Positions 1-64,000 of a stretch of 64,000 nt of DNA are shown piece after piece. Source of the DNA: Gaiella occulta. GTDB taxonomy: Bacteria > Actinomycetota > Thermoleophilia > Gaiellales > Gaiellaceae. Made by a program: the position numbers and the translations under genes. Under the pieces are notes generated by a model. It was not told the DNA's origin. It did no database searches and saw nothing but the letters and a program-made list of their open reading frames with translations. Numbering within the stretch: the first letter of the stretch is position 1; every line of letters starts with the position of its first letter. The DNA lies in the NCBI RefSeq assembly GCF_003351045.1, contig NZ_QQZY01000003.1, forward strand, positions 248,001 to 312,000, in the 5' to 3' direction.

Positions 1-17
1 CTCATCTGATGGCCCTC

Positions 18-734
18 CTACGGGGTGGTCGTCCCGTCGGGACGTTGGCTACGGTCGTCGGGGGCTGCCGCACCCCATGGTGCCGAGAGGTACGCGACCG
101 CATCGTCGAGCGCGATCACGTCGCCGTACTTGGCGTCGATGTCGAAGAGGTTCGCGTCGTGTGGTGCGCGGGCGCGGTCGCCGACCGCCTCGCGTACGAC
201 GAGCGTCGGGAAGCCATGCTGGACGGAGTCGACGACGGAGGCGCGCACGCAGCCGCTCGTCGTTGCGCCGCAGATCACGACCGTGTCGACGCCGCGCCGG
301 TGGAGGTCATCCGCGAGGTCGGTGCCGAAGAACGCGGAGGCGCCCTTCTTCGTCACCACCGGCTCGCCGTCGGCCGGCTCCAGTCGTGGGTCGACCTCGA
401 CGAGCTCCGATCCGGCCGCCAGCACCGCGAGGCCCGGCGCCTTGCGCAGCCAGGCGAGCCGCTCCTCGTCGCCGGGGTCGTACGCGATCGTCGTGAAGAC
501 GATCGGGCAGCCCCCGGCGCGCGCGGCGTCGACGAGGCTCTTCGCCGCCCCGACCTCGGACGTGAGATCGCTGCCGGTCGGGAACGCCGCCTCGGTGAAG
601 CCGCGGCTGAGGTCGACGACGACGAGCGCGGGCCGCGGGCCGCGCTCGACCCTGGCGCCGAAGCCGGCCCGGGAATACACGCGGGCCGTCTCGTCACCCC
701 GTTCGGCTGTCGTGTCGTCGAGGTTGTAAGTCAC
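18..734 (-). CDS. isochorismatase-family amidohydrolase (N-carbamoylsarcosine amidase-like)
   Basis: Cysteine hydrolase of the isochorismatase superfamily, closest in style to N-carbamoylsarcosine amidases, which release ammonia and CO2 from carbamoylated amines. The triad is visible: Asp in VVVDLSRGF (about residue 41), Lys in TKKGASAFFG (about 130) and the nucleophile Cys in GATTSGCVRAS (about 162). The usual family lead-in VYSRAGFG precedes the first strand. I prefer the GTG start at 734 because an in-frame TTG at 773 would put the TGTATACA palindrome inside the gene; neither start has a clear Shine-Dalgarno. It is divergent from the Amt-like gene and probably shares the nearby GntR regulator. 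The exact substrate cannot be read from the sequence. Confidence 0.85.
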   Translation of the reverse strand: MTYNLDDTTAERGDETARVYSRAGFGARVERGPRPALVVVDLSRGFTEAAFPTGSDLTSEVGAAKSLVDAARAGGCPIVFTTIAYDPGDEERLAWLRKAPGLAVLAAGSELVEVDPRLEPADGEPVVTKKGASAFFGTDLADDLHRRGVDTVVICGATTSGCVRASVVDSVQHGFPTLVVREAVGDRARAPHDANLFDIDAKYGDVIALDDAVAYLSAPWGAAAPDDRSQRPDGTTTP

Positions 735-743
735 TCTGCATTG

Positions 744-752
744 TTGTATACA
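744..752. promoter_or_regulatory. candidate GntR/FCD operator TTGTATACA
   Basis: The perfect 8-base palindrome TGTATACA lies just upstream of the amidohydrolase start. FadR/FCD-type GntR regulators commonly bind short palindromes with GT...AC cores, and such a regulator is encoded at 2411-3094. The link is inferred from position and symmetry only. Confidence 0.35.
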
Positions 753-929
753 CGCATCCAGTGGGGAGGTCAAACGTCATACGAAGCACGACGGGCACGA
801 GGCGAGCATGGACCGTCTCCGCCGTGCCTCCGCGCCGACCGGCTCTGGTCGCAGCCGGTCGCCCAGTCACGAGAGACACGCCGCGAGCGGCCGCGGCACC
901 CCTGACTCATGGGAGGAAGGACGAGGCCG

Positions 930-2312
930 ATGGCCACCTTTAAGGAGCAAGTCTCGCTCGATGTCTTCTATCTCGACCTGCTCTACGCGTTCGCCGCGAT
1001 GTGCGTCGTGCTCGTGGTGCTGGGCCTGTGCCTGGTCGACGGCGGGCTCGTGCGGGCGAAGAGCATGGTCGACACGTGGGTGCTGAAGATCGCAGCCGCC
1101 ATGGTGGGTGGGTTGACGACGATCTTCGTCGGCTACGCGATCTGGCAATGGTCGTTCAACACCGCCTTCGGCGTCCCGGGCCCGCTCGGGCAGGCGCTCA
1201 AGGACTGGTGGCTGTTCGGCAACAACATGACGGAGTTCGCGGGGAACCTCGACCCCAAGAAGGTCGTCGAGGCCGACGTGAACCAGGTGTTCGTCGTGTT
1301 CTTCATGACGTTCTCGATGGCGACCATGGCCCTGATCCACAGCGCCGTCGTCGAGCGCATCAAGGCGCTGCCGCTGCTCGTCACCGCCGCGATCGTCGGG
1401 ACGGTGCTGTCACCGCTCGCGGGCTACCTCGCCTGGGGACCGGTCAGCCCGCTCACGAACCGTGGCGTGCACGACTTCGACGGCGTCTTCCCGCTCTACA
1501 TCTTCGCCGGCACGGTGAGCCTCGTCTTCGCCTGGAGGGTCGGGCCGCGGCGGGGCGTCGGAGCAGGCGGGCAGCCGTCCGCCGTCGAGCGTCCGCCCGC
1601 GAACCTCGCCATGACGGGCGCCGGGATCCTGCTGATCATGTTCGCCCTGCCCTTCATCGCGCTCGGCTCGGGCTGGGTCTTCCCGGGCGGCGGCTACTTC
1701 GGCATCTCGATGACGACCAGCGGCATGGGCATCGTCATGATCAACGTCCTCACCGCGTTCCTCGCCGGCGGCCTCTCCGGCACGGTGATCGCCTACCGCG
1801 AGCGTCAGCCCGCCTGGGTCTTCCTCGGCCCGATCTCGGGAGCGATCCTCTGCGGTGCCCTGTTCGACGTCGCCAAGCCCTGGGTGATCCTGATCGTCGC
1901 CCTGTTCGGGCCCTTCGTGACCCTGCTCGGCCAGCGGGTGATGGTCGCGCTCGGGATCGACGACCCGAAGGTCGTCCCGCTCGCGCTGTTCAACGGCGTG
2001 ATCGGCGCGATCGCCACCGGGTTCATCCAGTGGGGCACCAAGACCGGCGGCTTCGTCGGCCTCGAGGGCAAGTACGGCTTCCAGCACGCCACGATCACGC
2101 CGTGGTGGCAGCTCGTCGGGGTCGTGACGATCATGGCGATCGCCGGCATCCCGGCGCTGCTCATCGCCCTCTTCTTCGAGAAGACGTCCGGCTTCAAGGT
2201 GACCGACGCCGAGCAGGATGCCGGCCTCGATCACGCGTACTGGGATCACGAGCCCCTGCACGGGCGCGGCGTCGACGTGCCCACCCCGGCCGGGTCGACC
2301 GCCACGACCTGA
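930..2312 (+). CDS. Amt-family membrane channel lacking the twin pore histidines
   Basis: A 460-residue polytopic membrane protein with about eleven hydrophobic segments. Amt/MEP/Rh hallmarks are recognisable: HSAVVERIK (family SGAVAERMK), the DF[AD]G motif as GVHDFDG, and a C-terminal tail with GLDHAYWD (family GLD...HG). Against E. coli AmtB as I recall it, the first pore histidine (H168) aligns with Tyr in FPLYIFAG and the second (H318) with Ala or Leu in PLALFNGVIGAI, so both pore histidines are missing. It may carry a substrate other than ammonium, perhaps a neutral nitrogen compound used by the neighbouring amidohydrolase. ATG 930 is chosen over ATG 909 because GGGAGGAAGG at 911-920 is a good ribosome binding site for it. 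Confidence 0.8.
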   Translation: MATFKEQVSLDVFYLDLLYAFAAMCVVLVVLGLCLVDGGLVRAKSMVDTWVLKIAAAMVGGLTTIFVGYAIWQWSFNTAFGVPGPLGQALKDWWLFGNNMTEFAGNLDPKKVVEADVNQVFVVFFMTFSMATMALIHSAVVERIKALPLLVTAAIVGTVLSPLAGYLAWGPVSPLTNRGVHDFDGVFPLYIFAGTVSLVFAWRVGPRRGVGAGGQPSAVERPPANLAMTGAGILLIMFALPFIALGSGWVFPGGGYFGISMTTSGMGIVMINVLTAFLAGGLSGTVIAYRERQPAWVFLGPISGAILCGALFDVAKPWVILIVALFGPFVTLLGQRVMVALGIDDPKVVPLALFNGVIGAIATGFIQWGTKTGGFVGLEGKYGFQHATITPWWQLVGVVTIMAIAGIPALLIALFFEKTSGFKVTDAEQDAGLDHAYWDHEPLHGRGVDVPTPAGSTATT

Positions 2313-2320
2313 GCCTCTCC

Positions 2321-2367
2321 CGAGCCGGTGGCGTGGCCGACAGGCTGTCGGCCACGCCACCGGCTCG
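2321..2367. repeat. perfect 23-bp inverted repeat with a 1-base centre
   Basis: The left arm starts CGAGCCGGTGG and ends CCGACAG at 2343; after a single G at 2344 the right arm (2345-2367) is its exact reverse complement. No T-run follows. It lies 9 bases after the Amt stop and 44 bases before the GntR start, so it may terminate the Amt transcript, act as a regulatory site, or both. Confidence 0.75.
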
Positions 2368-2382
2368 GATCACCCCGCCTCG

Positions 2383-2392
2383 TACACTGTGT
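2383..2392 (+). promoter_or_regulatory. candidate -10 box and small operator before the GntR gene
   Basis: TACACT (2383-2388) fits a TANNNT -10 box. It overlaps the small palindrome ACAC-T-GTGT (2384-2392), which could serve autoregulation. A Shine-Dalgarno (AGGAG, 2396-2400) follows. Confidence 0.35.
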
Positions 2393-2410
2393 CGCAGGAG
2401 AGATCCAGAG

Positions 2411-3094
2411 ATGAGCGAGCCCGAACCGATCTTCGGCCAGCCGATCCTCGCGACCGAGCGAGCCGGCAACCTGATCGCCCACGAGATTCGGCGGGCGATC
2501 GTCGAGGGCCGCGTCGAGCCCGGCGACGTCCTGCGCGAGGAGCAGTTGGCGCGCGAGCTGGGCACGAGCCGCACTCCGGTGCGCGAGGCCCTCATCGAGC
2601 TCCGCAACGAAGGGCTCGTGGAGGCGACCGCGACGCGGCGGGCGGTCGTGCGGGCCTATGACGCGTCCGAGCTCCACGACATCTACGCCCTCCGTGCCGT
2701 GCTCGAGGGGCATGCCGCCCGGCTCGCAGCCGAGCGCGCGACGGACGCGACGATCCGCCGGCTGGAGGCCAGCCTCGACCGCTTCCGCGAGCTCTCCACC
2801 CACGACGGTGACGCCCTCAACGCGCTCGTCGCAGAGAACCTCGTGTTCCACGGCGTCATCGCCGACGCGGTCGACGTCCCCCACCTGAAGAGGATGATCG
2901 ACCAGGTGATGGTGATCCCGAGGCGCTATCGCGCGTACGCCGCCTACGTGCCCGAGCATCGCCTGACGGTGGCCGACCACCACGCCGAGATCACCGACGC
3001 GATCCAGCGCAGGAACGGCGACGCCGCCGCCGCGCTGATGGAGCACCACGTCCGCTGGACGGGTGAGGTCGCCGTCGCCGCGCAGGAGCGCTGA
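2411..3094 (+). CDS. GntR family regulator, FadR/FCD subfamily
   Basis: A 227-residue transcription factor. The N-terminal winged helix spans roughly residues 15-80, with the GntR signature REEQLARELGTSRTPVREAL (about 42-61). The all-helical FCD effector domain follows, with metal-ligand-type residues in ENLVFH and in ADHHAEI near the C-terminus. ATG 2411 has AGGAG ten bases upstream. Placed next to an amidohydrolase and an Amt-like channel, it most likely controls use of a nitrogenous compound; the effector is unknown. Confidence 0.9.
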   Translation: MSEPEPIFGQPILATERAGNLIAHEIRRAIVEGRVEPGDVLREEQLARELGTSRTPVREALIELRNEGLVEATATRRAVVRAYDASELHDIYALRAVLEGHAARLAAERATDATIRRLEASLDRFRELSTHDGDALNALVAENLVFHGVIADAVDVPHLKRMIDQVMVIPRRYRAYAAYVPEHRLTVADHHAEITDAIQRRNGDAAAALMEHHVRWTGEVAVAAQER

Positions 3095-3245
3095 GCCTCC
3101 TCGGATCCCGACTCGCGCTCCGTGTGCCGCTCGACGGGCGCAACGAGCCTCGGCGCCGCGGGTCACGAGCACGACGCGTGGGAAGGGATGCAAGGGAGCG
3201 ACCGGCAGCGACAGGAGGGAGGAAGGAAAGCGGAAGGAGAAGAGG

Positions 3246-3318
3246 AGCCGGAGGAGGGACTCGAACCCACGACCCCCGCTTTACAAGAGCGGTGCTCTAC
3301 CAGCTGAGCTACTCCGGC
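3246..3318 (-). tRNA. tRNA-Thr (anticodon TGT)
   Basis: The reverse strand folds as a cloverleaf: a 7-bp acceptor stem GCCGGAG/CTCCGGC, a D-arm with AGCTCAGCTGGTAGAGC, an anticodon stem CCGCT/AGCGG around the loop CTTGTAA (anticodon TGT, reading ACA), and a T-arm containing GGTTCGAGTCC. The discriminator base is U and CCA is not encoded. TACGAT at 3330-3335 on the same strand is a plausible -10 box. Confidence 0.95.
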
Positions 3319-3536
3319 GCGTCACCGCAATCGTAGACGTGAATCGCCGCGGCTCTCGTGCATGGGCGATGCCCTCGGCCGACACGGTCGGCCGCTTGCG
3401 GACGGGCACCGGTCGGCGCGAGACTCCGTCCACGGGGGGCAGCGCTCGGACCCGCGTCCGACGCGTTCTGCGCATTGCGAGGCAGGAGTAGGGAGAACCG
3501 GAGAAAAGCGCACCCGTCCTGATGCATACTGCCGCG

Positions 3537-4800
3537 ATGCACACGCCTGAGACCACCACCCACCACGATCGCATCCTCGCCGAGCGCGCGCGCTACGTCA
3601 GCGGCGGCGTCTCGACCCCCAGGCTCGTCGTCGCCCACGCGGACGGAGCCCGCGTCACCGACGTCGACGGCCGCACCTTCATCGATTTCGCCGGCGGCAT
3701 CGGCTGCCAGAACACGGGCCACCGCTTCGGGCCCGTCGTCGACGCCGTCAAGGCGCAGGCGGACGAGTACCTGCACCAGTGCTTCATGGTCGGCGTCTAC
3801 GAGCCGTACGTCGAGGTCTGCCGGCGCCTCGCCGAGCTCTCGCCCTGCGCCGGCGAGCAGCAGAAGTCGCTTCTCGTCAACTCCGGGGCGGAGGCGAACG
3901 AGAACGCCGTCAAGATCGCGCGGGCCGCCACCGGCCGTCCTGCGGTCGTCGTGTTCGACAACGCCTTCCACGGCCGCACGCTCCTGACCATGACGATGAC
4001 GGCGAAAGTGAAGCCGTACAAGGCGGGCTTCGGCCCGTTCGCGCCCGAGGTGTACCGCGCGCCGGTGCCCTATCCCTACCGCGGCGTGACGAGCGACGAC
4101 GCCATCGCAGGGCTGAAGAAGCTGTTCAAGGCGGAGGTCGACCCCGAGACGGTCGCCTGCGTCGTGCTCGAGCCCGTGCAGGGCGAGGGCGGCTTCATCC
4201 CGATGCCGGACGACTTCCCGCGGCGCCTGCTCGAGGTGTGCCGCGAGCACGGCATCCTCTACGTCGACGACGAGGTGCAGTCGGGCGTCGGCCGCACCGG
4301 GAAGATGTGGGCGATCGAGCACTACGCCGACGCCGCCCCCGACCTGCTCGTCTCGGGCAAGTCGATCGGCGGCGGCCTGCCGCTCGCCGGCGTCACCGGG
4401 CCCGCCTCGATCATGGACGCGGTGCCCGCCGGCGGCCTCGGCGGCACGTTCGGCGGCAACCCGCTCTCGTGCGCGGCCGCCGTCGCCGTGCTCGACGCCG
4501 TCGCAGAGCCCGCGTTCCTCGCGCAGGCGAGCGCGCTCGGAGACGCCATGCGCGCCCGCATGGAGCAGATCGCCGCCGCGCACGACGCCGTCGGCGAGGT
4601 GCGCGGGCTCGGGCCGATGCTCGCCTTCGAGCTCGTCGAGCAGTCGCCCGAACGGGCCGCCGCGATCGTCGGCGCCGCCTTCGAGCGAGGGCTGCTGCTG
4701 CTCGCGTGCGGCATGTACGGCAACGTCATCCGCCTGCTCGCGCCGCTCACGATCGAGCGCGACGAGCTGGACGAAGGCATGGCGCTCCTGGAGGAGTCGT

Positions 4801-4817
<17 letters not shown>
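3537..4817 (+). CDS. class III aminotransferase (4-aminobutyrate/putrescine type)
   Basis: A PLP-dependent omega-aminotransferase of 426 residues, moving an amino group from a terminal amine such as 4-aminobutyrate or putrescine to an alpha-keto acid. Seen are the cofactor phosphate region SGAEANENA, the ring-binding Asp in YVDDEVQSGVGRTG (about residue 245) and the Schiff-base lysine in LLVSGKSIGGG (about 275). It is the first gene of a run continuing into a polyamine importer, so it probably degrades the imported amine. ATG 3537 is chosen because CATACT ends 6 bases before it, a leaderless arrangement; ATG 3522 would add five residues. The paralogues GabT, PuuE and PatA cannot be separated by eye. 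Confidence 0.88.
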
Positions 4818-5816
<999 letters not shown>

Positions 5817-5820
<4 letters not shown>

Positions 5821-6962
5821 AGCGAATTCGCTTCGTGCACGTCGCGCCGGTGCTGCTCGTCGCCGCCCTCGCCGTTCCGGCGGCGGGCGTCTCGAACAGC
5901 ACCACGGTGCCGACGTCGATCGGCAAGGGCGAGGGCAAGCTCACGCTCGTTGCCTGGGAAGGCTACACGGAGAAGCAGTGGGTGGCCCCGTTCGAGAAGC
6001 AGACGGGCTGCAAGGTGCAGGCGAAGTACGCCGGCAGCTCCGACGAGATGGTCAACCTGATGCGGTCGGGCGGCGGCGGCCAGTACGACATGGTCTCCGC
6101 CTCCGGCGACGCAAGCCTGCGGCTCATCTACGGCAAGGACGTGGCGGAGGTCAACGTCAACCTGATCCCGTCGTACAAGGACTTCTTCGCCGCCTTCAAG
6201 TCGCCCCCGACGAACACGATCGGCGGCAAGCACTACGGCATCTCGCTCCAGTTCGGCCCCAACGTGTTGATCTACAACACGAAGAAGGAGAAGAAGCCGA
6301 CGTCCTGGAAGGTGCTCTACGACCCGGCCAACAAGGGGAAGATCTCGATCCCGGACAACCCGATCCAGATCGCCGACGCGGCGCTCTACCTGTCCCGGAC
6401 ACAGCCGGCGCTCGGCATCAGGGATCCGTACGAGCTCACCAGGAAGCAGTTCGACGCGGCCGTCAGCCTGCTCAAGCAGCAGAAGCCGCTCGTCAAGAAG
6501 TACTGGCCGCTCGCGTCGGACCAGATCGACCTGTTCAAGAACGGCGGCGCGACGCTCGGCGCCTCGTGGCCGTACCAGGTGAACACGCTCGCGGCTGCCA
6601 AGGTGCCGGTCGCCTCGGTGATCCCGAAGGAGGGCGCGACCGGCTGGCTCGACACGTGGATGCTGTCGGCCAAGGCGAAGCACCCGAACTGCGCCTACAA
6701 GTGGATGGCGTACATCACGCAGGCGAAGCCGCAGGCCCAGCAGGCCGTGTACTTCGGTGAGACGCCGGTCAACAGGAAGGCGTGCCCGATCATGAACAAG
6801 CTCTCGAAGGGCTCGTGCGCGCAGTACAACGCCAACGCGCCCGAGAGCTACTACCGCTCGATCAAGTTCTGGAAGACGCCGCTCGCAGACTGCGGCAACG
6901 GCAAGAAAGACTGCGTGGACTACACGAAGTGGGTCCAGGCCTGGACGCAGATCAAGGGGTAG
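5817..6962 (+). CDS. potD: spermidine/putrescine ABC substrate-binding protein
   Basis: A 381-residue extracytoplasmic binding protein. It starts with a Sec signal peptide (MKRIRFVHVAPVLLVAALAV, then PAAG) without a lipobox, and continues as a PotD/PotF-like fold (LVAWEGYTEKQW, SSDEMVNLM, LQFGPNVLIYNT). The GTG start overlaps the ATPase stop (GTGA) and has a strong ribosome binding site, GAGGAGGGA. Cysteines near the C-terminus could form disulfides outside the cell. The order ATPase, binding protein, permease, permease is a common rearrangement of pot operons. Confidence 0.9.
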
Positions 6963-7883
6963 ATGGCGTCCGATGCCGCACCGCTGACGGAGGGCTCCCC
7001 GCGCCGGGGGGCCCTCCGTTCTCTTTCGAGCCTTGCCTGGCGCCATCCCCGGCTGAAGGCGCTGGGGGAGATCTCGCCGCCGGTGGCGGCGTTCCTGCTC
7101 GTCTACGTCGCCGCGCTCGTGGCCCTGTTCGTGTCGGCGTTCTGGTCGGTCGATCCGTTCACGAGCGAGATCGTGCGCAGCTGGTCGCTCGACAACTTCC
7201 GCACCCTCTGGGACGACCCGACCTACCGTACGATCGCGCTGCGGACGATCGGCATCGCGTCGGCCGTCACCGTCACCTGCGTCCTGCTCGCGTTCCCGTA
7301 CGCGTACTTCCTCGTCCGCGTCGCGACGCCGCGGCTGCGCGTCGCCCTGCTCGTGCTGACGCTGCTGCCGCTCTGGGTCAGCTACCTCGTCCGCGTGTAC
7401 TCGTGGCGGCTGATCCTGAACGAGGACGGGGCGCTCAACTGGTCGCTCGCGAAGCTCGCGCTGCCGCAGCTCCACATCGCCTTCACGAACTGGGCGATGT
7501 GGCTCGTCTACACCTACATCTGGTTCCCGTTCATGGTGCTGCCCGTGTACGCGGCGCTCGAGAAGATCCCCTATTCGCTGATGGAGGCCTCCGCCGACCT
7601 CGGCGCGCGCGGCGGCACCACCCTGCGGCGCGTCATCCTGCCTCTCGCCGTGCCGGGCATCGCCGCCGGGTCGATCTTCACCTTCTCGCTGACGCTCGGC
7701 GACTACATCGCACCGACGCTGGTCGGCGGGCCCAGCTCGCAGCTGATCGGCAACGTCGTGTTCGCGAACGTCGGCGTCGCCAACAACGTGCCCTTCGCGG
7801 CGGCGTTCGCGATGGTGCCGCTCGGGATCATGGCCCTCTACCTCGCGCTGATGAAGCGTCTCGGCGCCTTCGACAACCTGTGA
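6963..7883 (+). CDS. potB: polyamine ABC permease, PotB type
   Basis: A 306-residue inner-membrane permease with about six helices. The EAA loop that docks the ATPase is visible as MEASADLGARGGTTLRRVILPLAVPG (around residue 205). It begins directly after the binding-protein stop, with AAGGGG as a modest ribosome binding site. The first 30 residues form a cytoplasmic tail. It pairs with the next permease. Confidence 0.9.
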   Translation: MASDAAPLTEGSPRRGALRSLSSLAWRHPRLKALGEISPPVAAFLLVYVAALVALFVSAFWSVDPFTSEIVRSWSLDNFRTLWDDPTYRTIALRTIGIASAVTVTCVLLAFPYAYFLVRVATPRLRVALLVLTLLPLWVSYLVRVYSWRLILNEDGALNWSLAKLALPQLHIAFTNWAMWLVYTYIWFPFMVLPVYAALEKIPYSLMEASADLGARGGTTLRRVILPLAVPGIAAGSIFTFSLTLGDYIAPTLVGGPSSQLIGNVVFANVGVANNVPFAAAFAMVPLGIMALYLALMKRLGAFDNL

Positions 7884-7891
7884 GGGACTGA

Positions 7892-8719
7892 ATGGAGACG
7901 CGCGCCACCCGACTCGGCCTCTCGCTCTGGGCGCTCCTCGTCATCGCGTTCCTGTGGATTCCGCTGCTGATCATGGCCGTGTACGCCTTCAACTCCTCGA
8001 ACGTGCAGAGCTGGCCGATTCCGGGCTTCACGACGCGATGGTTCGCGGTGGCGTGGCACGACGAGGAGGTGCGCGCGGCGCTCGGTCTCTCGCTGCGCGC
8101 GGGCTCGGCGGCGACGGCGATCGCGCTCGTGCTCGGATCGCTCGCGGCATTCGGGCTCAACCGCTTCCGCTTCTTCGGCCAGAGCGCGTTCTCGTTCCTG
8201 CTCGTGCTGCCGATCGCGCTGCCGGGGATCATCACCGGCATGGCGCTGAACTCGTTCTTCGTCTTCTGGGGCATCGACCTGTCGCTGTGGACGATCGTGG
8301 TCGGACATGCGACGTTCTGCGTGGTCATCGTCTACAACAACGTGCTGGCGCGGCTGCGGCGCACGTCGGGCTCCTTCTTCGAGGCGTCGGCAGACCTCGG
8401 CGCCGACGGCTGGCAGACCTTCCGCTACGTCACGTTCCCCGCGGTGCGCACGGCGATCGTGGCCGGTGCGCTGCTCGCCTTCGCGCTCTCGTTCGACGAG
8501 ATCGTCGTCACGTTCTTCACCGCGGGGTCGCAGAACACGCTGCCCCTGCTCATATTCGGCTTCATCCGCCAGGGACAGCAGCTTCCCGTCGTGAACGCGA
8601 TCGCGCTCGCCGTCATCCTCGTCACGGCGATCCCGGTCTACGTGGCGCAGCGTCTCACGAGCGACATCGGCGCCGTCGCGCGCTCGGGGGCCGCGGCGGA
8701 GCAGTCGACGCAGGCATAG
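7892..8719 (+). CDS. potC: polyamine ABC permease, PotC type
   Basis: A 275-residue permease with six predicted helices and the EAA loop FEASADLGADGWQTFRYVTFPA (around residue 155). It lies 8 bases after the preceding permease, with GAGGG as ribosome binding site. It is the last gene of the polyamine import operon and runs into a hairpin that covers its stop codon. Confidence 0.9.
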   Translation: METRATRLGLSLWALLVIAFLWIPLLIMAVYAFNSSNVQSWPIPGFTTRWFAVAWHDEEVRAALGLSLRAGSAATAIALVLGSLAAFGLNRFRFFGQSAFSFLLVLPIALPGIITGMALNSFFVFWGIDLSLWTIVVGHATFCVVIVYNNVLARLRRTSGSFFEASADLGADGWQTFRYVTFPAVRTAIVAGALLAFALSFDEIVVTFFTAGSQNTLPLLIFGFIRQGQQLPVVNAIALAVILVTAIPVYVAQRLTSDIGAVARSGAAAEQSTQA

Positions 8720-8729
8720 AGCCTGCGTC
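8707..8729 (+). terminator. hairpin over the potC stop codon
   Basis: GACGCAGGC / GCCTGCGTC form a perfect 9-bp stem with a 5-base loop that includes the stop codon. There is no T-tract. It lies between potC and the convergent msrA, so it may end transcription from either side. Confidence 0.5.
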
Positions 8730-8740
8730 CGCGAGGCGTG

Positions 8741-9394
8741 CTAGGTCGTGACGCCGGTGCCGGCCGGGCAGGCGACGCCGGTGCCGCCGATGCCGCAGTA
8801 GCCCGTCGGGTTGCGCGCCAGGTACTGCTGGTGGTACGGCTCCGCGTAGGAGAACGGCCCCGCCGGCGCGATCTCCGTCGTGATCTGCCCGTGGCCGGCG
8901 GCGGCGAGCGCGGCGGCGTAGCGGTCGCGGGACGCCTCGAGCGCGGCGCGCTGCGCCTCGGTCGTCCAGTAGGCCGCCGAGCGGTACTGCGTGCCGACGT
9001 CGTTGCCCTGGCGCATGCCCTGGGTCGGGTCGTGCCCCTCCCAGAACACCTTCAGCAGCTCCTCGTAGGAGATCCGCGCGGGGTCGTAGGCGACGAGCAC
9101 GGCCTCGGTGTGCCCGGTCAGCCCCGAGCACACCTCCTCGTAGGTCGGGTTGGGCGTGATCCCGCCGCTGTAGCCGACGGCCGTGGAGTAGACGCCGGGG
9201 AGCCGCCAGAAGAGCCGCTCGGCGCCCCAGAAGCAGCCCATCCCGAACACCGCCGTCTCGATCCCGTCGGGAAACGGCGGCTCGAGCGGCGTGTCGAGCA
9301 CGACGTGGCGTTCGATCACGGGCATGGCGCCCGGGCGGCCGGGGAGCGCGTCCTCGCGCGCGGGCATGGCGGCGCTCTTGCGGGTGAAGAGCAT
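8741..9394 (-). CDS. msrA: peptide methionine-(S)-sulfoxide reductase MsrA
   Basis: A 217-residue MsrA that repairs oxidised methionine. The catalytic motif GCFWGAE gives the active Cys at about residue 54; [21 protein letters not shown] and the resolving Cys region GYCGIGGTG complete the family pattern. ATG 9394 follows TATCGT by exactly 6 bases, a leaderless start. No MsrB is seen nearby. Confidence 0.95.
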
Positions 9395-9459
9395 CTCCCC
9401 ACGATAGCGGCAGCAGCGGTGTCGTCGCCCGCCGGTCGGAGAGGCCGTGGCCGTGCCGG

Positions 9460-10425
9460 TCAGGCGGCCGCGAGCGCCTGGGCGAGATCCGCCCACAGCA
9501 CGTCGGCGTCCTCGAGCCCGACCGAGAGACGCAGCAGCCCGGGCGGGCAGCGGTCGCCCTCCCAGCGGTGGCGCGACTCGAGCTTCGAGCGCACGCCGCC
9601 GAGACTCGTCGCGTTCTCGATCCTCCGCAGCGCGCGTTCCACGCGCAGCGCGGCGCCGCCGTCCGCGACGTCGAACGAGAGCAGGAACGAGAAGCCGGGA
9701 TAGCGCACGGTCTCGACCGCGGGGTGCGCCGCGAGCCGCTGCGCCAGTGCGTGCGCTGTCGCCTCCTGCCGCTCGAGCCGCACCTCGAGCGTCTCGAGGC
9801 CGCGCAGCAGGAGCCAGGCGGCATCCGCGCCGGCGACGATGCCGGCGAGCCGGCGCGTCAGGTGGAGTGCGTCGAAGAGCGCGTCGTCGCTCACCGTCGC
9901 CACGCCGGCGAGCACGTCGTCGTGGCCGGCGAGCACCTTCGTCGCGCTGTGCAGCGCCACGTCGCATCCCTGCTCGAGCGGCTTCACGCGCAGCGGCGAG
10001 GCGACGGTGGCGTCGCAGACGACGGGAGCGGGGTGGGCGGCGGCCGCCGCGAAGTCGGGCATCGTGAGCAGCGGGTTCGCGGGCGCCTCGAGCCAGATCA
10101 GGTCTGCGCCGGCGGGCGGCGGGCCGGTCTGGTCGAACTCGACCCAGCGCAGGCCCCACGGTGCGAGATGGTCGAAGAGCACCGACGTGCCGTAGTAGGA
10201 GCCTGCTGCGACGGCGATCGTCCGGCCGGGCCGGAGCATCGTCAGCGCCACGGTCGTGACGGCGCCCATGCCGGAGGGGAACAGCAGCGCCCGGCCGCCG
10301 TCGAGCTCGCCGAGCCTGCGCTCGGCCGCGACGCCCGTCGGGTGGTCGGCGCGTGCGTACGAGAACGGGCCGGGCGCGCCGTTCTCGTACGGCCAGGCGG
10401 CGGAGCGGTCGAGCGGGGCCGGCAT
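9460..10425 (-). CDS. Cys/Met-metabolism PLP enzyme (cystathionine gamma-synthase/lyase-like, short form)
   Basis: A fold-type I PLP enzyme. The Schiff-base lysine lies in [15 protein letters not shown], preceded by CDATVASPL, the family's cofactor-contacting stretch. At 321 residues it is clearly shorter than the usual 380-400, with a shortened N-terminal domain and compact loops. The C-terminal LRLSVGLED motif is intact. ATG 10425 lies 6 bases after TACAGT, consistent with a leaderless mRNA. Whether it makes or cleaves cystathionine, or degrades methionine, cannot be told from this sequence. Confidence 0.85.
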
Positions 10426-10522
10426 CCCCCGACTGTATCGGGGCGGGTGCCGGAGCCGGCGCGCGCCCCGTGCGCGGCGTTCGACGGCGACGGCCCGGCG
10501 GCGAGCGGTTAGGCTCACCCGC

Positions 10523-12085
10523 ATGCCGCTCCACGACTCCACCGAGGCCAGGCTCGCCTGGCTCGCCGAGCTGCGCGAGGAGGCCCTGCACGCGGCGGGC
10601 GAGCAGGCGATCGCGAAGCAGCGCGCCCGCGGAAAGCTCCTCGCGCGGGAGCGCATCGAGCGGTTGCTCGATCCGGGCTCCTTCGTCGAGCTCGACCGCT
10701 TCGTGCGTCATCGCGAGGTCGAGTTCGGGATGCGCGAGAAGCGGCCCTGGGGCGACGCTGTCGTCACCGGCTACGGAACGGTGCTCGGGCGCAAGGTGTT
10801 CGTCTTCTCGCAGGACTTCACCGTGTTCGGCGGCTCGCTCTCGGAAGTGTTCGCGGAGAAGGTCTGCAAGCTCATGGACATGGCCGTGAAGTACGGCTGC
10901 CCGGTGATCGGGATCAACGACTCGGGCGGCGCCCGCATCCAGGAGGGCGTCGTCTCGCTGGCGGGCTACGCCGAGATCTTCTGGCGCAATGTGCAGGCGT
11001 CGGGCGTGGTCCCGCAGCTCTCGTTGATCATGGGCCCGTGCGCCGGGGGCGCCGTCTACTCGCCGGCGATCACCGACTTCACGCTCATGGTCGAGGGCAC
11101 CTCGTACATGTTCATCACCGGCCCCGACGTCGTGAAGACCGTGACCGGGGAGGACGTGTCGTTCGAGGAGCTCGGCGGCGCCTCCACCCATGCCGAGAAG
11201 TCGGGTGTGGCCCACTTCACCGCGCCGGACGAGGACGCGTGCCTGGAGGACGCGCGCTACCTGCTGTCGTTCCTGCCGCAGAACAACCTCGAGTCGCCGC
11301 CGTGGGCGGCGCCCACCGACCCCGTCGACCGCGAGGACGCCTCGCTCGACACGCTCATCCCCGACGCGCCGAACAAGCCGTACGACATGAAGCAGGTGAT
11401 CGCACGCGTCGTCGACGACGGCTCCTTCCTCGAGGTGCAGCCCCGCTACGCGGAGAACATCGTCTGCGGCTTCGCGCGGCTCGGAGGCCACAGCGTCGGC
11501 GTGGTCGGCAACAACCCGGCGGCGCTCGCCGGCGTGCTCGACATCGACGCGTCGGTGAAGGCGGCCCGGTTCGTGCGCACCTGCGACGCGTTCAACGTGC
11601 CCCTTCTCACCTTCGTCGACGTGCCCGGCTTCCTCCCGGGGACGGCACAGGAGTGGGGCGGCATCATCCGCCACGGCGCCAAGCTGCTCTATGCCTACGC
11701 CGAGGCGACGGTGCCGAAGCTGACCGTCATCACGCGCAAGGCCTACGGCGGCGCCTACGACGTGATGAGCTCGAAGCACATCCGCGCCGACTTCAACGTC
11801 GCCTGGCCGACGGCCGAGGTGGCGGTGATGGGGCCCGACGGCGCCGTCAACATCGTCTTCCGCAACGAGCTCGCGGCGGCGGCTGACCCGGAGGCGCGGC
11901 GCGCCGAGCTGATCGCCGAGTACAAGGAGCGCTTCGCGAACCCCTACAGTGCCGCCGAGCGCGGCTACGTCGACGACGTGATCGAGCCCCGGCGCACGCG
12001 CCCGGTGCTCATCTCCGCGCTCGAGACGGCGCTCAGCAAGCGCGAGCCGAGCCCGAAGCGCAAGCACGGCAACATCCCGCTCTGA
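10523..12085 (+). CDS. acyl-CoA carboxylase carboxyltransferase (beta) subunit
   Basis: A 520-residue carboxyltransferase that moves the carboxyl group from biotin to acetyl- or propionyl-CoA. Two crotonase-like halves are present, with the glycine-rich oxyanion stretches [12 protein letters not shown] and [11 protein letters not shown] and the classical C-terminus KRKHGNIPL. The partner biotin carboxylase/carrier is at 21254. The start ATG lies 7 bases after TAGGCT, with no Shine-Dalgarno. AccB, PccB and AccD5-type specificities cannot be separated by eye. Confidence 0.95.
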
Positions 12086-12143
12086 CGCGGCGGCCGCCTG
12101 AGGGGGTCAGAACGGGCCGGCCGCACGAGGAAGAGCTACGGGC

Positions 12144-12166
12144 GCCGCCGGTCGAGAGCCGGCGGC
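12144..12166 (-). terminator. hairpin after the 31-residue peptide gene
   Basis: GCCGCCGG/CCGGCGGC forms an 8-bp GC stem with a 7-base loop, 22 bases past the stop of the small gene on the same strand. The following sequence GCCCGTAGCTCTTCC has only a weak T content. Confidence 0.5.
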
Positions 12167-12188
12167 ACCCGCAGGATGGCGCACGGTC

Positions 12189-12284
12189 CTAGTGATTCCA
12201 CTTCGTGCCGGCGCCGGCGGCGAGCACGAAGCTTGCGATGAGCGCTGCGCGTACGCCCCAGTGGATCGCACGAGACTTGAGCAT
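12189..12284 (-). CDS. 31-residue membrane-segment peptide, unknown function
   Basis: A very short reading frame with an excellent ribosome binding site: AGGAGG eight bases before its ATG. The product starts MLKSRAIHWGVRAALIASF and has a hydrophobic stretch (about residues 12-24) after a basic N-terminus; it ends in GTKWNH. It could be a small membrane protein or a secreted peptide. The palindrome at 12313-12331 lies 29 bases upstream and a hairpin follows, so it looks like a complete small transcription unit. I do not recognise the family. Confidence 0.55.
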   Translation of the reverse strand: MLKSRAIHWGVRAALIASFVLAAGAGTKWNH

Positions 12285-12312
12285 GTGTCGAACCTCCTGA
12301 TCCGATCCTGCT

Positions 12313-12331
12313 GCGTCACACGGTGTGACGC
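12313..12331. promoter_or_regulatory. 9-bp perfect inverted repeat, candidate operator
   Basis: GCGTCACAC-G-GTGTGACGC is a perfect 19-base palindrome in the gap between the small peptide gene and the DUF5317-MFS gene. Its half sites contain TCACA/TGTGA in the opposite orientation to a CRP site. It may be an operator or a short hairpin. The rest of the 12332-12418 gap shows no gene. Confidence 0.45.
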
Positions 12332-12418
12332 CGCTCGCATTCACCGCGACGCGCGTGCGCGGCGCATGCCGCGAAAGGGTGATTCTCCGGAGCTGTCCCT
12401 CCTCTTCAAGAGTTCCAG

Positions 12419-14221
12419 GTGAGTGCCGATAACGCCGTCAGGCCCCGACCGTACCCTGGCGTGTTCCTCCTTCCCTCCATCCTCGTCGGAATCGTCGTCG
12501 CTCTTGCTGCGGGCGGCGACCTCAACCGCCTGGCTGCGGTCGACTTTCGCCGCCCGTGGCTCGTCGTCGTGGCGCTCGGTGTCCAGGTGGCGCTGTTCTC
12601 GCAGCTCGGCAGCCATGTCCCGGGCGGCGTGCGCGATCTGGCGCACGTCGGCACGTACCTGCTGCTGATCGCCTTCGGGCTCGCCAACCGCCGCATCCGC
12701 GCGCTGGCGCTGATGCTCGCGGGCACGGTCATGAACGCGCTCGTCGTCGCCGTGAACGGCGGCAGGATGCCCCTGTCGCCGGGTGCGGCCGAGGCCGCGG
12801 GAATCTCGCCGCAGGCGTATGCGAACGTCTCGCAGCAGGCGTCGCGTCTGCGCTGGCTCGGAGACGTCTTCGCGCTGCCCGACGCTCTGCCGCTCGCGAA
12901 CGTCTTCTCCCTCGGAGATCTCCTGATCGGCGTGGGAGCCGTGTGGCTGATCGCCGCCGCCGCCACCGTCGGCGTCGAGGCGCGCATCGTCGTCACGCGG
13001 CGTCTGCTCGAGCCGCTGCGGCTCCCGGAGGTGGCCCGCCTCACGGCCGGCAAGTTCGTCTCCCAGGTCGGCGACTGGCTCACGATCGTGGCGCTCGTCG
13101 GCTGGATCTACTCCCGGGGCGCCTCCACGTCCGCCGTCGCGCTGCTGCTGCTCGTGCGCATGGCGCCGCCGGTGGTCGGGGGAAGCCTGGCCGTCTTCGT
13201 CGTCGAGCGCCTGCCGGTGGCGCGACTGCTACCGGCGGTCGAGCTCGCCCGCGGGCTCATCGTCGCTGCCGCCCTCGCGGCGACGCTCGCCGGATCCGAG
13301 GTCCTCGTGATCACGGCTCTCGCGCTCTCCGGCATCCTCGCCGCGCTGAGCGCCGCGGCGACCCCGGCGGTGCTGCCGTCGATCGTGGCCCCGAACGTGC
13401 TCGTCGCGGCGAACGCCGCGATCGGGATGACGAAGAGCCTCGCGATGGCGGTCGGCGCCGGCGCAGGAGCGCTCGCGCTTGCGCGCTTCGGGGTCGTCAC
13501 GTCCCTCGTGATCGACATTGCCACGTTCGCAGTGGCGTTCGCGCTCTTCGCGCGCCTGCGGATCGCCGACACCCCGCGGTCGAGAGCGGCGGCCCGGCGA
13601 CAGCGGCCGTTCGAGCGTGTCCGTTACCTCGTCAGCCACCGGCAGTCGGGGCTGCTGATCCTCTGCTTCTCGGTCGCGACGTATGCGACCGGCCTGACGA
13701 ACGCGAGTCTCCCGCGCTACTTCGACCACCTGGGTGGCCCGGCTGCGTCGTACGGCTTCGCGATCGGCGCCCTCGCCGCGGGCCTGACCGCGGGGGAGAT
13801 CTTCGTCGCGTCCACGAGCAGCGGTTCGGCGCCCTCGCGCTGGATCGGACTGGGCCTGCTCGGGATGGCCGTTCTCTTCGCGATGATGGCGGGAACGACG
13901 CAGGTGGCGATGGCGGTGCTCCTGCTCGCGGGCGTCGGGTTCATCGACGGCACGACGGACGTCTTCTTCGATACGACACTGCAGCAGACGACCGAGTCGT
14001 CGCGTCTCGCGACCGTCTTCGGCGCCTCGGCGGCGACCACGGCGACGACGATGGTGCTCGGGGTCGCTTCGGCGCCGCTGCTCGCGGGCGTGCTGGCGCC
14101 GCCTCAGGTGTTCGGCGTGGTCGCGCTCGCGCTGGCCGCCGCCGGGGCGATCGGGCTGCTCGCGGCGTCGACGCGACCAGCTCCCGTGCCGTCTCCTGCC
14201 GCTGCCGAGGAGGGCGGATGA
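12419..14221 (+). CDS. DUF5317-MFS fusion membrane protein
   Basis: A 600-residue membrane protein with two parts. Residues 1-190 match DUF5317, a short helical membrane family marked by VNGGRMP and a late NVFSLGDLLIGVG motif. Residues about 205-590 form an MFS-type transporter (AGKFVSQVGDWLTIVAL, then about 12 helices) related to MFS proteins that begin with a motif around a membrane-embedded Asp. The GTG start has no clear ribosome binding site. The stop overlaps the next start (ATGA), so it is co-translated with the HD-GYP protein. What it transports is not visible. Confidence 0.8.
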   Translation: MSADNAVRPRPYPGVFLLPSILVGIVVALAAGGDLNRLAAVDFRRPWLVVVALGVQVALFSQLGSHVPGGVRDLAHVGTYLLLIAFGLANRRIRALALMLAGTVMNALVVAVNGGRMPLSPGAAEAAGISPQAYANVSQQASRLRWLGDVFALPDALPLANVFSLGDLLIGVGAVWLIAAAATVGVEARIVVTRRLLEPLRLPEVARLTAGKFVSQVGDWLTIVALVGWIYSRGASTSAVALLLLVRMAPPVVGGSLAVFVVERLPVARLLPAVELARGLIVAAALAATLAGSEVLVITALALSGILAALSAAATPAVLPSIVAPNVLVAANAAIGMTKSLAMAVGAGAGALALARFGVVTSLVIDIATFAVAFALFARLRIADTPRSRAAARRQRPFERVRYLVSHRQSGLLILCFSVATYATGLTNASLPRYFDHLGGPAASYGFAIGALAAGLTAGEIFVASTSSGSAPSRWIGLGLLGMAVLFAMMAGTTQVAMAVLLLAGVGFIDGTTDVFFDTTLQQTTESSRLATVFGASAATTATTMVLGVASAPLLAGVLAPPQVFGVVALALAAAGAIGLLAASTRPAPVPSPAAAEEGG

Positions 14222-16245
14222 CGGGGCGCGCGCAGGCGCTGCGGGCGCTGGCCCGCCGCTCGGGCGCCGCCGGCCTGCCCGGCCGGGCGCTCGTCATCGT
14301 CGCAGCCGTCACTGCGGCCGGATCCGGCTCCCTCGGGCTGTTCGCGTTCTACGGCAGCGACGACTGGTCGACGCTGGCGCTGCTGATGGCCGCCGCGCTG
14401 ATCACCGAGTGGCTGAACGTCCCTGGCGACGAGGATCCGCTCGACGCCGCAGGCGCTCAGGCGTTCAGCTTCTCGTCGGGCATCCATATCGCCGCGGTGG
14501 TGCTCGTCGGCCCGTTCGCCGCCGGGTTCGTCGCGGTGTTCGCGCTCCTCGTCGCCGATCTGCTGCGGCGCGAGTCTCCCGTGAAGATCGCGTTCAACGC
14601 GAGTGTCTTCGCGCTCGCGAGCGTCGCCGCCGGCGGCGCGTTCGTCGCGGCCGGCGGCACCGTGGGGTCGATCGCTCTGCCGGACGACCTGGTCGCCCTC
14701 GCCGCGCTCTGGCTCGCGTACACCACGGTCAACACGTTGCTCGTGAGCATCCTCGTGAGCACGATCACGCACGTGCCGCTGACGCTCCTCCTCGACCAGA
14801 AGCTCCGCAGCGAGTTCGCGTCCGCGGCGGGCGAGGCGGGGGTCGGTCTCTCGTTTGCCCTCTTCGTCCAGATGAACGGCTGGGGCACGGTGTTCCTCAT
14901 TCCGCTCGTGTTCGGCGTCTACCAGGCGCGCGCGAGACTCGCCCAGCTCCGCATCGAGACGGCCCGCTCGCTCGAGACGTTCGCGAACGTGGTCGACGAG
15001 CGCGACCCGAGCACGCACCGCCATTCGGAACGGGTCGCCGTGAGCGTGCGCGAGCTCGCGGTGGCGCTCGACCTGCCCACCACCAGCATCCTCACGCTGC
15101 GCTGGGCCGCCCGCCTCCACGACCTCGGGAAGATCTCCGTCGACTCGTCGATCCTGATGAAGCCCGGCAGGCTCGCCGACGAGGAGTGGAAGTCGATGCG
15201 CCGCCACCCGCGCCTTTCCGCCCGGCTCCTGCGCAGGTTCCGCTTCGCCGCCCCCCATACGCGCGCCGTCGAATACCACCACGAGCGCTTCGACGGACGT
15301 GGCTACTACGCCGTGCCGCCGGAGGCGATCCCGATGGAGGCGTACTTCATCGCCGTCGCCGACAGCTTCGACGCGATGGTCTCGGATCGCCCCTACCGCT
15401 CCGGGCTGCCGGAGGAGACCGCTCTCGCGGAGATCGAACGCGGAGCCGGAACCCAGTTCCACCCCCTCGTCGCCAGGGCCTTCGTCGCGCTCAAGCGGGG
15501 CCTCGACCCGAAGGACGTGCTGTCGCCCGAGGAGCTGCGTTCCCTCGCCGAGCCGTTCACGTCGCAGCACGACCTCGACCTGCGATCGATCGCGTCCGCC
15601 GTCCGCAACTCCCGCCTGTGGGTGCTCGTGGTGACGATCGCCGCTTCCCTGGCCGCGCTCGCCTCGGGCCGGGCGCCCGTCATCCTGTCGGCGCTGGCAA
15701 CGCTTGCCGTCGTGCTGGCTGCGCTGATTGCCGAGCGTTTCCGCACCCTTTCTCTCGCACGGCAGCTTGCGGCGCAGAGCAGTGCAGGCTCCGGAGCGGA
15801 CAGCCCGCTCTCCCTGCTGCGGGCCGCCCTCGCCGCCGCCGCGCGTCCGACATGGGCGGCGCTCGTCGAGTGGGACCCGCAACGCCTGGAGGGTCGTGTC
15901 GTATCGGAAGTCGGGACGGCGGGCAATCGGGCCTCGGAGGAGAGGATCGTCTCCTGGCTCCTGCGCGACGCCGACGACGGCGCGGGCCTGCTCCGGCGCG
16001 AGGGCGACGAGCTCGACGGCGCGTGGCTGGCGCTGCGGCTCGCGTCTCCGGCTGCCGTCGAGCAGTTCGCCGTCTTCGCCTTCGCACACACGCCCGCACG
16101 CTGGCTCGAAGCCGCGCTCCTGCGGGCGCGCACGGATATCGCCGACATGCTCCTTCCCCCCGGCGCCGCCCCCGTGCCGCCGGTCGGTCCTGCCGGCTCG
16201 GGACGCCGGGCTCCGGTCCTTGAGTCGCGTCCGCAGGAGGGCTGA
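14218..16245 (+). CDS. membrane-anchored HD-GYP domain protein with C-terminal sensor-like region
   Basis: A 675-residue protein. An N-terminal block of about eight helices (residues 20-235) resembles a MASE-type membrane sensor. A cytosolic HD-GYP phosphodiesterase-type domain follows (about 260-430) with RLHDLGK, the extended motif HHERFDGRGYY (GYP varies to GYY) and ADSFDAMVSDRPY. After two more helices (about 465-505) comes a 120-residue GAF-like tail. HD-GYP domains hydrolyse cyclic di-GMP in other bacteria; all visible metal-ligand histidines are present. It is translationally coupled to the DUF5317-MFS fusion. Confidence 0.88.
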   Translation: MTGRAQALRALARRSGAAGLPGRALVIVAAVTAAGSGSLGLFAFYGSDDWSTLALLMAAALITEWLNVPGDEDPLDAAGAQAFSFSSGIHIAAVVLVGPFAAGFVAVFALLVADLLRRESPVKIAFNASVFALASVAAGGAFVAAGGTVGSIALPDDLVALAALWLAYTTVNTLLVSILVSTITHVPLTLLLDQKLRSEFASAAGEAGVGLSFALFVQMNGWGTVFLIPLVFGVYQARARLAQLRIETARSLETFANVVDERDPSTHRHSERVAVSVRELAVALDLPTTSILTLRWAARLHDLGKISVDSSILMKPGRLADEEWKSMRRHPRLSARLLRRFRFAAPHTRAVEYHHERFDGRGYYAVPPEAIPMEAYFIAVADSFDAMVSDRPYRSGLPEETALAEIERGAGTQFHPLVARAFVALKRGLDPKDVLSPEELRSLAEPFTSQHDLDLRSIASAVRNSRLWVLVVTIAASLAALASGRAPVILSALATLAVVLAALIAERFRTLSLARQLAAQSSAGSGADSPLSLLRAALAAAARPTWAALVEWDPQRLEGRVVSEVGTAGNRASEERIVSWLLRDADDGAGLLRREGDELDGAWLALRLASPAAVEQFAVFAFAHTPARWLEAALLRARTDIADMLLPPGAAPVPPVGPAGSGRRAPVLESRPQEG

Positions 16246-16295
16246 TCTCGCCGCGGCGTGGGTCTTGCTCTCCGTGCGCGACGGTCGAGGTCGGA

Positions 16296-16312
16296 GGCGC
16301 GGCGGACGCGCC
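16296..16312. terminator. short hairpin between convergent genes
   Basis: GGCGCG/CGCGCC, a 6-bp stem with a 5-base loop, between the HD-GYP gene and the convergent MFS gene. It is weak and lacks T-runs. Confidence 0.3.
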
Positions 16313-16323
16313 CGCCGGCCGCC

Positions 16324-17532
16324 TCAGTCGCCCCGTGTCCAGGCCAGCGCCGCCAGCGCCAGGAGCATCCACACGGTGAGGTAGGCGAACGCGGCCTCGG
16401 GCGAGGCGACTGTCCACACGAGACCGGCGACCCCGCTTGCCGCGAGGTTGCCGAAGCTCTGCATGCCGGCGAGCAGCCCGAACGCGGAGCCGCGTACCGC
16501 TTCCGGGGCGAGCGAGGCGACGGCGGCGTTCTCCGCCGTCTCGACGAGCCCGATGCCGACGCCCGCGAGGGCGAACAGCAGCGCCGTCAGCGCGAGCCCC
16601 CCTCCCGCGAACGCGAACCCGCCGTACGCGACGGCGAAGCACGAGAAGCCGCCGGCCAGCGCGCGCACGGGGCCGCCGCGGTCGATCCAGCGGCCGCCGG
16701 GAAGCGATGTCAGCGTCGCGGCGGCGTTGTAGCCCGTGTACAGCAGGATCGCCGTCTGCACCGCGGCGTCGTGGCCCCGTCCGGGCTCCAGCATGTCCGT
16801 CGCGCGCAGGATCAGCAGCGTCGCGGCGACATTCCCGACCTCGAAGGCGCCGACGCCGACGAACAGCCGGCCGAGCCGGCCGCGCAGCACCGGGCGCACC
16901 CGGAGGCGCAGAGGGCGGTGGGTGCGCCGCTCGGCACGCGGCGCTGCCCGGATGCCGATCACGATCGCGAGCGCCGCAAGCATCCCCGGGACGATCGAGA
17001 GCAGGATCGCCGTGCGCACGTCCAACACCGCGACGAGTGCGAGCGCGAGCAGCGGGCCGCCGATCGCGCCGAGGTTGTCCATCATGCGCTCGAACCCGTA
17101 CGCGCGCCCGTACGCCGACGCGTCGACGACGTCGGCGAGGAGCGCATTCCGCGACGGTCCGCGGATGCCGCGAGCGGTCCAGGCGGCAGAGCGCAACACG
17201 CCGACCTGCCAGGCGGCGCCGGCGAGACCGATCGCCGACGAGAGGACGGCGGTTACGGTGTAGCCGCCGACAGCCGTCGCTCGGCGTCGCTGCGGATCGT
17301 CGGCAAGCGCCCCGCCGGCGAGCTTGGCGGCGCCTGCGAGGCCGTCGGCGACACCCTCGACGAGTCCGAGCGCCGCCGCGGGGGCGCCGAGCGTGGTCGT
17401 CAGCAGGCCCGGCAGCAGCGCCGTCGGGATCTCGTGGCCGAGGTCGGAGAGGAGGCTCGCGCCGCCGATCGCCCCGACGCCCCGGTTCAGCCAGTGCTCG
17501 TTCCCGGTTTGCTCCCGCCTGCGGCCGTGCAC
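16324..17532 (-). CDS. MFS transporter
   Basis: A 402-residue transporter with twelve predicted helices. Recognisable are LLSDLGHEIPTALLPGLL in helix 1, the helix 4-5 region ARGIRGPSRNALLADVV and the FGLLAGMQSFGNLAAS stretch, all typical of the MFS group that includes many exporters of unknown substrate. The GTG start at 17532 is chosen because TACGCT (17539-17544) ends 6 bases before it. It is divergent from the molybdate regulator, so shared control is possible, but its substrate is unknown. Confidence 0.85.
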   Translation of the reverse strand: MHGRRREQTGNEHWLNRGVGAIGGASLLSDLGHEIPTALLPGLLTTTLGAPAAALGLVEGVADGLAGAAKLAGGALADDPQRRRATAVGGYTVTAVLSSAIGLAGAAWQVGVLRSAAWTARGIRGPSRNALLADVVDASAYGRAYGFERMMDNLGAIGGPLLALALVAVLDVRTAILLSIVPGMLAALAIVIGIRAAPRAERRTHRPLRLRVRPVLRGRLGRLFVGVGAFEVGNVAATLLILRATDMLEPGRGHDAAVQTAILLYTGYNAAATLTSLPGGRWIDRGGPVRALAGGFSCFAVAYGGFAFAGGGLALTALLFALAGVGIGLVETAENAAVASLAPEAVRGSAFGLLAGMQSFGNLAASGVAGLVWTVASPEAAFAYLTVWMLLALAALAWTRGD

Positions 17533-17579
17533 GAGGCGAGCGTAGACGGTTCTGCTTGCTCCTCTCGTTCTCATCTGAT

Positions 17580-17596
17580 ATGCACATGCAATGCAT
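17580..17596. promoter_or_regulatory. TGCA-rich symmetric stretch at the molybdate regulator start
   Basis: ATGCACATGCAATGCAT is a near-symmetric block with three TGCA units overlapping the regulator's start codon, in the divergent promoter region. This is a plausible autoregulatory operator. Confidence 0.35.
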
Positions 17597-17968
17597 AGGC
17601 GTAGTCTGAGCGCGGCGGAGGCCGCGCGCGTGCTCGGCATCAGCCTCGACACGCTCCGGCGCTGGGATCGTGCGGGCAAGATCAGGGTCGAGCGCGATGC
17701 TGCGAACAGGCGCGTGGTGCCGTTCGCGGAGGTCGAGCGCCTCCGCGGGGCGACCGGCTCGGAGCAGATCTCGGCGCGGAATCGCTTCCGCGGCGTGATC
17801 CGCTCGGTCGAGCTGGACGGGCTGCTCGCGCGCGTGGAGATCGACGTCACCGAACCGTCCCGCGTCGTCGCCATCGTCACGCGCGAGTCCGCCGAGGAGC
17901 TCGGCCTGAAGGCGGGGATGAGCGCCGCCGGGGTGGTCAAGTCGACGTCGGTGATGGTGGAGCTGTGA
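17591..17968 (+). CDS. molybdate-responsive regulator: MerR-like helix-turn-helix plus Mop/TOBE domain
   Basis: A 125-residue protein. Residues 3-50 form an excisionase/MerR-type DNA-binding helix-turn-helix (SAAEAARVLGISLDTLRRWD). Residues 58-125 form a molybdate/tungstate-binding TOBE (Mop) domain (ARNRFRGVIRSVELDG and KSTSVMVEL). This replaces the usual ModE. It overlaps modA by 4 bases (GTGA), so it is the first gene of the operon it presumably represses when molybdate is plentiful. Confidence 0.88.
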   Translation: MHRRSLSAAEAARVLGISLDTLRRWDRAGKIRVERDAANRRVVPFAEVERLRGATGSEQISARNRFRGVIRSVELDGLLARVEIDVTEPSRVVAIVTRESAEELGLKAGMSAAGVVKSTSVMVEL

Positions 17969-18711
17969 AGCGCGCGCTGCCGGCCGTCGCGATCGCCGTG
18001 CCGGCGGCCTGCGCGGCCGTGTCTGTGTCGCTCGCCGCAACGGCAGCGCCTGCGGGCGGCCCGCCCGTCGTCCTTGCGGCGGCGTCGCTGACCGAGGTGC
18101 TTCCGAGGATCGAGGCGAACGCCCGGTACTCGTTCGGCGGCTCGGGCCAGCTCGCTCAGCAGATCCGCCAGGGAGCGCCGGCCGACCTGTTCCTCTCCGC
18201 GAGCCCGCGCTACACGCAGGAGCTGTTCGCGGCCGGCCTCGTGCGCAAGCCCGTGGCGTTTGCGACGAACCGTCTCGTGCTCATCGTTCCGAAGCGGAAT
18301 CCCGCCGGGATCCGCTCCGTCGGCGACCTCGAGCGCCGTCGTGGCCTGAGGCTGGTCGTGGCGGGAGCGAAGGTCCCGATCGGGCTCTACACCCGCGAGG
18401 TGCTCGAGCGCCTCGGGCTGCTGCGGGTGCTGCGGAAGGCGGTGAGCCTCGAGCCCGACGTGAAAGGGGTCGTCACGAAGGTCGCGCTCGGGGAGGCGGA
18501 TGCAGGCTTCGTGTACGCGACCGACGTACGCCCCGTCGCCGCGAAGGTCGTCTCGATCCCGCTGCCACGCCGGGCGCAGCCGACGGTGCGCTACGAGGTC
18601 GCGATCACATCGTCGTCGCGGCACGTCGCGGCGGCGCAGGATCTCGTGATCGCGCTGCTCGGCCCGGACGGGCGGCGACAGCTGCGCAGCGCCGGCTTCG
18701 GCATCCCGTGA
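17965..18711 (+). CDS. modA: molybdate ABC substrate-binding protein
   Basis: A 248-residue binding protein with an N-terminal export signal and the ModA pattern VLAAASLTEVLPRI, then SFGGSGQLAQQIRQGAPADLF (a serine-lined oxyanion site) and VYATDV. No lipobox is evident. It is coupled by GTGA overlaps to the regulator before it and the permease after it. Confidence 0.92.
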   Translation: MKRALPAVAIAVPAACAAVSVSLAATAAPAGGPPVVLAAASLTEVLPRIEANARYSFGGSGQLAQQIRQGAPADLFLSASPRYTQELFAAGLVRKPVAFATNRLVLIVPKRNPAGIRSVGDLERRRGLRLVVAGAKVPIGLYTREVLERLGLLRVLRKAVSLEPDVKGVVTKVALGEADAGFVYATDVRPVAAKVVSIPLPRRAQPTVRYEVAITSSSRHVAAAQDLVIALLGPDGRRQLRSAGFGIP

Positions 18712-19532
18712 AGCGCCTGTTCCCCTTCATGCTCTGGGCGACGACGGTGCTCGCCCTCGGGTTCCTGCTGCTTCCGATCGCCGCGATCTTCCTTCGCGTG
18801 CCTCCCCTCGAGCTGATCGCGCGGATGGGAAGCCGTGTGGCGCTCGACGCGCTCGTCGTCACGCTGAAGACGAATCTCGTCGCGAACGCGCTGATCCTGC
18901 TCGTCGGCACGCCTGCCGCCTACCTGATCGCGACGCGGCGCTTTCGCGGGCGCGCGCTCGTGACCACGCTCGTCGAGCTGCCGCTCGTGCTCCCGCCCGC
19001 GGTCGCGGGTATCGGGCTGCTGGCGGCGTTCGGGCGGCTCGGTCTGCTGGGCGCGTCGCTCGACGCCCTGGGGCTGTCGATCCCGTTCACCGAGACCGCG
19101 GTCGTGCTCGCCGTCACCTTTGTCGCGTCGCCCTTCTATGTCCGCGCGGCGATCGCCGCGTTCGAGGCCGTCGATCCCGACCTCGTGGGAGCCGCCCGCA
19201 CGCTCGGGGCGGGCCCGGCCCGCACCTTCTTCCGTGTCGCTCTCCCTCTCGCGTCGGGCGGTCTCGGCGCCGGAGCGGCGCTCGCGTTCGCACGCGGCAT
19301 CGGCGAGTTCGGTGCCACGATCATGTTCGCCGGCTCGCTACAGGGAGTGACCCAGACGCTGTCGCTCGCCGTGTACGAGCAGTTCGACGTCGACTTCGAC
19401 ACGGCGCTCGCGATCGGCGCCGAGCTCGTGCTCGTGAGCGGCGCGGTGCTGCTCGCAGTCAAGATCGTTCCCGCATGGACACGCTCCACGTCTCCCTTCG
19501 TCACGCTCTCCGCTCCTTCGCGCTCGAGCTGA
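18708..19532 (+). CDS. modB: molybdate ABC permease
   Basis: A 274-residue permease with about six helices. LVELPLVLPPAVAGIGLL and the EAA-like loop LVGAARTLGAGPARTFFRVALPLA dock the ATPase, and FARGIGEFGATIMFAGSL is the classic ModB signature. The GTG start overlaps the modA stop. Its 3' end overlaps modC by 58 bases in another frame. Confidence 0.92.
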   Translation: MKRLFPFMLWATTVLALGFLLLPIAAIFLRVPPLELIARMGSRVALDALVVTLKTNLVANALILLVGTPAAYLIATRRFRGRALVTTLVELPLVLPPAVAGIGLLAAFGRLGLLGASLDALGLSIPFTETAVVLAVTFVASPFYVRAAIAAFEAVDPDLVGAARTLGAGPARTFFRVALPLASGGLGAGAALAFARGIGEFGATIMFAGSLQGVTQTLSLAVYEQFDVDFDTALAIGAELVLVSGAVLLAVKIVPAWTRSTSPFVTLSAPSRSS

Positions 19533-20503
19533 CGCTCGACGTGGGGTGCGAGACGTTCGCGCTCGTCGGCCCCTCGGGCGCCGGGAAGTCGAGCGTGCTG
19601 CGAGCGATCGCGGGGCTGCTGCGCCCGGATACGGGCCGGGTCGCGCTCGCAGACCACGTGTGGCTCGACACGGCCCAGGGCGTGGACATTCCGCCGGAGC
19701 GCCGGTCGGTAGGGCTCGTGTTCCAGGAGTATGCGCTCTTCCCGCACATGACGGTGCGCGCCAACGTCGTCTTCGGCGGCTCCGGCCGCGCCGACGCGCT
19801 GCTCGAGCGGCTCGGCGTCGCCCATCTCGCCGGGGCCCGCCCGGGCGACATCTCTGGCGGCGAGCGCCAGCGGGTCGCGCTCGCGCGCGCGCTCGCGCGA
19901 GACCCGGGCGTCCTCTTGCTGGACGAGCCGCTCTCGGCGCTCGACGCGCACACCCGGGCGGCGGTGCGCGCCGAGCTGCGCGAGCTGCTCGCCGAGCTGG
20001 GGCTGCCCGTGCTCCTCGTCACGCATGACTTCGAGGACGCGGCGACGCTCGCCGACCGCATCGGTGTCCTCGTCGACGGGCGCGTGCTGCAGGTCGGGGG
20101 CGCCGCCGATCTCGTCGCGGCGCCGGCCGACGCGTTCGTCGCGAGCTTCACCGGCGCGAACGTCCTCCACGGCACCGCGCGATCCGGAGGCGGGCTGACG
20201 GAGGTGGTCCTCGACGGAGGTGGGAGCATCTGGACGACGGACGCGGGCGAGGGGCCGGTCGCCCTGGCCGTGTACCCGTGGGATGTCTCGATCGGGCGCG
20301 ACGCAGCGGGCGATTCGGCCGTCAACCACGTGTGCGCTCCGATCTCCTCGCTCGTCGCTCTCGGCAACCGCGTGCGCGTGCGCGTGGGCCCCCTCACGGC
20401 CGAGGTGACCGAGAGATCGGCCGACCGCCTGCGCCTGCGCGAGGGCGACGTGGTCGTGGCGACGTTCAAGGCGACGGCGACACGACTCGTGCGCCTCGCG
20501 TAG
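19475..20503 (+). CDS. modC: molybdate ABC ATPase
   Basis: A 342-residue ATPase. Walker A is GPSGAGKSS (32-40), the Q-loop is FQEYALFP, the signature is ISGGERQRVALARAL (from 126), Walker B is VLLLDEP and the switch is LLVTHDFEDA. A C-terminal TOBE/MOP-like domain (about 225-342) probably senses molybdate. The ATG start lies inside the modB frame, so the 58-base overlap couples the two; the next gene's -10 box begins at this gene's stop codon. Confidence 0.92.
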   Translation: MDTLHVSLRHALRSFALELTLDVGCETFALVGPSGAGKSSVLRAIAGLLRPDTGRVALADHVWLDTAQGVDIPPERRSVGLVFQEYALFPHMTVRANVVFGGSGRADALLERLGVAHLAGARPGDISGGERQRVALARALARDPGVLLLDEPLSALDAHTRAAVRAELRELLAELGLPVLLVTHDFEDAATLADRIGVLVDGRVLQVGGAADLVAAPADAFVASFTGANVLHGTARSGGGLTEVVLDGGGSIWTTDAGEGPVALAVYPWDVSIGRDAAGDSAVNHVCAPISSLVALGNRVRVRVGPLTAEVTERSADRLRLREGDVVVATFKATATRLVRLA

Positions 20504-20512
20504 CCTTGGCGC

Positions 20513-20737
20513 GTGGAATTGAGGCTCGTGCCGGATCCGCACGACGGCGTGGAGGCTGCGGTCACCGTCGCGCTCGCGCGCGAGAGTGTCGACGTCGACG
20601 ACGAGCCGGAGGCGTACCGGAGCCCGTGGTGGTCTGCGGGGCTGGCCGAGGCGGCGGAGCGGACGCCCCCGACACCCCGGTGCGGCGCCTACGGCACGTG
20701 CTCCCCGCGCAGCACACGCGGGGCGCCCCGGGCGTAG
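20513..20737 (+). CDS. 74-residue hypothetical, possibly an acyl-CoA carboxylase epsilon-like chain
   Basis: A small acidic protein with the conserved-looking core EAYRSPWWSAGLAEAAE. TAGCCT lies exactly 6 bases before its GTG start, so it probably has its own leaderless promoter right after modC. Its last 49 bases overlap the convergent pgsA. Small epsilon chains accompany actinobacterial acyl-CoA carboxylases, and the alpha chain gene is about 500 bases downstream, so that role is possible but unproven. Confidence 0.5.
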   Translation: MELRLVPDPHDGVEAAVTVALARESVDVDDEPEAYRSPWWSAGLAEAAERTPPTPRCGAYGTCSPRSTRGAPRA

Positions 20738-21231
20738 TCGAGCCCGGACACCCACGTCAGCAGCACGGCGACGAGAAGCATCCACCACGCCACGCGGTGG
20801 CTCCACGCGCCGGCCGCGGCGAAACCGCCCGCCGCGACCGCGAGAGCCTGCGCCCACGTCTTCAGCTTGCCGAGGTCGCGCGCAGCCATGACGACGCCCT
20901 TCTCGATCGCTGCGAGGCGGAGCCCGGAGACGAGGAGCTCCCGGGCGACGATCGCGGCCACCATCCACGCCGGCGCCACGCCCTCGGCGACCAGCATCAC
21001 GAGCGCCGCCATCACGAGCACCTTGTCGGCGATCGGGTCGAGCAGCGAGCCGAATGCCGAGGTCTGGTGCCAGCGCCGCGCGAGCCAGCCGTCGACCTGG
21101 TCGGTCGCCATCGCGATCATGAACGCCGCCGTGGCCCAGTAGGCGTGCCCCCCGAAGTCCCACGCGAACAGGACGACCACGATCGGTACCGCGAGGGCAC
21201 GCGTGAGGGTCAGCTGGTCGGGGAGCGTCAT
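20689..21231 (-). CDS. pgsA: CDP-alcohol phosphatidyltransferase (phosphatidylglycerophosphate synthase type)
   Basis: A 180-residue integral membrane enzyme that joins CDP-diacylglycerol to a polyol phosphate. The family motif DG(x2)AR(x8)G(x3)D(x3)D is complete in DGWLARRWHQTSAFGSLLDP plus IAD. Length and the MTLPDQLTLTRALAVP start suit PgsA. TATTCT precedes the ATG by 8 bases and is the reverse complement of AGAATA in the divergent biotin carboxylase leader, so the two promoters overlap. Confidence 0.9.
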   Translation of the reverse strand: MTLPDQLTLTRALAVPIVVVLFAWDFGGHAYWATAAFMIAMATDQVDGWLARRWHQTSAFGSLLDPIADKVLVMAALVMLVAEGVAPAWMVAAIVARELLVSGLRLAAIEKGVVMAARDLGKLKTWAQALAVAAGGFAAAGAWSHRVAWWMLLVAVLLTWVSGLDYARGAPRVLRGEHVP

Positions 21232-21253
21232 TCTCGGGGAGAATACGCGGCGG

Positions 21254-23029
21254 ATGGCGTCCTTCAGCAAAGTGCTCGTGGCGAACCGCGGCGAGATCGC
21301 GGTGCGTGTGTTCCGCACCCTGCGGGAGCTCGGCATCGGCACGATCGCCGTCTACTCCGAGGCCGACCGCGGACGCCTCCATACGCGCGTCGCCGACGAG
21401 GCGTACCTGATCGGCCCCGGCCCCGCCGACCAGAGCTACCTCCGCGGCGACGTGATCGTCGAGACCGCGCTGCGCGCGGGCGCCGAGGCGGTACACCCAG
21501 GCTACGGGTTCCTCGCCGAGAACGCCGCGTTCGCCCGCGCCGTCGAGGAGGCGGGGCTCGTGTGGATCGGCCCGCCGCCGGCCGCGATCGAGTTGATGGG
21601 CTCGAAGACGCGGGCGCGCACGGCGATGGAGGCGGCCGGCGTGCCGATCGTCCCCGGCTCCACGGAGCCGGTGACGGCGGTCGGGGAGGTGGTCGCGCTC
21701 GGCGAGGCGATCGGCTACCCGCTCATCATCAAGGCGGCCGCCGGTGGCGGCGGCAAGGGGATGGAGATCGTCGCCGACGCCGACACGGCGGTACGCGCCT
21801 TCGAGTCGGCGCAGCGGCAGGGGCTCAAGTACTTCGCCGACGCGGCCGTGTACGTGGAGAAGTTCATCGAGAATCCGCGGCACGTGGAGGCGCAGGTGCT
21901 CGCGGACGCGCACGGGAACGTGCTCTTCCTCGGCGAGCGCGACTGCACGATCCAGCGGCGGCACCAGAAGCTGATCGAGGAGACGCCGTCGCCCGCCGTC
22001 GACGACGCGCTCCGCGCGCGCATCGGGGAGATCGCGGTCAGCGCCGCCCGCGCCGCCGGGTATCGCAGCGCCGGCACGATCGAAGGGCTGCTCACCGCGG
22101 AGGGCGACTACTTCTTCATGGAGATGAACACGCGCATCCAGGTCGAGCACACGGTCACCGAGATGGTCACGGGGCTCGACCTCGTGCGCGAGCAGATCCT
22201 CGTCGCGCAGGGCGAGCCGCTGTCGCTGCGCCAGGAAGACGTGAGCCCGCGCGGCCATGCGATCGAGTGCCGGATCAACGCCGAGGACGTGTCGAGGGGG
22301 TTCCTGCCGGCGCCGGGGCTGATCACGGCCTACGAGGAGCCGGCCGGGCCGGGCGTGCGCGTCGACTCCGGCGTTCGCGCGGGCGACGAGATCTCCGGCC
22401 TCTACGACCCGATGATCGCGAAGCTGATCGTGCACGACACGACCCGCGAGACGGCGCGACGCAGGATGCTGCGGGCGCTCGAGGAGTTCCACATCGAGGG
22501 CCCGCCGACGATCGTCGGCTTTCACCTGGCGCTGCTCTCCGAGCCGTGCTTCGTCGCCGGCGGCACGTGCCACGGGATCGTGGAGTCGCAGGAGCTCGCA
22601 CAGCGCGCGGGCGAGATCACGAAGCAGTTGTCGCATCGGACAACAACCGTAGCACGGCGGCCGGACGGCGTTCCCACGCGGGAGCGACTCGTCGCCGTCG
22701 AGGTCGACGGCCGCGCGTACGAGGTGCGACTGCACGTGACCGAAGCACCCTGGGCCGAGCTCGCGCGCCGGCGACGCGAGCGCGCGGCGGCGACGGCGGC
22801 CGGCGGCTCGGGGGCGGTGACGAGCCCGATGCAGGGAACCGTGCTCAAGGTCGACGTCGCGGAGGGCGACGAGGTCACCGCAGGGCAGGTGCTGCTCGTC
22901 GTCGAGGCGATGAAGATGGAGAACGAGATCGCAGCGCCGCGCGACGGCGTCGTGCGCGACCTCGGCATCGCCGCCGGCGAGGCCGTCGCCAACGGCCAGC
23001 TCCTCTGCGTCGTCGCCGAGCGGGAATGA
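21254..23029 (+). CDS. acyl-CoA carboxylase alpha chain: biotin carboxylase with biotin carrier domain
   Basis: A 591-residue protein. Residues 1-450 are biotin carboxylase (ANRGEIAVRVFRT; ATP-grasp with AAGGGGKGM; FMEMNTRIQVEHTVTE). After a charged linker, a biotinyl domain carries the acceptor lysine in EAMKMEN (Lys about 554). It charges biotin for the carboxyltransferase at 10523. It heads an operon with two more genes joined by 4-base overlaps. No Shine-Dalgarno is evident before ATG 21254. Confidence 0.95.
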   Translation: MASFSKVLVANRGEIAVRVFRTLRELGIGTIAVYSEADRGRLHTRVADEAYLIGPGPADQSYLRGDVIVETALRAGAEAVHPGYGFLAENAAFARAVEEAGLVWIGPPPAAIELMGSKTRARTAMEAAGVPIVPGSTEPVTAVGEVVALGEAIGYPLIIKAAAGGGGKGMEIVADADTAVRAFESAQRQGLKYFADAAVYVEKFIENPRHVEAQVLADAHGNVLFLGERDCTIQRRHQKLIEETPSPAVDDALRARIGEIAVSAARAAGYRSAGTIEGLLTAEGDYFFMEMNTRIQVEHTVTEMVTGLDLVREQILVAQGEPLSLRQEDVSPRGHAIECRINAEDVSRGFLPAPGLITAYEEPAGPGVRVDSGVRAGDEISGLYDPMIAKLIVHDTTRETARRRMLRALEEFHIEGPPTIVGFHLALLSEPCFVAGGTCHGIVESQELAQRAGEITKQLSHRTTTVARRPDGVPTRERLVAVEVDGRAYEVRLHVTEAPWAELARRRRERAAATAAGGSGAVTSPMQGTVLKVDVAEGDEVTAGQVLLVVEAMKMENEIAAPRDGVVRDLGIAAGEAVANGQLLCVVAERE

Positions 23030-24186
23030 GCGAGACGGACGAGCTCGTCGCACGACTCGTCGCCGGCGGGCAGCTCACGGGCGCCACCCTCAGCAGCCCG
23101 CGGCGTAGCGATCCCTCTCGCGCCGCCCGGGTGACGGTCGCCCCGGTGGTCGTTCGCGGCAGTCTCCGCTACCGCTGGACGTACCACCACGAGACGCGCA
23201 CGGTCGACGAGAACCTCGCCGCGGAGGAGACCGCGCGGAGGCTCGCGCACCTGCTCGCAGGCGAGTTCCGGCAGGGGCTCCTGCAGTCGACAGAGGACGA
23301 CTGGCAGGTCCTCGCCGGCGGCAGGGGCGCGAAGGTGCTGCGCCGCGCTCCGACCAGGCCCTCCGCGCGGCTCCGCCACGATCGCGTGAAGCGGAGGCTG
23401 CTGCCGGACGGCGAGCCCGTGCCCTTCCTCGTCGAGCTCGGCGTCATGACGGCGGAGGGCAAGGTGCGCGCGCGCCACTACGACAAGTTCCGGCAGGTCA
23501 ACCGCTTCCTCGAGCTCGTCGGCGAGGTGCTGCCGGAGCTCCCGGACGGGCCGCTGCGCGTGGTCGACTTCGGCTCGGGCAAGTCGTACCTCACCTTCGC
23601 CCTGCACCACCTCCTCGCCGCCGTCCACGGGCGCGAGGTCGAGATCGTCGGCCTCGATCTGAAGGCGGAGGTCGTGGCCGGCTGCGAGGCGCTCGCCCGT
23701 AGGCTCGGCGCCGCCGGCCTGCGCTTCGAGGTCGGGGAGATCGCAGGATACGCGGGGCTCGAGGGCGCCGACCTCGTCGTCAGCCTGCATGCATGCGACA
23801 CGGCGACCGACGCCGCGCTCGACCGCGCCGTTCGCGCCGAGGCGGCGGTGATCCTCGCGGTGCCCTGCTGCCAGCACGAGCTACTGCCCCAGCTCGCGAA
23901 CGCCTCCCTCGGCCCCCTGCTGCGCCATGGCATCCTGCGCGAGCGCTTCGCCGCCGAGGTCACCGACGCGGCGCGCGCGCAGTTGCTCGGCGCCGCCGGC
24001 TACGAGGTGCAGGTGGTGGAGTTCGTCGAGCTCGAGCACACGCCGAAGAACCTGCTCCTGCGTGCGGTGCGGCGGCCGGCGCGCGACCGCGCGAAGGCAT
24101 TCGACGACTACCTGGCGTTCAAGGCGGCGCTCGGCATCGACCCCGCGCTCGAACGGATGCTGGCCGACAGGCTGGGAACGAGATGA
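23026..24186 (+). CDS. SAM-dependent methyltransferase (Methyltransf_32-like)
   Basis: A 386-residue protein. The N-terminal 180 residues include RHDRVKRRLLPDG and ARHYDKFRQVNRFLELV. The C-terminal Rossmann methyltransferase has motif I VVDFGSGKSYLTFALHHLL, the acidic end of strand 2 VGLDLK, and SLHACDTATDAAL followed by AVPCCQHEL. This matches a family of unassigned methyltransferases (PF13679 type) seen in many bacteria and eukaryotes. The target is unknown; RNA is a reasonable guess. It overlaps its neighbours by ATGA on both sides. Confidence 0.85.
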   Translation: MSETDELVARLVAGGQLTGATLSSPRRSDPSRAARVTVAPVVVRGSLRYRWTYHHETRTVDENLAAEETARRLAHLLAGEFRQGLLQSTEDDWQVLAGGRGAKVLRRAPTRPSARLRHDRVKRRLLPDGEPVPFLVELGVMTAEGKVRARHYDKFRQVNRFLELVGEVLPELPDGPLRVVDFGSGKSYLTFALHHLLAAVHGREVEIVGLDLKAEVVAGCEALARRLGAAGLRFEVGEIAGYAGLEGADLVVSLHACDTATDAALDRAVRAEAAVILAVPCCQHELLPQLANASLGPLLRHGILRERFAAEVTDAARAQLLGAAGYEVQVVEFVELEHTPKNLLLRAVRRPARDRAKAFDDYLAFKAALGIDPALERMLADRLGTR

Positions 24187-25058
24187 GCTGCTCCGAGCTG
24201 TCGGCCGCCTCTCTGGAGCGGCTCGGCGGCACGGCGACGCGGGCGAGCAGGTGGCTCCTCGTCGAGGTGCGCGAGGCGTGGGGGAGGGACGTCGTCGCGG
24301 ACGGCTCGTTGCCGGCGTCGGTGCGGGAGCGCCTCGTCGAGTGGGCGTCGCAGTCCGGCGGCGACGGCCGCGTCCTCTTCGTGCGCAAGCCGGAGCGCCG
24401 CGCCGCGCCGACGTTCGCCGTCTTCGTCGCGCACGTGGGGGAGCACGGGAGCGCGTTCGCGCGCTTCGAGCTCGAGCGGATCGAGGACCTCGCCGCCCTC
24501 GACCTCGACCCGGGCCGCTCGCCCGAGCCGGTCGCCGTGCCGACGCTCCTCGTCTGCGCCCACGGCCGCCGTGACGCCTGCTGCGCGCGGCTCGGCGTGC
24601 CCCTCTACGAGGCGCTGCGCGGGCTCGTCGAGCCGGACGCCGTCTGGCAGTGCTCGCACCTCGGCGGCCACCGCTTCGCCGGCAACGTGCTCGCGCTGCC
24701 GCACGGCGTGATGCTCGGACGGGTGCGGCCCATCGATGCCGCGCGCGTCGCCGCCGAGCTCGCCGCCGACGCCGTCCCGCTCGCCCACTACCGCGGGCGC
24801 GTGATCCACGCGCCGGCCGTACAGGCGGCCGAGCTCGCGATCAGGGAACGGCTCGGCGAAGCTCGTCTGGCTGCGCTCCGCTACCTGGGCCCTGCCGGCG
24901 ACGGCTCCCGTCACCGCTTTGCGACGCCGATCGGCGAGGTGACGCTCGCCGTGGACGAGCACGACGGGCCCCTCGTGCCGCCGAGTTGCGGCGGCCGGCC
25001 CGAGCCGACGGTCCGCTTCGCCGTGCGCTGGGAGGGCGCCGCGATCGGCGAGGTGTAG
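24183..25058 (+). CDS. sucrase/ferredoxin-like family protein
   Basis: A 291-residue protein of the Suc_Fer-like family (PF06999), related to thioredoxin-like ferredoxins. The diagnostic stretch is CAHGRRDACCARLGVPLY, followed by WQCSHLGGHRFAGNVLALPHG, with Cys and His spacing compatible with a 2Fe-2S cluster or metal site. Function in bacteria is unknown. It is the third gene of the biotin carboxylase operon (ATGA overlap with the methyltransferase). Confidence 0.85.
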   Translation: MSCSELSAASLERLGGTATRASRWLLVEVREAWGRDVVADGSLPASVRERLVEWASQSGGDGRVLFVRKPERRAAPTFAVFVAHVGEHGSAFARFELERIEDLAALDLDPGRSPEPVAVPTLLVCAHGRRDACCARLGVPLYEALRGLVEPDAVWQCSHLGGHRFAGNVLALPHGVMLGRVRPIDAARVAAELAADAVPLAHYRGRVIHAPAVQAAELAIRERLGEARLAALRYLGPAGDGSRHRFATPIGEVTLAVDEHDGPLVPPSCGGRPEPTVRFAVRWEGAAIGEV

Positions 25059-25067
25059 AGTCGAGGC

Positions 25068-25760
25068 ATGGCCGGCGGGCGTGTCCTCCTCATCACCGGC
25101 GCCTCCTCCGGCATCGGCGCCGCGACGGCGCGCATGGCCGCGGCCGAGGGCTGGCGGCTCGTGCTCGCCGCCCGCTCCATCGACAGGCTCGAGGCGCTTG
25201 CCGCCGAGCTCGGCGGGCCCGGGCATGCGGTCGCGGTCGAGTGCGACGTCACCGAATGGGCCGACCAGCAGGCCGCCGTCGTCACGTGCCTCGAGCTCTT
25301 CGGCCGCCTCGACGCAGCCTGGGCGAACGCGGGCTTCGGCGCCCGGCGAGGCTTCCTCGGCGACACCGTCGAGCACTGGCGCGAGATGGTGCTCGCGAAC
25401 GTCTACGGCGCCGCGCTGACGATCCGGGCCAGCCTGCCCGCGCTGAAGGAGTCGAGGGGGCATCTGCTCCTGACCGGCTCGGTCGCCGGCCGCCGCGCGA
25501 TCCCCGGCTCGCTCTACTCGGCCACGAAGCACGCCGTCCACGCGATGGCCGAGAACGTGCGCCTGGAGCTCGACGGCAGCGGCGTGCGCGTCACGGTGAT
25601 CGCGCCCGGGATCGTCGACACGCCGTTCTTCGACACGGTGCCGCTCGACGCGCCGCTCGAGCCGGGCGACGTCGCGCGCGCCGTCCTCTTCGCGCTCTCG
25701 CAGCCGCCGCACGTCGACGTGAGCGAGATCCTGGTACGGCCGACCGCTCAGCCGGCGTGA
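25068..25760 (+). CDS. short-chain dehydrogenase/reductase
   Basis: A 230-residue classical SDR. The NAD(P) motif is TGASSGIGAAT, NAG appears as WANAGFG, and the catalytic Ser-Tyr-Lys set is TGSVAGRRAIPGSLYSATK. A basic residue after strand 2 (AARSIDR) suggests NADPH. TAGAGT, which also forms the previous stop codon, ends 6 bases before ATG, so the gene probably has its own leaderless promoter. The substrate is unknown. Confidence 0.92.
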   Translation: MAGGRVLLITGASSGIGAATARMAAAEGWRLVLAARSIDRLEALAAELGGPGHAVAVECDVTEWADQQAAVVTCLELFGRLDAAWANAGFGARRGFLGDTVEHWREMVLANVYGAALTIRASLPALKESRGHLLLTGSVAGRRAIPGSLYSATKHAVHAMAENVRLELDGSGVRVTVIAPGIVDTPFFDTVPLDAPLEPGDVARAVLFALSQPPHVDVSEILVRPTAQPA

Positions 25761-25779
25761 CGGCGCGGACGTCGGGACG

Positions 25780-25808
25780 TTGACCGTGGACGCGAAGCGA
25801 TGTACGCT
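25780..25808 (+). promoter_or_regulatory. near-consensus housekeeping promoter
   Basis: TTGACC (25780-25785) and TACGCT (25803-25808) are separated by 17 bases, the best-matching -35/-10 pair I saw in the window. Transcription would start near 25815, at the foot of the hairpin that follows. Confidence 0.7.
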
Positions 25809-25812
25809 CGGC

Positions 25813-25834
25813 TCTCGTGCGAATACGCACGAGA
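25813..25834 (+). promoter_or_regulatory. 5'-end mRNA stem-loop
   Basis: TCTCGTGCG-AATA-CGCACGAGA is a perfect 9-bp stem with a 4-base loop. It sits at the predicted mRNA 5' end and runs into the AAAGGAGGT ribosome binding site (25834-25842). Such 5' hairpins can protect mRNA from decay. Confidence 0.6.
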
Positions 25835-25846
25835 AAGGAGGTCGGT

Positions 25847-26284
25847 ATGGCGGGCACGCTCGAGGCAGCGAGAGAGGCTCTCGACGCCTTCAACGCCCAC
25901 GACGAGCGGCGCATCAGGGAGACCTTCGCCGACGACGTCGTCTTCGAAGCTCCCGATGACGTCCACCTGGAAGGAGCCGAGGCAGCCACCGAGTATGCGA
26001 TGGCGTGGCTGCGCGCCTTCCCGGATGCACGCATCACGAGCCACAACGAGATCGTCGCAGGCGACTGGGCGGTGCGCGAGTTCACCTTCTCGGGGACCCA
26101 TGACGAGCCTCTTGTGGGCAAGCAGGGCGAGATCCCCGCGACCCACCGGCACCTCGTCGGCCGGGGCGTCGAGGTGCTTCGCATCGCCGCAGGCAGAGTC
26201 GTCGAGGACCGCCTCTACTACGACCAGGTGCAGATGCTGACGCAACTCGGGCTCGTGCCCGAGCCGGCGGCGGCCCGCGCCTGA
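25847..26284 (+). CDS. SnoaL-like (NTF2-fold) protein
   Basis: A 145-residue alpha+beta-barrel protein of the SnoaL/ester-cyclase family (REALDAFNAHDERRIRETFADD, then AWLRAFPDARIT and the GRVVEDRLYYDQVQMLTQLGL end). Members include polyketide cyclases and many uncharacterised proteins, so the reaction is unknown. It has a full-consensus ribosome binding site, a near-consensus promoter and a 5' hairpin, which together predict unusually high expression. ATG 25847 is used rather than an upstream GTG because of that site. Confidence 0.88.
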   Translation: MAGTLEAAREALDAFNAHDERRIRETFADDVVFEAPDDVHLEGAEAATEYAMAWLRAFPDARITSHNEIVAGDWAVREFTFSGTHDEPLVGKQGEIPATHRHLVGRGVEVLRIAAGRVVEDRLYYDQVQMLTQLGLVPEPAAARA

Positions 26285-26435
26285 GCCCGGATCCACCGAT
26301 CCGCGCGGGCCGGACGGCCCGAAGGCGGGCACGCCGATCGCTGGACAGAGGCTCGGACGTCGTCGTGACCGGGGAGGGGGCTCGATCCCCCTCCCCGTGA
26401 GCGCAGGATCGCGTGCCGGCCGTTAGGTTGTCCGC

Positions 26436-27356
26436 GTGCCACCCTTCGTGCCCCTGAAGGCGACCTTCTCCATCTGCGCCGCCGACGTGTCCACGGGCGA
26501 GGTCGGGTGCGCGGTGCAGTCGAAGTACTTCGCGGTCGGCGCCGTCGTGCCCTGGGCGCGCGCGGGCGTGGGCGCCGTCGCGACGCAGGCGGCGGGTGTC
26601 GCCGCTTTCGGGCCGCGCGTGCTCGACTCGCTCGAGGCCGGCCGCTTGCTGCCGGACGCCCTCGCGGAGGCGCTCGCCGGGGATGCGGGCCGCGAGACGC
26701 GCCAGCTCGGCGCCGTCGCGGCGTCCGGCGCGTCGGCCGCGCACACCGGCGCCGACTGCCTCCACTGGGCCGGCCATCGCGTCGGGCCGGGCTACGCGGT
26801 GCAGGGGAACATCCTCGCCGGCGAGGCCGTCGTCGCCGGCATGGAGAGCGCGTTTCTCGCGACGGGCGGCTCGCTCGCGGAGCGGCTCGTCGCCGCCCTC
26901 GAGGCGGGCCAGGCGGCGGGCGGCGATGTGCGCGGCCAGCAGTCGGCGGCGGTCGTCGTCGAGCGTGCGGGCGCCGCGGCCGAGAGCCGCGAGGGCGTCG
27001 ACCGCATCTGCGACCTGCGCGTCGACGACCACCCGCGCCCGATCGAGGAGCTGCGACGGCTGCTCGGCATCCATCTCGTCTGGGACGCGCTGCGGCGGGC
27101 GACGGCCCACTACGAGGCCAGGCGCTGGCGCGAGGGGGCCGAGCTCCTGCGCGGCGCGCTCGCCCGCCACGGCGAGAGCGCGCCGCTGCTCTACGACCTG
27201 GGCTGCTTTGCGGCGCTCACGGGCGCGCGGGACGAGGCGCTGGCACACATCGCCCGTGCGCTCGCGCTCGACCCGGCGCTGCGCGAGTCGGCGCGGGCCG
27301 ACGGCGACCTCGCGGCGCTCGCCGACGATCCCCGCTTCCGCGAGCTCATGGCGTGA
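26436..27356 (+). CDS. DUF1028 Ntn-hydrolase-like protein with C-terminal tetratricopeptide-like tail
   Basis: A 306-residue protein. Residues 8-205 are DUF1028 (FSICAADVSTGEVGCAVQSKYFAVG, VATQAAG, GYAVQGNILAGEAVV, QQSAAVVV), a family with an Ntn-hydrolase-like fold. Residues about 225-300 contain two TPR-like helical pairs (ALRRATAHYEARRWREGAELL). The GTG start follows TAGGTT by 6 bases. The last 11 bases overlap the convergent lipoprotein gene. Function unknown. Confidence 0.85.
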   Translation: MPPFVPLKATFSICAADVSTGEVGCAVQSKYFAVGAVVPWARAGVGAVATQAAGVAAFGPRVLDSLEAGRLLPDALAEALAGDAGRETRQLGAVAASGASAAHTGADCLHWAGHRVGPGYAVQGNILAGEAVVAGMESAFLATGGSLAERLVAALEAGQAAGGDVRGQQSAAVVVERAGAAAESREGVDRICDLRVDDHPRPIEELRRLLGIHLVWDALRRATAHYEARRWREGAELLRGALARHGESAPLLYDLGCFAALTGARDEALAHIARALALDPALRESARADGDLAALADDPRFRELMA

Positions 27357-27909
27357 CCTTCAGGCGATAGGCGTGGTCGGTGAACCACACCACGCGCTGC
27401 TGCGCACCGGGCGGCGGCGTGCCGGCAGCCGTGAACGTTCCGAACGACAGCCGTACCCACAGGCCGGCCGCGAGCGCGCCCGGAGCCGAGATGGTGCCGC
27501 GCCAGGAGGCGCCCGGCTCGATCGTCTTCGGCAGCGGCGGGTCGTAGACCGTCGCCTTGCGGATCGCCGGCAGCGTGCCCTCGCGGTTGCGCCGCTCGAG
27601 CGCCGTGATGTCGTCGTCGGGGAACAGGAGCACGCCGAAGGCGCGCTCGACGGCACGGCGGGGGTCGCCGACCTGCCACGAGACGCGTGAGCGGTTCCTG
27701 AACGAGATGTCGGCGCTCCAGCCGGTCTCCGTGACGGCAAACGACGTCACGCCGAACGCGAGCGCCGGCTTCGCCGCCGGGTACTGCTCGCTCCAGCCGA
27801 GGACGGCCCGCTGGGGAGCGGCCCTGACGGCGGGAGGCACGGAAACCGCCGCCGCACCGCAGCCGGCGGCGAGCAGGACGGCGGGCAGGAGAAGGAGCAT
27901 CCGACGCAT
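27346..27909 (-). CDS. putative secreted lipoprotein
   Basis: A 187-residue protein with a lipoprotein signal, MRRMLLLLPAVLLAAGC, the lipobox being LAAGC with Cys17. The mature part contains a likely beta-sandwich (GWSADISFRNRSRVSW, KTIEPGASWRGTISAPG) like small carbohydrate- or protein-binding modules. No enzyme motif is seen. It converges with the DUF1028 gene (11-base overlap) and is divergent from sucC. Confidence 0.75.
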   Translation of the reverse strand: MRRMLLLLPAVLLAAGCGAAAVSVPPAVRAAPQRAVLGWSEQYPAAKPALAFGVTSFAVTETGWSADISFRNRSRVSWQVGDPRRAVERAFGVLLFPDDDITALERRNREGTLPAIRKATVYDPPLPKTIEPGASWRGTISAPGALAAGLWVRLSFGTFTAAGTPPPGAQQRVVWFTDHAYRLKVTP

Positions 27910-27953
27910 GCCGGAGATGCTCGCACAACGGGGTTGCTAGGCTCGCCCTCGGC

Positions 27954-29096
27954 GTGGATCTCTACGAGTACCAGGGCAAGGAGCTGTTCCGGCGTGCCGG
28001 CATCCCCGTCTCCGACGGCCGCCTCGCGACGACGCCGGGCGAGGCGCGCCAGGCGGCCGAGGTGCTCGGCGGTCCCGTCGTCGTCAAGGCGCAGGTGCTG
28101 ACCGGCGGTCGCGGCAAGGCGGGCGGCGTCAAGCTCGCCCGGACCGCGCACGAGGCCGAGGAGCGCGCCAAGGACATCATCGGGCTCGACATCAAGGGCC
28201 ACGTCGTGAAGCGCCTCTGGATCGAGAAGGCGTCCGACATCGCCAAGGAGTACTACCTCTCGCTCACGTTCGACCGTGGTGAGAAGAAGCCGCTGTTCAT
28301 GTTCACGACGCAGGGCGGGGTGGACATCGAGCAGGTCGCCGCGGAGAGCCCCGACGCGCTCGTGCGGCTGCACGTCGATCCCCTCGAGGGCTTCCATCCC
28401 TGGCAGGCGCGCCGGCTCGTCTTCGGCGGCGGCGTCAGCGACCCGTCCGAGCGCAAGCAGATCGCGGCGATCATCGGCAAGCTCTACGACGCGTTCGTGC
28501 GCTTCGACGCGATGCTGTGCGAGATCAACCCGCTCATCGTCACCCCCGACGGCGAGGTGAAGGCGCTCGACTCGAAGTTCACCGTCGACGACAACGCGCT
28601 CTACCGCCACCCGGACGTGGCCGAGATGCGCGACCTCGACGCCGCCGACCCGCTCGAGGCGCTCGCGCGCGAGAAGCACGTCACCTATGTCAGGCTCGAC
28701 GGCGAGGTCGGGGTGCTCGGGAACGGCGCCGGCCTGACGATGTCGACCGTCGACGTCGTCACCTTCGCCGGCGGCCGCCCAGCCAACTTCTGCGATCTCG
28801 GCGGCGGCGGCGACGCGCAGGGCGTCGTCGACGCGCTCGAGGTGATCACCCGCGATCCGCAGGTGAAGGCGATCTTCTTCAACATCTTCGGCGGCATCAC
28901 CCGCTGCGACGAGGTCGCCCGGGGCATCCTGCAGGCGCTCGGCGAGATCGGCCTCGCGCTGCCGATCGTGGTGCGGCTGGACGGCACGAACGCCGAGGAG
29001 GGCCGGCGCATCCTCCGCGAGGCCGCGCCCCCCGACCTGTACGTGGAGCCGACGATGCTCGAGGCGGCACGGAAAGCCGTGGAGCTCTCGCGATGA
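27954..29096 (+). CDS. sucC: succinyl-CoA synthetase beta subunit
   Basis: A 380-residue ATP-grasp subunit that makes ATP or GTP with succinate and CoA. Seen are DLYEYQGKELFRRAGIPV, KAQVLTGGRGKAGGVKLA (nucleotide site), CEINPLIVTPDGEV (metal) and FNIFGGITRCDEVA (contact with the alpha chain). The GTG start is 10 bases after TAGGCT. A methyltransferase gene separates it from sucD. Confidence 0.96.
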   Translation: MDLYEYQGKELFRRAGIPVSDGRLATTPGEARQAAEVLGGPVVVKAQVLTGGRGKAGGVKLARTAHEAEERAKDIIGLDIKGHVVKRLWIEKASDIAKEYYLSLTFDRGEKKPLFMFTTQGGVDIEQVAAESPDALVRLHVDPLEGFHPWQARRLVFGGGVSDPSERKQIAAIIGKLYDAFVRFDAMLCEINPLIVTPDGEVKALDSKFTVDDNALYRHPDVAEMRDLDAADPLEALAREKHVTYVRLDGEVGVLGNGAGLTMSTVDVVTFAGGRPANFCDLGGGGDAQGVVDALEVITRDPQVKAIFFNIFGGITRCDEVARGILQALGEIGLALPIVVRLDGTNAEEGRRILREAAPPDLYVEPTMLEAARKAVELSR

Positions 29097-29734
29097 GCGA
29101 CGTCTGGAGCGGTCGCGCGCGGCTGTACGTCGACTCGGACGCGCACCGGGGCGGCGCCGATCTCGAGCAGATCGTCGCCTGGGCCGAGGGCGCGCGCTCC
29201 GCGGTGGACGTCGCCACGGGCGGAGGCCATGTCGCGCGGCGTCTACGCGAGGCCGGCATCGACGTCGTCACCTGCGACCCCGCGCCGGGCATGCAGCCGG
29301 ATGTCGTCTGTCGTGCCGAGAGCCTGCCCTTCGCGGACGGGTGCGTCGACGTCGTCGCGTGCCGCACGGCCGCCCACCATTTCGCGGACGTGCGCAAGGC
29401 GGTGAGCGAGATGGCGCGCGTCAGCGCCGACCGCGTCCTCATCGTCGACACGGTGCACATGGGCGACGCCGTCGAGGAGGCCGAGAAGCTGCGCGATCCG
29501 TCGCACGTGCGCAACTACACGGATGCCGAGTGGCGCGAGATCGTGCGAGAGGCCGGGCTCGGGGTCGACGACGCCCGCTTCTACGAGCACTCGATGGACT
29601 TCGTCGCCTGGCTTGCGCGCACCGGCTGCGAGGGCGACGACGCGCGGCGGGTGGCGGCGCTGCTCGGGGACCGCGTCGCCGACGGCCGGCTGACGCTGAC
29701 GAAGATCGCGATCAAGGCGAGGAAGGAGCGCTAG
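29093..29734 (+). CDS. class I SAM-dependent methyltransferase between sucC and sucD
   Basis: A 213-residue Methyltransf_11-type protein. Motif I is AVDVATGGGHVARRL, followed by VTCDPAPGM, RAESLPFADGCVDVVACRTAAHHF and EMARVSADRVLIVDTV. It resembles UbiE/menaquinone methyltransferases and small unassigned paralogues. It overlaps sucC by 4 bases (ATGA) and ends 2 bases before sucD, so all three are one translational unit. The substrate is unknown; a quinone or small acid would suit the context, but that is a guess. Confidence 0.88.
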   Translation: MSDVWSGRARLYVDSDAHRGGADLEQIVAWAEGARSAVDVATGGGHVARRLREAGIDVVTCDPAPGMQPDVVCRAESLPFADGCVDVVACRTAAHHFADVRKAVSEMARVSADRVLIVDTVHMGDAVEEAEKLRDPSHVRNYTDAEWREIVREAGLGVDDARFYEHSMDFVAWLARTGCEGDDARRVAALLGDRVADGRLTLTKIAIKARKER

Positions 29735-29736
29735 CG

Positions 29737-30609
29737 ATGGCGATCATCGTCGACAACGACACGCGGCTCGTCGTCCAGGGGCTGACCGGCTCCGAGGGGC
29801 GCTTCCACGGCCTGCGCAACCGCGCCTACGGCACGAACCTCGTCGCCGGCGTCACGCCCGGCAAGGGCGGCCAGGACGTCGAGGGCGTCCCGGTCTACGA
29901 CACGGTCGTCGAGGCCGTGACCCGCGAGGGCGCGAACACTGCGATGATCTTCGTCCCCGCGCCGTTCGCCGCCGACGCGGTCTACGAGGCGGTCGACGCC
30001 GGCATCGCCACCGTGATCTGCATCACCGAGGGCGTTCCGGCCCACGACATGCTCCGCATCCACGCCTACATCGGCACGAGGGGCGTGACGATGATCGGCC
30101 CCAACTGCCCGGGCGCCCTGTCGCCGGGGAAGGCGAACGTGGGCATCATCCCGGCCGAGATCTTCAACGCCGGCAGCATCGGACTCGTCTCCCGCTCGGG
30201 CACGCTCACCTACCAGATCGGCCACGAGCTCACCCAGCTCGGGCTCGGCAACTCCACGATCGTGGGCATCGGCGGTGACCCGATCGTGGGCTCGTCGTTC
30301 ATCGACGTGCTCGGCCGGTTCGAGGCCGATCCCGAGACGGAGTACGTCGTCATGGTCGGCGAGATCGGCGGCGACGAGGAGGAGAAGGCCGCCGCCTTCA
30401 TCGAGGCCGAGGTGACGAAGCCGGTCGTCGCCTACATCGCGGGCTTCACCGCTCCGCCGGGCAAGACGATGGGCCACGCGGGCGCGATCATCTCCGGCTC
30501 CTCGGGGACAGCCGAAGGCAAGAAAGCAGCGCTCGAGGCGAAGGGCATCCGCGTCGGCACGACGCCGACGGAGACCGCTCAGCTCGTGGCCGAGATCGCC
30601 CGCAGCTGA
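29737..30609 (+). CDS. sucD: succinyl-CoA synthetase alpha subunit
   Basis: A 290-residue CoA-binding subunit. [18 protein letters not shown] begins the CoA domain, [13 protein letters not shown] and SRSGTLTYQ are family signatures, and the phospho-accepting histidine lies in [18 protein letters not shown] (His about 247). It works with sucC. GGAAGGAG just upstream is a good ribosome binding site. Confidence 0.96.
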
Positions 30610-30816
30610 CGCGCCCGCGACCGCCGCGCGAGGACGACCGCCGCCGCGCGGAGAGCGGCGCCCCGGCGACGAGGAGCACGGGGAGCGCCCCGCTGATCCG
30701 CGCGAAGGCCAGCAACCCGTTCCTCAGCCCGTCGCCGCGCTCGTCGCCGTGGTGCTGCGCGGCGCGTCGCCCGTACGGCCGCTGCGATCCTCTGGGCGTC
30801 GGTACATTCCGGGGCA

Positions 30817-30909
30817 GTGCCGTTCGGTCTCTGGATCTGGGAAGTCGTCATCCTCGCCGGCGTGCTCCTGCTGCTCTCGTCGCACGAGGCCGACGAGCGC
30901 GCAACGTGA
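30817..30909 (+). CDS. 30-residue TatA-like single-helix membrane peptide
   Basis: A short frame starting GTG. It encodes PFGLWIWEVVILAGVLLLL, closely like the first helix of TatA/TatB (PFG.G.WELLIIL...LLL), but it stops after SSHEADERAT without the hinge and amphipathic helix. TACATT lies 8 bases upstream. Its TGA overlaps the cupin ATG (TGATG), so the two are coupled. It is either a real mini membrane protein or a TatA remnant. Confidence 0.55.
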   Translation: MPFGLWIWEVVILAGVLLLLSSHEADERAT

Positions 30910-31250
30910 TGGACGTCGTCTCGTATCGCACTCTCGAGCCCTTCACGACGAAGGACGGCTCGACGATCCGCGAGTACCTGCACACGCCCGCGCAGTCTCT
31001 GGCCGAGGCGACGCTCGCGCCGGGCCAGTCGACGGAGCGTCACTACCACGCGGTCAGCGAGGAGATCTACCTGCTCGTCGAGGGTGGCGGCACGATGGAG
31101 CTCGACGGGGCGTCGCGTGAGGTGCGTGAGGGGGACGCCGTGCTGATCCCGCCCGGCGCCTGGCACGAGATCACCGCCGGACCTGAAGGCGTGCGGCTCT
31201 TGTGCTGCTGCGTCCCTCCGTACTCCCACGACGACACGTACTTCGCCTGA
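30909..31250 (+). CDS. single-domain cupin
   Basis: A 113-residue cupin. Motif 1 is GQSTERHYHAVSEEIYLLVEGGG and motif 2 is GDAVLIPPGAWHEI, giving the usual two His, Glu and late His metal ligands. The tail LLCCCVPPYSHDDTYF is common to mannose-6-phosphate-isomerase-like and polyketide-type cupins. The reaction is unknown. It follows the mini membrane peptide by overlapping codons. Confidence 0.85.
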   Translation: MDVVSYRTLEPFTTKDGSTIREYLHTPAQSLAEATLAPGQSTERHYHAVSEEIYLLVEGGGTMELDGASREVREGDAVLIPPGAWHEITAGPEGVRLLCCCVPPYSHDDTYFA

Positions 31251-31272
31251 CACGGTGCGGCGGACGGCGCCG

Positions 31273-31314
31273 CGCCCGTCGTGCGGGGTGATGCATGCGC
31301 GTGCACGACGGGCG
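31273..31314. terminator. 12-bp perfect hairpin between convergent genes
   Basis: CGCCCGTCGTGC and GCACGACGGGCG are exact reverse complements with an 18-base loop. It lies between the convergent cupin and helicase genes and probably terminates both. No T-run is present. Confidence 0.6.
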
Positions 31315-31334
31315 TGACGATTCGGGGAGCGCGG

Positions 31335-32531
<1,197 letters not shown>

Positions 32532-32749
32532 GGGGTTTTCGACTCCTTGATTCGAGGTCGAGACCACCTACCCTCGAACCCGATCTCCAGGAGAGAGTCG
32601 AAAGAAGCTAGTCCCACGGGCCGGCACACGCCGTCCTTGCCGGCAACGGTAGCAGCAGCGGCCGTGCGGCTGGGGCGCCGTGCCGTCCGGCGCTCCGCGC
32701 CTGCCGGTTCTGCGACCGGGTGCGGAGCCTCCAGGGTAGTCTCCGGGCG

Positions 32750-33832
32750 ATGGCTCCGATCTCCTTCGCCCGCGGCGCGCCGGCGCCGGAGTGCCTCGAT
32801 CCCGCGCTGATCGCCGACTGCAGCCGTGCGGCGCTCGAGCGCGACGGCACCGCGATCCTCTCGTACGGCGCAGGCGGCGGCTACGGCCCGCTGCGCGAGG
32901 TGCTCGCGGAGCGCCACGGCGTCGACGCCGGCCGCGTCTTCGTCACGACCGGCGGCCTGCAGGGATTCGTCTTCTACGCCGCCGTGCAGCTCGAGCGCAA
33001 GCCCGGGCGCGTGCTCGTGGAGGGGCCGACGTACGACCGCCCGCTCAAGCTGCTCGGCTGGCAGGGGGTCGAGGTCGTGGCGCTGCCGATGGACGACGAG
33101 GGTCTCGACCTCGACGCGCTCGAGGCGGAGCTTGCAAGGGGCGGCGACATCTCGTTCCTCTACACGATCCCGACCTTCCAGAACCCGAGCGGCCGCACGC
33201 TCGGCGCCGGACGGCGCGCACGGATCGCGCAGCTCGCCGCCGCACACGGGCTCGACGTGCTCGAGGACGACCCCTACGGGCTCGTGCGCTACGAGGGGCA
33301 GGCGCCCCCGTCGATCTTCGAGCTCGAGGGCGGCTCGCACGTCACGTTCACCTCGTCGTTCTCGAAGACGGTCGCTCCCGGGCTGCGCGTCGGCTACTTC
33401 GTCGTTCCCGACGCGATGCGCGCCGCCTACGACGAGCGGGCCGTCTCGACCTACATCTCGCCGTCGCTGCTGCCCCAGGCGGTCGTGCACGAGCTGTTCG
33501 CACGCGGCGCGTTCGAGCCGAACCTCGAACGCATCCGCGGCCTGCTGCGCGCGCGCAAGGACGCGATGCTGTCGGCGCTCGAGAGCGAGCTGCCGCCGGC
33601 GGCGACATGGAGCCGGCCCGAGGGCGGCTACTTCCTGTGGGTGGACTTCGGGCCCGGCGCCGATGCCGGTGATCTCCTGCGTCGGGCAAGCGAGGCGGGC
33701 GTCACGTTCGTTCGCGGGACGGACTTCTTCCCCGGCGGCTCCGGCGGTGTCGGCGCCGCCCGCCTCGCGTTCAGCTACGAGACGCCCGAGCGCATCGCCG
33801 AGGGCGTTGCGCTGCTCGCCTCCCTGCTCTAG
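32750..33832 (+). CDS. class I/II aminotransferase (2-aminoadipate/MocR-like catalytic type)
   Basis: A 360-residue PLP aminotransferase without the GntR domain of MocR proteins. Seen are YGAGGGYGPLREVLAERHGV, VTTGGLQGF, FLYTIPTFQNPSG, EDDPYGLVRYEG and the Schiff-base lysine in SSFSKTVAPGLRVGY. Similar enzymes transfer amino groups to 2-oxoadipate, phenylpyruvate or branched-chain keto acids. ATG lies 7 bases after TAGTCT, a leaderless start. Confidence 0.9.
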   Translation: MAPISFARGAPAPECLDPALIADCSRAALERDGTAILSYGAGGGYGPLREVLAERHGVDAGRVFVTTGGLQGFVFYAAVQLERKPGRVLVEGPTYDRPLKLLGWQGVEVVALPMDDEGLDLDALEAELARGGDISFLYTIPTFQNPSGRTLGAGRRARIAQLAAAHGLDVLEDDPYGLVRYEGQAPPSIFELEGGSHVTFTSSFSKTVAPGLRVGYFVVPDAMRAAYDERAVSTYISPSLLPQAVVHELFARGAFEPNLERIRGLLRARKDAMLSALESELPPAATWSRPEGGYFLWVDFGPGADAGDLLRRASEAGVTFVRGTDFFPGGSGGVGAARLAFSYETPERIAEGVALLASLL

Positions 33833-33837
33833 GAGCG

Positions 33838-34101
33838 CTACTGCCGTTCGCGTCGCCGCCGGCGCGCGCGGAGGTCGTCGAACAGCCAGCCGACGACGAA
33901 GCCGAGTGCGATCGCGAGCAGCAGCACGACGAAGAGGGACGCCTCCGTCTTGAAGAACACGAAGTTGACGGCGACGCGGTCGCGGTTGGCGATCACGACG
34001 ACGAGCCCGTAGAGCAGCACGAGCCCGAGCACGATGCGCCGGGGCGTCCACACGCTCTTGCGCGGCTGCTGCCCGGTGCCCGGCTGGGGCGGTTGCGTCA
34101 T
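33838..34101 (-). CDS. LapA/DUF1049-like membrane protein
   Basis: An 87-residue protein. A proline-rich N-terminus is followed by two helices (RIVLGLVLLYGLVVVIAN and LFVVLLLAIALGFVVGWLF) with NRDRVAVNFVFF between, the pattern of the LapA lipopolysaccharide-assembly/DUF1049 family, and then a basic tail. TAGGCT ends 7 bases before its ATG. It converges with the aminotransferase gene, leaving 5 bases between. Confidence 0.8.
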   Translation of the reverse strand: MTQPPQPGTGQQPRKSVWTPRRIVLGLVLLYGLVVVIANRDRVAVNFVFFKTEASLFVVLLLAIALGFVVGWLFDDLRARRRRRERQ

Positions 34102-34111
34102 TCCCCGGAGC

Positions 34112-34300
34112 CTACGCGGCGGCTGTGGCCGCGGCAAGCGGGGGCGCAGGCCTGAGCACGAGGCGCGGCTGCGGCGGGGGCGCCAGGTGGCCGCCCGTCG
34201 CCGCGCGGAACGTGGGGCACGGGACGTCGCCCGGAAGCGCGCACAGGCCCGCCCGGCGGAAGTAGCAGTCGTTGCACGATGCTTTGGCGAGTTTGCTCAT
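34112..34300 (-). CDS. 62-residue Cys-rich small protein
   Basis: A small protein with four cysteines in CNDCYFRRAGLCALPGDVPC, a spacing that could bind zinc or an Fe-S cluster, followed by a low-complexity Pro/Ala tail. It lies just upstream of the LapA-like gene, on the same strand. The family is unknown to me, but the Cys pattern and the short MSKLAKAS start look like a real gene. Confidence 0.6.
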   Translation of the reverse strand: MSKLAKASCNDCYFRRAGLCALPGDVPCPTFRAATGGHLAPPPQPRLVLRPAPPLAAATAAA

Positions 34301-34438
34301 AGTTCGACGTGATACTGCCGTGTCCCCCCTGGACAGGGGCCATTGTCGGCATCACGGCTCGCGCCCGCAAGGGGCCCGGGGACGAAATCCCCGCAATTAG
34401 CGGCTGTTTCCCGATCGGACAAAAGACCTGCAAAAAGG

Positions 34439-35467
34439 CTATTTCGAAGCGAGCGTACGCAGAGCGGACAACGCCTGTTGAAAACTTTGCACGGGCACGA
34501 TGCGGAGGTCGCCCGCATAGCGGCGCGCCTCCGCCGCGTTATCCCCAGCCGGAACGAGGAAGACGTCGACCCCTGCCCTCCGCGCTCCGAACACCTTCTG
34601 CTTGACGCCGCCGATCGGCGCGACGGTGCCGTCGAGCTCGATCTCGCCGGTGGCGGCCACCTTGAGCCCGCGGTCGACGTCGTGGCCGAGCTCCTGCAGC
34701 ACATCGAGCGCGAAGGGCAGGCCGGCGGACGGGCCGCCGACGTTGCCGAGGTCGATACGCACCTTGACGGGGAGCTTCACGTCGGCCGCCTGCGCGACGC
34801 GGATGCCGATGATCGCGCGACCGGGTCGGGACGGCGACTCGACCGTGCGCACGTTCCTCTGCGCGAGGCTGCCGCCGTGGCGCACGGTCAGCCGCACCGT
34901 TGCTCCCGGCGCGACGGACGACAGCGCCCGGCGCAGACCGTCGGGGGTGCGGACGACCGTGTCGTTCGCGCGCACGATGACGTCGCCCGGATCGAGAACG
35001 GCCGCCGCCGGGACGTCCGAGGCGACACCCTCGACGAGCGCGCCCTGCGGATCGGTGCGGACGTCGAAGCCCGCCTGCTTCAGGGCCACCGCCGCGGCCA
35101 CCTCCTCGGAGCGCGCCATCTCCTGCCGTCCCTCTCGCCGGCGCTGCTCGAAGGAGCTGTCGGGCGGCACCACCTGGCTGCGGTCGACGAGCGACGAGCC
35201 GTCCGGGCGCAGGAACGGGAGCAACCGCTCTGCCCACGACGCCTTGCGCACGACGACGTCGACGAAGTAGATGCCGCCGACGGCATCGGGAGGCTTCTCC
35301 CCCTCCACGGTGACCTTGTCGGCGAGCGGCTGCGCCGTGTGGGGGACGAACAGGTAGTCGCGCGACGGGACGAGCCAGACGAAGGCGAGGACGACGGCGA
35401 GGGCGAGCGCCGTGCCCCACAGGAGCCGCGCGAGTGGGGGTCGCGCTGCTGGCGGTCGTGCAGGCAA
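34439..35467 (-). CDS. membrane-anchored PDZ-Lon serine protease (YlbL type)
   Basis: A 342-residue protein. One N-terminal helix (about 13-33), a PDZ domain (about 130-210, AVLDPGDVIVRANDTVVRTPDGL) and a Lon-type protease domain with catalytic Ser in GGPSAGLPFAL (about 247) and Lys in GGVKQKVFGARRAG (about 291). The active site faces the outside of the membrane. It starts directly at the end of the SDR gene, so it is the second gene of that pair. Confidence 0.9.
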   Translation of the reverse strand: MPARPPAARPPLARLLWGTALALAVVLAFVWLVPSRDYLFVPHTAQPLADKVTVEGEKPPDAVGGIYFVDVVVRKASWAERLLPFLRPDGSSLVDRSQVVPPDSSFEQRRREGRQEMARSEEVAAAVALKQAGFDVRTDPQGALVEGVASDVPAAAVLDPGDVIVRANDTVVRTPDGLRRALSSVAPGATVRLTVRHGGSLAQRNVRTVESPSRPGRAIIGIRVAQAADVKLPVKVRIDLGNVGGPSAGLPFALDVLQELGHDVDRGLKVAATGEIELDGTVAPIGGVKQKVFGARRAGVDVFLVPAGDNAAEARRYAGDLRIVPVQSFQQALSALRTLASK

Positions 35468-36214
35468 CTACGTGAGACCGCTGAGCATGCCGCCGTCGAC
35501 GGCGACGACCGAGCCGCTGATGTAGGCCGCCTGCTCGGAGGCGAGGAAGCACACCGCCGCAGCGATCTCGGCCGGCCGGCCGAGCCGCCGGGCCGGGATC
35601 TGCGCCAGGATCTCCGGCCCCGGGCCGCCGGCTCCGTACAGCGCTTGCAGGCGCTCGGTGTCGATTCGCCCCGGGGCGACCGTGTTGACGGTGATCCCCT
35701 CCGGGCCGAGCTCGCGGGCCAGGGTCTTGAGCCAGCCGACGACGCCGGGACGTACCGCGTTCGAGAGAGCGAGGTTCGCGATCGGCTCCTTCACCGACGT
35801 GGACTCGATCGCCACGATGCGGCCGCGGCCGCTCGCCCGCAGGTGCGGCAGGCATGCCGCGACGAGGTGCACGTGCGGGGTGAGCAGGAGCGCCACGGCC
35901 GCTTCGACGTCCTGCGTCGTGATGCCGCTCGCAGGGCCCGGCGGCGGGCCGCCGCCGTTGAGCACGAGCACGTCGACGCCCCCGAGCCTCTCGACGGCCG
36001 TGTCGACGAGCCGACGCAGGTCGGACGGGTCGGTGAGATCGCCGGGCACGGCGAGAGCGCCGAGGCGCGCCGCCTCGCGCTCGAGCACGTCGCGGCGGCG
36101 AGCGAACATCGCCACGGCGGCGCCCTCGGCGCGCAGAGCCGCGGCGATCGCGAGGCCCATGCCCTGCGAGGCGCCGAGAACGATCGCGGTGCGTCCGCTG
36201 AGGCCGAGGTCCAT
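35468..36214 (-). CDS. SDR-family protein lacking the usual Tyr-Lys pair
   Basis: A 248-residue SDR. The nucleotide motif GASQGMGLA, the VLNGGG variant of NAG and the PG(R)IDTER loop are normal. The usual YxxxK is replaced: ANLALSNAVRPG has Leu where Tyr is expected and no Lys four residues on, although the preceding ESTSVKEP keeps the Ser. A known FabG-like SDR subgroup shares an LSN..R pattern. TAGGCT lies 9 bases before its ATG. It heads a two-gene unit with the PDZ-Lon protease. Confidence 0.85.
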   Translation of the reverse strand: MDLGLSGRTAIVLGASQGMGLAIAAALRAEGAAVAMFARRRDVLEREAARLGALAVPGDLTDPSDLRRLVDTAVERLGGVDVLVLNGGGPPPGPASGITTQDVEAAVALLLTPHVHLVAACLPHLRASGRGRIVAIESTSVKEPIANLALSNAVRPGVVGWLKTLARELGPEGITVNTVAPGRIDTERLQALYGAGGPGPEILAQIPARRLGRPAEIAAAVCFLASEQAAYISGSVVAVDGGMLSGLT

Positions 36215-36239
36215 CGCGGCGCAAGCCTACCCGGTGGAG

Positions 36240-36271
36240 GCGGGGGTGAGGCCCGTGTGCCCCACCCCCGC
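36240..36271 (-). terminator. hairpin downstream of mdh
   Basis: GCGGGGGTG/CACCCCCGC gives a 9-bp GC stem with a 14-base loop, ten bases after the mdh stop on the mdh strand. It has no T-run but is well placed. Confidence 0.55.
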
Positions 36272-36280
36272 AGCAGACGA

Positions 36281-37219
36281 CTACCGGTGCGTCAGCACCT
36301 GCACGACGTCGCGTACGGCCGCCTCGGAGAGCTTCAGCATCTTCTTCTCGGCGGCTGTGAGACGGAGCTTCACGACCTCCTCGGCGCCGCCGGCGCCGAG
36401 CTTCACGGGCACGCCCATGTAGAGGTCGCGGATCCCGTACTCGCCCTGCAGGTACGCGGTGCACGGGAGCACGCGCTTCTCGTCGAGGCAGATCGCGTCG
36501 ACCATCTGCGCTGCGGCGGCGCCCGGCGCGTACCAGGCGGATGTGCCGAGCAGCTTCACGATCTCGCCGCCGCCCACCTTCGTGCGCTCGACCATCTTGC
36601 GGATCTTCGCCGCCGACACGAGCTGGTCGAGCGGCACGCCGCCGACGGTCGTCGCCGACACGACGGGGACCATCTGGTCGCCGTGGCCGCCGAGCACCGT
36701 CGCCGTGACCTCCTTCACCGACAGTCCCGTCTCCTGCGCGATGAAGCACTCGAACCGCGCCGTGTCGAGGATGCCGGCCATGCCGACGACCCGCTCGCGC
36801 GGGAACTTCGACACCGCCCGGGCGACATGGCACATCGCGTCGAGCGGGTTGGAGACGATGACGAGCACGGCCTGCTTGGAGCGCTTCGCGATCTCGCGCG
36901 TCACCTCGGCGACGATCGTCTCGTTCGTCTTCACGAGGTCGTCACGGCTCATCCCCGGCTTGCGCGGGAGGCCCGCCGTGATCACGACCACGTCCGAGCC
37001 CGCGCTCGCGTCGTAGCCGGATGCGTCGACGCCGACGACCGTCGGCTCGTAGCCCAGCACCGATCCCGCCTGGTTGATGTCGAGGGCTTTGCCGGCCGCG
37101 AGGTCCGGCTTCACGTCGACGAGCACGACCTCGGCGTAGTCCCGCCTCGCCACCTCCTGCGCGCACGTGGCGCCGACGTTTCCGGCACCGACGACGGTGA
37201 CCTTCTTCCTTCCGTTCAT
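36281..37219 (-). CDS. mdh: malate dehydrogenase
   Basis: A 312-residue lactate/malate dehydrogenase-fold enzyme oxidising malate to oxaloacetate. NAD site VVGAGNVGATCAQ; the substrate loop PRKPGMSRDDL with Arg at the specificity position (MDH rather than LDH); NPLD; catalytic His in GGHGDQMVP. AAAGGAAG precedes ATG 37219. It lies 67 bases after the isocitrate dehydrogenase gene on the same strand. Confidence 0.95.
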   Translation of the reverse strand: MNGRKKVTVVGAGNVGATCAQEVARRDYAEVVLVDVKPDLAAGKALDINQAGSVLGYEPTVVGVDASGYDASAGSDVVVITAGLPRKPGMSRDDLVKTNETIVAEVTREIAKRSKQAVLVIVSNPLDAMCHVARAVSKFPRERVVGMAGILDTARFECFIAQETGLSVKEVTATVLGGHGDQMVPVVSATTVGGVPLDQLVSAAKIRKMVERTKVGGGEIVKLLGTSAWYAPGAAAAQMVDAICLDEKRVLPCTAYLQGEYGIRDLYMGVPVKLGAGGAEEVVKLRLTAAEKKMLKLSEAAVRDVVQVLTHR

Positions 37220-37286
37220 CGAATCGCTTCCTTTCGTCCGGATCTCTCGCCTGCGACGCTCCCGCGATCGCCGCAGGGCGTTGCGC

Positions 37287-38384
37287 TCACCTCGAGGCGC
37301 CCTCGCCGGCAAGCGCCTCGATGATCGCGTCGGCGTACTCCGCGGTACCGACGGCGGAGGGGTCGTCGCGCGACGGCTTCATGTCGTAGGTGACCCGGTC
37401 GCCCTCGGCGATCACCGCTGCCACCGCGGCCTCGAGCCGGCGCGCCGCGTCGTCCTCGCCCAGGTGCTCGAGCATGAGCTTCCCGGAGAGGATCATCGCG
37501 GTCGGGTTGACCTTGTTCTGCCCCTTGTACTTCGGCGCCGAGCCGTGCGTCGCCTCGAAGACCGCCGCGTGGGTGCCGATGTTCGCCCCCGGGGCGACGC
37601 CGAGCCCGCCGACGAGCCCGGCGGTGAGGTCGCTGATGATGTCGCCGTACAGGTTCGGCAGCACGAGCACGTCGAACTCCTCGGGCCGCTGCACGAGCCC
37701 CATGCAGAGCGCGTCGACGAGCGTCTCCCAGGGCTCGATCTCCGGGAAGTCCCGCGCCACCTCGCGGAACACGGACAGGAACAGCCCGTCGGTGAACTTC
37801 ATGATGTTCGCCTTGGTGATGCACGAGACGCGCCTGCGGCCGTGGCGGCGGGCGTACTCGAAGGCGTGGCGGATGATGCGCTCCGAGGCCTCGGGGCTGA
37901 TCGGCTTCACCGAGATGCCCGAGGACGGCGCGATCTGCCGCGGCTGCAGCCCGTTCAGCAGCTCGATCACCCGTGCGGCCTCCGGCGTGCCGGACGCGTA
38001 CTCGATGCCGGCGTAGAGGTCCTCCGTGTTCTCGCGGACGACGACGAGGTCGACGTTGTCGTAGCGCGAGCGGACGCCGGCGTACGACTTACACGGGCGG
38101 ATGCACGCGTACAGCCCGAGCTCGTGGCGCAGCGCCACGTTGACGGAGCGGAAGCCGGTGCCGATCGGCGTCGTGATCGGGCCCTTCAACGCCACCCCGG
38201 TGCGCCGCACGGAGGCGAGCGTCTCCTCGGGAAGCGGCGTGCCCGCCTCCCGCATCACGTCGACGCCGGCGTGGTGGAGGTCCCACGCGAAGCGGACGCC
38301 GGTCGCCTCGAGCACGCGCCGTGTCGCCTCCGTCAGCTCGGGCCCCGTGCCGTCTCCGGGGATGAGGGTGACGGAATGGGTCAT
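37287..38384 (-). CDS. icd: isocitrate dehydrogenase (isocitrate/isopropylmalate dehydrogenase family)
   Basis: A 365-residue beta-decarboxylating dehydrogenase. LIPGDGTGPELT, RENTEDLYAGIEY (IDH-type substrate loop), a conserved metal region NLYGDIISDLTAG and FEATHGSAPKYKGQNKVNPTA are seen. The short monofunctional form and the RENTEDLYAGIE loop fit NAD-type IDH better than isopropylmalate dehydrogenase. ATG 38384 lies 7 bases after TATGCT. It is divergent from citrate synthase. Confidence 0.9.
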   Translation of the reverse strand: MTHSVTLIPGDGTGPELTEATRRVLEATGVRFAWDLHHAGVDVMREAGTPLPEETLASVRRTGVALKGPITTPIGTGFRSVNVALRHELGLYACIRPCKSYAGVRSRYDNVDLVVVRENTEDLYAGIEYASGTPEAARVIELLNGLQPRQIAPSSGISVKPISPEASERIIRHAFEYARRHGRRRVSCITKANIMKFTDGLFLSVFREVARDFPEIEPWETLVDALCMGLVQRPEEFDVLVLPNLYGDIISDLTAGLVGGLGVAPGANIGTHAAVFEATHGSAPKYKGQNKVNPTAMILSGKLMLEHLGEDDAARRLEAAVAAVIAEGDRVTYDMKPSRDDPSAVGTAEYADAIIEALAGEGASR

Positions 38385-38465
38385 GAGGCGGAGCATAGTG
38401 ACACGACAGCTCTCCCCTGCTCAGGTACCGTCCAGCCGGACGCACACCTCGGCAAAGGGAGATCG

Positions 38466-39548
38466 ATGAGCGAGTTCAAGCCGGGCCTCGAGGGGGTCGT
38501 GGCCTTCGAGACGGAGATCGCGGAGCCTGATCGCGACGGTGGCGCGCTGCGCTACCGCGGCGTCGACATCGAGGAGCTCGTCGGCGTCGTTCCCTTCGAG
38601 AAGGTGTGGGGGCTGCTCGTGGACGACAGGCCCGAGCCGGGGCTCACGCCCGCCGAGCCGTACCGCGCCGACGGGCTGACCGGGAACGCTCCCGCCGATC
38701 TCCAGGCGGTCACCGCCCACCTCGGCGGCGAGTGGGGCCTGGGACAGCTGATCGACATCTCCGACGGGCAGGCCGAGGCCGACCTGCGGCGTCTCTCCGC
38801 GACGATGATCTCCGTCGCGGCGCAGTCGGCACGCGTTGCCGACGGCAACCACGTGCCCGTCGATCCCGGCGTGATCGCGCAGGGCCGGACCGCCGCCGAG
38901 CGCTTCCTGCTCGAGTGGCGCGGCGAAGCCGACCCCAAACACGTGCAGGCGATCGACACCTACTGGATCTGCACAGCCGAGCACGGCCTCAACGCCTCCA
39001 CCTTCACCGCGCGCGTCGTCGCCTCGACCGGCGCCGACTGCGCCGCCTGCCTCTCCTCCGCCGTCGGCGCGCTCTCGGGGCCGCTGCACGGCGGCGCTCC
39101 CGCGCGCGTTCTGCCGATGCTCGACGGCGCCGCCGCGGCGGGCTCCGTCGAGGGCTACGTCGGCAACCTGCTCGACAGCGGCGAGCGGCTGATGGGCTTC
39201 GGCCACCGCGTCTATCGCGCCGAGGACCCGCGCGCGCGCCTGCTACGGGACACCGCCAGGAAGCTCGGCTCGCCCCGCTTCGCGGTGGCCGAGGAGCTCG
39301 AGCGCGTGGCGCTCGCCGAGCTGCACCGCCGCAAGCCCGACCGCGTGCTGGCGACGAACGTGGAGTTCTGGTCCGCCGTCGTGCTCGACGTCGCCGACAT
39401 CCCGCCGCGCCTCGCTCCCGCGATGTTCGCCTGCTCGCGCACCGCCGGCTGGTCCGCGCACATCATGGAGCAGAAGCGGCTCGGCCGGCTCGTCCGACCG
39501 GCGGCGAGGTACGTCGGCCCCGGCGCCCGCCCGCTCGCGTCGGTCTGA
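38466..39548 (+). CDS. citrate synthase
   Basis: A 360-residue type-II-like citrate synthase joining acetyl-CoA and oxaloacetate. Catalytic residues are visible in CTAEHGLNAST (His), LHGGAP (His) and MGFGHRVYRAEDPRA (His and Arg region). AAAGGGAG is the ribosome binding site; TACCGT at 38426-38431 is a plausible -10. A methylcitrate role cannot be excluded, but its position beside icd and mdh favours the TCA cycle. It overlaps the next gene by TGATG. Confidence 0.93.
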   Translation: MSEFKPGLEGVVAFETEIAEPDRDGGALRYRGVDIEELVGVVPFEKVWGLLVDDRPEPGLTPAEPYRADGLTGNAPADLQAVTAHLGGEWGLGQLIDISDGQAEADLRRLSATMISVAAQSARVADGNHVPVDPGVIAQGRTAAERFLLEWRGEADPKHVQAIDTYWICTAEHGLNASTFTARVVASTGADCAACLSSAVGALSGPLHGGAPARVLPMLDGAAAAGSVEGYVGNLLDSGERLMGFGHRVYRAEDPRARLLRDTARKLGSPRFAVAEELERVALAELHRRKPDRVLATNVEFWSAVVLDVADIPPRLAPAMFACSRTAGWSAHIMEQKRLGRLVRPAARYVGPGARPLASV

Positions 39549-40045
39549 TGGATCTCGCGCAGGCTGCTGCGCTGGCGGAAGAGTACGCGGCGCGTGGGCT
39601 CGAGAAGGAGCTCGCCGCGCTGCGCGCCGAGTGGGACGACGAGATCGAGGCGGCGGCGCGCAACCCGGACTACCGCGTGCGCGCGGCGGCGTACCGCTCG
39701 GTGGCGCAGTTTCGCTTCCGGCAGAAGCTGGAGCTGCTGCGGCGCGGCCTCGAAGACGACAGCCCGGCCGCGCGCGGTTCCGCGCTGATCGCGCTCGAGG
39801 GGCTCTCGCGCGCGCATCCGGGCGACGTCAACAGCTTCCGGTCGCAGCTGCACGAGCTGGCCGCACGCGACGCGAACGTCGCCGTCAGGCGCCTTGCGAT
39901 CGTCTGCTTCAAGAACGGCACGCCGGCACGCGAGACGATCCAGCTCCTCGACGGGATCGCGCAGAACGACGACGCCGACGCCGACGTGCGCAAGACGGCC
40001 CGCTCGGTGGCGTTGCTGCTGACGAAGAAGGCGCGCGCGAAGTAG
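39548..40045 (+). CDS. HEAT-repeat-like helical protein, unknown function
   Basis: A 165-residue all-helical protein rich in Ala, Arg and Leu, with repeats resembling HEAT/armadillo helices: [55 protein letters not shown] and [17 protein letters not shown]. These probably form one curved stack for protein binding. It is coupled to citrate synthase (TGATG), and its TAG stop is also part of the purE promoter box. Confidence 0.8.
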
Positions 40046-40055
40046 GGTCGGCCGC

Positions 40056-40547
40056 ATGGACGCACCGCTCGTCGGACTGATCATGGGCTCCCGCTCCGAC
40101 TGGGAGACGATGCGGCATGCGGCGGAGACCCTGGACGCGCTCGCGGTGCCGTACGAGAAACGGGTCGTCTCGGCGCACCGGACGCCCGATCTGCTCTTCG
40201 AGTACGCGGGTGGCGCGGAGGCACGGGGCCTGCAGGTGCTGATCGCCGGCGCCGGCGGGGCCGCACACCTGCCGGGGATGGCGGCCGCGAAGACCGCGCT
40301 GCCCGTGCTCGGCGTTCCCGTCGAGTCGAAGACGCTGAAGGGGATGGACTCCCTGCTCTCGATCGTGCAGATGCCCGCCGGGATCCCGGTCGGGACGCTC
40401 GCGATCGGGCGTGCCGGGGCCGTCAACGCGGCCCTGCTCGCGACCGCGATCCTCGCCCGCTCGGACGCGGGCATCCGGGAGCGCCTGGCCGCGTTCCGCG
40501 CCGCGCAGACGCAGTCGGTGCTCGACGCCCCCGACCCTGCCGCGTAG
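40056..40547 (+). CDS. purE: N5-carboxyaminoimidazole ribonucleotide mutase
   Basis: A 163-residue PurE (class I). [24 protein letters not shown] with the conserved His, and [11 protein letters not shown] are diagnostic. It converts N5-CAIR to CAIR in purine synthesis. TAGGGT, overlapping the upstream stop, ends 7 bases before ATG, so it is likely leaderless and independently transcribed. purK follows 75 bases downstream. Confidence 0.96.
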
Positions 40548-40622
40548 GCGTGCCTCGCCGAGGGGCACGACGCTCGTGACAGTCTGTTACAAGCAAGAGC
40601 GCGCGCAGCGAGGCGGAGCCCG

Positions 40623-41639
40623 GTGACGGTCGTCGCATGCATCGGCGGCGGGCAGCTCGGGCGGATGCTCGGGCTCGCAGGGATCCCGCTCGGACTGCGG
40701 TTCCGCTTCCTCGACCCCTCCGCCGACGCGCCGGCCGCCGAGGTGGGGGAGCTGATCGTGGGCGCCTACGACGATCCGGCGGCGCTGGCGCGACTCGCCG
40801 ACGGAGCGGCCCTCGTCACGTACGAGTTCGAGAGCGTGCCGGCCGCTGCGGCGCGCAGCGTCGGCGCGCTGCCGCCGCCGCGTGCGCTCGAGCTCGGCCA
40901 GGACCGGCTCGTCGAGAAGGAGCTGTTCCGCCGCCTCGGGATTCCGACGCCGCGCTTCGGCTCGCTCGCCGACACCGGTCTGCCGGCCCTCGTGAAGACG
41001 CGGCGGCTCGGGTACGACGGCAAGGGCCAGCGCCGGGTCGACGCGGCCGAGGAGCTCGGCGAGCACGAGCTGGCCGAGGAGATCGTCCCCTTCGACCGCG
41101 AGCTCTCGATCGTCGCCGTGCGGGGGCGTGACGGCGACACGCGGTTCTGGCCGCTCGCGGAGAACGTCCACCGTGACGGCATCCTGCGCGTCTCCCGCGC
41201 GCCCGCCCTCGAAGCGCCGCAGGCCGAAGCCGAGGAGCTCGTGCGGCGCCTGCTCGACGAGATGGCCTACGTCGGCGTGCTCGCGCTCGAGCTGTTCGAG
41301 GCCGATGGGCGCCTGCTCGCGAGCGAGTTCGCGCCCCGCGTGCACAACACGGCGCACTGGACGATCGACGGCGCGGTCACGAGCCAGTTCGAGAACCACC
41401 TGCGCGCGCTCCTCGGCCTGCCGCTCGGCAGCACCCACGAGCTCGCCCCGTCGGCGATGGTCAACCTCGTCGGAGGCGTGCCGCCGCTCGACGCGCTGCT
41501 CGCGCTGCCGGGCGCGCACGTGCATCTGTACGGCAAGGAAGCGCGTCCCGGGCGCAAGCTCGGCCACGTCACCCTCGTCGGGGCCGACGAGCGCTCGATC
41601 TCCGAGGCGATCGCCCTCGCGGCGCGGCACGAGGGCTGA
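40623..41639 (+). CDS. purK: N5-carboxyaminoimidazole ribonucleotide synthase
   Basis: A 338-residue ATP-grasp enzyme that carboxylates AIR. CIGGGQLGRML starts the N domain; TYEFESVP, VKTRRLGYDGKGQ and EFAPRVHNTAHWT are family signatures. The GTG start has AGGCGGAG as a ribosome binding site. It supplies the PurE substrate. It converges with xerD, with 6 bases between. Confidence 0.95.
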   Translation: MTVVACIGGGQLGRMLGLAGIPLGLRFRFLDPSADAPAAEVGELIVGAYDDPAALARLADGAALVTYEFESVPAAAARSVGALPPPRALELGQDRLVEKELFRRLGIPTPRFGSLADTGLPALVKTRRLGYDGKGQRRVDAAEELGEHELAEEIVPFDRELSIVAVRGRDGDTRFWPLAENVHRDGILRVSRAPALEAPQAEAEELVRRLLDEMAYVGVLALELFEADGRLLASEFAPRVHNTAHWTIDGAVTSQFENHLRALLGLPLGSTHELAPSAMVNLVGGVPPLDALLALPGAHVHLYGKEARPGRKLGHVTLVGADERSISEAIALAARHEG

Positions 41640-41645
41640 GGCGCG

Positions 41646-42563
41646 CTACGAGGCGCTGTCCTCGCCCGCCGGCGCCGTGCGGCGACGCGCGTGCGGGTGC
41701 GCGCCGAAGTACGTCTCGCGGCGGCGCCGGTCGGACACGTGCGTGTAGCGCTCCGTCGTCGAGAGGTCGGCGTGGCCGAGCATCTCCTGCACCGAGCGCA
41801 GGTCGGCGCCGCCCTCGAGCAGGTGCGTGGCGAACGAGTGGCGGAGCAGGTGGGGGTGCACGCGCTCGGGCTCGAGACCGGCCCTGGCCGCGAGCTTGCG
41901 CAGGATCAGGAACGCGCCGGCCCGCGTGAGCGCCCCGCCGCGCGCGTTCAGGAACAGGTCGGGGCGGTGGCGGCGGTCGAGGTGCGGGCGGCCGAGCGCC
42001 AGGTAGCGCCGCACCGCCTCCGCCGCGGGCCGTCCGAGCGGGACGATCCGCTCCTTGCCGCCCTTGCCGAGCACGCGCACGATGCGCGCGTCGAGGTCGA
42101 CCGCGGTGCGCGCCAGGCCGATCGTCTCCGAGACACGGAGGCCGGCGCCGTACATGAGCTCGACGAGGGCTCGGTCGCGCAACGCCCGCGGCGTCGTGCC
42201 GTTCGCGGCGTCGATCAGCCGCTCCGACTCGGCCGGGGAGAGGGTGCGCGGCAGCGTGCGCGTGCGGCGGGGCAGCACGAGATCGGCGGCCGGGTCGTCG
42301 CCGCGTGCGCCGAGCAGCATCTGGTGCCGGTAGAACGAGCGCACGGCCGCGACACGGCGCGCGATCGTCGAGCCGGCGAGGCCGTCGGCGCGCATCCCCG
42401 CGACCCAGCGCTCCAGCTCCGCGGTGCTGGCCGCCGCGACGGGGCCGCCGCGGAACGCGGCGAACGCCGCCAGGTCGCGGCCGTAGGCGTCCACCGTCCG
42501 CTCCGCGCGGCGGGCGGCGAGGAGGAGCAGGTAGCTCTCGACGTCGGGGTCGTGGATGCTCAC
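41646..42563 (-). CDS. xerD: tyrosine recombinase, XerD-like
   Basis: A 305-residue recombinase. The N-terminal SAM-like domain includes ESYLLLLAARRAERTVDAYGRDL. The catalytic set is complete: Arg in GAGLRVSE, Lys in GKGGKERIVPLG, HxxR in HLLRHSFATHLLEGG, His in LGHADLSTTERYTHV with the nucleophile Tyr. GTG 42563 gives the family length. It lies 61 bases downstream of a second recombinase gene and may work with it as a XerC/XerD pair for chromosome-dimer resolution. Confidence 0.9.
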   Translation of the reverse strand: MSIHDPDVESYLLLLAARRAERTVDAYGRDLAAFAAFRGGPVAAASTAELERWVAGMRADGLAGSTIARRVAAVRSFYRHQMLLGARGDDPAADLVLPRRTRTLPRTLSPAESERLIDAANGTTPRALRDRALVELMYGAGLRVSETIGLARTAVDLDARIVRVLGKGGKERIVPLGRPAAEAVRRYLALGRPHLDRRHRPDLFLNARGGALTRAGAFLILRKLAARAGLEPERVHPHLLRHSFATHLLEGGADLRSVQEMLGHADLSTTERYTHVSDRRRRETYFGAHPHARRRTAPAGEDSAS

Positions 42564-42624
42564 GCGGCCGTGTCCGATTCGGTGTGGCCGCGGTCGCTCC
42601 TGCGCGCGGCGCCGGGCGCGCCGG

Positions 42625-43458
42625 TCACGAGCGCGGGTGGCTGCGGTCGTAGACGCGGCGCAGCCGCCGCGCATCGACGTGGCTGTAGATCTGCGTCGTC
42701 GACAGCGACGCGTGCCCGAGCAGCTCCTGGATCGTGCGCAGGTCGGCCCCTCCCTCGAGCAGATGGGTCGCGTAGGCGTGCCGCAGGCGATGGGGATTGC
42801 GCATCAACCGCCGCAGCACCGAGGTGTCGAGCCTGCGGCCGCGCACCGAGACGAAGAGGGCGTTCTCGGCGCCGCGCGCGAGCGCCGGCCGGCCGTCGCG
42901 CAGGTAGAGGGCGACGGCGTACGCCGCTTCCTCGCCGAGCGGGACGACGCGCTCCTTGCCGCCCTTGCCGAGCACGTGCACGCTCTCCTGCTCGAAGTCG
43001 ACGTCTCCGAGGTCGAGCCCGACGGCCTCGGCGCTGCGCAGGCCGCAGGAGTAGACGAGCTCGAGCAGGGCGCGGTTGCGGAGGCCGAGCGGCCCGTCGC
43101 CCGCGACGCCGGCGAGCGTCTCCTCGACGTCGGCGAGCTTGGGCGCGTCCGGGAGCCTGCGCGGCCGCCGCGGAGAGATCGTTCCCCGGGGCACGCGCGA
43201 GGGCCCGAGCGTGAAGCGCAGCAGCGAGCGCACGGCGGCGAGCCGCCGCGCGATCGTCGCCGGCGCGAGCCCGCGCCGGCCGCGCCCGAGCTCCGCCGTG
43301 TACTCGGAGAGCGCACGGATGTCGACGCCCTCGAGGTCCGTGCCGCGGCCGCGCAGCCAGCCGGCGAAGTCGCGCAGGTCGCCCGCGTAGGCGCGTCGCG
43401 TGGACTCCGACAGGCTCGGGCTCGCGAGGTAGCGGTCGATCGCGGCGGCGACGTCCAT
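42625..43458 (-). CDS. xerC: tyrosine recombinase, XerC-like, with a short internal deletion
   Basis: A 277-residue recombinase. The catalytic residues remain: Arg in SCGLRSAEA, Lys in GKGGKERVVPLG, HRLRHAYATHLLEGG, LGHASLSTTQIYSHV. Compared with its neighbour XerD, about nine residues are missing just before box II (LRRLMRNPHRLRHAY against LRKLAARAGLEPERVHPH). The reading frame is intact, so this is a shortened loop or helix rather than a broken gene. It is upstream of and on the same strand as xerD. Confidence 0.88.
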   Translation of the reverse strand: MDVAAAIDRYLASPSLSESTRRAYAGDLRDFAGWLRGRGTDLEGVDIRALSEYTAELGRGRRGLAPATIARRLAAVRSLLRFTLGPSRVPRGTISPRRPRRLPDAPKLADVEETLAGVAGDGPLGLRNRALLELVYSCGLRSAEAVGLDLGDVDFEQESVHVLGKGGKERVVPLGEEAAYAVALYLRDGRPALARGAENALFVSVRGRRLDTSVLRRLMRNPHRLRHAYATHLLEGGADLRTIQELLGHASLSTTQIYSHVDARRLRRVYDRSHPRS

Positions 43459-43550
43459 GCGCCCGAGTTCGCCCCGCCCGAGCCGTCGCCTTCCCGCGGC
43501 GCGCCCGACCCCGGCGAGGCGCAGGCTCGATCTGGTCGAATGGGCCGGGA

Positions 43551-43850
43551 TGGCGCAGCAGCATCGACCAGCCCGCAGCGGACGGCCTCCCGACCGGTCG
43601 CGTCGTCCCGCTCCGCACGGGCGCCGGCCTGCGGCTGCGCAACGACGACGCCCCGCTCGCGGCCGTGCTCCTCGACGGCGGCTCCGCGCGGGCGCTTCCC
43701 GGCACGTGGAGCGCGACGAGCGAGCTTCTCGCCGACGCTCTTGCACCGCGCTTCCCCTGCTTCGCCTTCGGCGTGGCCGGCCTGGCGCCGTGGATCCCGG
43801 AGCGGCTCGGCGCCTTTCAGGCCTCGGAGAGCCGGCGCCGCGCGCGCTGA
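43551..43850 (+). pseudogene. coding-like remnant without a start codon
   Basis: One frame reads coherently (DGLPTGRVVPLRTGAGLRL, then VLLDGGSARALPGTWSATSE and ADALAPRFPCFAFGVAG) with G or C at nearly every third codon position, yet it has no ATG, GTG or TTG before GTG 43665. It ends inside the 3' end of the convergent desaturase gene. The GTWSATSE stretch is reminiscent, from memory only, of the N-terminal part of actinobacterial alpha/beta hydrolases. It is most likely the decayed 5' part of a longer gene. Confidence 0.4.
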
Positions 43851-44788
43851 CCGTCGCTCGGCAGCCGCACGTTCCAGGCGAGCCCGAGCTTCTCCAGCCC
43901 GCGGATCGTCCACCAGGCGATGTCGACCTGGAAGCGGTCGAGCCCGTGGCGAGCCGACGCCGGGAACGCGTGGTGGTTGTTGTGCCATCCCTCGCCGAAG
44001 GTCAGCGCCGCCACGATCCAGTTGTTGCGGCTCTCGTCGCGCGAGCGGTAGGAGCGGCGGCCGAACATGTGGCAGATCGAGTTGACGGAGAAGGTCGCGT
44101 GCTGGTAGGCGAAGATGCGGATCAGGCCGCCCCACACGAGCGCCTGCAGGCCGAGCTGCCAGCTGCGCCCGCCGGCCAGGTAGCCGACGGCAAACGGCAG
44201 CGCGAAGGTGAGGACGACCCAGGCGAAGTAGAGGCGGTCGATGCGGCGGATCAGCCTGTCCGCGTACAGGTCCTTGCCGTAGTGCTCGCCGCGCTCCATC
44301 CCCTTGAGGTGGAACAACCACCCCATGTGGGCGTGGAAGAACCCCTTCAGCGCGCCCCACGCGTTCGGCGCGAAGCCCGCGTGCGGGGAGTGGGGATCGC
44401 CCTCCTGGTCGGACAGCGCGTGGTGCTTGCGGTGGTCGGTCACCCACTGCGTGACCGGGCCCTGGATCGTCATCGACCCGAGGATCGCGAACGCGGCGCG
44501 CACGGTCTTCGTCGTCTCGAAGCTGCGGTGCGTGAAGAGGCGGTGGTAGCCCACCGTCGTGCCGAGGCCGGTGAGCACGTAGAGCAGGAGGAACAGCGCC
44601 ACGTCGACCCATGAGAGCGCGACGCCCCACAGGCCCGCGCCGGCGACGACGAGGCCGACGGGCGGGATCACGACCGCGAGCAGCGTGACGACCTGACTCG
44701 CCCGCGTCGTGCGCTCGCGCACCGTTGCAACGGCTGCCCCGGCGGTCTCGCCGGCCTCCGGCCTGCCGAGCGCGGCTACGTCGGACAT
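43817..44788 (-). CDS. fatty acid/acyl-CoA delta-9-type desaturase
   Basis: A 323-residue membrane di-iron desaturase. The three histidine boxes are HRLFTH, HRKHH and HNNHH, with an extra His in YQHATFSVNSICH. Two pairs of membrane helices flank the boxes. It introduces a cis double bond into acyl chains and helps maintain membrane fluidity. ATG 44788 removes a charged, non-family extension. Its 3' end overlaps the remnant on the other strand. Confidence 0.93.
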   Translation of the reverse strand: MSDVAALGRPEAGETAGAAVATVRERTTRASQVVTLLAVVIPPVGLVVAGAGLWGVALSWVDVALFLLLYVLTGLGTTVGYHRLFTHRSFETTKTVRAAFAILGSMTIQGPVTQWVTDHRKHHALSDQEGDPHSPHAGFAPNAWGALKGFFHAHMGWLFHLKGMERGEHYGKDLYADRLIRRIDRLYFAWVVLTFALPFAVGYLAGGRSWQLGLQALVWGGLIRIFAYQHATFSVNSICHMFGRRSYRSRDESRNNWIVAALTFGEGWHNNHHAFPASARHGLDRFQVDIAWWTIRGLEKLGLAWNVRLPSDGQRARRRLSEA

Positions 44789-44927
44789 GGCCGTGTCATC
44801 CGGTTGCGGGGGGAGCGGCGAATCACGCGGTGATGACGATAGCGGTCGTCGGCACCGGCATCGCGGCGCTGCGCGAGATGCGGATCGCACGCGACCTCGA
44901 GCGAGGCGCCGCAGGCACTCTTGACGG

Positions 44928-46766
44928 GTGCCCGGTCGCCGCTTCGGCCCAGACGTCGCCGCCGAGCCGCCCGTGCGGCCGGCCGACCCTGCCGTGCGCA
45001 GGGCGAACCTGCGCCGGATCTTCCCTCTCTTTCGCGCCTACCGTGCGCGCCTCGCGGTCGTCTGCGGGCTCATCGTCGTCTCGGCCGCGCTCGGCGTCGT
45101 GCCGACGTTCCTGCTGCGGGCCGTCCTCGACTCGGCGCTCCCCCGGAGCTCGGGCGGGGAGGTGCGCCTGGGGCTGCTGACGGCGCTCGTCGCGGGCATG
45201 GTCGCGATCCCGGTCGTCACCGGGGCGATCGGCGTCTTCCAGACGCTGCTCTCGAATCAGGTCGGCCAGGCCGTCATGCACGACCTGCGCACGTCCGTCT
45301 ACCGCCACCTGCAGCGGCTGTCGCTCGCGTTCTTCACCCGCACCCGCACCGGAGAGGTGCAGAGCCGGATCGCCAACGACATCGGCGGCATCGACACCGT
45401 GGTCACGTCGACCGCGACGTCGGTGCTCTCGAACGTCACCACGGTGCTCGCGACGGTCGTCGCGATGGTGCTGCTCGACTGGCGGCTCGCCGCCTTCGCG
45501 CTCGTCCTGCTGCCGCTGTTCGTCTGGCTCACCAAGCGGGTCGGCGACCAGCGCAAGAAGGTGACGGCGAAGCGGCAGGCGTCCCTGGCCGACGTCTCGT
45601 CGATCGTGCAGGAGTCGCTCTCCGTCTCGGGCATCCTGCTCGGCAAGACGATGGGCCGCTCCGCGGATCTGGCACGGCGCTTCTCGGAGGAGTCGCGCCG
45701 GCTCGCGGATCTCGAGGTCCGCAGCCGCATGACGGGCCGCTGGATGATGGCCGCGATCCAGATGACCTTCGCCGTGATGCCCGCGCTCGTGTACTGGTTC
45801 GCCGGCTGGACGATCGCGCAGGGCAGCGCGGCGATCTCGCTCGGCACGCTCGTCGCCTTCACGACGCTGCAGACGCGCCTCTTCTTCCCGATCGGCAGCC
45901 TGCTCGGCGTGCAGCTCGAGGTGCAGAGCTCGCTCGCGCTGTTCGACCGCATCTTCGAGTACCTCGACCAGCCGGTCGACATCGTCGAGGGCTCGAGGAC
46001 GATCGAGCGGGCCAGGGGCGACGTCGCCTTCGAGCACGTCTGCTTCCGCTACGACACGGACGCCTGGACGCTGACGGACGTCAGCTTCACCGTCCCTGCG
46101 GGGACGAAGACCGCGCTCGTCGGCGAGACCGGATCGGGCAAGACGACGTGCGGCTACCTCGTCGCCCGACTCTACGACGCGACGACGGGGAGGGTGACGA
46201 TCGACGGCATCGACGTGCGCGAGCTCACGTTCGCCACGCTCGCCGCCGCGGTCGGGGTCGTGTCGCAGGAGACCTATCTCTTCCACGAGACCGTGCGCGA
46301 GAACCTTCGCTTCGCCAAGCCCGACGCGACCGACGAGGAGGTGGAGGAGGCCGCGCGGGCGGCGCAGATCCACGATCTCATCGCCTCGCTGCCCGAGGGC
46401 TACGACACGAAGGTCGGCGAGCGTGGCTACCGGTTCTCCGGGGGCGAGAAGCAGCGGATCGCGATCGCGCGCACGGTGCTGCGCAACCCGCCGATCCTCG
46501 TGCTCGACGAGGCGACCTCCGCGCTCGACGCCCAGACCGAGCGCCTCGTGCAGGAGGCGCTCGAGCGCCTCGCGGCGGGCCGCACGACGATCGCGATCGC
46601 GCACCGGCTCTCGACGGTGCGCGACGCCGACCAGATCGTCGTCCTCGACGGCGGCCGCGTCGCGGAGCGTGGCAGCCACGACGAGCTGATCGCCGCCGGC
46701 GGGCGCTACGCGCGCCTGGTGGCGCGAGACGCCGAGAGCGCGGTGACGATGGCCGGGTCGGGTTAG
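44928..46766 (+). CDS. ABC exporter, transmembrane plus ATPase half-transporter
   Basis: A 612-residue MsbA/MDR-like half-transporter. Six helices (about 40-330) are followed by the nucleotide domain: Walker A GETGSGKTT, Q-loop SQETYLFHET, signature YRFSGGEKQRIAIART, Walker B ILVLDEATSALD and switch IAHRLSTV. The GTG start at 44928 precedes PGRRFGPDVAAEPP, an acidic-basic cytoplasmic lead. Substrates of such exporters (lipids, drugs, peptides) are not predictable from sequence alone. It stands alone, with a long palindrome after it. Confidence 0.93.
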   Translation: MPGRRFGPDVAAEPPVRPADPAVRRANLRRIFPLFRAYRARLAVVCGLIVVSAALGVVPTFLLRAVLDSALPRSSGGEVRLGLLTALVAGMVAIPVVTGAIGVFQTLLSNQVGQAVMHDLRTSVYRHLQRLSLAFFTRTRTGEVQSRIANDIGGIDTVVTSTATSVLSNVTTVLATVVAMVLLDWRLAAFALVLLPLFVWLTKRVGDQRKKVTAKRQASLADVSSIVQESLSVSGILLGKTMGRSADLARRFSEESRRLADLEVRSRMTGRWMMAAIQMTFAVMPALVYWFAGWTIAQGSAAISLGTLVAFTTLQTRLFFPIGSLLGVQLEVQSSLALFDRIFEYLDQPVDIVEGSRTIERARGDVAFEHVCFRYDTDAWTLTDVSFTVPAGTKTALVGETGSGKTTCGYLVARLYDATTGRVTIDGIDVRELTFATLAAAVGVVSQETYLFHETVRENLRFAKPDATDEEVEEAARAAQIHDLIASLPEGYDTKVGERGYRFSGGEKQRIAIARTVLRNPPILVLDEATSALDAQTERLVQEALERLAAGRTTIAIAHRLSTVRDADQIVVLDGGRVAERGSHDELIAAGGRYARLVARDAESAVTMAGSG

Positions 46767-46780
46767 CCCGGATCTTCACC

Positions 46781-46800
46781 CGGCGCGCCGCGGCGCGCCG
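46781..46800. terminator. 20-base perfect palindrome of two GGCGCGCC units
   Basis: CGGCGCGCCGCGGCGCGCCG is identical to its reverse complement and consists of tandem CGGCGCGCCG. It lies 14 bases after the exporter stop and just upstream of the pckA -10 candidate TACGAT (46807-46812). It may terminate the exporter transcript or shape the pckA promoter. Confidence 0.4.
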
Positions 46801-46899
46801 CGTGCGTACGATAGCCCGCGTCGCGCACGCCTCCACCCTGACGCGCGGCTCCGGGATCGTGACATCCGCAGACAGCGAACTCCACCGGGAGGTGCTCCG

Positions 46900-48498
46900 A
46901 TGACGACCACGCCGACCTCGGGCCGCGCCGGTCTCGAGGAGCACGGGATCGCGGCCGCAGGCCGCGTCGTCTGGAACCCGACGACGGCCCAGCTCTACAC
47001 GGCGGCGCTGAAGGGCGACCTCGCCGTGCTCGCCCACGGCGGGCCGCTCGTCGTCGACACCGGCAAGCACACGGGGCGCTCGCCGAAGGACAAGTTCATC
47101 GTCTCGGAGCCGGGCTCGCGGGATCGCATCTGGTGGGGCGAGGTCAACCGGCCGCTCGTCGAGGATCGCTTCGACGGCCTGCGCGCGAAGGTCGTGGCCC
47201 ATCTCGAGACGCGCGACCCGCTCTACGTCGTCGACGCATTCGCCGGCGCCGACCCGGCGCATCGCATCGCGGTGCGCGTGCTCACCGGCAGTCCGTACCA
47301 CGCCCTCTTCGCGAAGACGATGTTCATCACCCCCTCCTCCGAGGAGCTGGAGGCGATCCGTCCCGGAACGCTCGTCCTGCACGCACCCGAGGTGGAGGCC
47401 GATCCGGCGCAGGACGGCACGCGCTCCGGGACGTTCGTCGTCCTGCACCCGTCCCGCGGCGAGGTCGTGATCGGCGGCACCTTCTACGCGGGCGAGATCA
47501 AGAAGGCCATCTTCACCGTCATGAACGACCGCCTGCCGCTCGAGGGCGTGCTCCCGATGCACTGCTCGGCGAACGTCGGCGAGGACGGAAGGGTGGCGGT
47601 GTTCTTCGGCCTCTCGGGCACGGGCAAGACCACCCTGTCGGCCGACCCGGAGCGCTCGCTGATCGGCGACGACGAGCACGGCTGGGGCGACAGCGGCGTC
47701 TTCAACGTCGAGGGCGGCTGCTACGCGAAGGTGATCCGCCTCTCGGCCGAGGCCGAGCCCGAGATCTTCCGCACGACGAGGACGTTCGGCACCGTGCTCG
47801 AGAACGTCGCCGTCGACGAGCGCGGCGTGATCGACCTCAACGACGACTCGAAGACCGAGAACACGCGCGCCGCGTACAAGCTGGAGCGCATCTCGAACGC
47901 GCTGCGCACGAAGATGGCGGGGCATCCGAGCGCGGTCGTGATGCTCACCGCGGATGCGTTCGGGATCCTGCCGCCGATCGCGCGCCTCACGCGCGACCAG
48001 GCGATGTTCTACTTCCTCTCGGGGTACACCGCCAAGCTCGCCGGCACGGAGATCGGCGTCGGCGAGCCGCAGGCGACCTTCTCGACGTGCTTCGGCGCGC
48101 CGTTCCTGCCGCAGCCTCCGAGCGTGTACGCGCGCATGCTCGGAGAGAAGCTCGACACGCACCGGTCCGCGGTGTGGCTCGTCAACACGGGCTGGACCGG
48201 CGGGCCTTTCGGCACGGGGCACCGGATGCCGATCCAGGCGACGCGGCGGCTCCTGCACGCGGCGCTCTCGGGCGAGCTCGAAGACGTCGACTACCGCGTC
48301 GACGACGTGTTCGGGTTCGACGTGCCGGTCGACGTGGCGGGCGTCGAGCGCTCGCTGCTCGACCCGCGCTCGACCTGGGGCGACCCGGCGGCCTACGACG
48401 TCGAGGCGCGCGAGCTCGCCGGCCTGTTCAGGGCCAACTTCGAGAAGTTCGCCGCCGACGCGGGCGAGGCGGTTGTCGCCGCCGGCCCGCTCGTGTGA
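46900..48498 (+). CDS. pckA: phosphoenolpyruvate carboxykinase (ATP)
   Basis: A 532-residue ATP-type PEPCK converting oxaloacetate to [26 protein letters not shown], the kinase loop [22 protein letters not shown] and ALRTKMAG are the family motifs. The GGGAGG ribosome binding site precedes ATG. Most actinobacteria use a GTP enzyme of different sequence, so the ATP form is a useful lineage hint. It drains the TCA cycle toward gluconeogenesis. Confidence 0.96.
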
Positions 48499-48574
48499 TG
48501 CGGGCGGCCGAGGCGCGCTCCGGCCGCGGGTTCGACGGACGCACCTGCGGCTCGATCAGGTAGCGTCCTCGGTG

Positions 48575-50272
48575 ATGGAAGCGATGCACGACGTTCTCGT
48601 CGTCGGCGCCGGGTGCGCCGGTATGCGAGCAGCCATCGAAGCGCACGACAGGGGCGCGAACGTCGGCGTCATCTCCAAGCTGCACCCGACCCGCAGCCAC
48701 TCCGGCGCGGCCGAGGGGGGGATCAACGCGGCGCTCGGCAACACGGCCGAGGACAGCCCCGAGAAGCACGCCTTCGACACCGTCAAGGGCTCCGACTACC
48801 TCGGCGACCAGGACGCGATCGAGATCTTCACGCGCGAGGCGCCGGGCGACATCTACCAGCTCGAGCATTGGGGCGCGTTCTTCTCGCGCAACGCGGACGG
48901 TAGGCTCGACCAGCGCCCGTTCGGTGCCGCGGGCTCGCCGCGCACCGTCTATGCGGCCGACATCACCGGCCACGTGCTGATCCAGGTGCTGTACGAGCAG
49001 CTGCAGAAGCGTATGGCCGAGGGCATGCGCGTGTACGAGGAGTTCTTCGCCTTCAGCCTCGTCATCGAGGACGGTCGCTGCACCGGGGTGATCAGCTGGG
49101 ATCTCCTCAACGGAGGCGTCAAGCTCCACACCGGCAAGGCCGTGATCCTCGCGACGGGCGGAGCGGGACGTATCTACCGCGTCACCACGAACGCCTACGC
49201 CTGCACCGGCGACGGCATGGCGATGGCGCTGCGCGCGGGCGTGCCGCTGAAGGACATGGAGTTCATGCAGTTCCACCCGACGACGATGTACCCGAGCGGC
49301 ATCCTCATCACCGAGGGCTGCCGCGGCGAGGGCGGCTACCTGCTCAACAAGGAGGGCGAGCGCTTCATGCAGCGCTACGCCCCGAACGCGCTCGAGCTTG
49401 CCTCGCGCGACGTCGTCTCCCGTTCCGAGACGACGGAGATCGAAGCGGGACGCGGCATCGACGGCAACGTCCATCTCGACCTGCGCCACCTCGGCCCCGA
49501 GAAGATCCTCACCAAGCTGCCGGGCTCGCGCGAGCTCGCCATGACCTACGCGGGCGTCGACCCGATCTACGAGCCGATCCCCGTGCGGCCCGGCGCCCAC
49601 TACCACATGGGCGGCATCGAGACGGACAGCCAGGGCCTGAGCGAGGTGGAGGGTCTCTACGCCGCCGGCGAGGCCGCGTGCGTCTCCGTCCACGGTGCGA
49701 ACCGCCTCGGCGGCAACTCGCTGATGGAGACGATCACGTTCGGCCGGCGCTCCGGTCACGCGGCGGCCGAGTATGCGCTGTCGGCGCCGGCCGCCGGCGG
49801 TGCGGGCGAGGCGGCGCGTGCCGACGCGGAGCGGTGGGTGAAGTCGATCCTCGACAACAGCGACGGCGAGCGGCCGTGGGTGATCCGCGACGAGCTCGGC
49901 CGGTCGATGCTCGAGAACTTCGGCGTCTTCCGCAGGGCCGAGAAGATGGAGGCGCAGATCGAGATCATCCACGGGTTGCGCGAGCGCTACGAGCGCGGCG
50001 TCGTCGTCGAGGACAAGGGCGACGTCTTCAACAGCGACCTGACGCAGGCGATCGAGCTCGGCTACCTGCTCGATCTCGCCTCCTGCATGCTGCAGGCGGG
50101 CAGCGCCCGCAAGGAGAGCCGGGGCGCCCATTCCCGGCCGTACGACTTCCCCGACCGCGACGACGAGAACTTCCTCAAGCACTCGATCACACGCTGGGTG
50201 GGCGACGGGCCGGAGCTCTCCTACAAGGAGGTGCGCATGACGCAGTGGGAGCCGATGGAGAGGAAGTACTGA
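48575..50272 (+). CDS. sdhA: succinate dehydrogenase/fumarate reductase flavoprotein subunit
   Basis: A 565-residue flavoprotein. FAD site [14 protein letters not shown], the covalent-flavin-type region [21 protein letters not shown], the catalytic stretch [11 protein letters not shown] and [10 protein letters not shown], then [19 protein letters not shown] lies 8 bases before the ATG, so it is probably leaderless (or uses GTG 48572). It is coupled to sdhB by TGATG. With the sdhE-like third gene it forms a non-classical complex. Confidence 0.95.
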
Positions 50273-51378
50273 TGCAGGTCGGCCTGAAGATCTGGCGCTA
50301 CGACGCGAAGACTGGCGACCGCGCCCTCAAGGAGTACGAGATCACGGCGCCCGAGGAGGCGACCCTGCTCGACTGCCTCGACATCGTCAAGGATCGCCAC
50401 GACGGCTCGCTCGCCTATCGCAAGAGCTGCCGCATGATGATCTGCGGCTCCTGCGGCATGCGCATGGACGGCGGCGCCGTGCTCGCGTGCAAGACGCGCA
50501 TGTACGAGATCGCGCAGGCGGGCCACGTGCCGGTTATCTCGGCCATGGGCAACCTGCCGATCGTCAAGGACCTCGTCGTCGACATGGAGCCCTTCTGGCA
50601 GAAGATGCGCGCGGTCGACCCGTACCTGCGGCCGCGCTACGACCAGGCGCAGGAGCGCGAGAACGTCGTCTCGCAGCCGCAGATGGACGTGATCCACAAG
50701 GAATCGCTGTGCATCAACTGCGGCTGCTGCGTGTCGGAGTGCAACTCGATGGAATCCGACCCGGACTTCCTCGGGCCCGCCGCGCTCGCCAAGGGCATGC
50801 GCTTCGTCGGCGACCCGCGTGACGGCGCGACGATCGAGCGGCTCGAGCGCTACTCCGAGCCGCACGGCCTCTGGGACTGCACCCGCTGCTACTTCTGCAA
50901 CGAGCGCTGCCCGAAGGGCGTCGACCCGCGCGATGCGATCGCGAAGCTCGGCGCCGAGGCGATGAAGAACGGGATCGACCGCGACATGGGCGCCCGGCAT
51001 GCCAAGTGGTTCGTCACCTCCGCGAAGACGACGGGCTGGCTGCGCGAGACGGAGCTCGTCCCCAAGACGCAGGGCATCATCGCGTCGATCAAGGAAGTGA
51101 AGTTCGCGATGGGGCTCGCCGTCAAGGGCAAGGTGCCGCCGCCGTTCCCGCCGCACGTCGCCGCCGACGTGCACGAATCGCGCGCGCTCTTCGACCTGGT
51201 CAAGGCGCAGGGGCGCGACGGCGCCGCCGGCATCGTGCAGGGAGAGAGGGCGCTCGGCCGCATCGAGGCCCACCACGAGGCGGCGGGTGGGCGTGATCCG
51301 TACAACGAGCCCGACTCGGCGCCGCGTCCGTTCCTGCCGAGCGAGCGTGAGGAGTCCGAGGGAGTCGCTGCCACGTGA
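50272..51378 (+). CDS. sdhB: succinate dehydrogenase/fumarate reductase iron-sulfur subunit
   Basis: A 368-residue protein, longer than the usual 240-270. The 2Fe-2S ligands are in SCRMMICGSCGMRMDGGAVLAC; two further cluster motifs are CINCGCCVSECNS and CTRCYFCNERCPKGV. The extra C-terminal part (about residues 250-368) is not seen in SdhB of type A-D complexes and fits B subunits that pair with SdhE. Both ends overlap neighbours by a few bases. Confidence 0.92.
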   Translation: MQVGLKIWRYDAKTGDRALKEYEITAPEEATLLDCLDIVKDRHDGSLAYRKSCRMMICGSCGMRMDGGAVLACKTRMYEIAQAGHVPVISAMGNLPIVKDLVVDMEPFWQKMRAVDPYLRPRYDQAQERENVVSQPQMDVIHKESLCINCGCCVSECNSMESDPDFLGPAALAKGMRFVGDPRDGATIERLERYSEPHGLWDCTRCYFCNERCPKGVDPRDAIAKLGAEAMKNGIDRDMGARHAKWFVTSAKTTGWLRETELVPKTQGIIASIKEVKFAMGLAVKGKVPPPFPPHVAADVHESRALFDLVKAQGRDGAAGIVQGERALGRIEAHHEAAGGRDPYNEPDSAPRPFLPSEREESEGVAAT

Positions 51379-52256
51379 AGAAGGTCGCCTACTACAAGGG
51401 GTGCCTCGCATCCCTGTCCGCGAAGGAGCTCGACATCTCGACCCGGGCACTCGCGCCCAAGGTCGGCTACGAGCTGCTCGAGCTCGAGTCGGTCACGTGC
51501 TGCGGCGCCGGCGACATCCACGAGGCCGAGCCCGACTACTACCTGCACCTGAACGCGCGCATCCTCTCCTACGCCGAGGCGACGGGGTGCGACACGCTGA
51601 TGACGGTGTGCAACGTCTGCACGCTCAACCTGCGCCAGGCGAACTACCAGCTGCAGATCGACACCGGCCTGCGCGAACGCGTCAACGACAACCTCGAGCA
51701 GGTGGGCGTGCCGCGCTACCTTGGCACGGTCGAGGTGAAGCACTTCCTGTGGCTGATCGCGGGCGAGTCGTTCGCGGAGCTGCAGGCCGTCGCGCACAAG
51801 GGCCTCAAGGGGCTCAAGGTGGCGCCGTTCTACGGCTGCCAGATCCTGCGCCCGTCCAAGCTGATGGGCTTCGACGATCCCGACAAGCCGACCTCGCTCG
51901 AGCGCATCATCGAGGCGTGCGGCGGCGAGGCGATCGACTACCCGGCCAAGATCAAGTGCTGCGGCTTCCCGATCATCCAGGCGCGCGAGGACACGGCGCT
52001 GGCGGAGCTGATCCAGCCGATCGAGCAGGCGAAGGAGGCGGGGGCCGACGCGATGGTGACGCCGTGCCCGCTCTGCCACCTCTCGCTCGACGCCTGGCAG
52101 TCGAAGCTGAAGAAGAAGACCGGCAAGGACTTCCAGATGCCGATCCTGCACCTGTCGCAGCTCGTCGGCGTCGCCGCGGGCCTGACGGACTCGGAGCTGA
52201 AGTTCCGGCGCCACGTCGTGTCCGTGGCTCCGGTCGTCGAGAAGCTGAGCGTGTAG
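51375..52256 (+). CDS. SdhE/HdrB-like subunit with two CCG domains
   Basis: A 293-residue subunit with two cysteine-rich CCG motifs: KGC...TCCGAGD...CNVC (N-terminal half) and YGC...KCCGFP...CPLC (C-terminal half), as in heterodisulfide reductase HdrB and SdhE of type-E succinate:quinone oxidoreductases. It replaces the heme-b membrane anchors SdhC/D, which are absent here. It has no transmembrane helix and probably binds the membrane by amphipathic helices. Its GTG start overlaps the sdhB stop. Confidence 0.9.
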   Translation: MKKVAYYKGCLASLSAKELDISTRALAPKVGYELLELESVTCCGAGDIHEAEPDYYLHLNARILSYAEATGCDTLMTVCNVCTLNLRQANYQLQIDTGLRERVNDNLEQVGVPRYLGTVEVKHFLWLIAGESFAELQAVAHKGLKGLKVAPFYGCQILRPSKLMGFDDPDKPTSLERIIEACGGEAIDYPAKIKCCGFPIIQAREDTALAELIQPIEQAKEAGADAMVTPCPLCHLSLDAWQSKLKKKTGKDFQMPILHLSQLVGVAAGLTDSELKFRRHVVSVAPVVEKLSV

Positions 52257-52283
52257 CGCAGCCGCGTCGCGGCCGCGCTCCAG

Positions 52284-53123
52284 GTGCTCGTGGCGGCGCT
52301 GCTCGTCGGGGTTGCGATCGTCGTCCTCGGCGTGCTCGCGTACGGCTGGTTCGAGGCGGGCTGGCTCAGGCGCCGGGTCGTCGAGGTCGAGATCGCGGGC
52401 CTGCCGCCGGCGCTCGACGGCCTGCGCATCGCGCACCTGTCGGACTTCCACCTCGGCGTCGTCTCGCGCGGGCGTGTCGCCGCCGAGCTCGCCGTCGCAT
52501 GGGTCGAGGAGCGGCGGCCCGAGCTCGTCTGCGTCACCGGCGACCTCGTGTCGCACCCGAGGGGGGAACGGGCGCTGCGGCTCCTGCTGGCCCGGCTCGG
52601 CCGCCCGTACGTCGTCCTCGGCAACCACGACGTCGCCGTCACGCGTGACCCGTTCTCGCGCCGCGCGGAGCTCGACGATCTCCACGAGGCGGTGCTCCTG
52701 CGCGACGAGACCGTCACCGTGGAGCTCCGCGGGACGACGGTCTCGATTGCGGGGGTGGATCCCGAGACGTTCCAGCGGCGGACGGCGAGCCCGGTCGCGC
52801 TCGCACGCGGCGGCGCGGACTTGCGGCTGCTGCTGTGCCACTTTCCGGACGTGACGCGGCGGCTGCCGGCGGGCTCGTTCGACCTCATCCTCGCCGGTCA
52901 CCTGCACGGCGGGCAGATCGTGATCCCGACTCCGCGGGGGCGCGTCACGCTCGCCCACCCGGGCGTGCGGGATCTCCAGGGCGTCCACCGCCGTCCCGCG
53001 GGGGTGCTGCACGTCTCGCCGGGGCTCGGAACGACGTTCGTCCCCTTCCGCCTGCTCGCGCGGCCGGAGGTGACGGAGCTCGTGCTGCGCCCCGGTGCGC
53101 CGCGCCTGCAACAATCGTCGTGA
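52284..53123 (+). CDS. membrane-anchored metallophosphoesterase (YkuE/YaeI type)
   Basis: A 279-residue phosphoesterase. One N-terminal helix (LVAALLVGVAIVVLGVLAYG) is followed by the di-metal motifs HLSDFHLG, VTGDLVSHP, LGNHDV, LCHFPDV and GHLHGGQ. Relatives with this set hydrolyse UDP-diacylglucosamine or unknown phosphoesters near the membrane. The GTG start at 52284 is the only reasonable one, as a stop lies just upstream. It overlaps the Asp23-like gene by TGATG. Confidence 0.88.
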   Translation: MLVAALLVGVAIVVLGVLAYGWFEAGWLRRRVVEVEIAGLPPALDGLRIAHLSDFHLGVVSRGRVAAELAVAWVEERRPELVCVTGDLVSHPRGERALRLLLARLGRPYVVLGNHDVAVTRDPFSRRAELDDLHEAVLLRDETVTVELRGTTVSIAGVDPETFQRRTASPVALARGGADLRLLLCHFPDVTRRLPAGSFDLILAGHLHGGQIVIPTPRGRVTLAHPGVRDLQGVHRRPAGVLHVSPGLGTTFVPFRLLARPEVTELVLRPGAPRLQQSS

Positions 53124-53431
53124 TGGAAGGGCATTCCTCGATCTCGACCGACGTCCTCGCGAGCTATGCGGCCGACGCCGCATGCGAGATCGACGGCGTG
53201 CGCGGCGTCGTGGACGGTCCGCGTCCACGTCACAAGGGGGTCAAGGTGACGGAGGGCGGCGGCGCGGTCGCGCTCGAGCTCCACATCGCCGTCGACTGGG
53301 GCGCGAACGTCCCGACCGTCGGGCGCGCGGTGCAGGAGCGCGTGTCCGAGTACCTGGGTCGCATGGCCGATGTCTCGTTGCGCTCGGTCGACGTGATCGT
53401 CGACGAGGTCGGCCCTCCGGCGGCGGAGTAG
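53123..53431 (+). CDS. Asp23/Gls24 family (DUF322) protein
   Basis: A 102-residue cytosolic protein with the family pattern ISTDVLASYAADAACEIDGV, HKGVKV, ALELHIAVDWGANVPTVGRAVQERV and SVDVIVDEV. Family members associate with the membrane and envelope stress in Gram-positives. It is coupled to the phosphoesterase and to the GNAT-like gene 4 bases downstream. Confidence 0.9.
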   Translation: MEGHSSISTDVLASYAADAACEIDGVRGVVDGPRPRHKGVKVTEGGGAVALELHIAVDWGANVPTVGRAVQERVSEYLGRMADVSLRSVDVIVDEVGPPAAE

Positions 53432-53435
53432 CGCC

Positions 53436-54056
53436 GTGACCTCGCGCGTCGAGGGTCTCGGCCGGGGGACGCTCACAACCGCTCCCGCGGTCTGCCGCGA
53501 CTGCGTCTGGTGGCAGTCGCGCGGCAACCGCACGGCGTCGAAGGAGCGCTGGATGGAGCGTGCGGAGGACGACTGGGGCGAGTGGGGCACGATCTACCAC
53601 GACGACGACGGCAGCGTGCTCGGCTCGATGCAGTACGGCCCCGCCGGGCTCTTTCCCCGCGCCGCCGATCTCCCGGCCGGCCCTCCGTCCGACGACGCCG
53701 TGCTCGTGACGTGCGCCTACCTCGTCGGCGGGGCGGCCGAGTGGGTCGAGAAGTCGCTGCTGCTCGCCGCGATCGGCGAGGCGCGCGACCGGGGCGCGAG
53801 GGCGCTCGAGGCGTTCGCGTACCGCTACGACGCCGGCGAGACGACGGAGGAGCGCTTCCTCGTCCACCGCACCGTGTTCCCGCGCGACTTCCTCGACGCC
53901 TTCGGCTTCGCCACCGTGCGCGAGCAGGGGAGGGTCGAGCTGTGCCGGCTGGAGCTGGCCGGGCTCGCTCCCGTCGAGCAGGGCCGGCGCTCCAGGGTGC
54001 TTCGCGTCGTGCAGGAGGCGTTCACGCCGGCACCCACGCCGATGCCACGTTCGTAG
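53436..54056 (+). CDS. GNAT-like acetyltransferase fold protein
   Basis: A 206-residue protein. The N-terminal VCRDCVWWQSRG stretch with two close cysteines is followed by a shortened GNAT-like core (SMQYGPAGLFPRA, LVTCAYLVGGAAEWVEKSLLLAAIGEARDRGARALEAFAY and FGFATVREQGRVELCRLEL). The acetyl-CoA P-loop is weak, so function is uncertain. Start GTG 53436; it is the last gene of a run from the phosphoesterase, ended by a hairpin. Confidence 0.75.
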   Translation: MTSRVEGLGRGTLTTAPAVCRDCVWWQSRGNRTASKERWMERAEDDWGEWGTIYHDDDGSVLGSMQYGPAGLFPRAADLPAGPPSDDAVLVTCAYLVGGAAEWVEKSLLLAAIGEARDRGARALEAFAYRYDAGETTEERFLVHRTVFPRDFLDAFGFATVREQGRVELCRLELAGLAPVEQGRRSRVLRVVQEAFTPAPTPMPRS

Positions 54057-54061
54057 CCGGA

Positions 54062-54079
54062 TCCGGCCCTGCGGCCGGA
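54062..54079 (+). terminator. hairpin after the GNAT-like gene
   Basis: TCCGGCC-CTGC-GGCCGGA, a 7-bp GC stem with a tetraloop, 6 bases after the stop codon. No T-run. Confidence 0.55.
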
Positions 54080-54467
54080 CGTGTCGGCCGGCGTCCGTCG
54101 CGGCTGCTGCTGCGGCGGGGTCCGGGACGGTGTGGTGCGCTCCCACGCGCGTCAGGCGCGTCGCTCCGACTCGAACGGTCGCGATTCCCGGTGATATGAC
54201 CGCCTCGGCCCGACCGTGAACGGGATTCCGCCCGGGGCGGCCTGGGCAAAGCTCGTCGAGGCGCCCGCCGCCGGTTCGGGTGACGCTCCCGGGCTCCGCC
54301 GATCACGGGCACGGTGCGGAGGGGGCGTCTCCGCCGCGGGAGCTCACCGGCCCGAGCGAGCACGAGCGGGATGCTCCGGCATCGTCTGCTTGCGCGATCG
54401 CCGGGCTCTCCGGGAGCTGTCGCCGGGCGAGGCGCGCGAAGCGGATGTCGACATGGTGGGGAGGCGG
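54080..54467. other. intergenic stretch without a supported gene
   Basis: No frame here shows a start with a binding site or family motif. The sequence is GC-rich but its frames look like random arginine/proline-rich translations. It could hold an untranslated RNA or a decayed gene; I see nothing definite. Confidence 0.4.
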
Positions 54468-54794
54468 TCAGGGGGCGCGGGCGGGAGAGAGCGTGCGTGC
54501 TCCGCTCCTCGCGAGGGCGAGGTGGCGCCTGTGGATGCGTGAGACGTGCTCGGGCAGCGCCGGGATACGCCGGGCTCCTATCTCGAGGATCGTGAGGAGC
54601 GTTGCCGCGAGCTCCGCCCGGCGCTCTCGTTCGGCGACGACGAGTCGGCGGACGCTCTCGTAGCACGGGGTCGCGACCCGGAGCCGGACCGCTCGCCGCC
54701 GCAGCTTCCGCCACACCGCCGCGGAAGAGTGGAGGTCGCCGGCGCGCGTGACGGCCGTGACGAGCCTGCGGTCGATCCTTGGTGCGAACTCCAC
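54468..54794 (-). CDS. 108-residue hypothetical protein
   Basis: A basic, helical protein (start VEFAPRIDRRLVTAVTRAGD, then SSAAVWRKLRRRAVRLRVATPCYESVRRLV). The middle looks like a helix-turn-helix. It uses more A-ending and AGG codons than its neighbours, a possible sign of transfer or recent origin. AACGCT ends 6 bases before the GTG start, and three TCACA/TGTGA palindromes lie upstream. Function unknown. Confidence 0.45.
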   Translation of the reverse strand: MEFAPRIDRRLVTAVTRAGDLHSSAAVWRKLRRRAVRLRVATPCYESVRRLVVAERERRAELAATLLTILEIGARRIPALPEHVSRIHRRHLALARSGARTLSPARAP

Positions 54795-54873
54795 GAACCA
54801 AGCGTTCCACGCGTCCCGTCACAGCTGTGTGCCGATTCTGTGCCGGCTCTCTTCCACCCGCACGAACGTAGCG

Positions 54874-54890
54874 TGTGACGAAGTGTCACA
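54874..54890. promoter_or_regulatory. palindrome TGTGAC-N5-GTCACA
   Basis: TGTGACGAAGTGTCACA has two 6-base half sites of CRP/FNR type but a 7-base gap between the TGTGA and TCACA cores. It is upstream of the 108-residue gene. A smaller palindrome, CACAGCTGTG, lies at 54820-54829. Confidence 0.45.
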
Positions 54891-55022
54891 AGCGCCCGGC
54901 GCGGCGCGCGGTGCGCGGCGCTCGGAGCCGGAGCCCCCACGGTCCGGCGGTCGTCTCACGCCGGCGACAAGCGTCCCCTGCCGGCGGCTGACCTCCCTGC
55001 GAGCGCGCCTGCTCCGCATGTA

Positions 55023-55038
55023 TGTGACGATTGTCACA
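55023..55038. promoter_or_regulatory. CRP-like site TGTGAC-GATT-GTCACA
   Basis: This matches the CRP-family pattern TGTGA-N6-TCACA exactly and shares TGTGACGA with the site at 54874. It lies in the same upstream region, about 230 bases before the 108-residue gene. Confidence 0.5.
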
Positions 55039-55180
55039 GATAGCCGTCCGCGGCGCGCCGGCTCGTGATGGGCTGCGTGCGCTGCCGTCGGCCGGGCGCC
55101 GACGTGCCGGAACGCTCGCATGCGGTGGTCGCGGCGGCCGGTCTCCGGGTTGCCGTGGGGCCCACGGCAGAGTCGATGTT

Positions 55181-56020
55181 CTACCGGCAGCGTCCCGTCC
55201 CGGCGTCGGTGAACACCTTTCCGGCGACGGGGACGAAACGCCAGTCGTAACCGCTCGGCCGCAGCGTCAACTGCAAGACGCCGAAGGTGTCGTCGTTGCG
55301 GACGACGCTCCCGCGAAGCGCAGCAGCAAACGGGTAGTGGCTCCTGCCGCCCGTGCCGACGACGAAGGAGCGGATGCCGTTCAGCGGCGCGAAGCGCTCG
55401 TAGTCGTGGTCGTGCCCCTGCAGCACGACCTCCGCCCTCGCCTGCGCGAGGACGTTCCAGAGCGGCGCGACAGCGGTGTTGGAGCCGTGCTCGCCCGAGC
55501 TGAAGCGCGGCTGATGCCAGTAGGCGAGCGTGCAGCGGGCGGGGTGTGACGCAAGGTCGGCCCGGAGCCAACGCCACTGGGGCGAACCCCGGCCGCAGCC
55601 GCCGACCTCGTCGCAGTTGGAGTTCAGCACGACGACGTGCCAGCCGCCGAGCTCGTAGCTGTACCAGCCCTGCGGCGGCAACCGGAAGAGCCGGATCGCG
55701 ACCCGGGCGGTGCCCGTGCCGTAGTCATGGTTCCCGAGCGCGGCCCGGATCCGCGGCACGAGACGACCCCAGCTCGGGGTGAAGCAATTCGCGAAATCCG
55801 ATGCGCTCCCGTACTCGTAGGCGATGTCGCCGAGCACGGCGATCGGCCCTCGCAGCGCGGAGGCGAGCGCCGCCGTCTGCCCGTCGCCGTCCGAGTAGCA
55901 CGAGGCGATGTCTCCGACGGCGAGCAGTCGGACGCCCGTCGTGGGCGCTCCGAGCGCGGATCCAGGCACGCCGGCCGTCGCGATCGCGGCGACCGTGGCG
56001 AGCACCGCTGCACGGCGCAT
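55181..56020 (-). CDS. secreted purple-acid-phosphatase-like metallophosphoesterase
   Basis: A 279-residue protein with a Sec signal peptide (about residues 1-24, ends ALGA). Metal motifs are AVGDIA, AVLGDIAYEYG, ALGNHDYG, YWHQPRFSSG and LQGHDHDYERF, the last typical of purple acid phosphatases. Mature cysteines suggest disulfides outside the cell. It starts 2 bases after the asd stop, so it is the last gene of lysC-asd-phosphatase. Confidence 0.85.
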   Translation of the reverse strand: MRRAAVLATVAAIATAGVPGSALGAPTTGVRLLAVGDIASCYSDGDGQTAALASALRGPIAVLGDIAYEYGSASDFANCFTPSWGRLVPRIRAALGNHDYGTGTARVAIRLFRLPPQGWYSYELGGWHVVVLNSNCDEVGGCGRGSPQWRWLRADLASHPARCTLAYWHQPRFSSGEHGSNTAVAPLWNVLAQARAEVVLQGHDHDYERFAPLNGIRSFVVGTGGRSHYPFAAALRGSVVRNDDTFGVLQLTLRPSGYDWRFVPVAGKVFTDAGTGRCR

Positions 56021-56022
56021 GG

Positions 56023-56988
56023 CTACCGGCTCGGCTCAGCGGCGACGCCGAGGAGCAGATCGGCGATCTGGATCGCGTTCAGCGCGGCGCCCTTGCGCAG
56101 GTTGTCGTTCGCGAGGAAGAGCGCGAGACCGTTCTCGGAGGCGGTGTCGCGGCGGATGCGCCCGACGAGCACCTCGTCGCCCCCGGCGGCGTCCCTCGGC
56201 GTCGGGAACGCCGGCAGCTCGAGCACGCGGACGCTCGGCGCCTGCTGCAGCAGCTCGGTTGCCCGCTCGGGCGACAGGGGCTCCTCGAGCTCGATCCAGA
56301 TCGCCTCGGAGTGTCCGACGAGCACGGGCACCCGCACGCAGGTGGCGCTGATCGGCAGCTCCGGCAGCTCGAGGATCTTGCGCGTCTCCGCGCGCAGCTT
56401 CGACTCCTCGTCGGACTCGTCGCCTTCCCACGACCAGTCCATCACCAGGTTGTGCTCGGCGGTCGGCTCCGCGCGCAGCGCCTCCATCCGCTGGGCGCCG
56501 GCGCCCGACACCGACTGGTACGTCGCGACGCGCACGCGCCTGAGGCCGGCCGCGTCGTGCAGCGGCTTCAGCACGCACGTGAGGGGGATCGTGCAGCAGT
56601 TCGGGTTGGCGACGATGCGGTCGCGTTCGAGCGCCTCCAGCGCGCGCGCGCCGTTGACCTCCGGCACGACGAGCGGGTAGCCGTCGACGAGCCGGTAGGC
56701 GGACGACTTGTCGACGCAGATCGCCCCGGCGCCGGCGGCGACGGGCACGAGCTCGCGGCTCGCCCCGGTTCCGACCGAGAACAGGAACAGGTCGATGTCG
56801 CCGGCGCCGAGCGCCTCGTGGGTCGCCTCCTCGACGAGGATGTCGCCGTCTCCGAACGGCAGGCGCGTGCCGGCGGAGCGGGCCGAGGCGAACGCGCGCA
56901 CCTGGTAGCCGCGCCCGGCGAGCAGCTCGAGCGTGATCGTGCCGACGGCGCCGGTCGCTCCGACGACGCCGATGCGGGGGCTACCCAT
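56023..56988 (-). CDS. asd: aspartate-semialdehyde dehydrogenase
   Basis: A 321-residue ASADH reducing aspartyl phosphate. NADP site [17 protein letters not shown], catalytic Cys in [10 protein letters not shown], the TYQSVSGAG motif and the second half [12 protein letters not shown]. It overlaps lysC by 8 bases, giving the second step of the aspartate pathway for lysine, methionine and threonine. Confidence 0.95.
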
Positions 56989-58234
56989 CGCTGCGCCCTC
57001 CGGCGACCTGCAGCGCGAACGCCTCGTGCAGCGCGACGACCGCGCGCTCGACCTCGTCGCGGCCGACGTGGCAGGCGATCTTGATCGGCGACGTGCTCAC
57101 GACGCGCGGCTCGATGCCTGCGGCCTCGAGCGTCGCGAACGTCTTCGCGGCGATGCCGGGATGGCTCTTCATGCCGGCGCCGACGACGCTCACCTTGCCG
57201 AGGTCCTCGGTGGCGCTCCAGCGCGCGCCGAGGCCGTCGAGCGTCTCGGCGGCGGCGACCCGGTCGCCGTCGGGGGCGGAGAAGACGATCTCCGGCCCGG
57301 TCTGCACGATCGTGTCGACGTTCACCTGCGCGTCGGCGAGCGCCGAGAACAGGCGCGCCGCGGGCACGCCCTCGACGCGGTAGACCGTCTCCTCGAGCGT
57401 GTGTGCCACGCCGGAGATCATCGCCTTCTCCAACATCCGTTCGTCCTCCTCGAGAATCCAGGTTCCGTCCGTCCCGGTGAACGTCGAGCGGACGTGCAGG
57501 GTGACGCCGTGGTTGCGCGCGAACTCGACCGACCGCAGCTGGAGCACGCCGGCCCCGGACGCCGCCAGCTCGAGCATCTCGTCGTAGGTGAGCCTATCGA
57601 GCTTGCGGGCGGCAGGGACGATGCGCGGGTCGGCCGTGAACACGCCCTCGACGTCGGTGTAGATCTCGCACGTGCCGGCGCCGAGGGCGGCGGCGAGCGC
57701 GACGGCGGTGGTGTCGGAGCCTCCGCGTCCGAGCGTCGTCACCTCGGACTCGGTCGACACGCCCTGGAAGCCGGCGACGAGGACGATCTCGCCCCTGTCG
57801 AGCGCCTCGTGGATGCGCTGCGCGCGCACCTCGACGATCTTCGCCTTGCCGTGCACCGTGTCGGTGACGATGCCGGCCTGCGAGCCGGTGAGCGAGACGG
57901 CGGCATGGCCGAGGTCGATCAGCGCCATCGCGCACAGGGCGCACGAGACGCGCTCGCCGACGGACACGAGCATGTCGAGCTCCCTCGGCTGCGGGCGCGC
58001 CGACACCGCGTGGGCGAGGTCGAGCAGCTCGTCGGTCGTGTGCCCCATCGCCGACAGCACGCCGACGACGCGGTGTCCGGCGTCCCGCGCCGCCGCAAGC
58101 CGCTCCGCCACGGCGCGCAGGCGCTCGGTGTCGCCGACGGACGTGCCGCCGAACTTCATCACGACGAGGCTGTCGTGCCGCGGCACGGCGCCGGGGGCGA
58201 CGGCGGGGACGGCCTCGTAGCCGGTGGCGACCAT
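56981..58234 (-). CDS. lysC: aspartate kinase
   Basis: A 417-residue aspartokinase. Kinase motifs [11 protein letters not shown] and [20 protein letters not shown], with two C-terminal ACT domains for amino-acid feedback ([20 protein letters not shown] and [20 protein letters not shown]). ATG 58234 is set because TACACT ends 6 bases before it, a leaderless start. It phosphorylates aspartate and is followed by asd. Confidence 0.95.
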
Positions 58235-58355
58235 CCGGCCAGTGTAGGGAATGGGCACGTTCCGGACGCGCCTGCACGCGCAGACCCGGAGGTCCGCCGG
58301 CTCCGACGGGAGGCACGGACGCCGGCGCGGGCGCTCGTACGGGAGATGGCGGCCG

Positions 58356-58946
58356 TCAGGCGGGGCGGCGGCCCGACAGCGCCCGTCCGAGCGTCACCTC
58401 GTCGGCGTACTCGAGGTCGCCGCCGACGGGCAGGCCGCTCGCCAGCCGCGTGACGCGGACGCGGTCGCGCAGGCGGTCGGCGAGGTAGGCGGCGGTGGCT
58501 TCGCCGGTCATGTTCGGGTTCGTCGCGAGCACGACCTCCTCGATCCCGCCCTGCTCGACGCGATGGAGCAATTGCCCGATCCGCAGGTCGCCGGGCTCGA
58601 CGCCGTCGAGCGGCGAGAGCGAGCCGCCGAGCACGTGGTAGAGGCCGCGGTACTCGTGCGTGCGCTCGAGCGAGACGACGTCCACCGGCTGCTCGACGAC
58701 GCACACGAGCGTGCGATCGCGCCGAGGGTCGGTGCACACCGAGCACAGCTCCTCCTCGGTGAGGTTGCCGCAGTCGCGGCAGAAGCGGACACGCTCCTTG
58801 ACGTCCTCGAGCGCGTGGGCGAGGGCGAGAGCCTCCTCCGCCGGCACGGAGAGGATGTGGAAGGCGAGCCGCTGCGCGGTGCGGGTGCCGATGCCCGGCA
58901 GGCGCGTGAGCTGGGCCACGAGGTTGTCGAGGGAGGGGATGAGCAC
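58356..58946 (-). CDS. recR: recombination protein RecR
   Basis: A 196-residue RecR. Helix-hairpin-helix [16 protein letters not shown], a four-cysteine zinc finger [16 protein letters not shown], and the Toprim segment with [14 protein letters not shown] and [14 protein letters not shown]. It acts with RecF/RecO in gap repair. The GTG start lies 6 bases after TAACGT. It is on the same strand as dnaX, but separated from it by other genes. Confidence 0.95.
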
Positions 58947-58955
58947 GGCCTGACG

Positions 58956-59891
58956 TTACCCGTCCGCTTCGGACGGCCCGGCCGCATACAGCGCCGTCTC
59001 GGCGAGACGGTCGAGCCTGCGCTCGACGATCGGGATGAAGGCGCGCACCGCCGGCGACAGCGGCGCGTCGCGCCGCGCGATGAAGGCGAACGTGTCGTAG
59101 AGCGGCTCGTCGAACGACACGGCGTGCAGGGAGCGGGCGTTGCGCTTCGCGAACGCGGCGCGCGGGACGATCGTGTCGCCGAGCCCGCGCGCGGCGAGGG
59201 CGACGGCGGCCTCCATGCTCTCGACCTCGATCACCGGTTGCAGCGCCACGCCCGCGCGCTGGGCGCGCTCGACGAGCTGCCGGCGCATCGGGTCGTCCGC
59301 GCCGTACTGCGCGTCGAACAGGATCAGGGGCGCCTCGCCGAGCTGCTCGTTCGTCACCGGCGCGGAGACGCGCCCGGGATCGCGGCTGATCATCACGAGC
59401 TCCTCGCGCCGCGCGACGCGCAGATCGAGCCCGCGGTCGTCGATCGGGAGCACGATCAGCCCGGCCTCGAGCGCCCCGTCGCGCACCTGGTCCGCCACCT
59501 CGGACGAGTTGAGGCCGACGAGGCGAAGCCGCACGTCCGGGTGCCGCCGCCGGAAGTCGGCCGCCAGGTCGGCGATCAGGTAGGCCGAGGCGGTGCCGAA
59601 CATGCCGAAGCTGAGCGTCCCGCCGCGCAGCTCGCGAATCTCCGCGACGGACTCCCGCGCCCGCTCGACGTCCGCCAGCACGCGCTCGGCCTCGGGGCGG
59701 AAGCGTCTTCCCGCCTCGGTCAGCACGAGACCGCGCCCGGCGCGCGCGAACAGCGCGATGCCGAGCTCCGCCTCGAGTTGGCGGATCTGCTCGGACACGG
59801 ACGGCTGCGTCAGGTAGAGGGAGCGGGCGGCGGCCGTGAACGAGCCGTGCTCCGCGGTGGCGAGGAAGTAGGAGAGCTGCTGCAGCGTCAT
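58956..59891 (-). CDS. LysR-type transcriptional regulator
   Basis: A 311-residue LysR protein: winged helix (LQQLSYFLATAEHGSFTAAARSLYLTQPSVSEQIRQLE) followed by a periplasmic-binding-like effector domain. It is divergent from the DMT transporter 72 bases away and probably controls it through the CTTC-N7-GAAG site at 59903-59917. The inducer is unknown. Confidence 0.93.
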   Translation of the reverse strand: MTLQQLSYFLATAEHGSFTAAARSLYLTQPSVSEQIRQLEAELGIALFARAGRGLVLTEAGRRFRPEAERVLADVERARESVAEIRELRGGTLSFGMFGTASAYLIADLAADFRRRHPDVRLRLVGLNSSEVADQVRDGALEAGLIVLPIDDRGLDLRVARREELVMISRDPGRVSAPVTNEQLGEAPLILFDAQYGADDPMRRQLVERAQRAGVALQPVIEVESMEAAVALAARGLGDTIVPRAAFAKRNARSLHAVSFDEPLYDTFAFIARRDAPLSPAVRAFIPIVERRLDRLAETALYAAGPSEADG

Positions 59892-59902
59892 ATAGGCAAA
59901 TC

Positions 59903-59917
59903 CTTCAGATCACGAAG
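59903..59917. promoter_or_regulatory. LysR-type box CTTC-N7-GAAG
   Basis: CTTC-N7-GAAG matches the T-N11-A pattern typical of LysR boxes and lies in the short divergent region between lysR and the transporter. Confidence 0.55.
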
Positions 59918-59963
59918 ATAACTCAGGTGAGACTTTGATGTCGAGCGCACGTACCTTGGAGGC

Positions 59964-60911
59964 ATGGCACGTTTTCGCACTCGCGAGCGCATCGGCGTCG
60001 CGCTCTGCCTGCTCGCCGGCGTCGCCTTCTCCGCCTCGCCGGTGCTCGTGCAGATCGCCTACCGGCACGGCGCGGCGCTGACGGGCGTGCTCGGGTGGCG
60101 CTACCTGCTCGCGGCGATCGTGCTGCTGCTGGTCGCCGGCCGGAGGCTGCGCACGCTCTCGCGAGGCACGGTCGCGGCCGCGTTGGCGCTGGGCGTCGTC
60201 GTCTACGCCGCCGACTCGTTCCTCTTCTTCGCCGCGCTCGAGCGCACCTCGGCGCCGCTCGCGTCGCTCGTGCACTACGCGCATCTCGCCCTGGTCGTGG
60301 GCGTCGGCGCCCTCGCCGGGCGCGAGCGGCTCACCGGCAGGCGCGTCGTCGCCCTTGCCGCGATCTTCGCCGGGGTCGCGTTCGTCGGGGGCGGCGCCGC
60401 CGATCCCGATGCGCTCGGGATCGTGCTCGCCCTCGGATCGGCGCTCGCCTATGCGGCCTACATCCTCCTCTCCGACCGCCTGCTGCGCGATGCCGACCCG
60501 ATCGCGCTCACCGCCGTGCTCACGTCGGGTGTGGCCGCGACGTTCGTCGTGGTCGCCGCCGCGGGTGGCACGCTCGGCCTCGTCGGGGGTCCGACGGGGA
60601 TCGTGTCGCTCGTGGCGGCGGCGCTCGTCGGCTCCGTCGTCGCCGTGACGGCGTTCCTCGGCGGCATCAGCCTCGTCGGGCCGTCGACGGCGTCTCTGCT
60701 CGTGACCGTGGAGGTGCCCGTGACGATCGCGCTCGCGGCGGTCGTGCTCGGGCAGCGGCTGACGCCGGCGCAGCTCGTGGGCGCGGCCCTCGTCGTCGCC
60801 GCGATCGCCGTGCTGCAGGCGCCGCGTCGCCGCCGGCGGTTGCGGCTCGTGCCCGCGGCGGCGCCCGAGCCGGCGGCCGCGGCGCGGGTCGCTCTCGTCG
60901 ACGCGGCGTAG
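59964..60911 (+). CDS. EamA/DMT-family exporter
   Basis: A 315-residue membrane protein of the drug/metabolite transporter family with ten predicted helices in two EamA repeats (AGVAFSASPVLVQIAYRHGA; SALAYAAYILLSDRLL), ending in a basic cytoplasmic tail. TACCTT ends 6 bases before the ATG, so it is probably leaderless; GGAGG abuts the start too closely to serve. Members export amino acids or metabolites; the substrate is unknown. Confidence 0.9.
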   Translation: MARFRTRERIGVALCLLAGVAFSASPVLVQIAYRHGAALTGVLGWRYLLAAIVLLLVAGRRLRTLSRGTVAAALALGVVVYAADSFLFFAALERTSAPLASLVHYAHLALVVGVGALAGRERLTGRRVVALAAIFAGVAFVGGGAADPDALGIVLALGSALAYAAYILLSDRLLRDADPIALTAVLTSGVAATFVVVAAAGGTLGLVGGPTGIVSLVAAALVGSVVAVTAFLGGISLVGPSTASLLVTVEVPVTIALAAVVLGQRLTPAQLVGAALVVAAIAVLQAPRRRRRLRLVPAAAPEPAAAARVALVDAA

Positions 60912-60920
60912 GAGCTGTCT

Positions 60921-61244
60921 CTACAGGCCGGGGATGCCGAGCGCGCCGAGGTCGGGCATCTGGCCGCGGATCTTCGCCTCGACGAGGTCGGAGGCGGAGC
61001 GGAGCGCCTCGTTCGCGGCGGCCATGACGATGTCGGCGAGCATCTCGGGGTCGTCGGGGTCGACGGCCTTCGGGTCGATGCGGATCTCGACGATCTCGCC
61101 GCCGCCGTTCGCCTTCACGGTCACCATGCCGCCGCCGGCGGACGCCTCGACGACCTCCTTGCGCGCCTGCTCCTGGGCTTCCATCATCTGCTGCTGCATC
61201 TGCTGTGCCTGCTTGAGCATCGCGTTCATGTCGAACTTGGCCAT
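60921..61244 (-). CDS. YbaB/EbfC nucleoid-associated protein
   Basis: A 107-residue DNA-binding protein: a Met/Gln-rich helix (LKQAQQMQQQMMEAQEQARK), GGGMVTVKANGGGEIVEIRIDP and the C-terminal ANEALRSASDLVEAKI. It starts in the dnaX stop (TGATG) with GGAGGAG upstream, the common dnaX-ybaB arrangement. It shapes the nucleoid. Confidence 0.95.
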   Translation of the reverse strand: MAKFDMNAMLKQAQQMQQQMMEAQEQARKEVVEASAGGGMVTVKANGGGEIVEIRIDPKAVDPDDPEMLADIVMAAANEALRSASDLVEAKIRGQMPDLGALGIPGL

Positions 61245-62854
61245 CAGTGCTCCTCCACTTCCTGGGCGTCGAACGTGTCTTTGAGCAGGGAGATGAGGCT
61301 CTCCTCGGAGAGCGTCTCGTCGGCCGGTGCCGGTTCGTCCGCCGTCCCGATCGTGGTCTCGATCGCGAGCCTGCGGCCCGTCACCTGGTAGAGCGCGTCG
61401 CGCAGCAGGGCGAGATTCTTCGGATCCTCGACCTGCGCCCGGTGGAACGCCGCCGCCGGCGCGAACTCGATCGTCACCGTGTCGGCCGCGATCGCCACGG
61501 GGCGGGCCTCGCCGAGGAGCGTCGCGATCGGGATCGAGCGCTCCCGCACGGCCTCGACGACGCCCCGCTGCCACGCGTCGCCGAGCTGCTCGAGCTCGAG
61601 CGGCGGCAGGGAGGCCGGGGGCGGCGTGTCGGCCGGCGCGGCGGGGGGGACGGGGTCTGCAGCTGCGTGAGCAGGCGGCGCGGAGGGTCGACTGGCGGCG
61701 GCGGCCGGCCCTGCGGCGAGGCGCGCCTCGAGCAGCTCCACGCGGTGGGCGAGCGAGGCGTGCGAAAGGTCGCCGTGGGGACGCGTCACCTTCACGAGCG
61801 CGAGCTCGAGCGGCAGGCGCGGATCGCCTCCCTGCCGCTTGTCCTCGAGCGCGACGGCGAGCAGGTCGATCAGGCGCACGACCGTGGGCTCGGGGATCTG
61901 GTTCGCCTGCTCGCGCAGCCGCTCGCGCGTCTCCTCGGTGACGGGCACCGAGTCCGGCACGTGGCCGATGTGCTGCACGAGCAGCAGGCAGCGCAGGTGG
62001 TCGAGCAGCTCGACGACGAGCTGGCCGATGTCCTGGCCCTGGTCGGCGAGCTCCTCCACGAGCATCAGCGCCCCGGCGCCGTCGTGGTCGACGATCGTGT
62101 CGCAGAGGCGGAAGAGGATGTCCTCCTCGACGGCGCCGACGAGCTGGAGCACATCCTGCACGGAGATGGTGCGCCCGCTGGCGGCGGCAAGCTGGTCGAG
62201 CGTCGAGACCGCGTCGCGGAAGGAGCCGCGCGCCCCGCGCGCGACGAGCGCGAGCGCGGCGTCGGGCGCGTCGATGCCCTCGCCGTCGCAGACGCGGCGC
62301 AGCACGGCGACGAGCTCCTGCAGGCGCGGCCGCTGGAACACGAACGTCTGGCAGCGGGAGCGCACGGTCGCGATCACCTTGTGCAGGTCGGTCGTGCAGA
62401 ACACGAACACGAGGTGCGGCGGCGGCTCCTCGATCAGCTTCAGCAGCGCGTTCCAGGCGGCGTCGGTGAGCTGGTGCGCCTCGTCGACGATGTAGACCTT
62501 GTAGCGCCCCTCGACCGGCTGCAGGATGGCGCGGTCGCGGATCTCGCGCACGTCGTCGATGCCGCGCTGCGAGGCGGCGTCCATCTCGATCACGTCGAGC
62601 GAGCCGCCGTCGGCGATCGCCCGCGCGATCGGGGCGCCGGGGTCGAAGTCGGGGTTCGGGCCGCCGTCGGCGTTCAGCGCCTTCGCGAGGATGCGTGCCA
62701 TCGACGTCTTGCCGGTCCCGCGTGGGCCGGCGAACAGGTACGCCTGGCGCACCTGGTCGCCCGCGATCGCGTTGCGCAGCGTCCGCACGACTGCTTCCTG
62801 CCCGACGACGTGGCCGAAGTCGAGCGGCCGGTACTTGCGGTAGAGAGCGGTCAC
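61244..62854 (-). CDS. dnaX: DNA polymerase III gamma/tau subunit, zinc module cysteines absent
   Basis: A 536-residue clamp-loader ATPase. RKYRPLDFGHVVGQEAVV, Walker A GPRGTGKTSMARILA, VYIVDEAHQLTDAAWNALLK, sensor FVFCTTDLHKVIATVRSRCQ. The segment that normally carries four zinc-binding Cys reads ALNADGGPNPDFDPGAPIA and holds none. A Pro/Ala linker (about 375-405) leads to a tau-like tail. The GTG start follows GACAAT by 6 bases. ybaB is coupled downstream and the SRP RNA lies upstream. Confidence 0.94.
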   Translation of the reverse strand: MTALYRKYRPLDFGHVVGQEAVVRTLRNAIAGDQVRQAYLFAGPRGTGKTSMARILAKALNADGGPNPDFDPGAPIARAIADGGSLDVIEMDAASQRGIDDVREIRDRAILQPVEGRYKVYIVDEAHQLTDAAWNALLKLIEEPPPHLVFVFCTTDLHKVIATVRSRCQTFVFQRPRLQELVAVLRRVCDGEGIDAPDAALALVARGARGSFRDAVSTLDQLAAASGRTISVQDVLQLVGAVEEDILFRLCDTIVDHDGAGALMLVEELADQGQDIGQLVVELLDHLRCLLLVQHIGHVPDSVPVTEETRERLREQANQIPEPTVVRLIDLLAVALEDKRQGGDPRLPLELALVKVTRPHGDLSHASLAHRVELLEARLAAGPAAAASRPSAPPAHAAADPVPPAAPADTPPPASLPPLELEQLGDAWQRGVVEAVRERSIPIATLLGEARPVAIAADTVTIEFAPAAAFHRAQVEDPKNLALLRDALYQVTGRRLAIETTIGTADEPAPADETLSEESLISLLKDTFDAQEVEEH

Positions 62855-62894
62855 ACGGCGATTGTCGCAGACGGCGGCGGCGCGGACGGGCGTG

Positions 62895-63086
62895 TCAGGG
62901 CGCGGGCTCGAAGCGCGCGGTGAAGTGCCGCAGCCGGGCGGGCTGCCCTGCGCCGGGGTTGTTCGTGATCGTGACCATCACGAGCGGGACGCTCTCCGCG
63001 CCGTGCGAGGCGATCAGACGCTCGAGCGCCGCGCAGACGGTCGTGAACACGACCGTGGTGAGAGCCGCCGTGGCGGCGGCGGGCAT
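62895..63086 (-). CDS. possible 63-residue hypothetical protein
   Basis: Between dnaX and the SRP RNA a short frame starts at ATG 63086 and contains AALERLIASHGAESVPLVMV and RLRHFTARFEPAP. There is no good ribosome binding site. It may be a small gene read from the SRP promoter, or nothing. Confidence 0.3.
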   Translation of the reverse strand: MPAAATAALTTVVFTTVCAALERLIASHGAESVPLVMVTITNNPGAGQPARLRHFTARFEPAP

Positions 63087-63113
63087 CGGGGTTTCCACGG
63101 AGCCTGCTCTCAC

Positions 63114-63392
63114 GCCCGGTCGCGCGCTCCGTCGTCGAAGCGAGCTTCCCCGGAGGAACCTGCGTCGCCGGCTCGGGCGGGGCGGAGCCGCGGCACCTGG
63201 GAGGGAGTCCTTAGCGCTGCTTCCTTCCGGACCTGACGCGGTTCGAACGCTCCCAGTGCGCGGGACCCTGCCTGTCAACACCTCGTGCGCAGACCCAATC
63301 CCGATGAAGCCGCCCCTCGGACGGCGTTCGGTCCCGCTGGAGCGGATTTCGGGTTCAGGGAACCGCTGCCTCCCCACCTAGCGCGACCGGGC
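63114..63392 (-). ncRNA. ffs: signal recognition particle RNA, large Bacillus-type with Alu domain
   Basis: The reverse strand carries the SRP core GTCCGGAAGGAAGCAGC (near 63216-63233) and, toward the 5' end, the Alu-domain stretch AGGTGGGGAGGCAGCGGTTC with GAAATCCGCT, both matching large SRP RNAs of Gram-positives as I recall them. The ends pair perfectly: GCCCGGTCGCGC (5') with GCGCGACCGGGC (3'), giving about 279 nt. TACGCT at 63399-63404 ends 6 bases before the predicted 5' end. Confidence 0.93.
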
Positions 63393-63398
63393 CCGTCG

Positions 63399-63404
63399 AG
63401 CGTA
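63399..63404 (-). promoter_or_regulatory. -10 box of the SRP RNA gene
   Basis: TACGCT, ending 6 bases before the paired 5' end of the SRP RNA, so the predicted transcription start and the stem end agree. No convincing -35 is seen. Confidence 0.6.
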
Positions 63405-63447
63405 GCAGCGCCGAGAGGACGGCGACCGTAAGACGCCGGAGCGCTTC

Positions 63448-63660
63448 CTAGACGGTCCGGAAGGGCGAGTCGCCGGAGCCGTGCGGGGCGAAGCGGACGC
63501 GCGTCTCGCGGTGGACGACGCTCCAGCCGCCGTAGCGCGCACAGTCGTCGCGATCACAGCGAACGCGGATGATCTCCGTCTCCGTGCGCTCGCCCGGCTC
63601 CTCGCGTACCTGCGTGCTGAACGACCAGCGATGGATGCCGATGCGGCAGAGCGTGCTCAT
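63448..63660 (-). CDS. 70-residue small protein with Cys/His pattern
   Basis: A short protein that begins MSTLCRIGIHRWSFSTQVRE and has a second Cys pair, VRCDRDDCARYGGW, like small zinc-ribbon proteins (C-x5-W then C-x4-C). AGGAA lies 9 bases before its ATG. It is upstream of the SRP RNA on the same strand. Function unknown. Confidence 0.6.
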   Translation of the reverse strand: MSTLCRIGIHRWSFSTQVREEPGERTETEIIRVRCDRDDCARYGGWSVVHRETRVRFAPHGSGDSPFRTV

Positions 63661-63944
63661 GTCCGGTTCCTGCTCCGTAGGCGTTCAGACGTCGCCTGCC
63701 CGAGGGCCTGCTCCGTCGTGCTACCGGAAGAGCCTACGCCGCCCGGAGGTCGGCTGCCAGCGGTCGCGCAGACCGGGATGGCGTCCGGGCGCGGCCGCAC
63801 GGACGGATGGGCGGACGACGAGTTGCACGAGCCCGTTCGCCCACGGCGACTGCGCCCGGCCGGGCTGCCTGGCTCGACCCGCACTACCGTGCCGCGTGCG
63901 GTGCTCGTGGTCGTCGTGGGTGGATCTCCGACCGGCACGTCCGA

Positions 63945-64000
63945 TCAGGTGCTGCCGACGGGCGCGCCGAGCAGCGCCGCGGCGACACCGACGGCGCCGG
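63945..64000 (-). CDS. partial gene: C-terminal end only
   Basis: At the right edge, one reverse frame reads GAVGVAAALLGAPVGST and then stop at 63945, with strong G/C at third codon positions. The rest is outside the window. This could be a membrane or secreted protein's tail; evidence is slight. Confidence 0.3.
   Translation of the reverse strand, partial: GAVGVAAALLGAPVGST

What the first reader, a model, noticed from the sequence alone, without database searches (positions are those of the whole stretch)
12419..14221. DUF5317 fused to an MFS transporter and coupled to an HD-GYP protein
DUF5317 is usually a small standalone membrane protein. Here its 190 residues precede a full MFS domain in one frame, and the stop overlaps the start of a membrane HD-GYP gene. 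This suggests a transport or sensing module tied to cyclic dinucleotide turnover.
Basis: partly seen in the sequence, partly recalled or inferred. Interest (0 to 1): 0.65.

Follow-up and report, generated by a model that had tools for sequence, protein, structure and literature searches.

The report
Membrane partner of c-di-GMP signalling enzymes
A membrane protein of unknown function (DUF5317), here joined to a transporter-like domain, sits beside a membrane-bound signalling enzyme in bacteria of several phyla, so it is probably a signal-input partner of such enzymes, which nobody appears to have described.

Summary
Window 12419-14221 encodes one 600-aa protein: DUF5317 (PF17248, E 2e-28) followed by a complete 12-helix MFS domain. 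Its stop overlaps (ATGA) the start of a 675-aa membrane HD-GYP-like gene. It is not a sequencing error: the same fusion recurs in relatives at least as far as Acidimicrobiia.

In 80 named loci (Actinomycetota, Chloroflexi, Bacillota, others), 52 of 154 immediate neighbours of DUF5317 are GGDEF, EAL or HD-GYP enzymes, against 3 of 376 farther genes. Nearly all partners whose N-terminus is in view share one N-terminal multi-helix domain, MASE9-like (MASE9L). The output behind it varies: HD-GYP, GGDEF-HD-GYP, GGDEF-EAL, histidine kinase, SpoIIE phosphatase. One Chloroflexi protein carries DUF5317-MASE9L-GAF-GGDEF-EAL in a single chain. DUF5317 is therefore best read as a membrane partner of MASE9L signalling enzymes. 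In the window it has gained an MFS domain, resembling the UhpC-UhpB transceptor-kinase pair.

Complex formation, ligand and direction of signalling are inferred. Two caveats: the window enzyme has GYY instead of GYP, and MASE9L also occurs without DUF5317. No held paper mentions DUF5317 or MASE9.

The parts
12419..14221 (+). DUF5317-MFS fusion gene, 600 aa
   Evidence: open frame; Pfam; AF2 model pLDDT 88, pTM 0.85
12467..12970 (+). DUF5317 domain, 5 TM helices (residues 17-184)
   Evidence: Pfam 41-178 E 2e-28; AF2 of the domain alone pLDDT 91.7, pTM 0.85
12755..12772 (+). NGGRMP motif (residues 113-118), start of the long loop between TM4 and TM5, predicted extracytoplasmic
   Evidence: N113, G115, P118 invariant and M117 nearly invariant in 67 rows; topology from positive charges and the cytoplasmic N-terminus of MFS (general knowledge)
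12908..12919 (+). SxGD motif (residues 164-167) at the start of TM5
   Evidence: invariant S164, G166, D167 (the search pattern also contained this motif)
13025..14167 (+). MFS domain, 12 helices (residues about 203-583), altered motif A (ERLPVARLL)
   Evidence: PF07690; Foldseek MFS hits; motif A comparison
14218..14221 (+). ATGA overlap of stop and start
   Evidence: sequence
14218..16245 (+). membrane HD-GYP-like gene, 675 aa: MASE9L - HD domain - 2 TM - C-terminal soluble part of unknown family
   Evidence: two hydrophobic stretches at residues 466-504
14287..14952 (+). MASE9-like membrane domain shared by the partners of DUF5317
   Evidence: Pfam MASE9 25.1 bits; alignment A3; genome search
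14977..15465 (+). HD_5 (HD-GYP-type) domain
   Evidence: PF13487 E 1e-26; residues H269, H301-D302, H330, H354-H355, D382 present
15301..15309 (+). GYY in place of GYP (residues 362-364)

Best explanation
DUF5317 is the membrane partner of signalling enzymes that carry a MASE9-like (MASE9L) sensor domain. In the window it is fused to an MFS domain and co-transcribed with the enzyme. The proposed mechanism: the MFS domain and the extracytoplasmic loop of DUF5317 (NGGxMP, SxGD) recognise or follow the passage of an extracellular solute; DUF5317 contacts the MASE9L domain in the membrane; the conformational change is passed to the cytoplasmic HD domain and changes the rate of c-di-GMP breakdown. 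Shown here: the fusion, the operon-like overlap, the recurrence of the pairing, the constant MASE9L domain with changing outputs, and one natural single-chain fusion. Inferred: co-transcription, physical complex, topology, sensing role, direction of the signal, ligand, and phosphodiesterase activity.
For: (1) 24 of 25 order-level DUF5317 loci have a GGDEF or HD-GYP enzyme within 600 bp; the 25th is the window's own copy, whose 1.5-kb flank was too short to show its partner. (2) In 80 named loci 52/154 immediate neighbours are such enzymes against 3/376 farther genes (odds ratio 63, p 1e-27). (3) In the 80-locus set and in the window, the partners whose N-terminus is in view carry MASE9L with one exception (L098, GGDEF only), whatever the output. 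(4) L111 is one chain of DUF5317-MASE9L-GAF-GGDEF-EAL. (5) A DUF5317-MFS fusion is paired with HD-GYP (window, L002, L091), GGDEF-EAL (L153) or a MASE9L histidine kinase (L160). (6) All 20 DUF5317 genomes of the order also have MASE9L (94 of 129 have it; p 0.001). (7) Enzymes that neighbour the order-level fusion on the same strand share GYY, unlike the others. (8) Precedents: UhpC, an MFS protein, senses G6P and stimulates the multi-TM kinase UhpB (PMC7607045); the MASE1 domain of DgcE is a docking site for an activating partner (PMC6510439); the transporter DctA is a cosensor of DcuS (PMC3892338).
Against: No interaction, transport or enzyme data. MASE9L is far commoner than DUF5317, so it does not need DUF5317. 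About a quarter of the 80 loci, mostly Chloroflexi, have neither a c-di-GMP enzyme nor MASE9L nearby. The MASE9L profile was built from partner proteins; Pfam's independent MASE9 model matches several of them only near its cut-off, and some not at all at E 0.1-1. The window enzyme lacks the P of GYP and one of the eight metal ligands of PmGH (S for E185), so its activity is uncertain.
Confidence: 0.6

Rival explanations
1. The signal runs the other way: the enzyme, by local c-di-GMP turnover or by contact, gates the MFS transporter through DUF5317, so DUF5317 is the coupling piece of a regulated efflux pump.
For: A complete MFS fold related to exporters: TIGR00900 80.9 bits, far below its cut-off of 319.6; MFS_3 in L153 and L160. 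The TM1 SxxGDW motif is kept in nearly all fused proteins.
Against: Most DUF5317 proteins have no MFS domain (107 of 122), yet keep the same enzyme partners. Motif A is altered in the fused MFS proteins of the order.
Confidence: 0.15
2. DUF5317 is a folding, insertion or stability factor for MASE9L proteins, without a sensory role.
For: Small, strictly membrane protein; stand-alone genes mostly directly beside the enzyme; fits all output types equally.
Against: MASE9L proteins without DUF5317 are common, so there is no general need for a helper. Conserved polar residues in a long, probably extracytoplasmic loop look more like a binding site.
Confidence: 0.15
3. Neighbours share a pathway but do not touch: DUF5317 makes, modifies or moves a small molecule that the MASE9L enzyme senses.
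For: Fusion to a transporter; conserved N, D, S, G residues; loci without a MASE9L gene nearby.
Against: Single-chain fusion with MASE9L in L111; no enzyme-like fold among PDB matches, which is inconclusive.
Confidence: 0.1
4. The fusion is a sequencing or assembly artefact.
For: None found.
Against: The same architecture occurs in independently assembled relatives and codon periodicity is unbroken.
Confidence: 0.01

Closest known systems
UhpC-UhpB (E. coli; MFS transceptor plus multi-TM histidine kinase)
   Same: An MFS protein and a polytopic membrane signalling enzyme as partners; UhpC senses G6P and stimulates UhpB (PMC7607045). L160 even has a MASE9L histidine kinase beside DUF5317-MFS.
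   Different: UhpC has no DUF5317 part (general knowledge), UhpB's sensor is of another MASE type (general knowledge, not tested here), and the window's output is an HD-GYP-like enzyme. Function here not tested.
DgcE MASE1 with its partner RdcA (E. coli)
   Same: A MASE membrane domain of a c-di-GMP enzyme as docking site for a partner that feeds in a signal (PMC6510439).
   Different: RdcA is a dynamin-like GTPase, not a membrane protein of the DUF5317 type; MASE1, not MASE9L.
DctA-DcuS (E. coli transporter as cosensor)
   Same: A transporter that regulates a membrane sensor kinase (PMC3892338).
   Different: Contact through a PAS domain; DctA is not MFS (general knowledge).
PF17248 DUF5317
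   Same: The N-terminal domain is a clear member (99.7 bits).
   Different: Usually stand-alone, about 180-210 aa; here fused to MFS.
PF20972 MASE9
   Same: The window enzyme matches just above the cut-off (25.1 against 24.3 bits); L115 at 35.1 bits.
   Different: Most partner proteins tested match below the cut-off; they form a wider MASE9-like group.

Membership tests
DUF5317 (PF17248) | profile score over the gathering cut-off | tested here: met
   99.7 bits, cut-off 25
DUF5317 (PF17248) | conserved N, NGGxMP, D and SxGD residues | tested here: met
   N90, N106, N113-P118, D149, S164-D167; part of this is imposed by the search pattern, but the profile hits show them too
Major facilitator superfamily | profile score over cut-off and 12-helix MFS fold | tested here: met
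   59.7 bits, cut-off 33.4; TM-score by target up to 0.86
Major facilitator superfamily | motif A (D-R-x-x-R-R type) between TM2 and TM3 (common, not required for membership) | tested here: not met
   ERLPVARLL in the window, DRxxRR in most ordinary MFS proteins of relatives
Major facilitator superfamily | transport activity | not testable with these tools
   needs a transport assay
HD-GYP phosphodiesterase | HD_5 profile and metal ligands | tested here: met
   94.2 bits, cut-off 27.2; seven of the eight PmGH ligand positions read as kept, E185 replaced by S (motifs, ligand list; positions matched by eye)
HD-GYP phosphodiesterase | GYP motif | tested here: not met
   GYY at 362-364, hence 'HD-GYP-like'; in PmGH the P286A change kept activity (PMC4159591)
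MASE9 (PF20972) | profile score over cut-off | tested here: met
   25.1 bits, cut-off 24.3: marginal
UhpC-type transceptor system | MFS protein binds and regulates a membrane signalling enzyme | not testable with these tools
   gene neighbourhood and domain make-up only
UhpC-UhpB family by descent | partner enzyme with a MASE1 domain | tested here: not met
   the partner matches MASE9, and no MASE1 match was listed at E up to 1

The most novel reading that the evidence does not exclude
DUF5317 and MASE9L form a widespread two-part membrane receptor, so far undescribed, in which one sensor pair is plugged into different outputs (c-di-GMP synthesis or breakdown, phosphorelay, phosphatase) and in which MFS carriers were captured, possibly more than once, as the ligand-recognising part.
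Probability: 0.4. Interest if true: 0.8.

Novelty: new variant of a known kind. Interest (0 to 1): 0.62.

Why it matters
It gives a family of unknown function with members in many bacterial genomes a concrete, testable role, and it offers an entry to how MASE-type membrane domains, whose inputs are mostly unknown, receive signals. Named organisms (Solirubrobacter phytolaccae, Kineosporia species) carry simple versions, so the idea can be tested without the source organism of this window.

Tried and rejected
Sequencing error: rejected (recurrence, codon periodicity). Chance adjacency: rejected. 'DUF5317 is specific to HD-GYP': rejected, because other outputs occur with the same MASE9L domain. 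'MASE9L always needs DUF5317': rejected (94 against 20 of 129 genomes). I first noted that only one of the seven HD-GYP genes of this genome carries MASE9L; the alignment search found a second, weak one (48 bits). Known fold for DUF5317: no Foldseek hit at E below 1 and no VIA-align Z above 5.7, so no known fold can be named. Model of the L111 chain to see the DUF5317-MASE9L contact: not run, because MAFFT laid MASE9L rows on the DUF5317 half. One single MFS fusion event: the MFS tree shows two fused groups, but a single clade is not rejected (AU p 0.23); the DUF5317 tree needs 7 changes of the fused/single label, so the number of fusion events is open. The first alignment A1 was too diverse for a genome scan.

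Full report
1. The observation. The frame 12419-14221 (+) encodes 600 aa. Pfam finds DUF5317 at residues 41-178 (99.7 bits) and MFS_1 at 210-538 (59.7 bits). The stop TGA overlaps ATG at 14218. The second gene, 675 aa, has a MASE9 match (25.1 bits, cut-off 24.3) and HD_5 (94.2 bits). It is the only DUF5317 gene of this genome. The genome has 7 HD-GYP genes and 8 GGDEF matches in 3.03 Mb. Codon periodicity is unbroken over the joint, and linkers of 15-33 aa recur in other fused proteins.

2. The fold. AlphaFold2 on the window protein with 66 relatives gives pLDDT 88.3 and pTM 0.85: five helices for DUF5317, an amphipathic linker helix, then 12 MFS helices. The best PDB matches are MFS proteins such as VMAT1 (TM-score by target up to 0.86). 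DUF5317 alone is predicted well (pLDDT 91.7, pTM 0.85) but has no match among solved structures: Foldseek E above 2, VIA-align Z at most 5.7. Charges are concentrated at the 31-46, 88-95 and 185-202 loops. With the MFS N-terminus cytoplasmic (general knowledge), this places the long TM4-TM5 loop with NGGRMP, D149 and the start of SxGD outside (inference).

3. The neighbourhood in the order. DUF5317 occurs in 20 of 129 genomes of the order. In 24 of 25 loci a GGDEF or HD-GYP enzyme lies within 600 bp; the exception is the window's own locus, whose short flank cuts its partner off. About a third of the copies are MFS fusions (window, L002, L003, L005, L007, L009, L010, L013). The rest are mostly stand-alone genes behind a GGDEF-HD-GYP enzyme. 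Most partners lie upstream. In G026 the fusion is flanked by two such enzymes. The window enzyme is 45% identical over 590 aa to the upstream one and 56% over 283 aa to the downstream one.

4. The neighbourhood elsewhere. A scan of GTDB genomes gave 80 named loci in Actinomycetota, Chloroflexi, Bacillota, Armatimonadetes, Acetothermia, Acidobacteriota and Deltaproteobacteria (names as in the record titles; at least one MAG label, 'Acidobacteriota' L132, is a copy of an order-level locus by sequence). Within 600 bp of DUF5317, 55 of 80 have a GGDEF, EAL or HD-GYP enzyme. Counting genes, 52 of 154 immediate neighbours are such enzymes against 3 of 376 farther genes (odds ratio 63, p 1e-27). These loci are related to one another, so the p-value overstates independence; the spread over phyla and over output types is the stronger argument. 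The scan pattern (P[LMA]xNVFS[VIL]GD) selects one part of the family. The profile-based sample of the phylum (107 of 396 genomes) shows the same partners, besides loci with short flanks or none visible.

5. What the partners share. In the 80-locus set and the window, the partners whose N-terminus is in view carry the same membrane domain, here called MASE9L, with one exception (L098, GGDEF only). Pfam's own MASE9 model matches several (35.1 bits in L115, 25.1 in the window, 24.7 in L160), others only weakly or not at all. Behind MASE9L come HD-GYP, GGDEF-HD-GYP and GGDEF-EAL, HisKA histidine kinases (L160, L143), a HisKA_3 kinase (L062) and SpoIIE phosphatases (L086, two copies). L061 has a weak HD domain behind a similar-looking membrane region (the membrane part judged by eye). 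L111 from Chloroflexi is a single chain of DUF5317, MASE9L, GAF, GGDEF and EAL. The constant partner of DUF5317 is thus the membrane domain, not the enzyme.

6. The dependence is one-sided. MASE9L is found in 94 of 129 genomes of the order, DUF5317 in 20, all of which have MASE9L (p 0.001). In this genome MASE9L occurs twice, the second time weakly, in front of another HD-GYP gene.

7. The MFS part. Fused MFS domains form two groups in the tree: one in this order, one in the other fused Actinomycetota (Acidimicrobiales and unnamed families). A single clade is not rejected (AU p 0.23). A close unfused relative exists in G035, next to a MASE9L-HD-GYP gene pointing towards it. Motif A is altered in the order's fused proteins (ERLPVARLL, DRIPGFKAL, NRIPQFRTL), while the other fused group mostly keeps DRxxRR. 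This fits, but does not prove, a sensing rather than pumping role.

8. The enzyme. All HD enzymes found beside the order's same-strand fusions have GYY where other HD-GYP proteins have GYP: window, L002, L003, L005/L091 (both copies), L007, L009, and L004 and L006 of the same clade (L020 has GYL). The divergent partner in L103 keeps GYP. In PmGH the P to A change in GYP kept activity, and in RpfG the GYP motif was needed for GGDEF contact but not for hydrolysis (PMC4159591). So the window enzyme may be active, but this is untested.

9. Mechanism. The best reading is a membrane signal-input complex: DUF5317, here with an MFS domain, on the MASE9L domain of an enzyme. Known parallels are UhpC-UhpB (PMC7607045), RdcA on the MASE1 domain of DgcE (PMC6510439) and DctA-DcuS (PMC3892338). 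Shown: architecture, pairing, swapping of outputs, one natural fusion. Inferred: contact, topology, sensing, direction, ligand.

10. Novelty. No paper in the held open library contains 'DUF5317' or 'MASE9'; subscription papers are not covered. Transporter-coupled signalling is known, so this is a new variant of a known kind.

Noticed in passing
L111:5001-8162: A single Chloroflexi protein of 1053 aa joins DUF5317, MASE9L, GAF, GGDEF and EAL.
   Followed up: yes
L086:5001-9100: DUF5317 followed by two tandem MASE9L-SpoIIE phosphatase genes (Actinobacteria FK_Sedi_B_Bin.58), an output unrelated to c-di-GMP.
   Followed up: partly
window:15301-15309; L002, L003, L004, L005, L006, L007, L009, L091: GYP to GYY change in the HD enzymes that neighbour DUF5317-MFS fusions of this order.
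   Followed up: partly
window:15600-16242: The C-terminal part of the HD gene has two hydrophobic stretches and a soluble region of about 170 aa without any Pfam match.
   Followed up: no
window:16327-17560 (-): A second MFS gene (MFS_1, 96.9 bits), not a close relative of the fused one by eye, lies convergent and directly downstream of the HD gene.
   Followed up: no
window:17591-19532: A MerR-TOBE regulator, an SBP_bac_11 binding protein and a permease in a row; looks like a molybdate-type ABC operon.
   Followed up: no
L089, L099, L101, L113, L125, L126, L147: Chloroflexi clade with stand-alone DUF5317 in a partly conserved neighbourhood without any MASE9L or c-di-GMP gene within 5 kb.
   Followed up: partly
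L227:7145-9770: Unfused close relative of the window's MFS domain, convergent with a MASE9L-HD-GYP gene that looks frameshifted, in a genome without DUF5317.
   Followed up: partly
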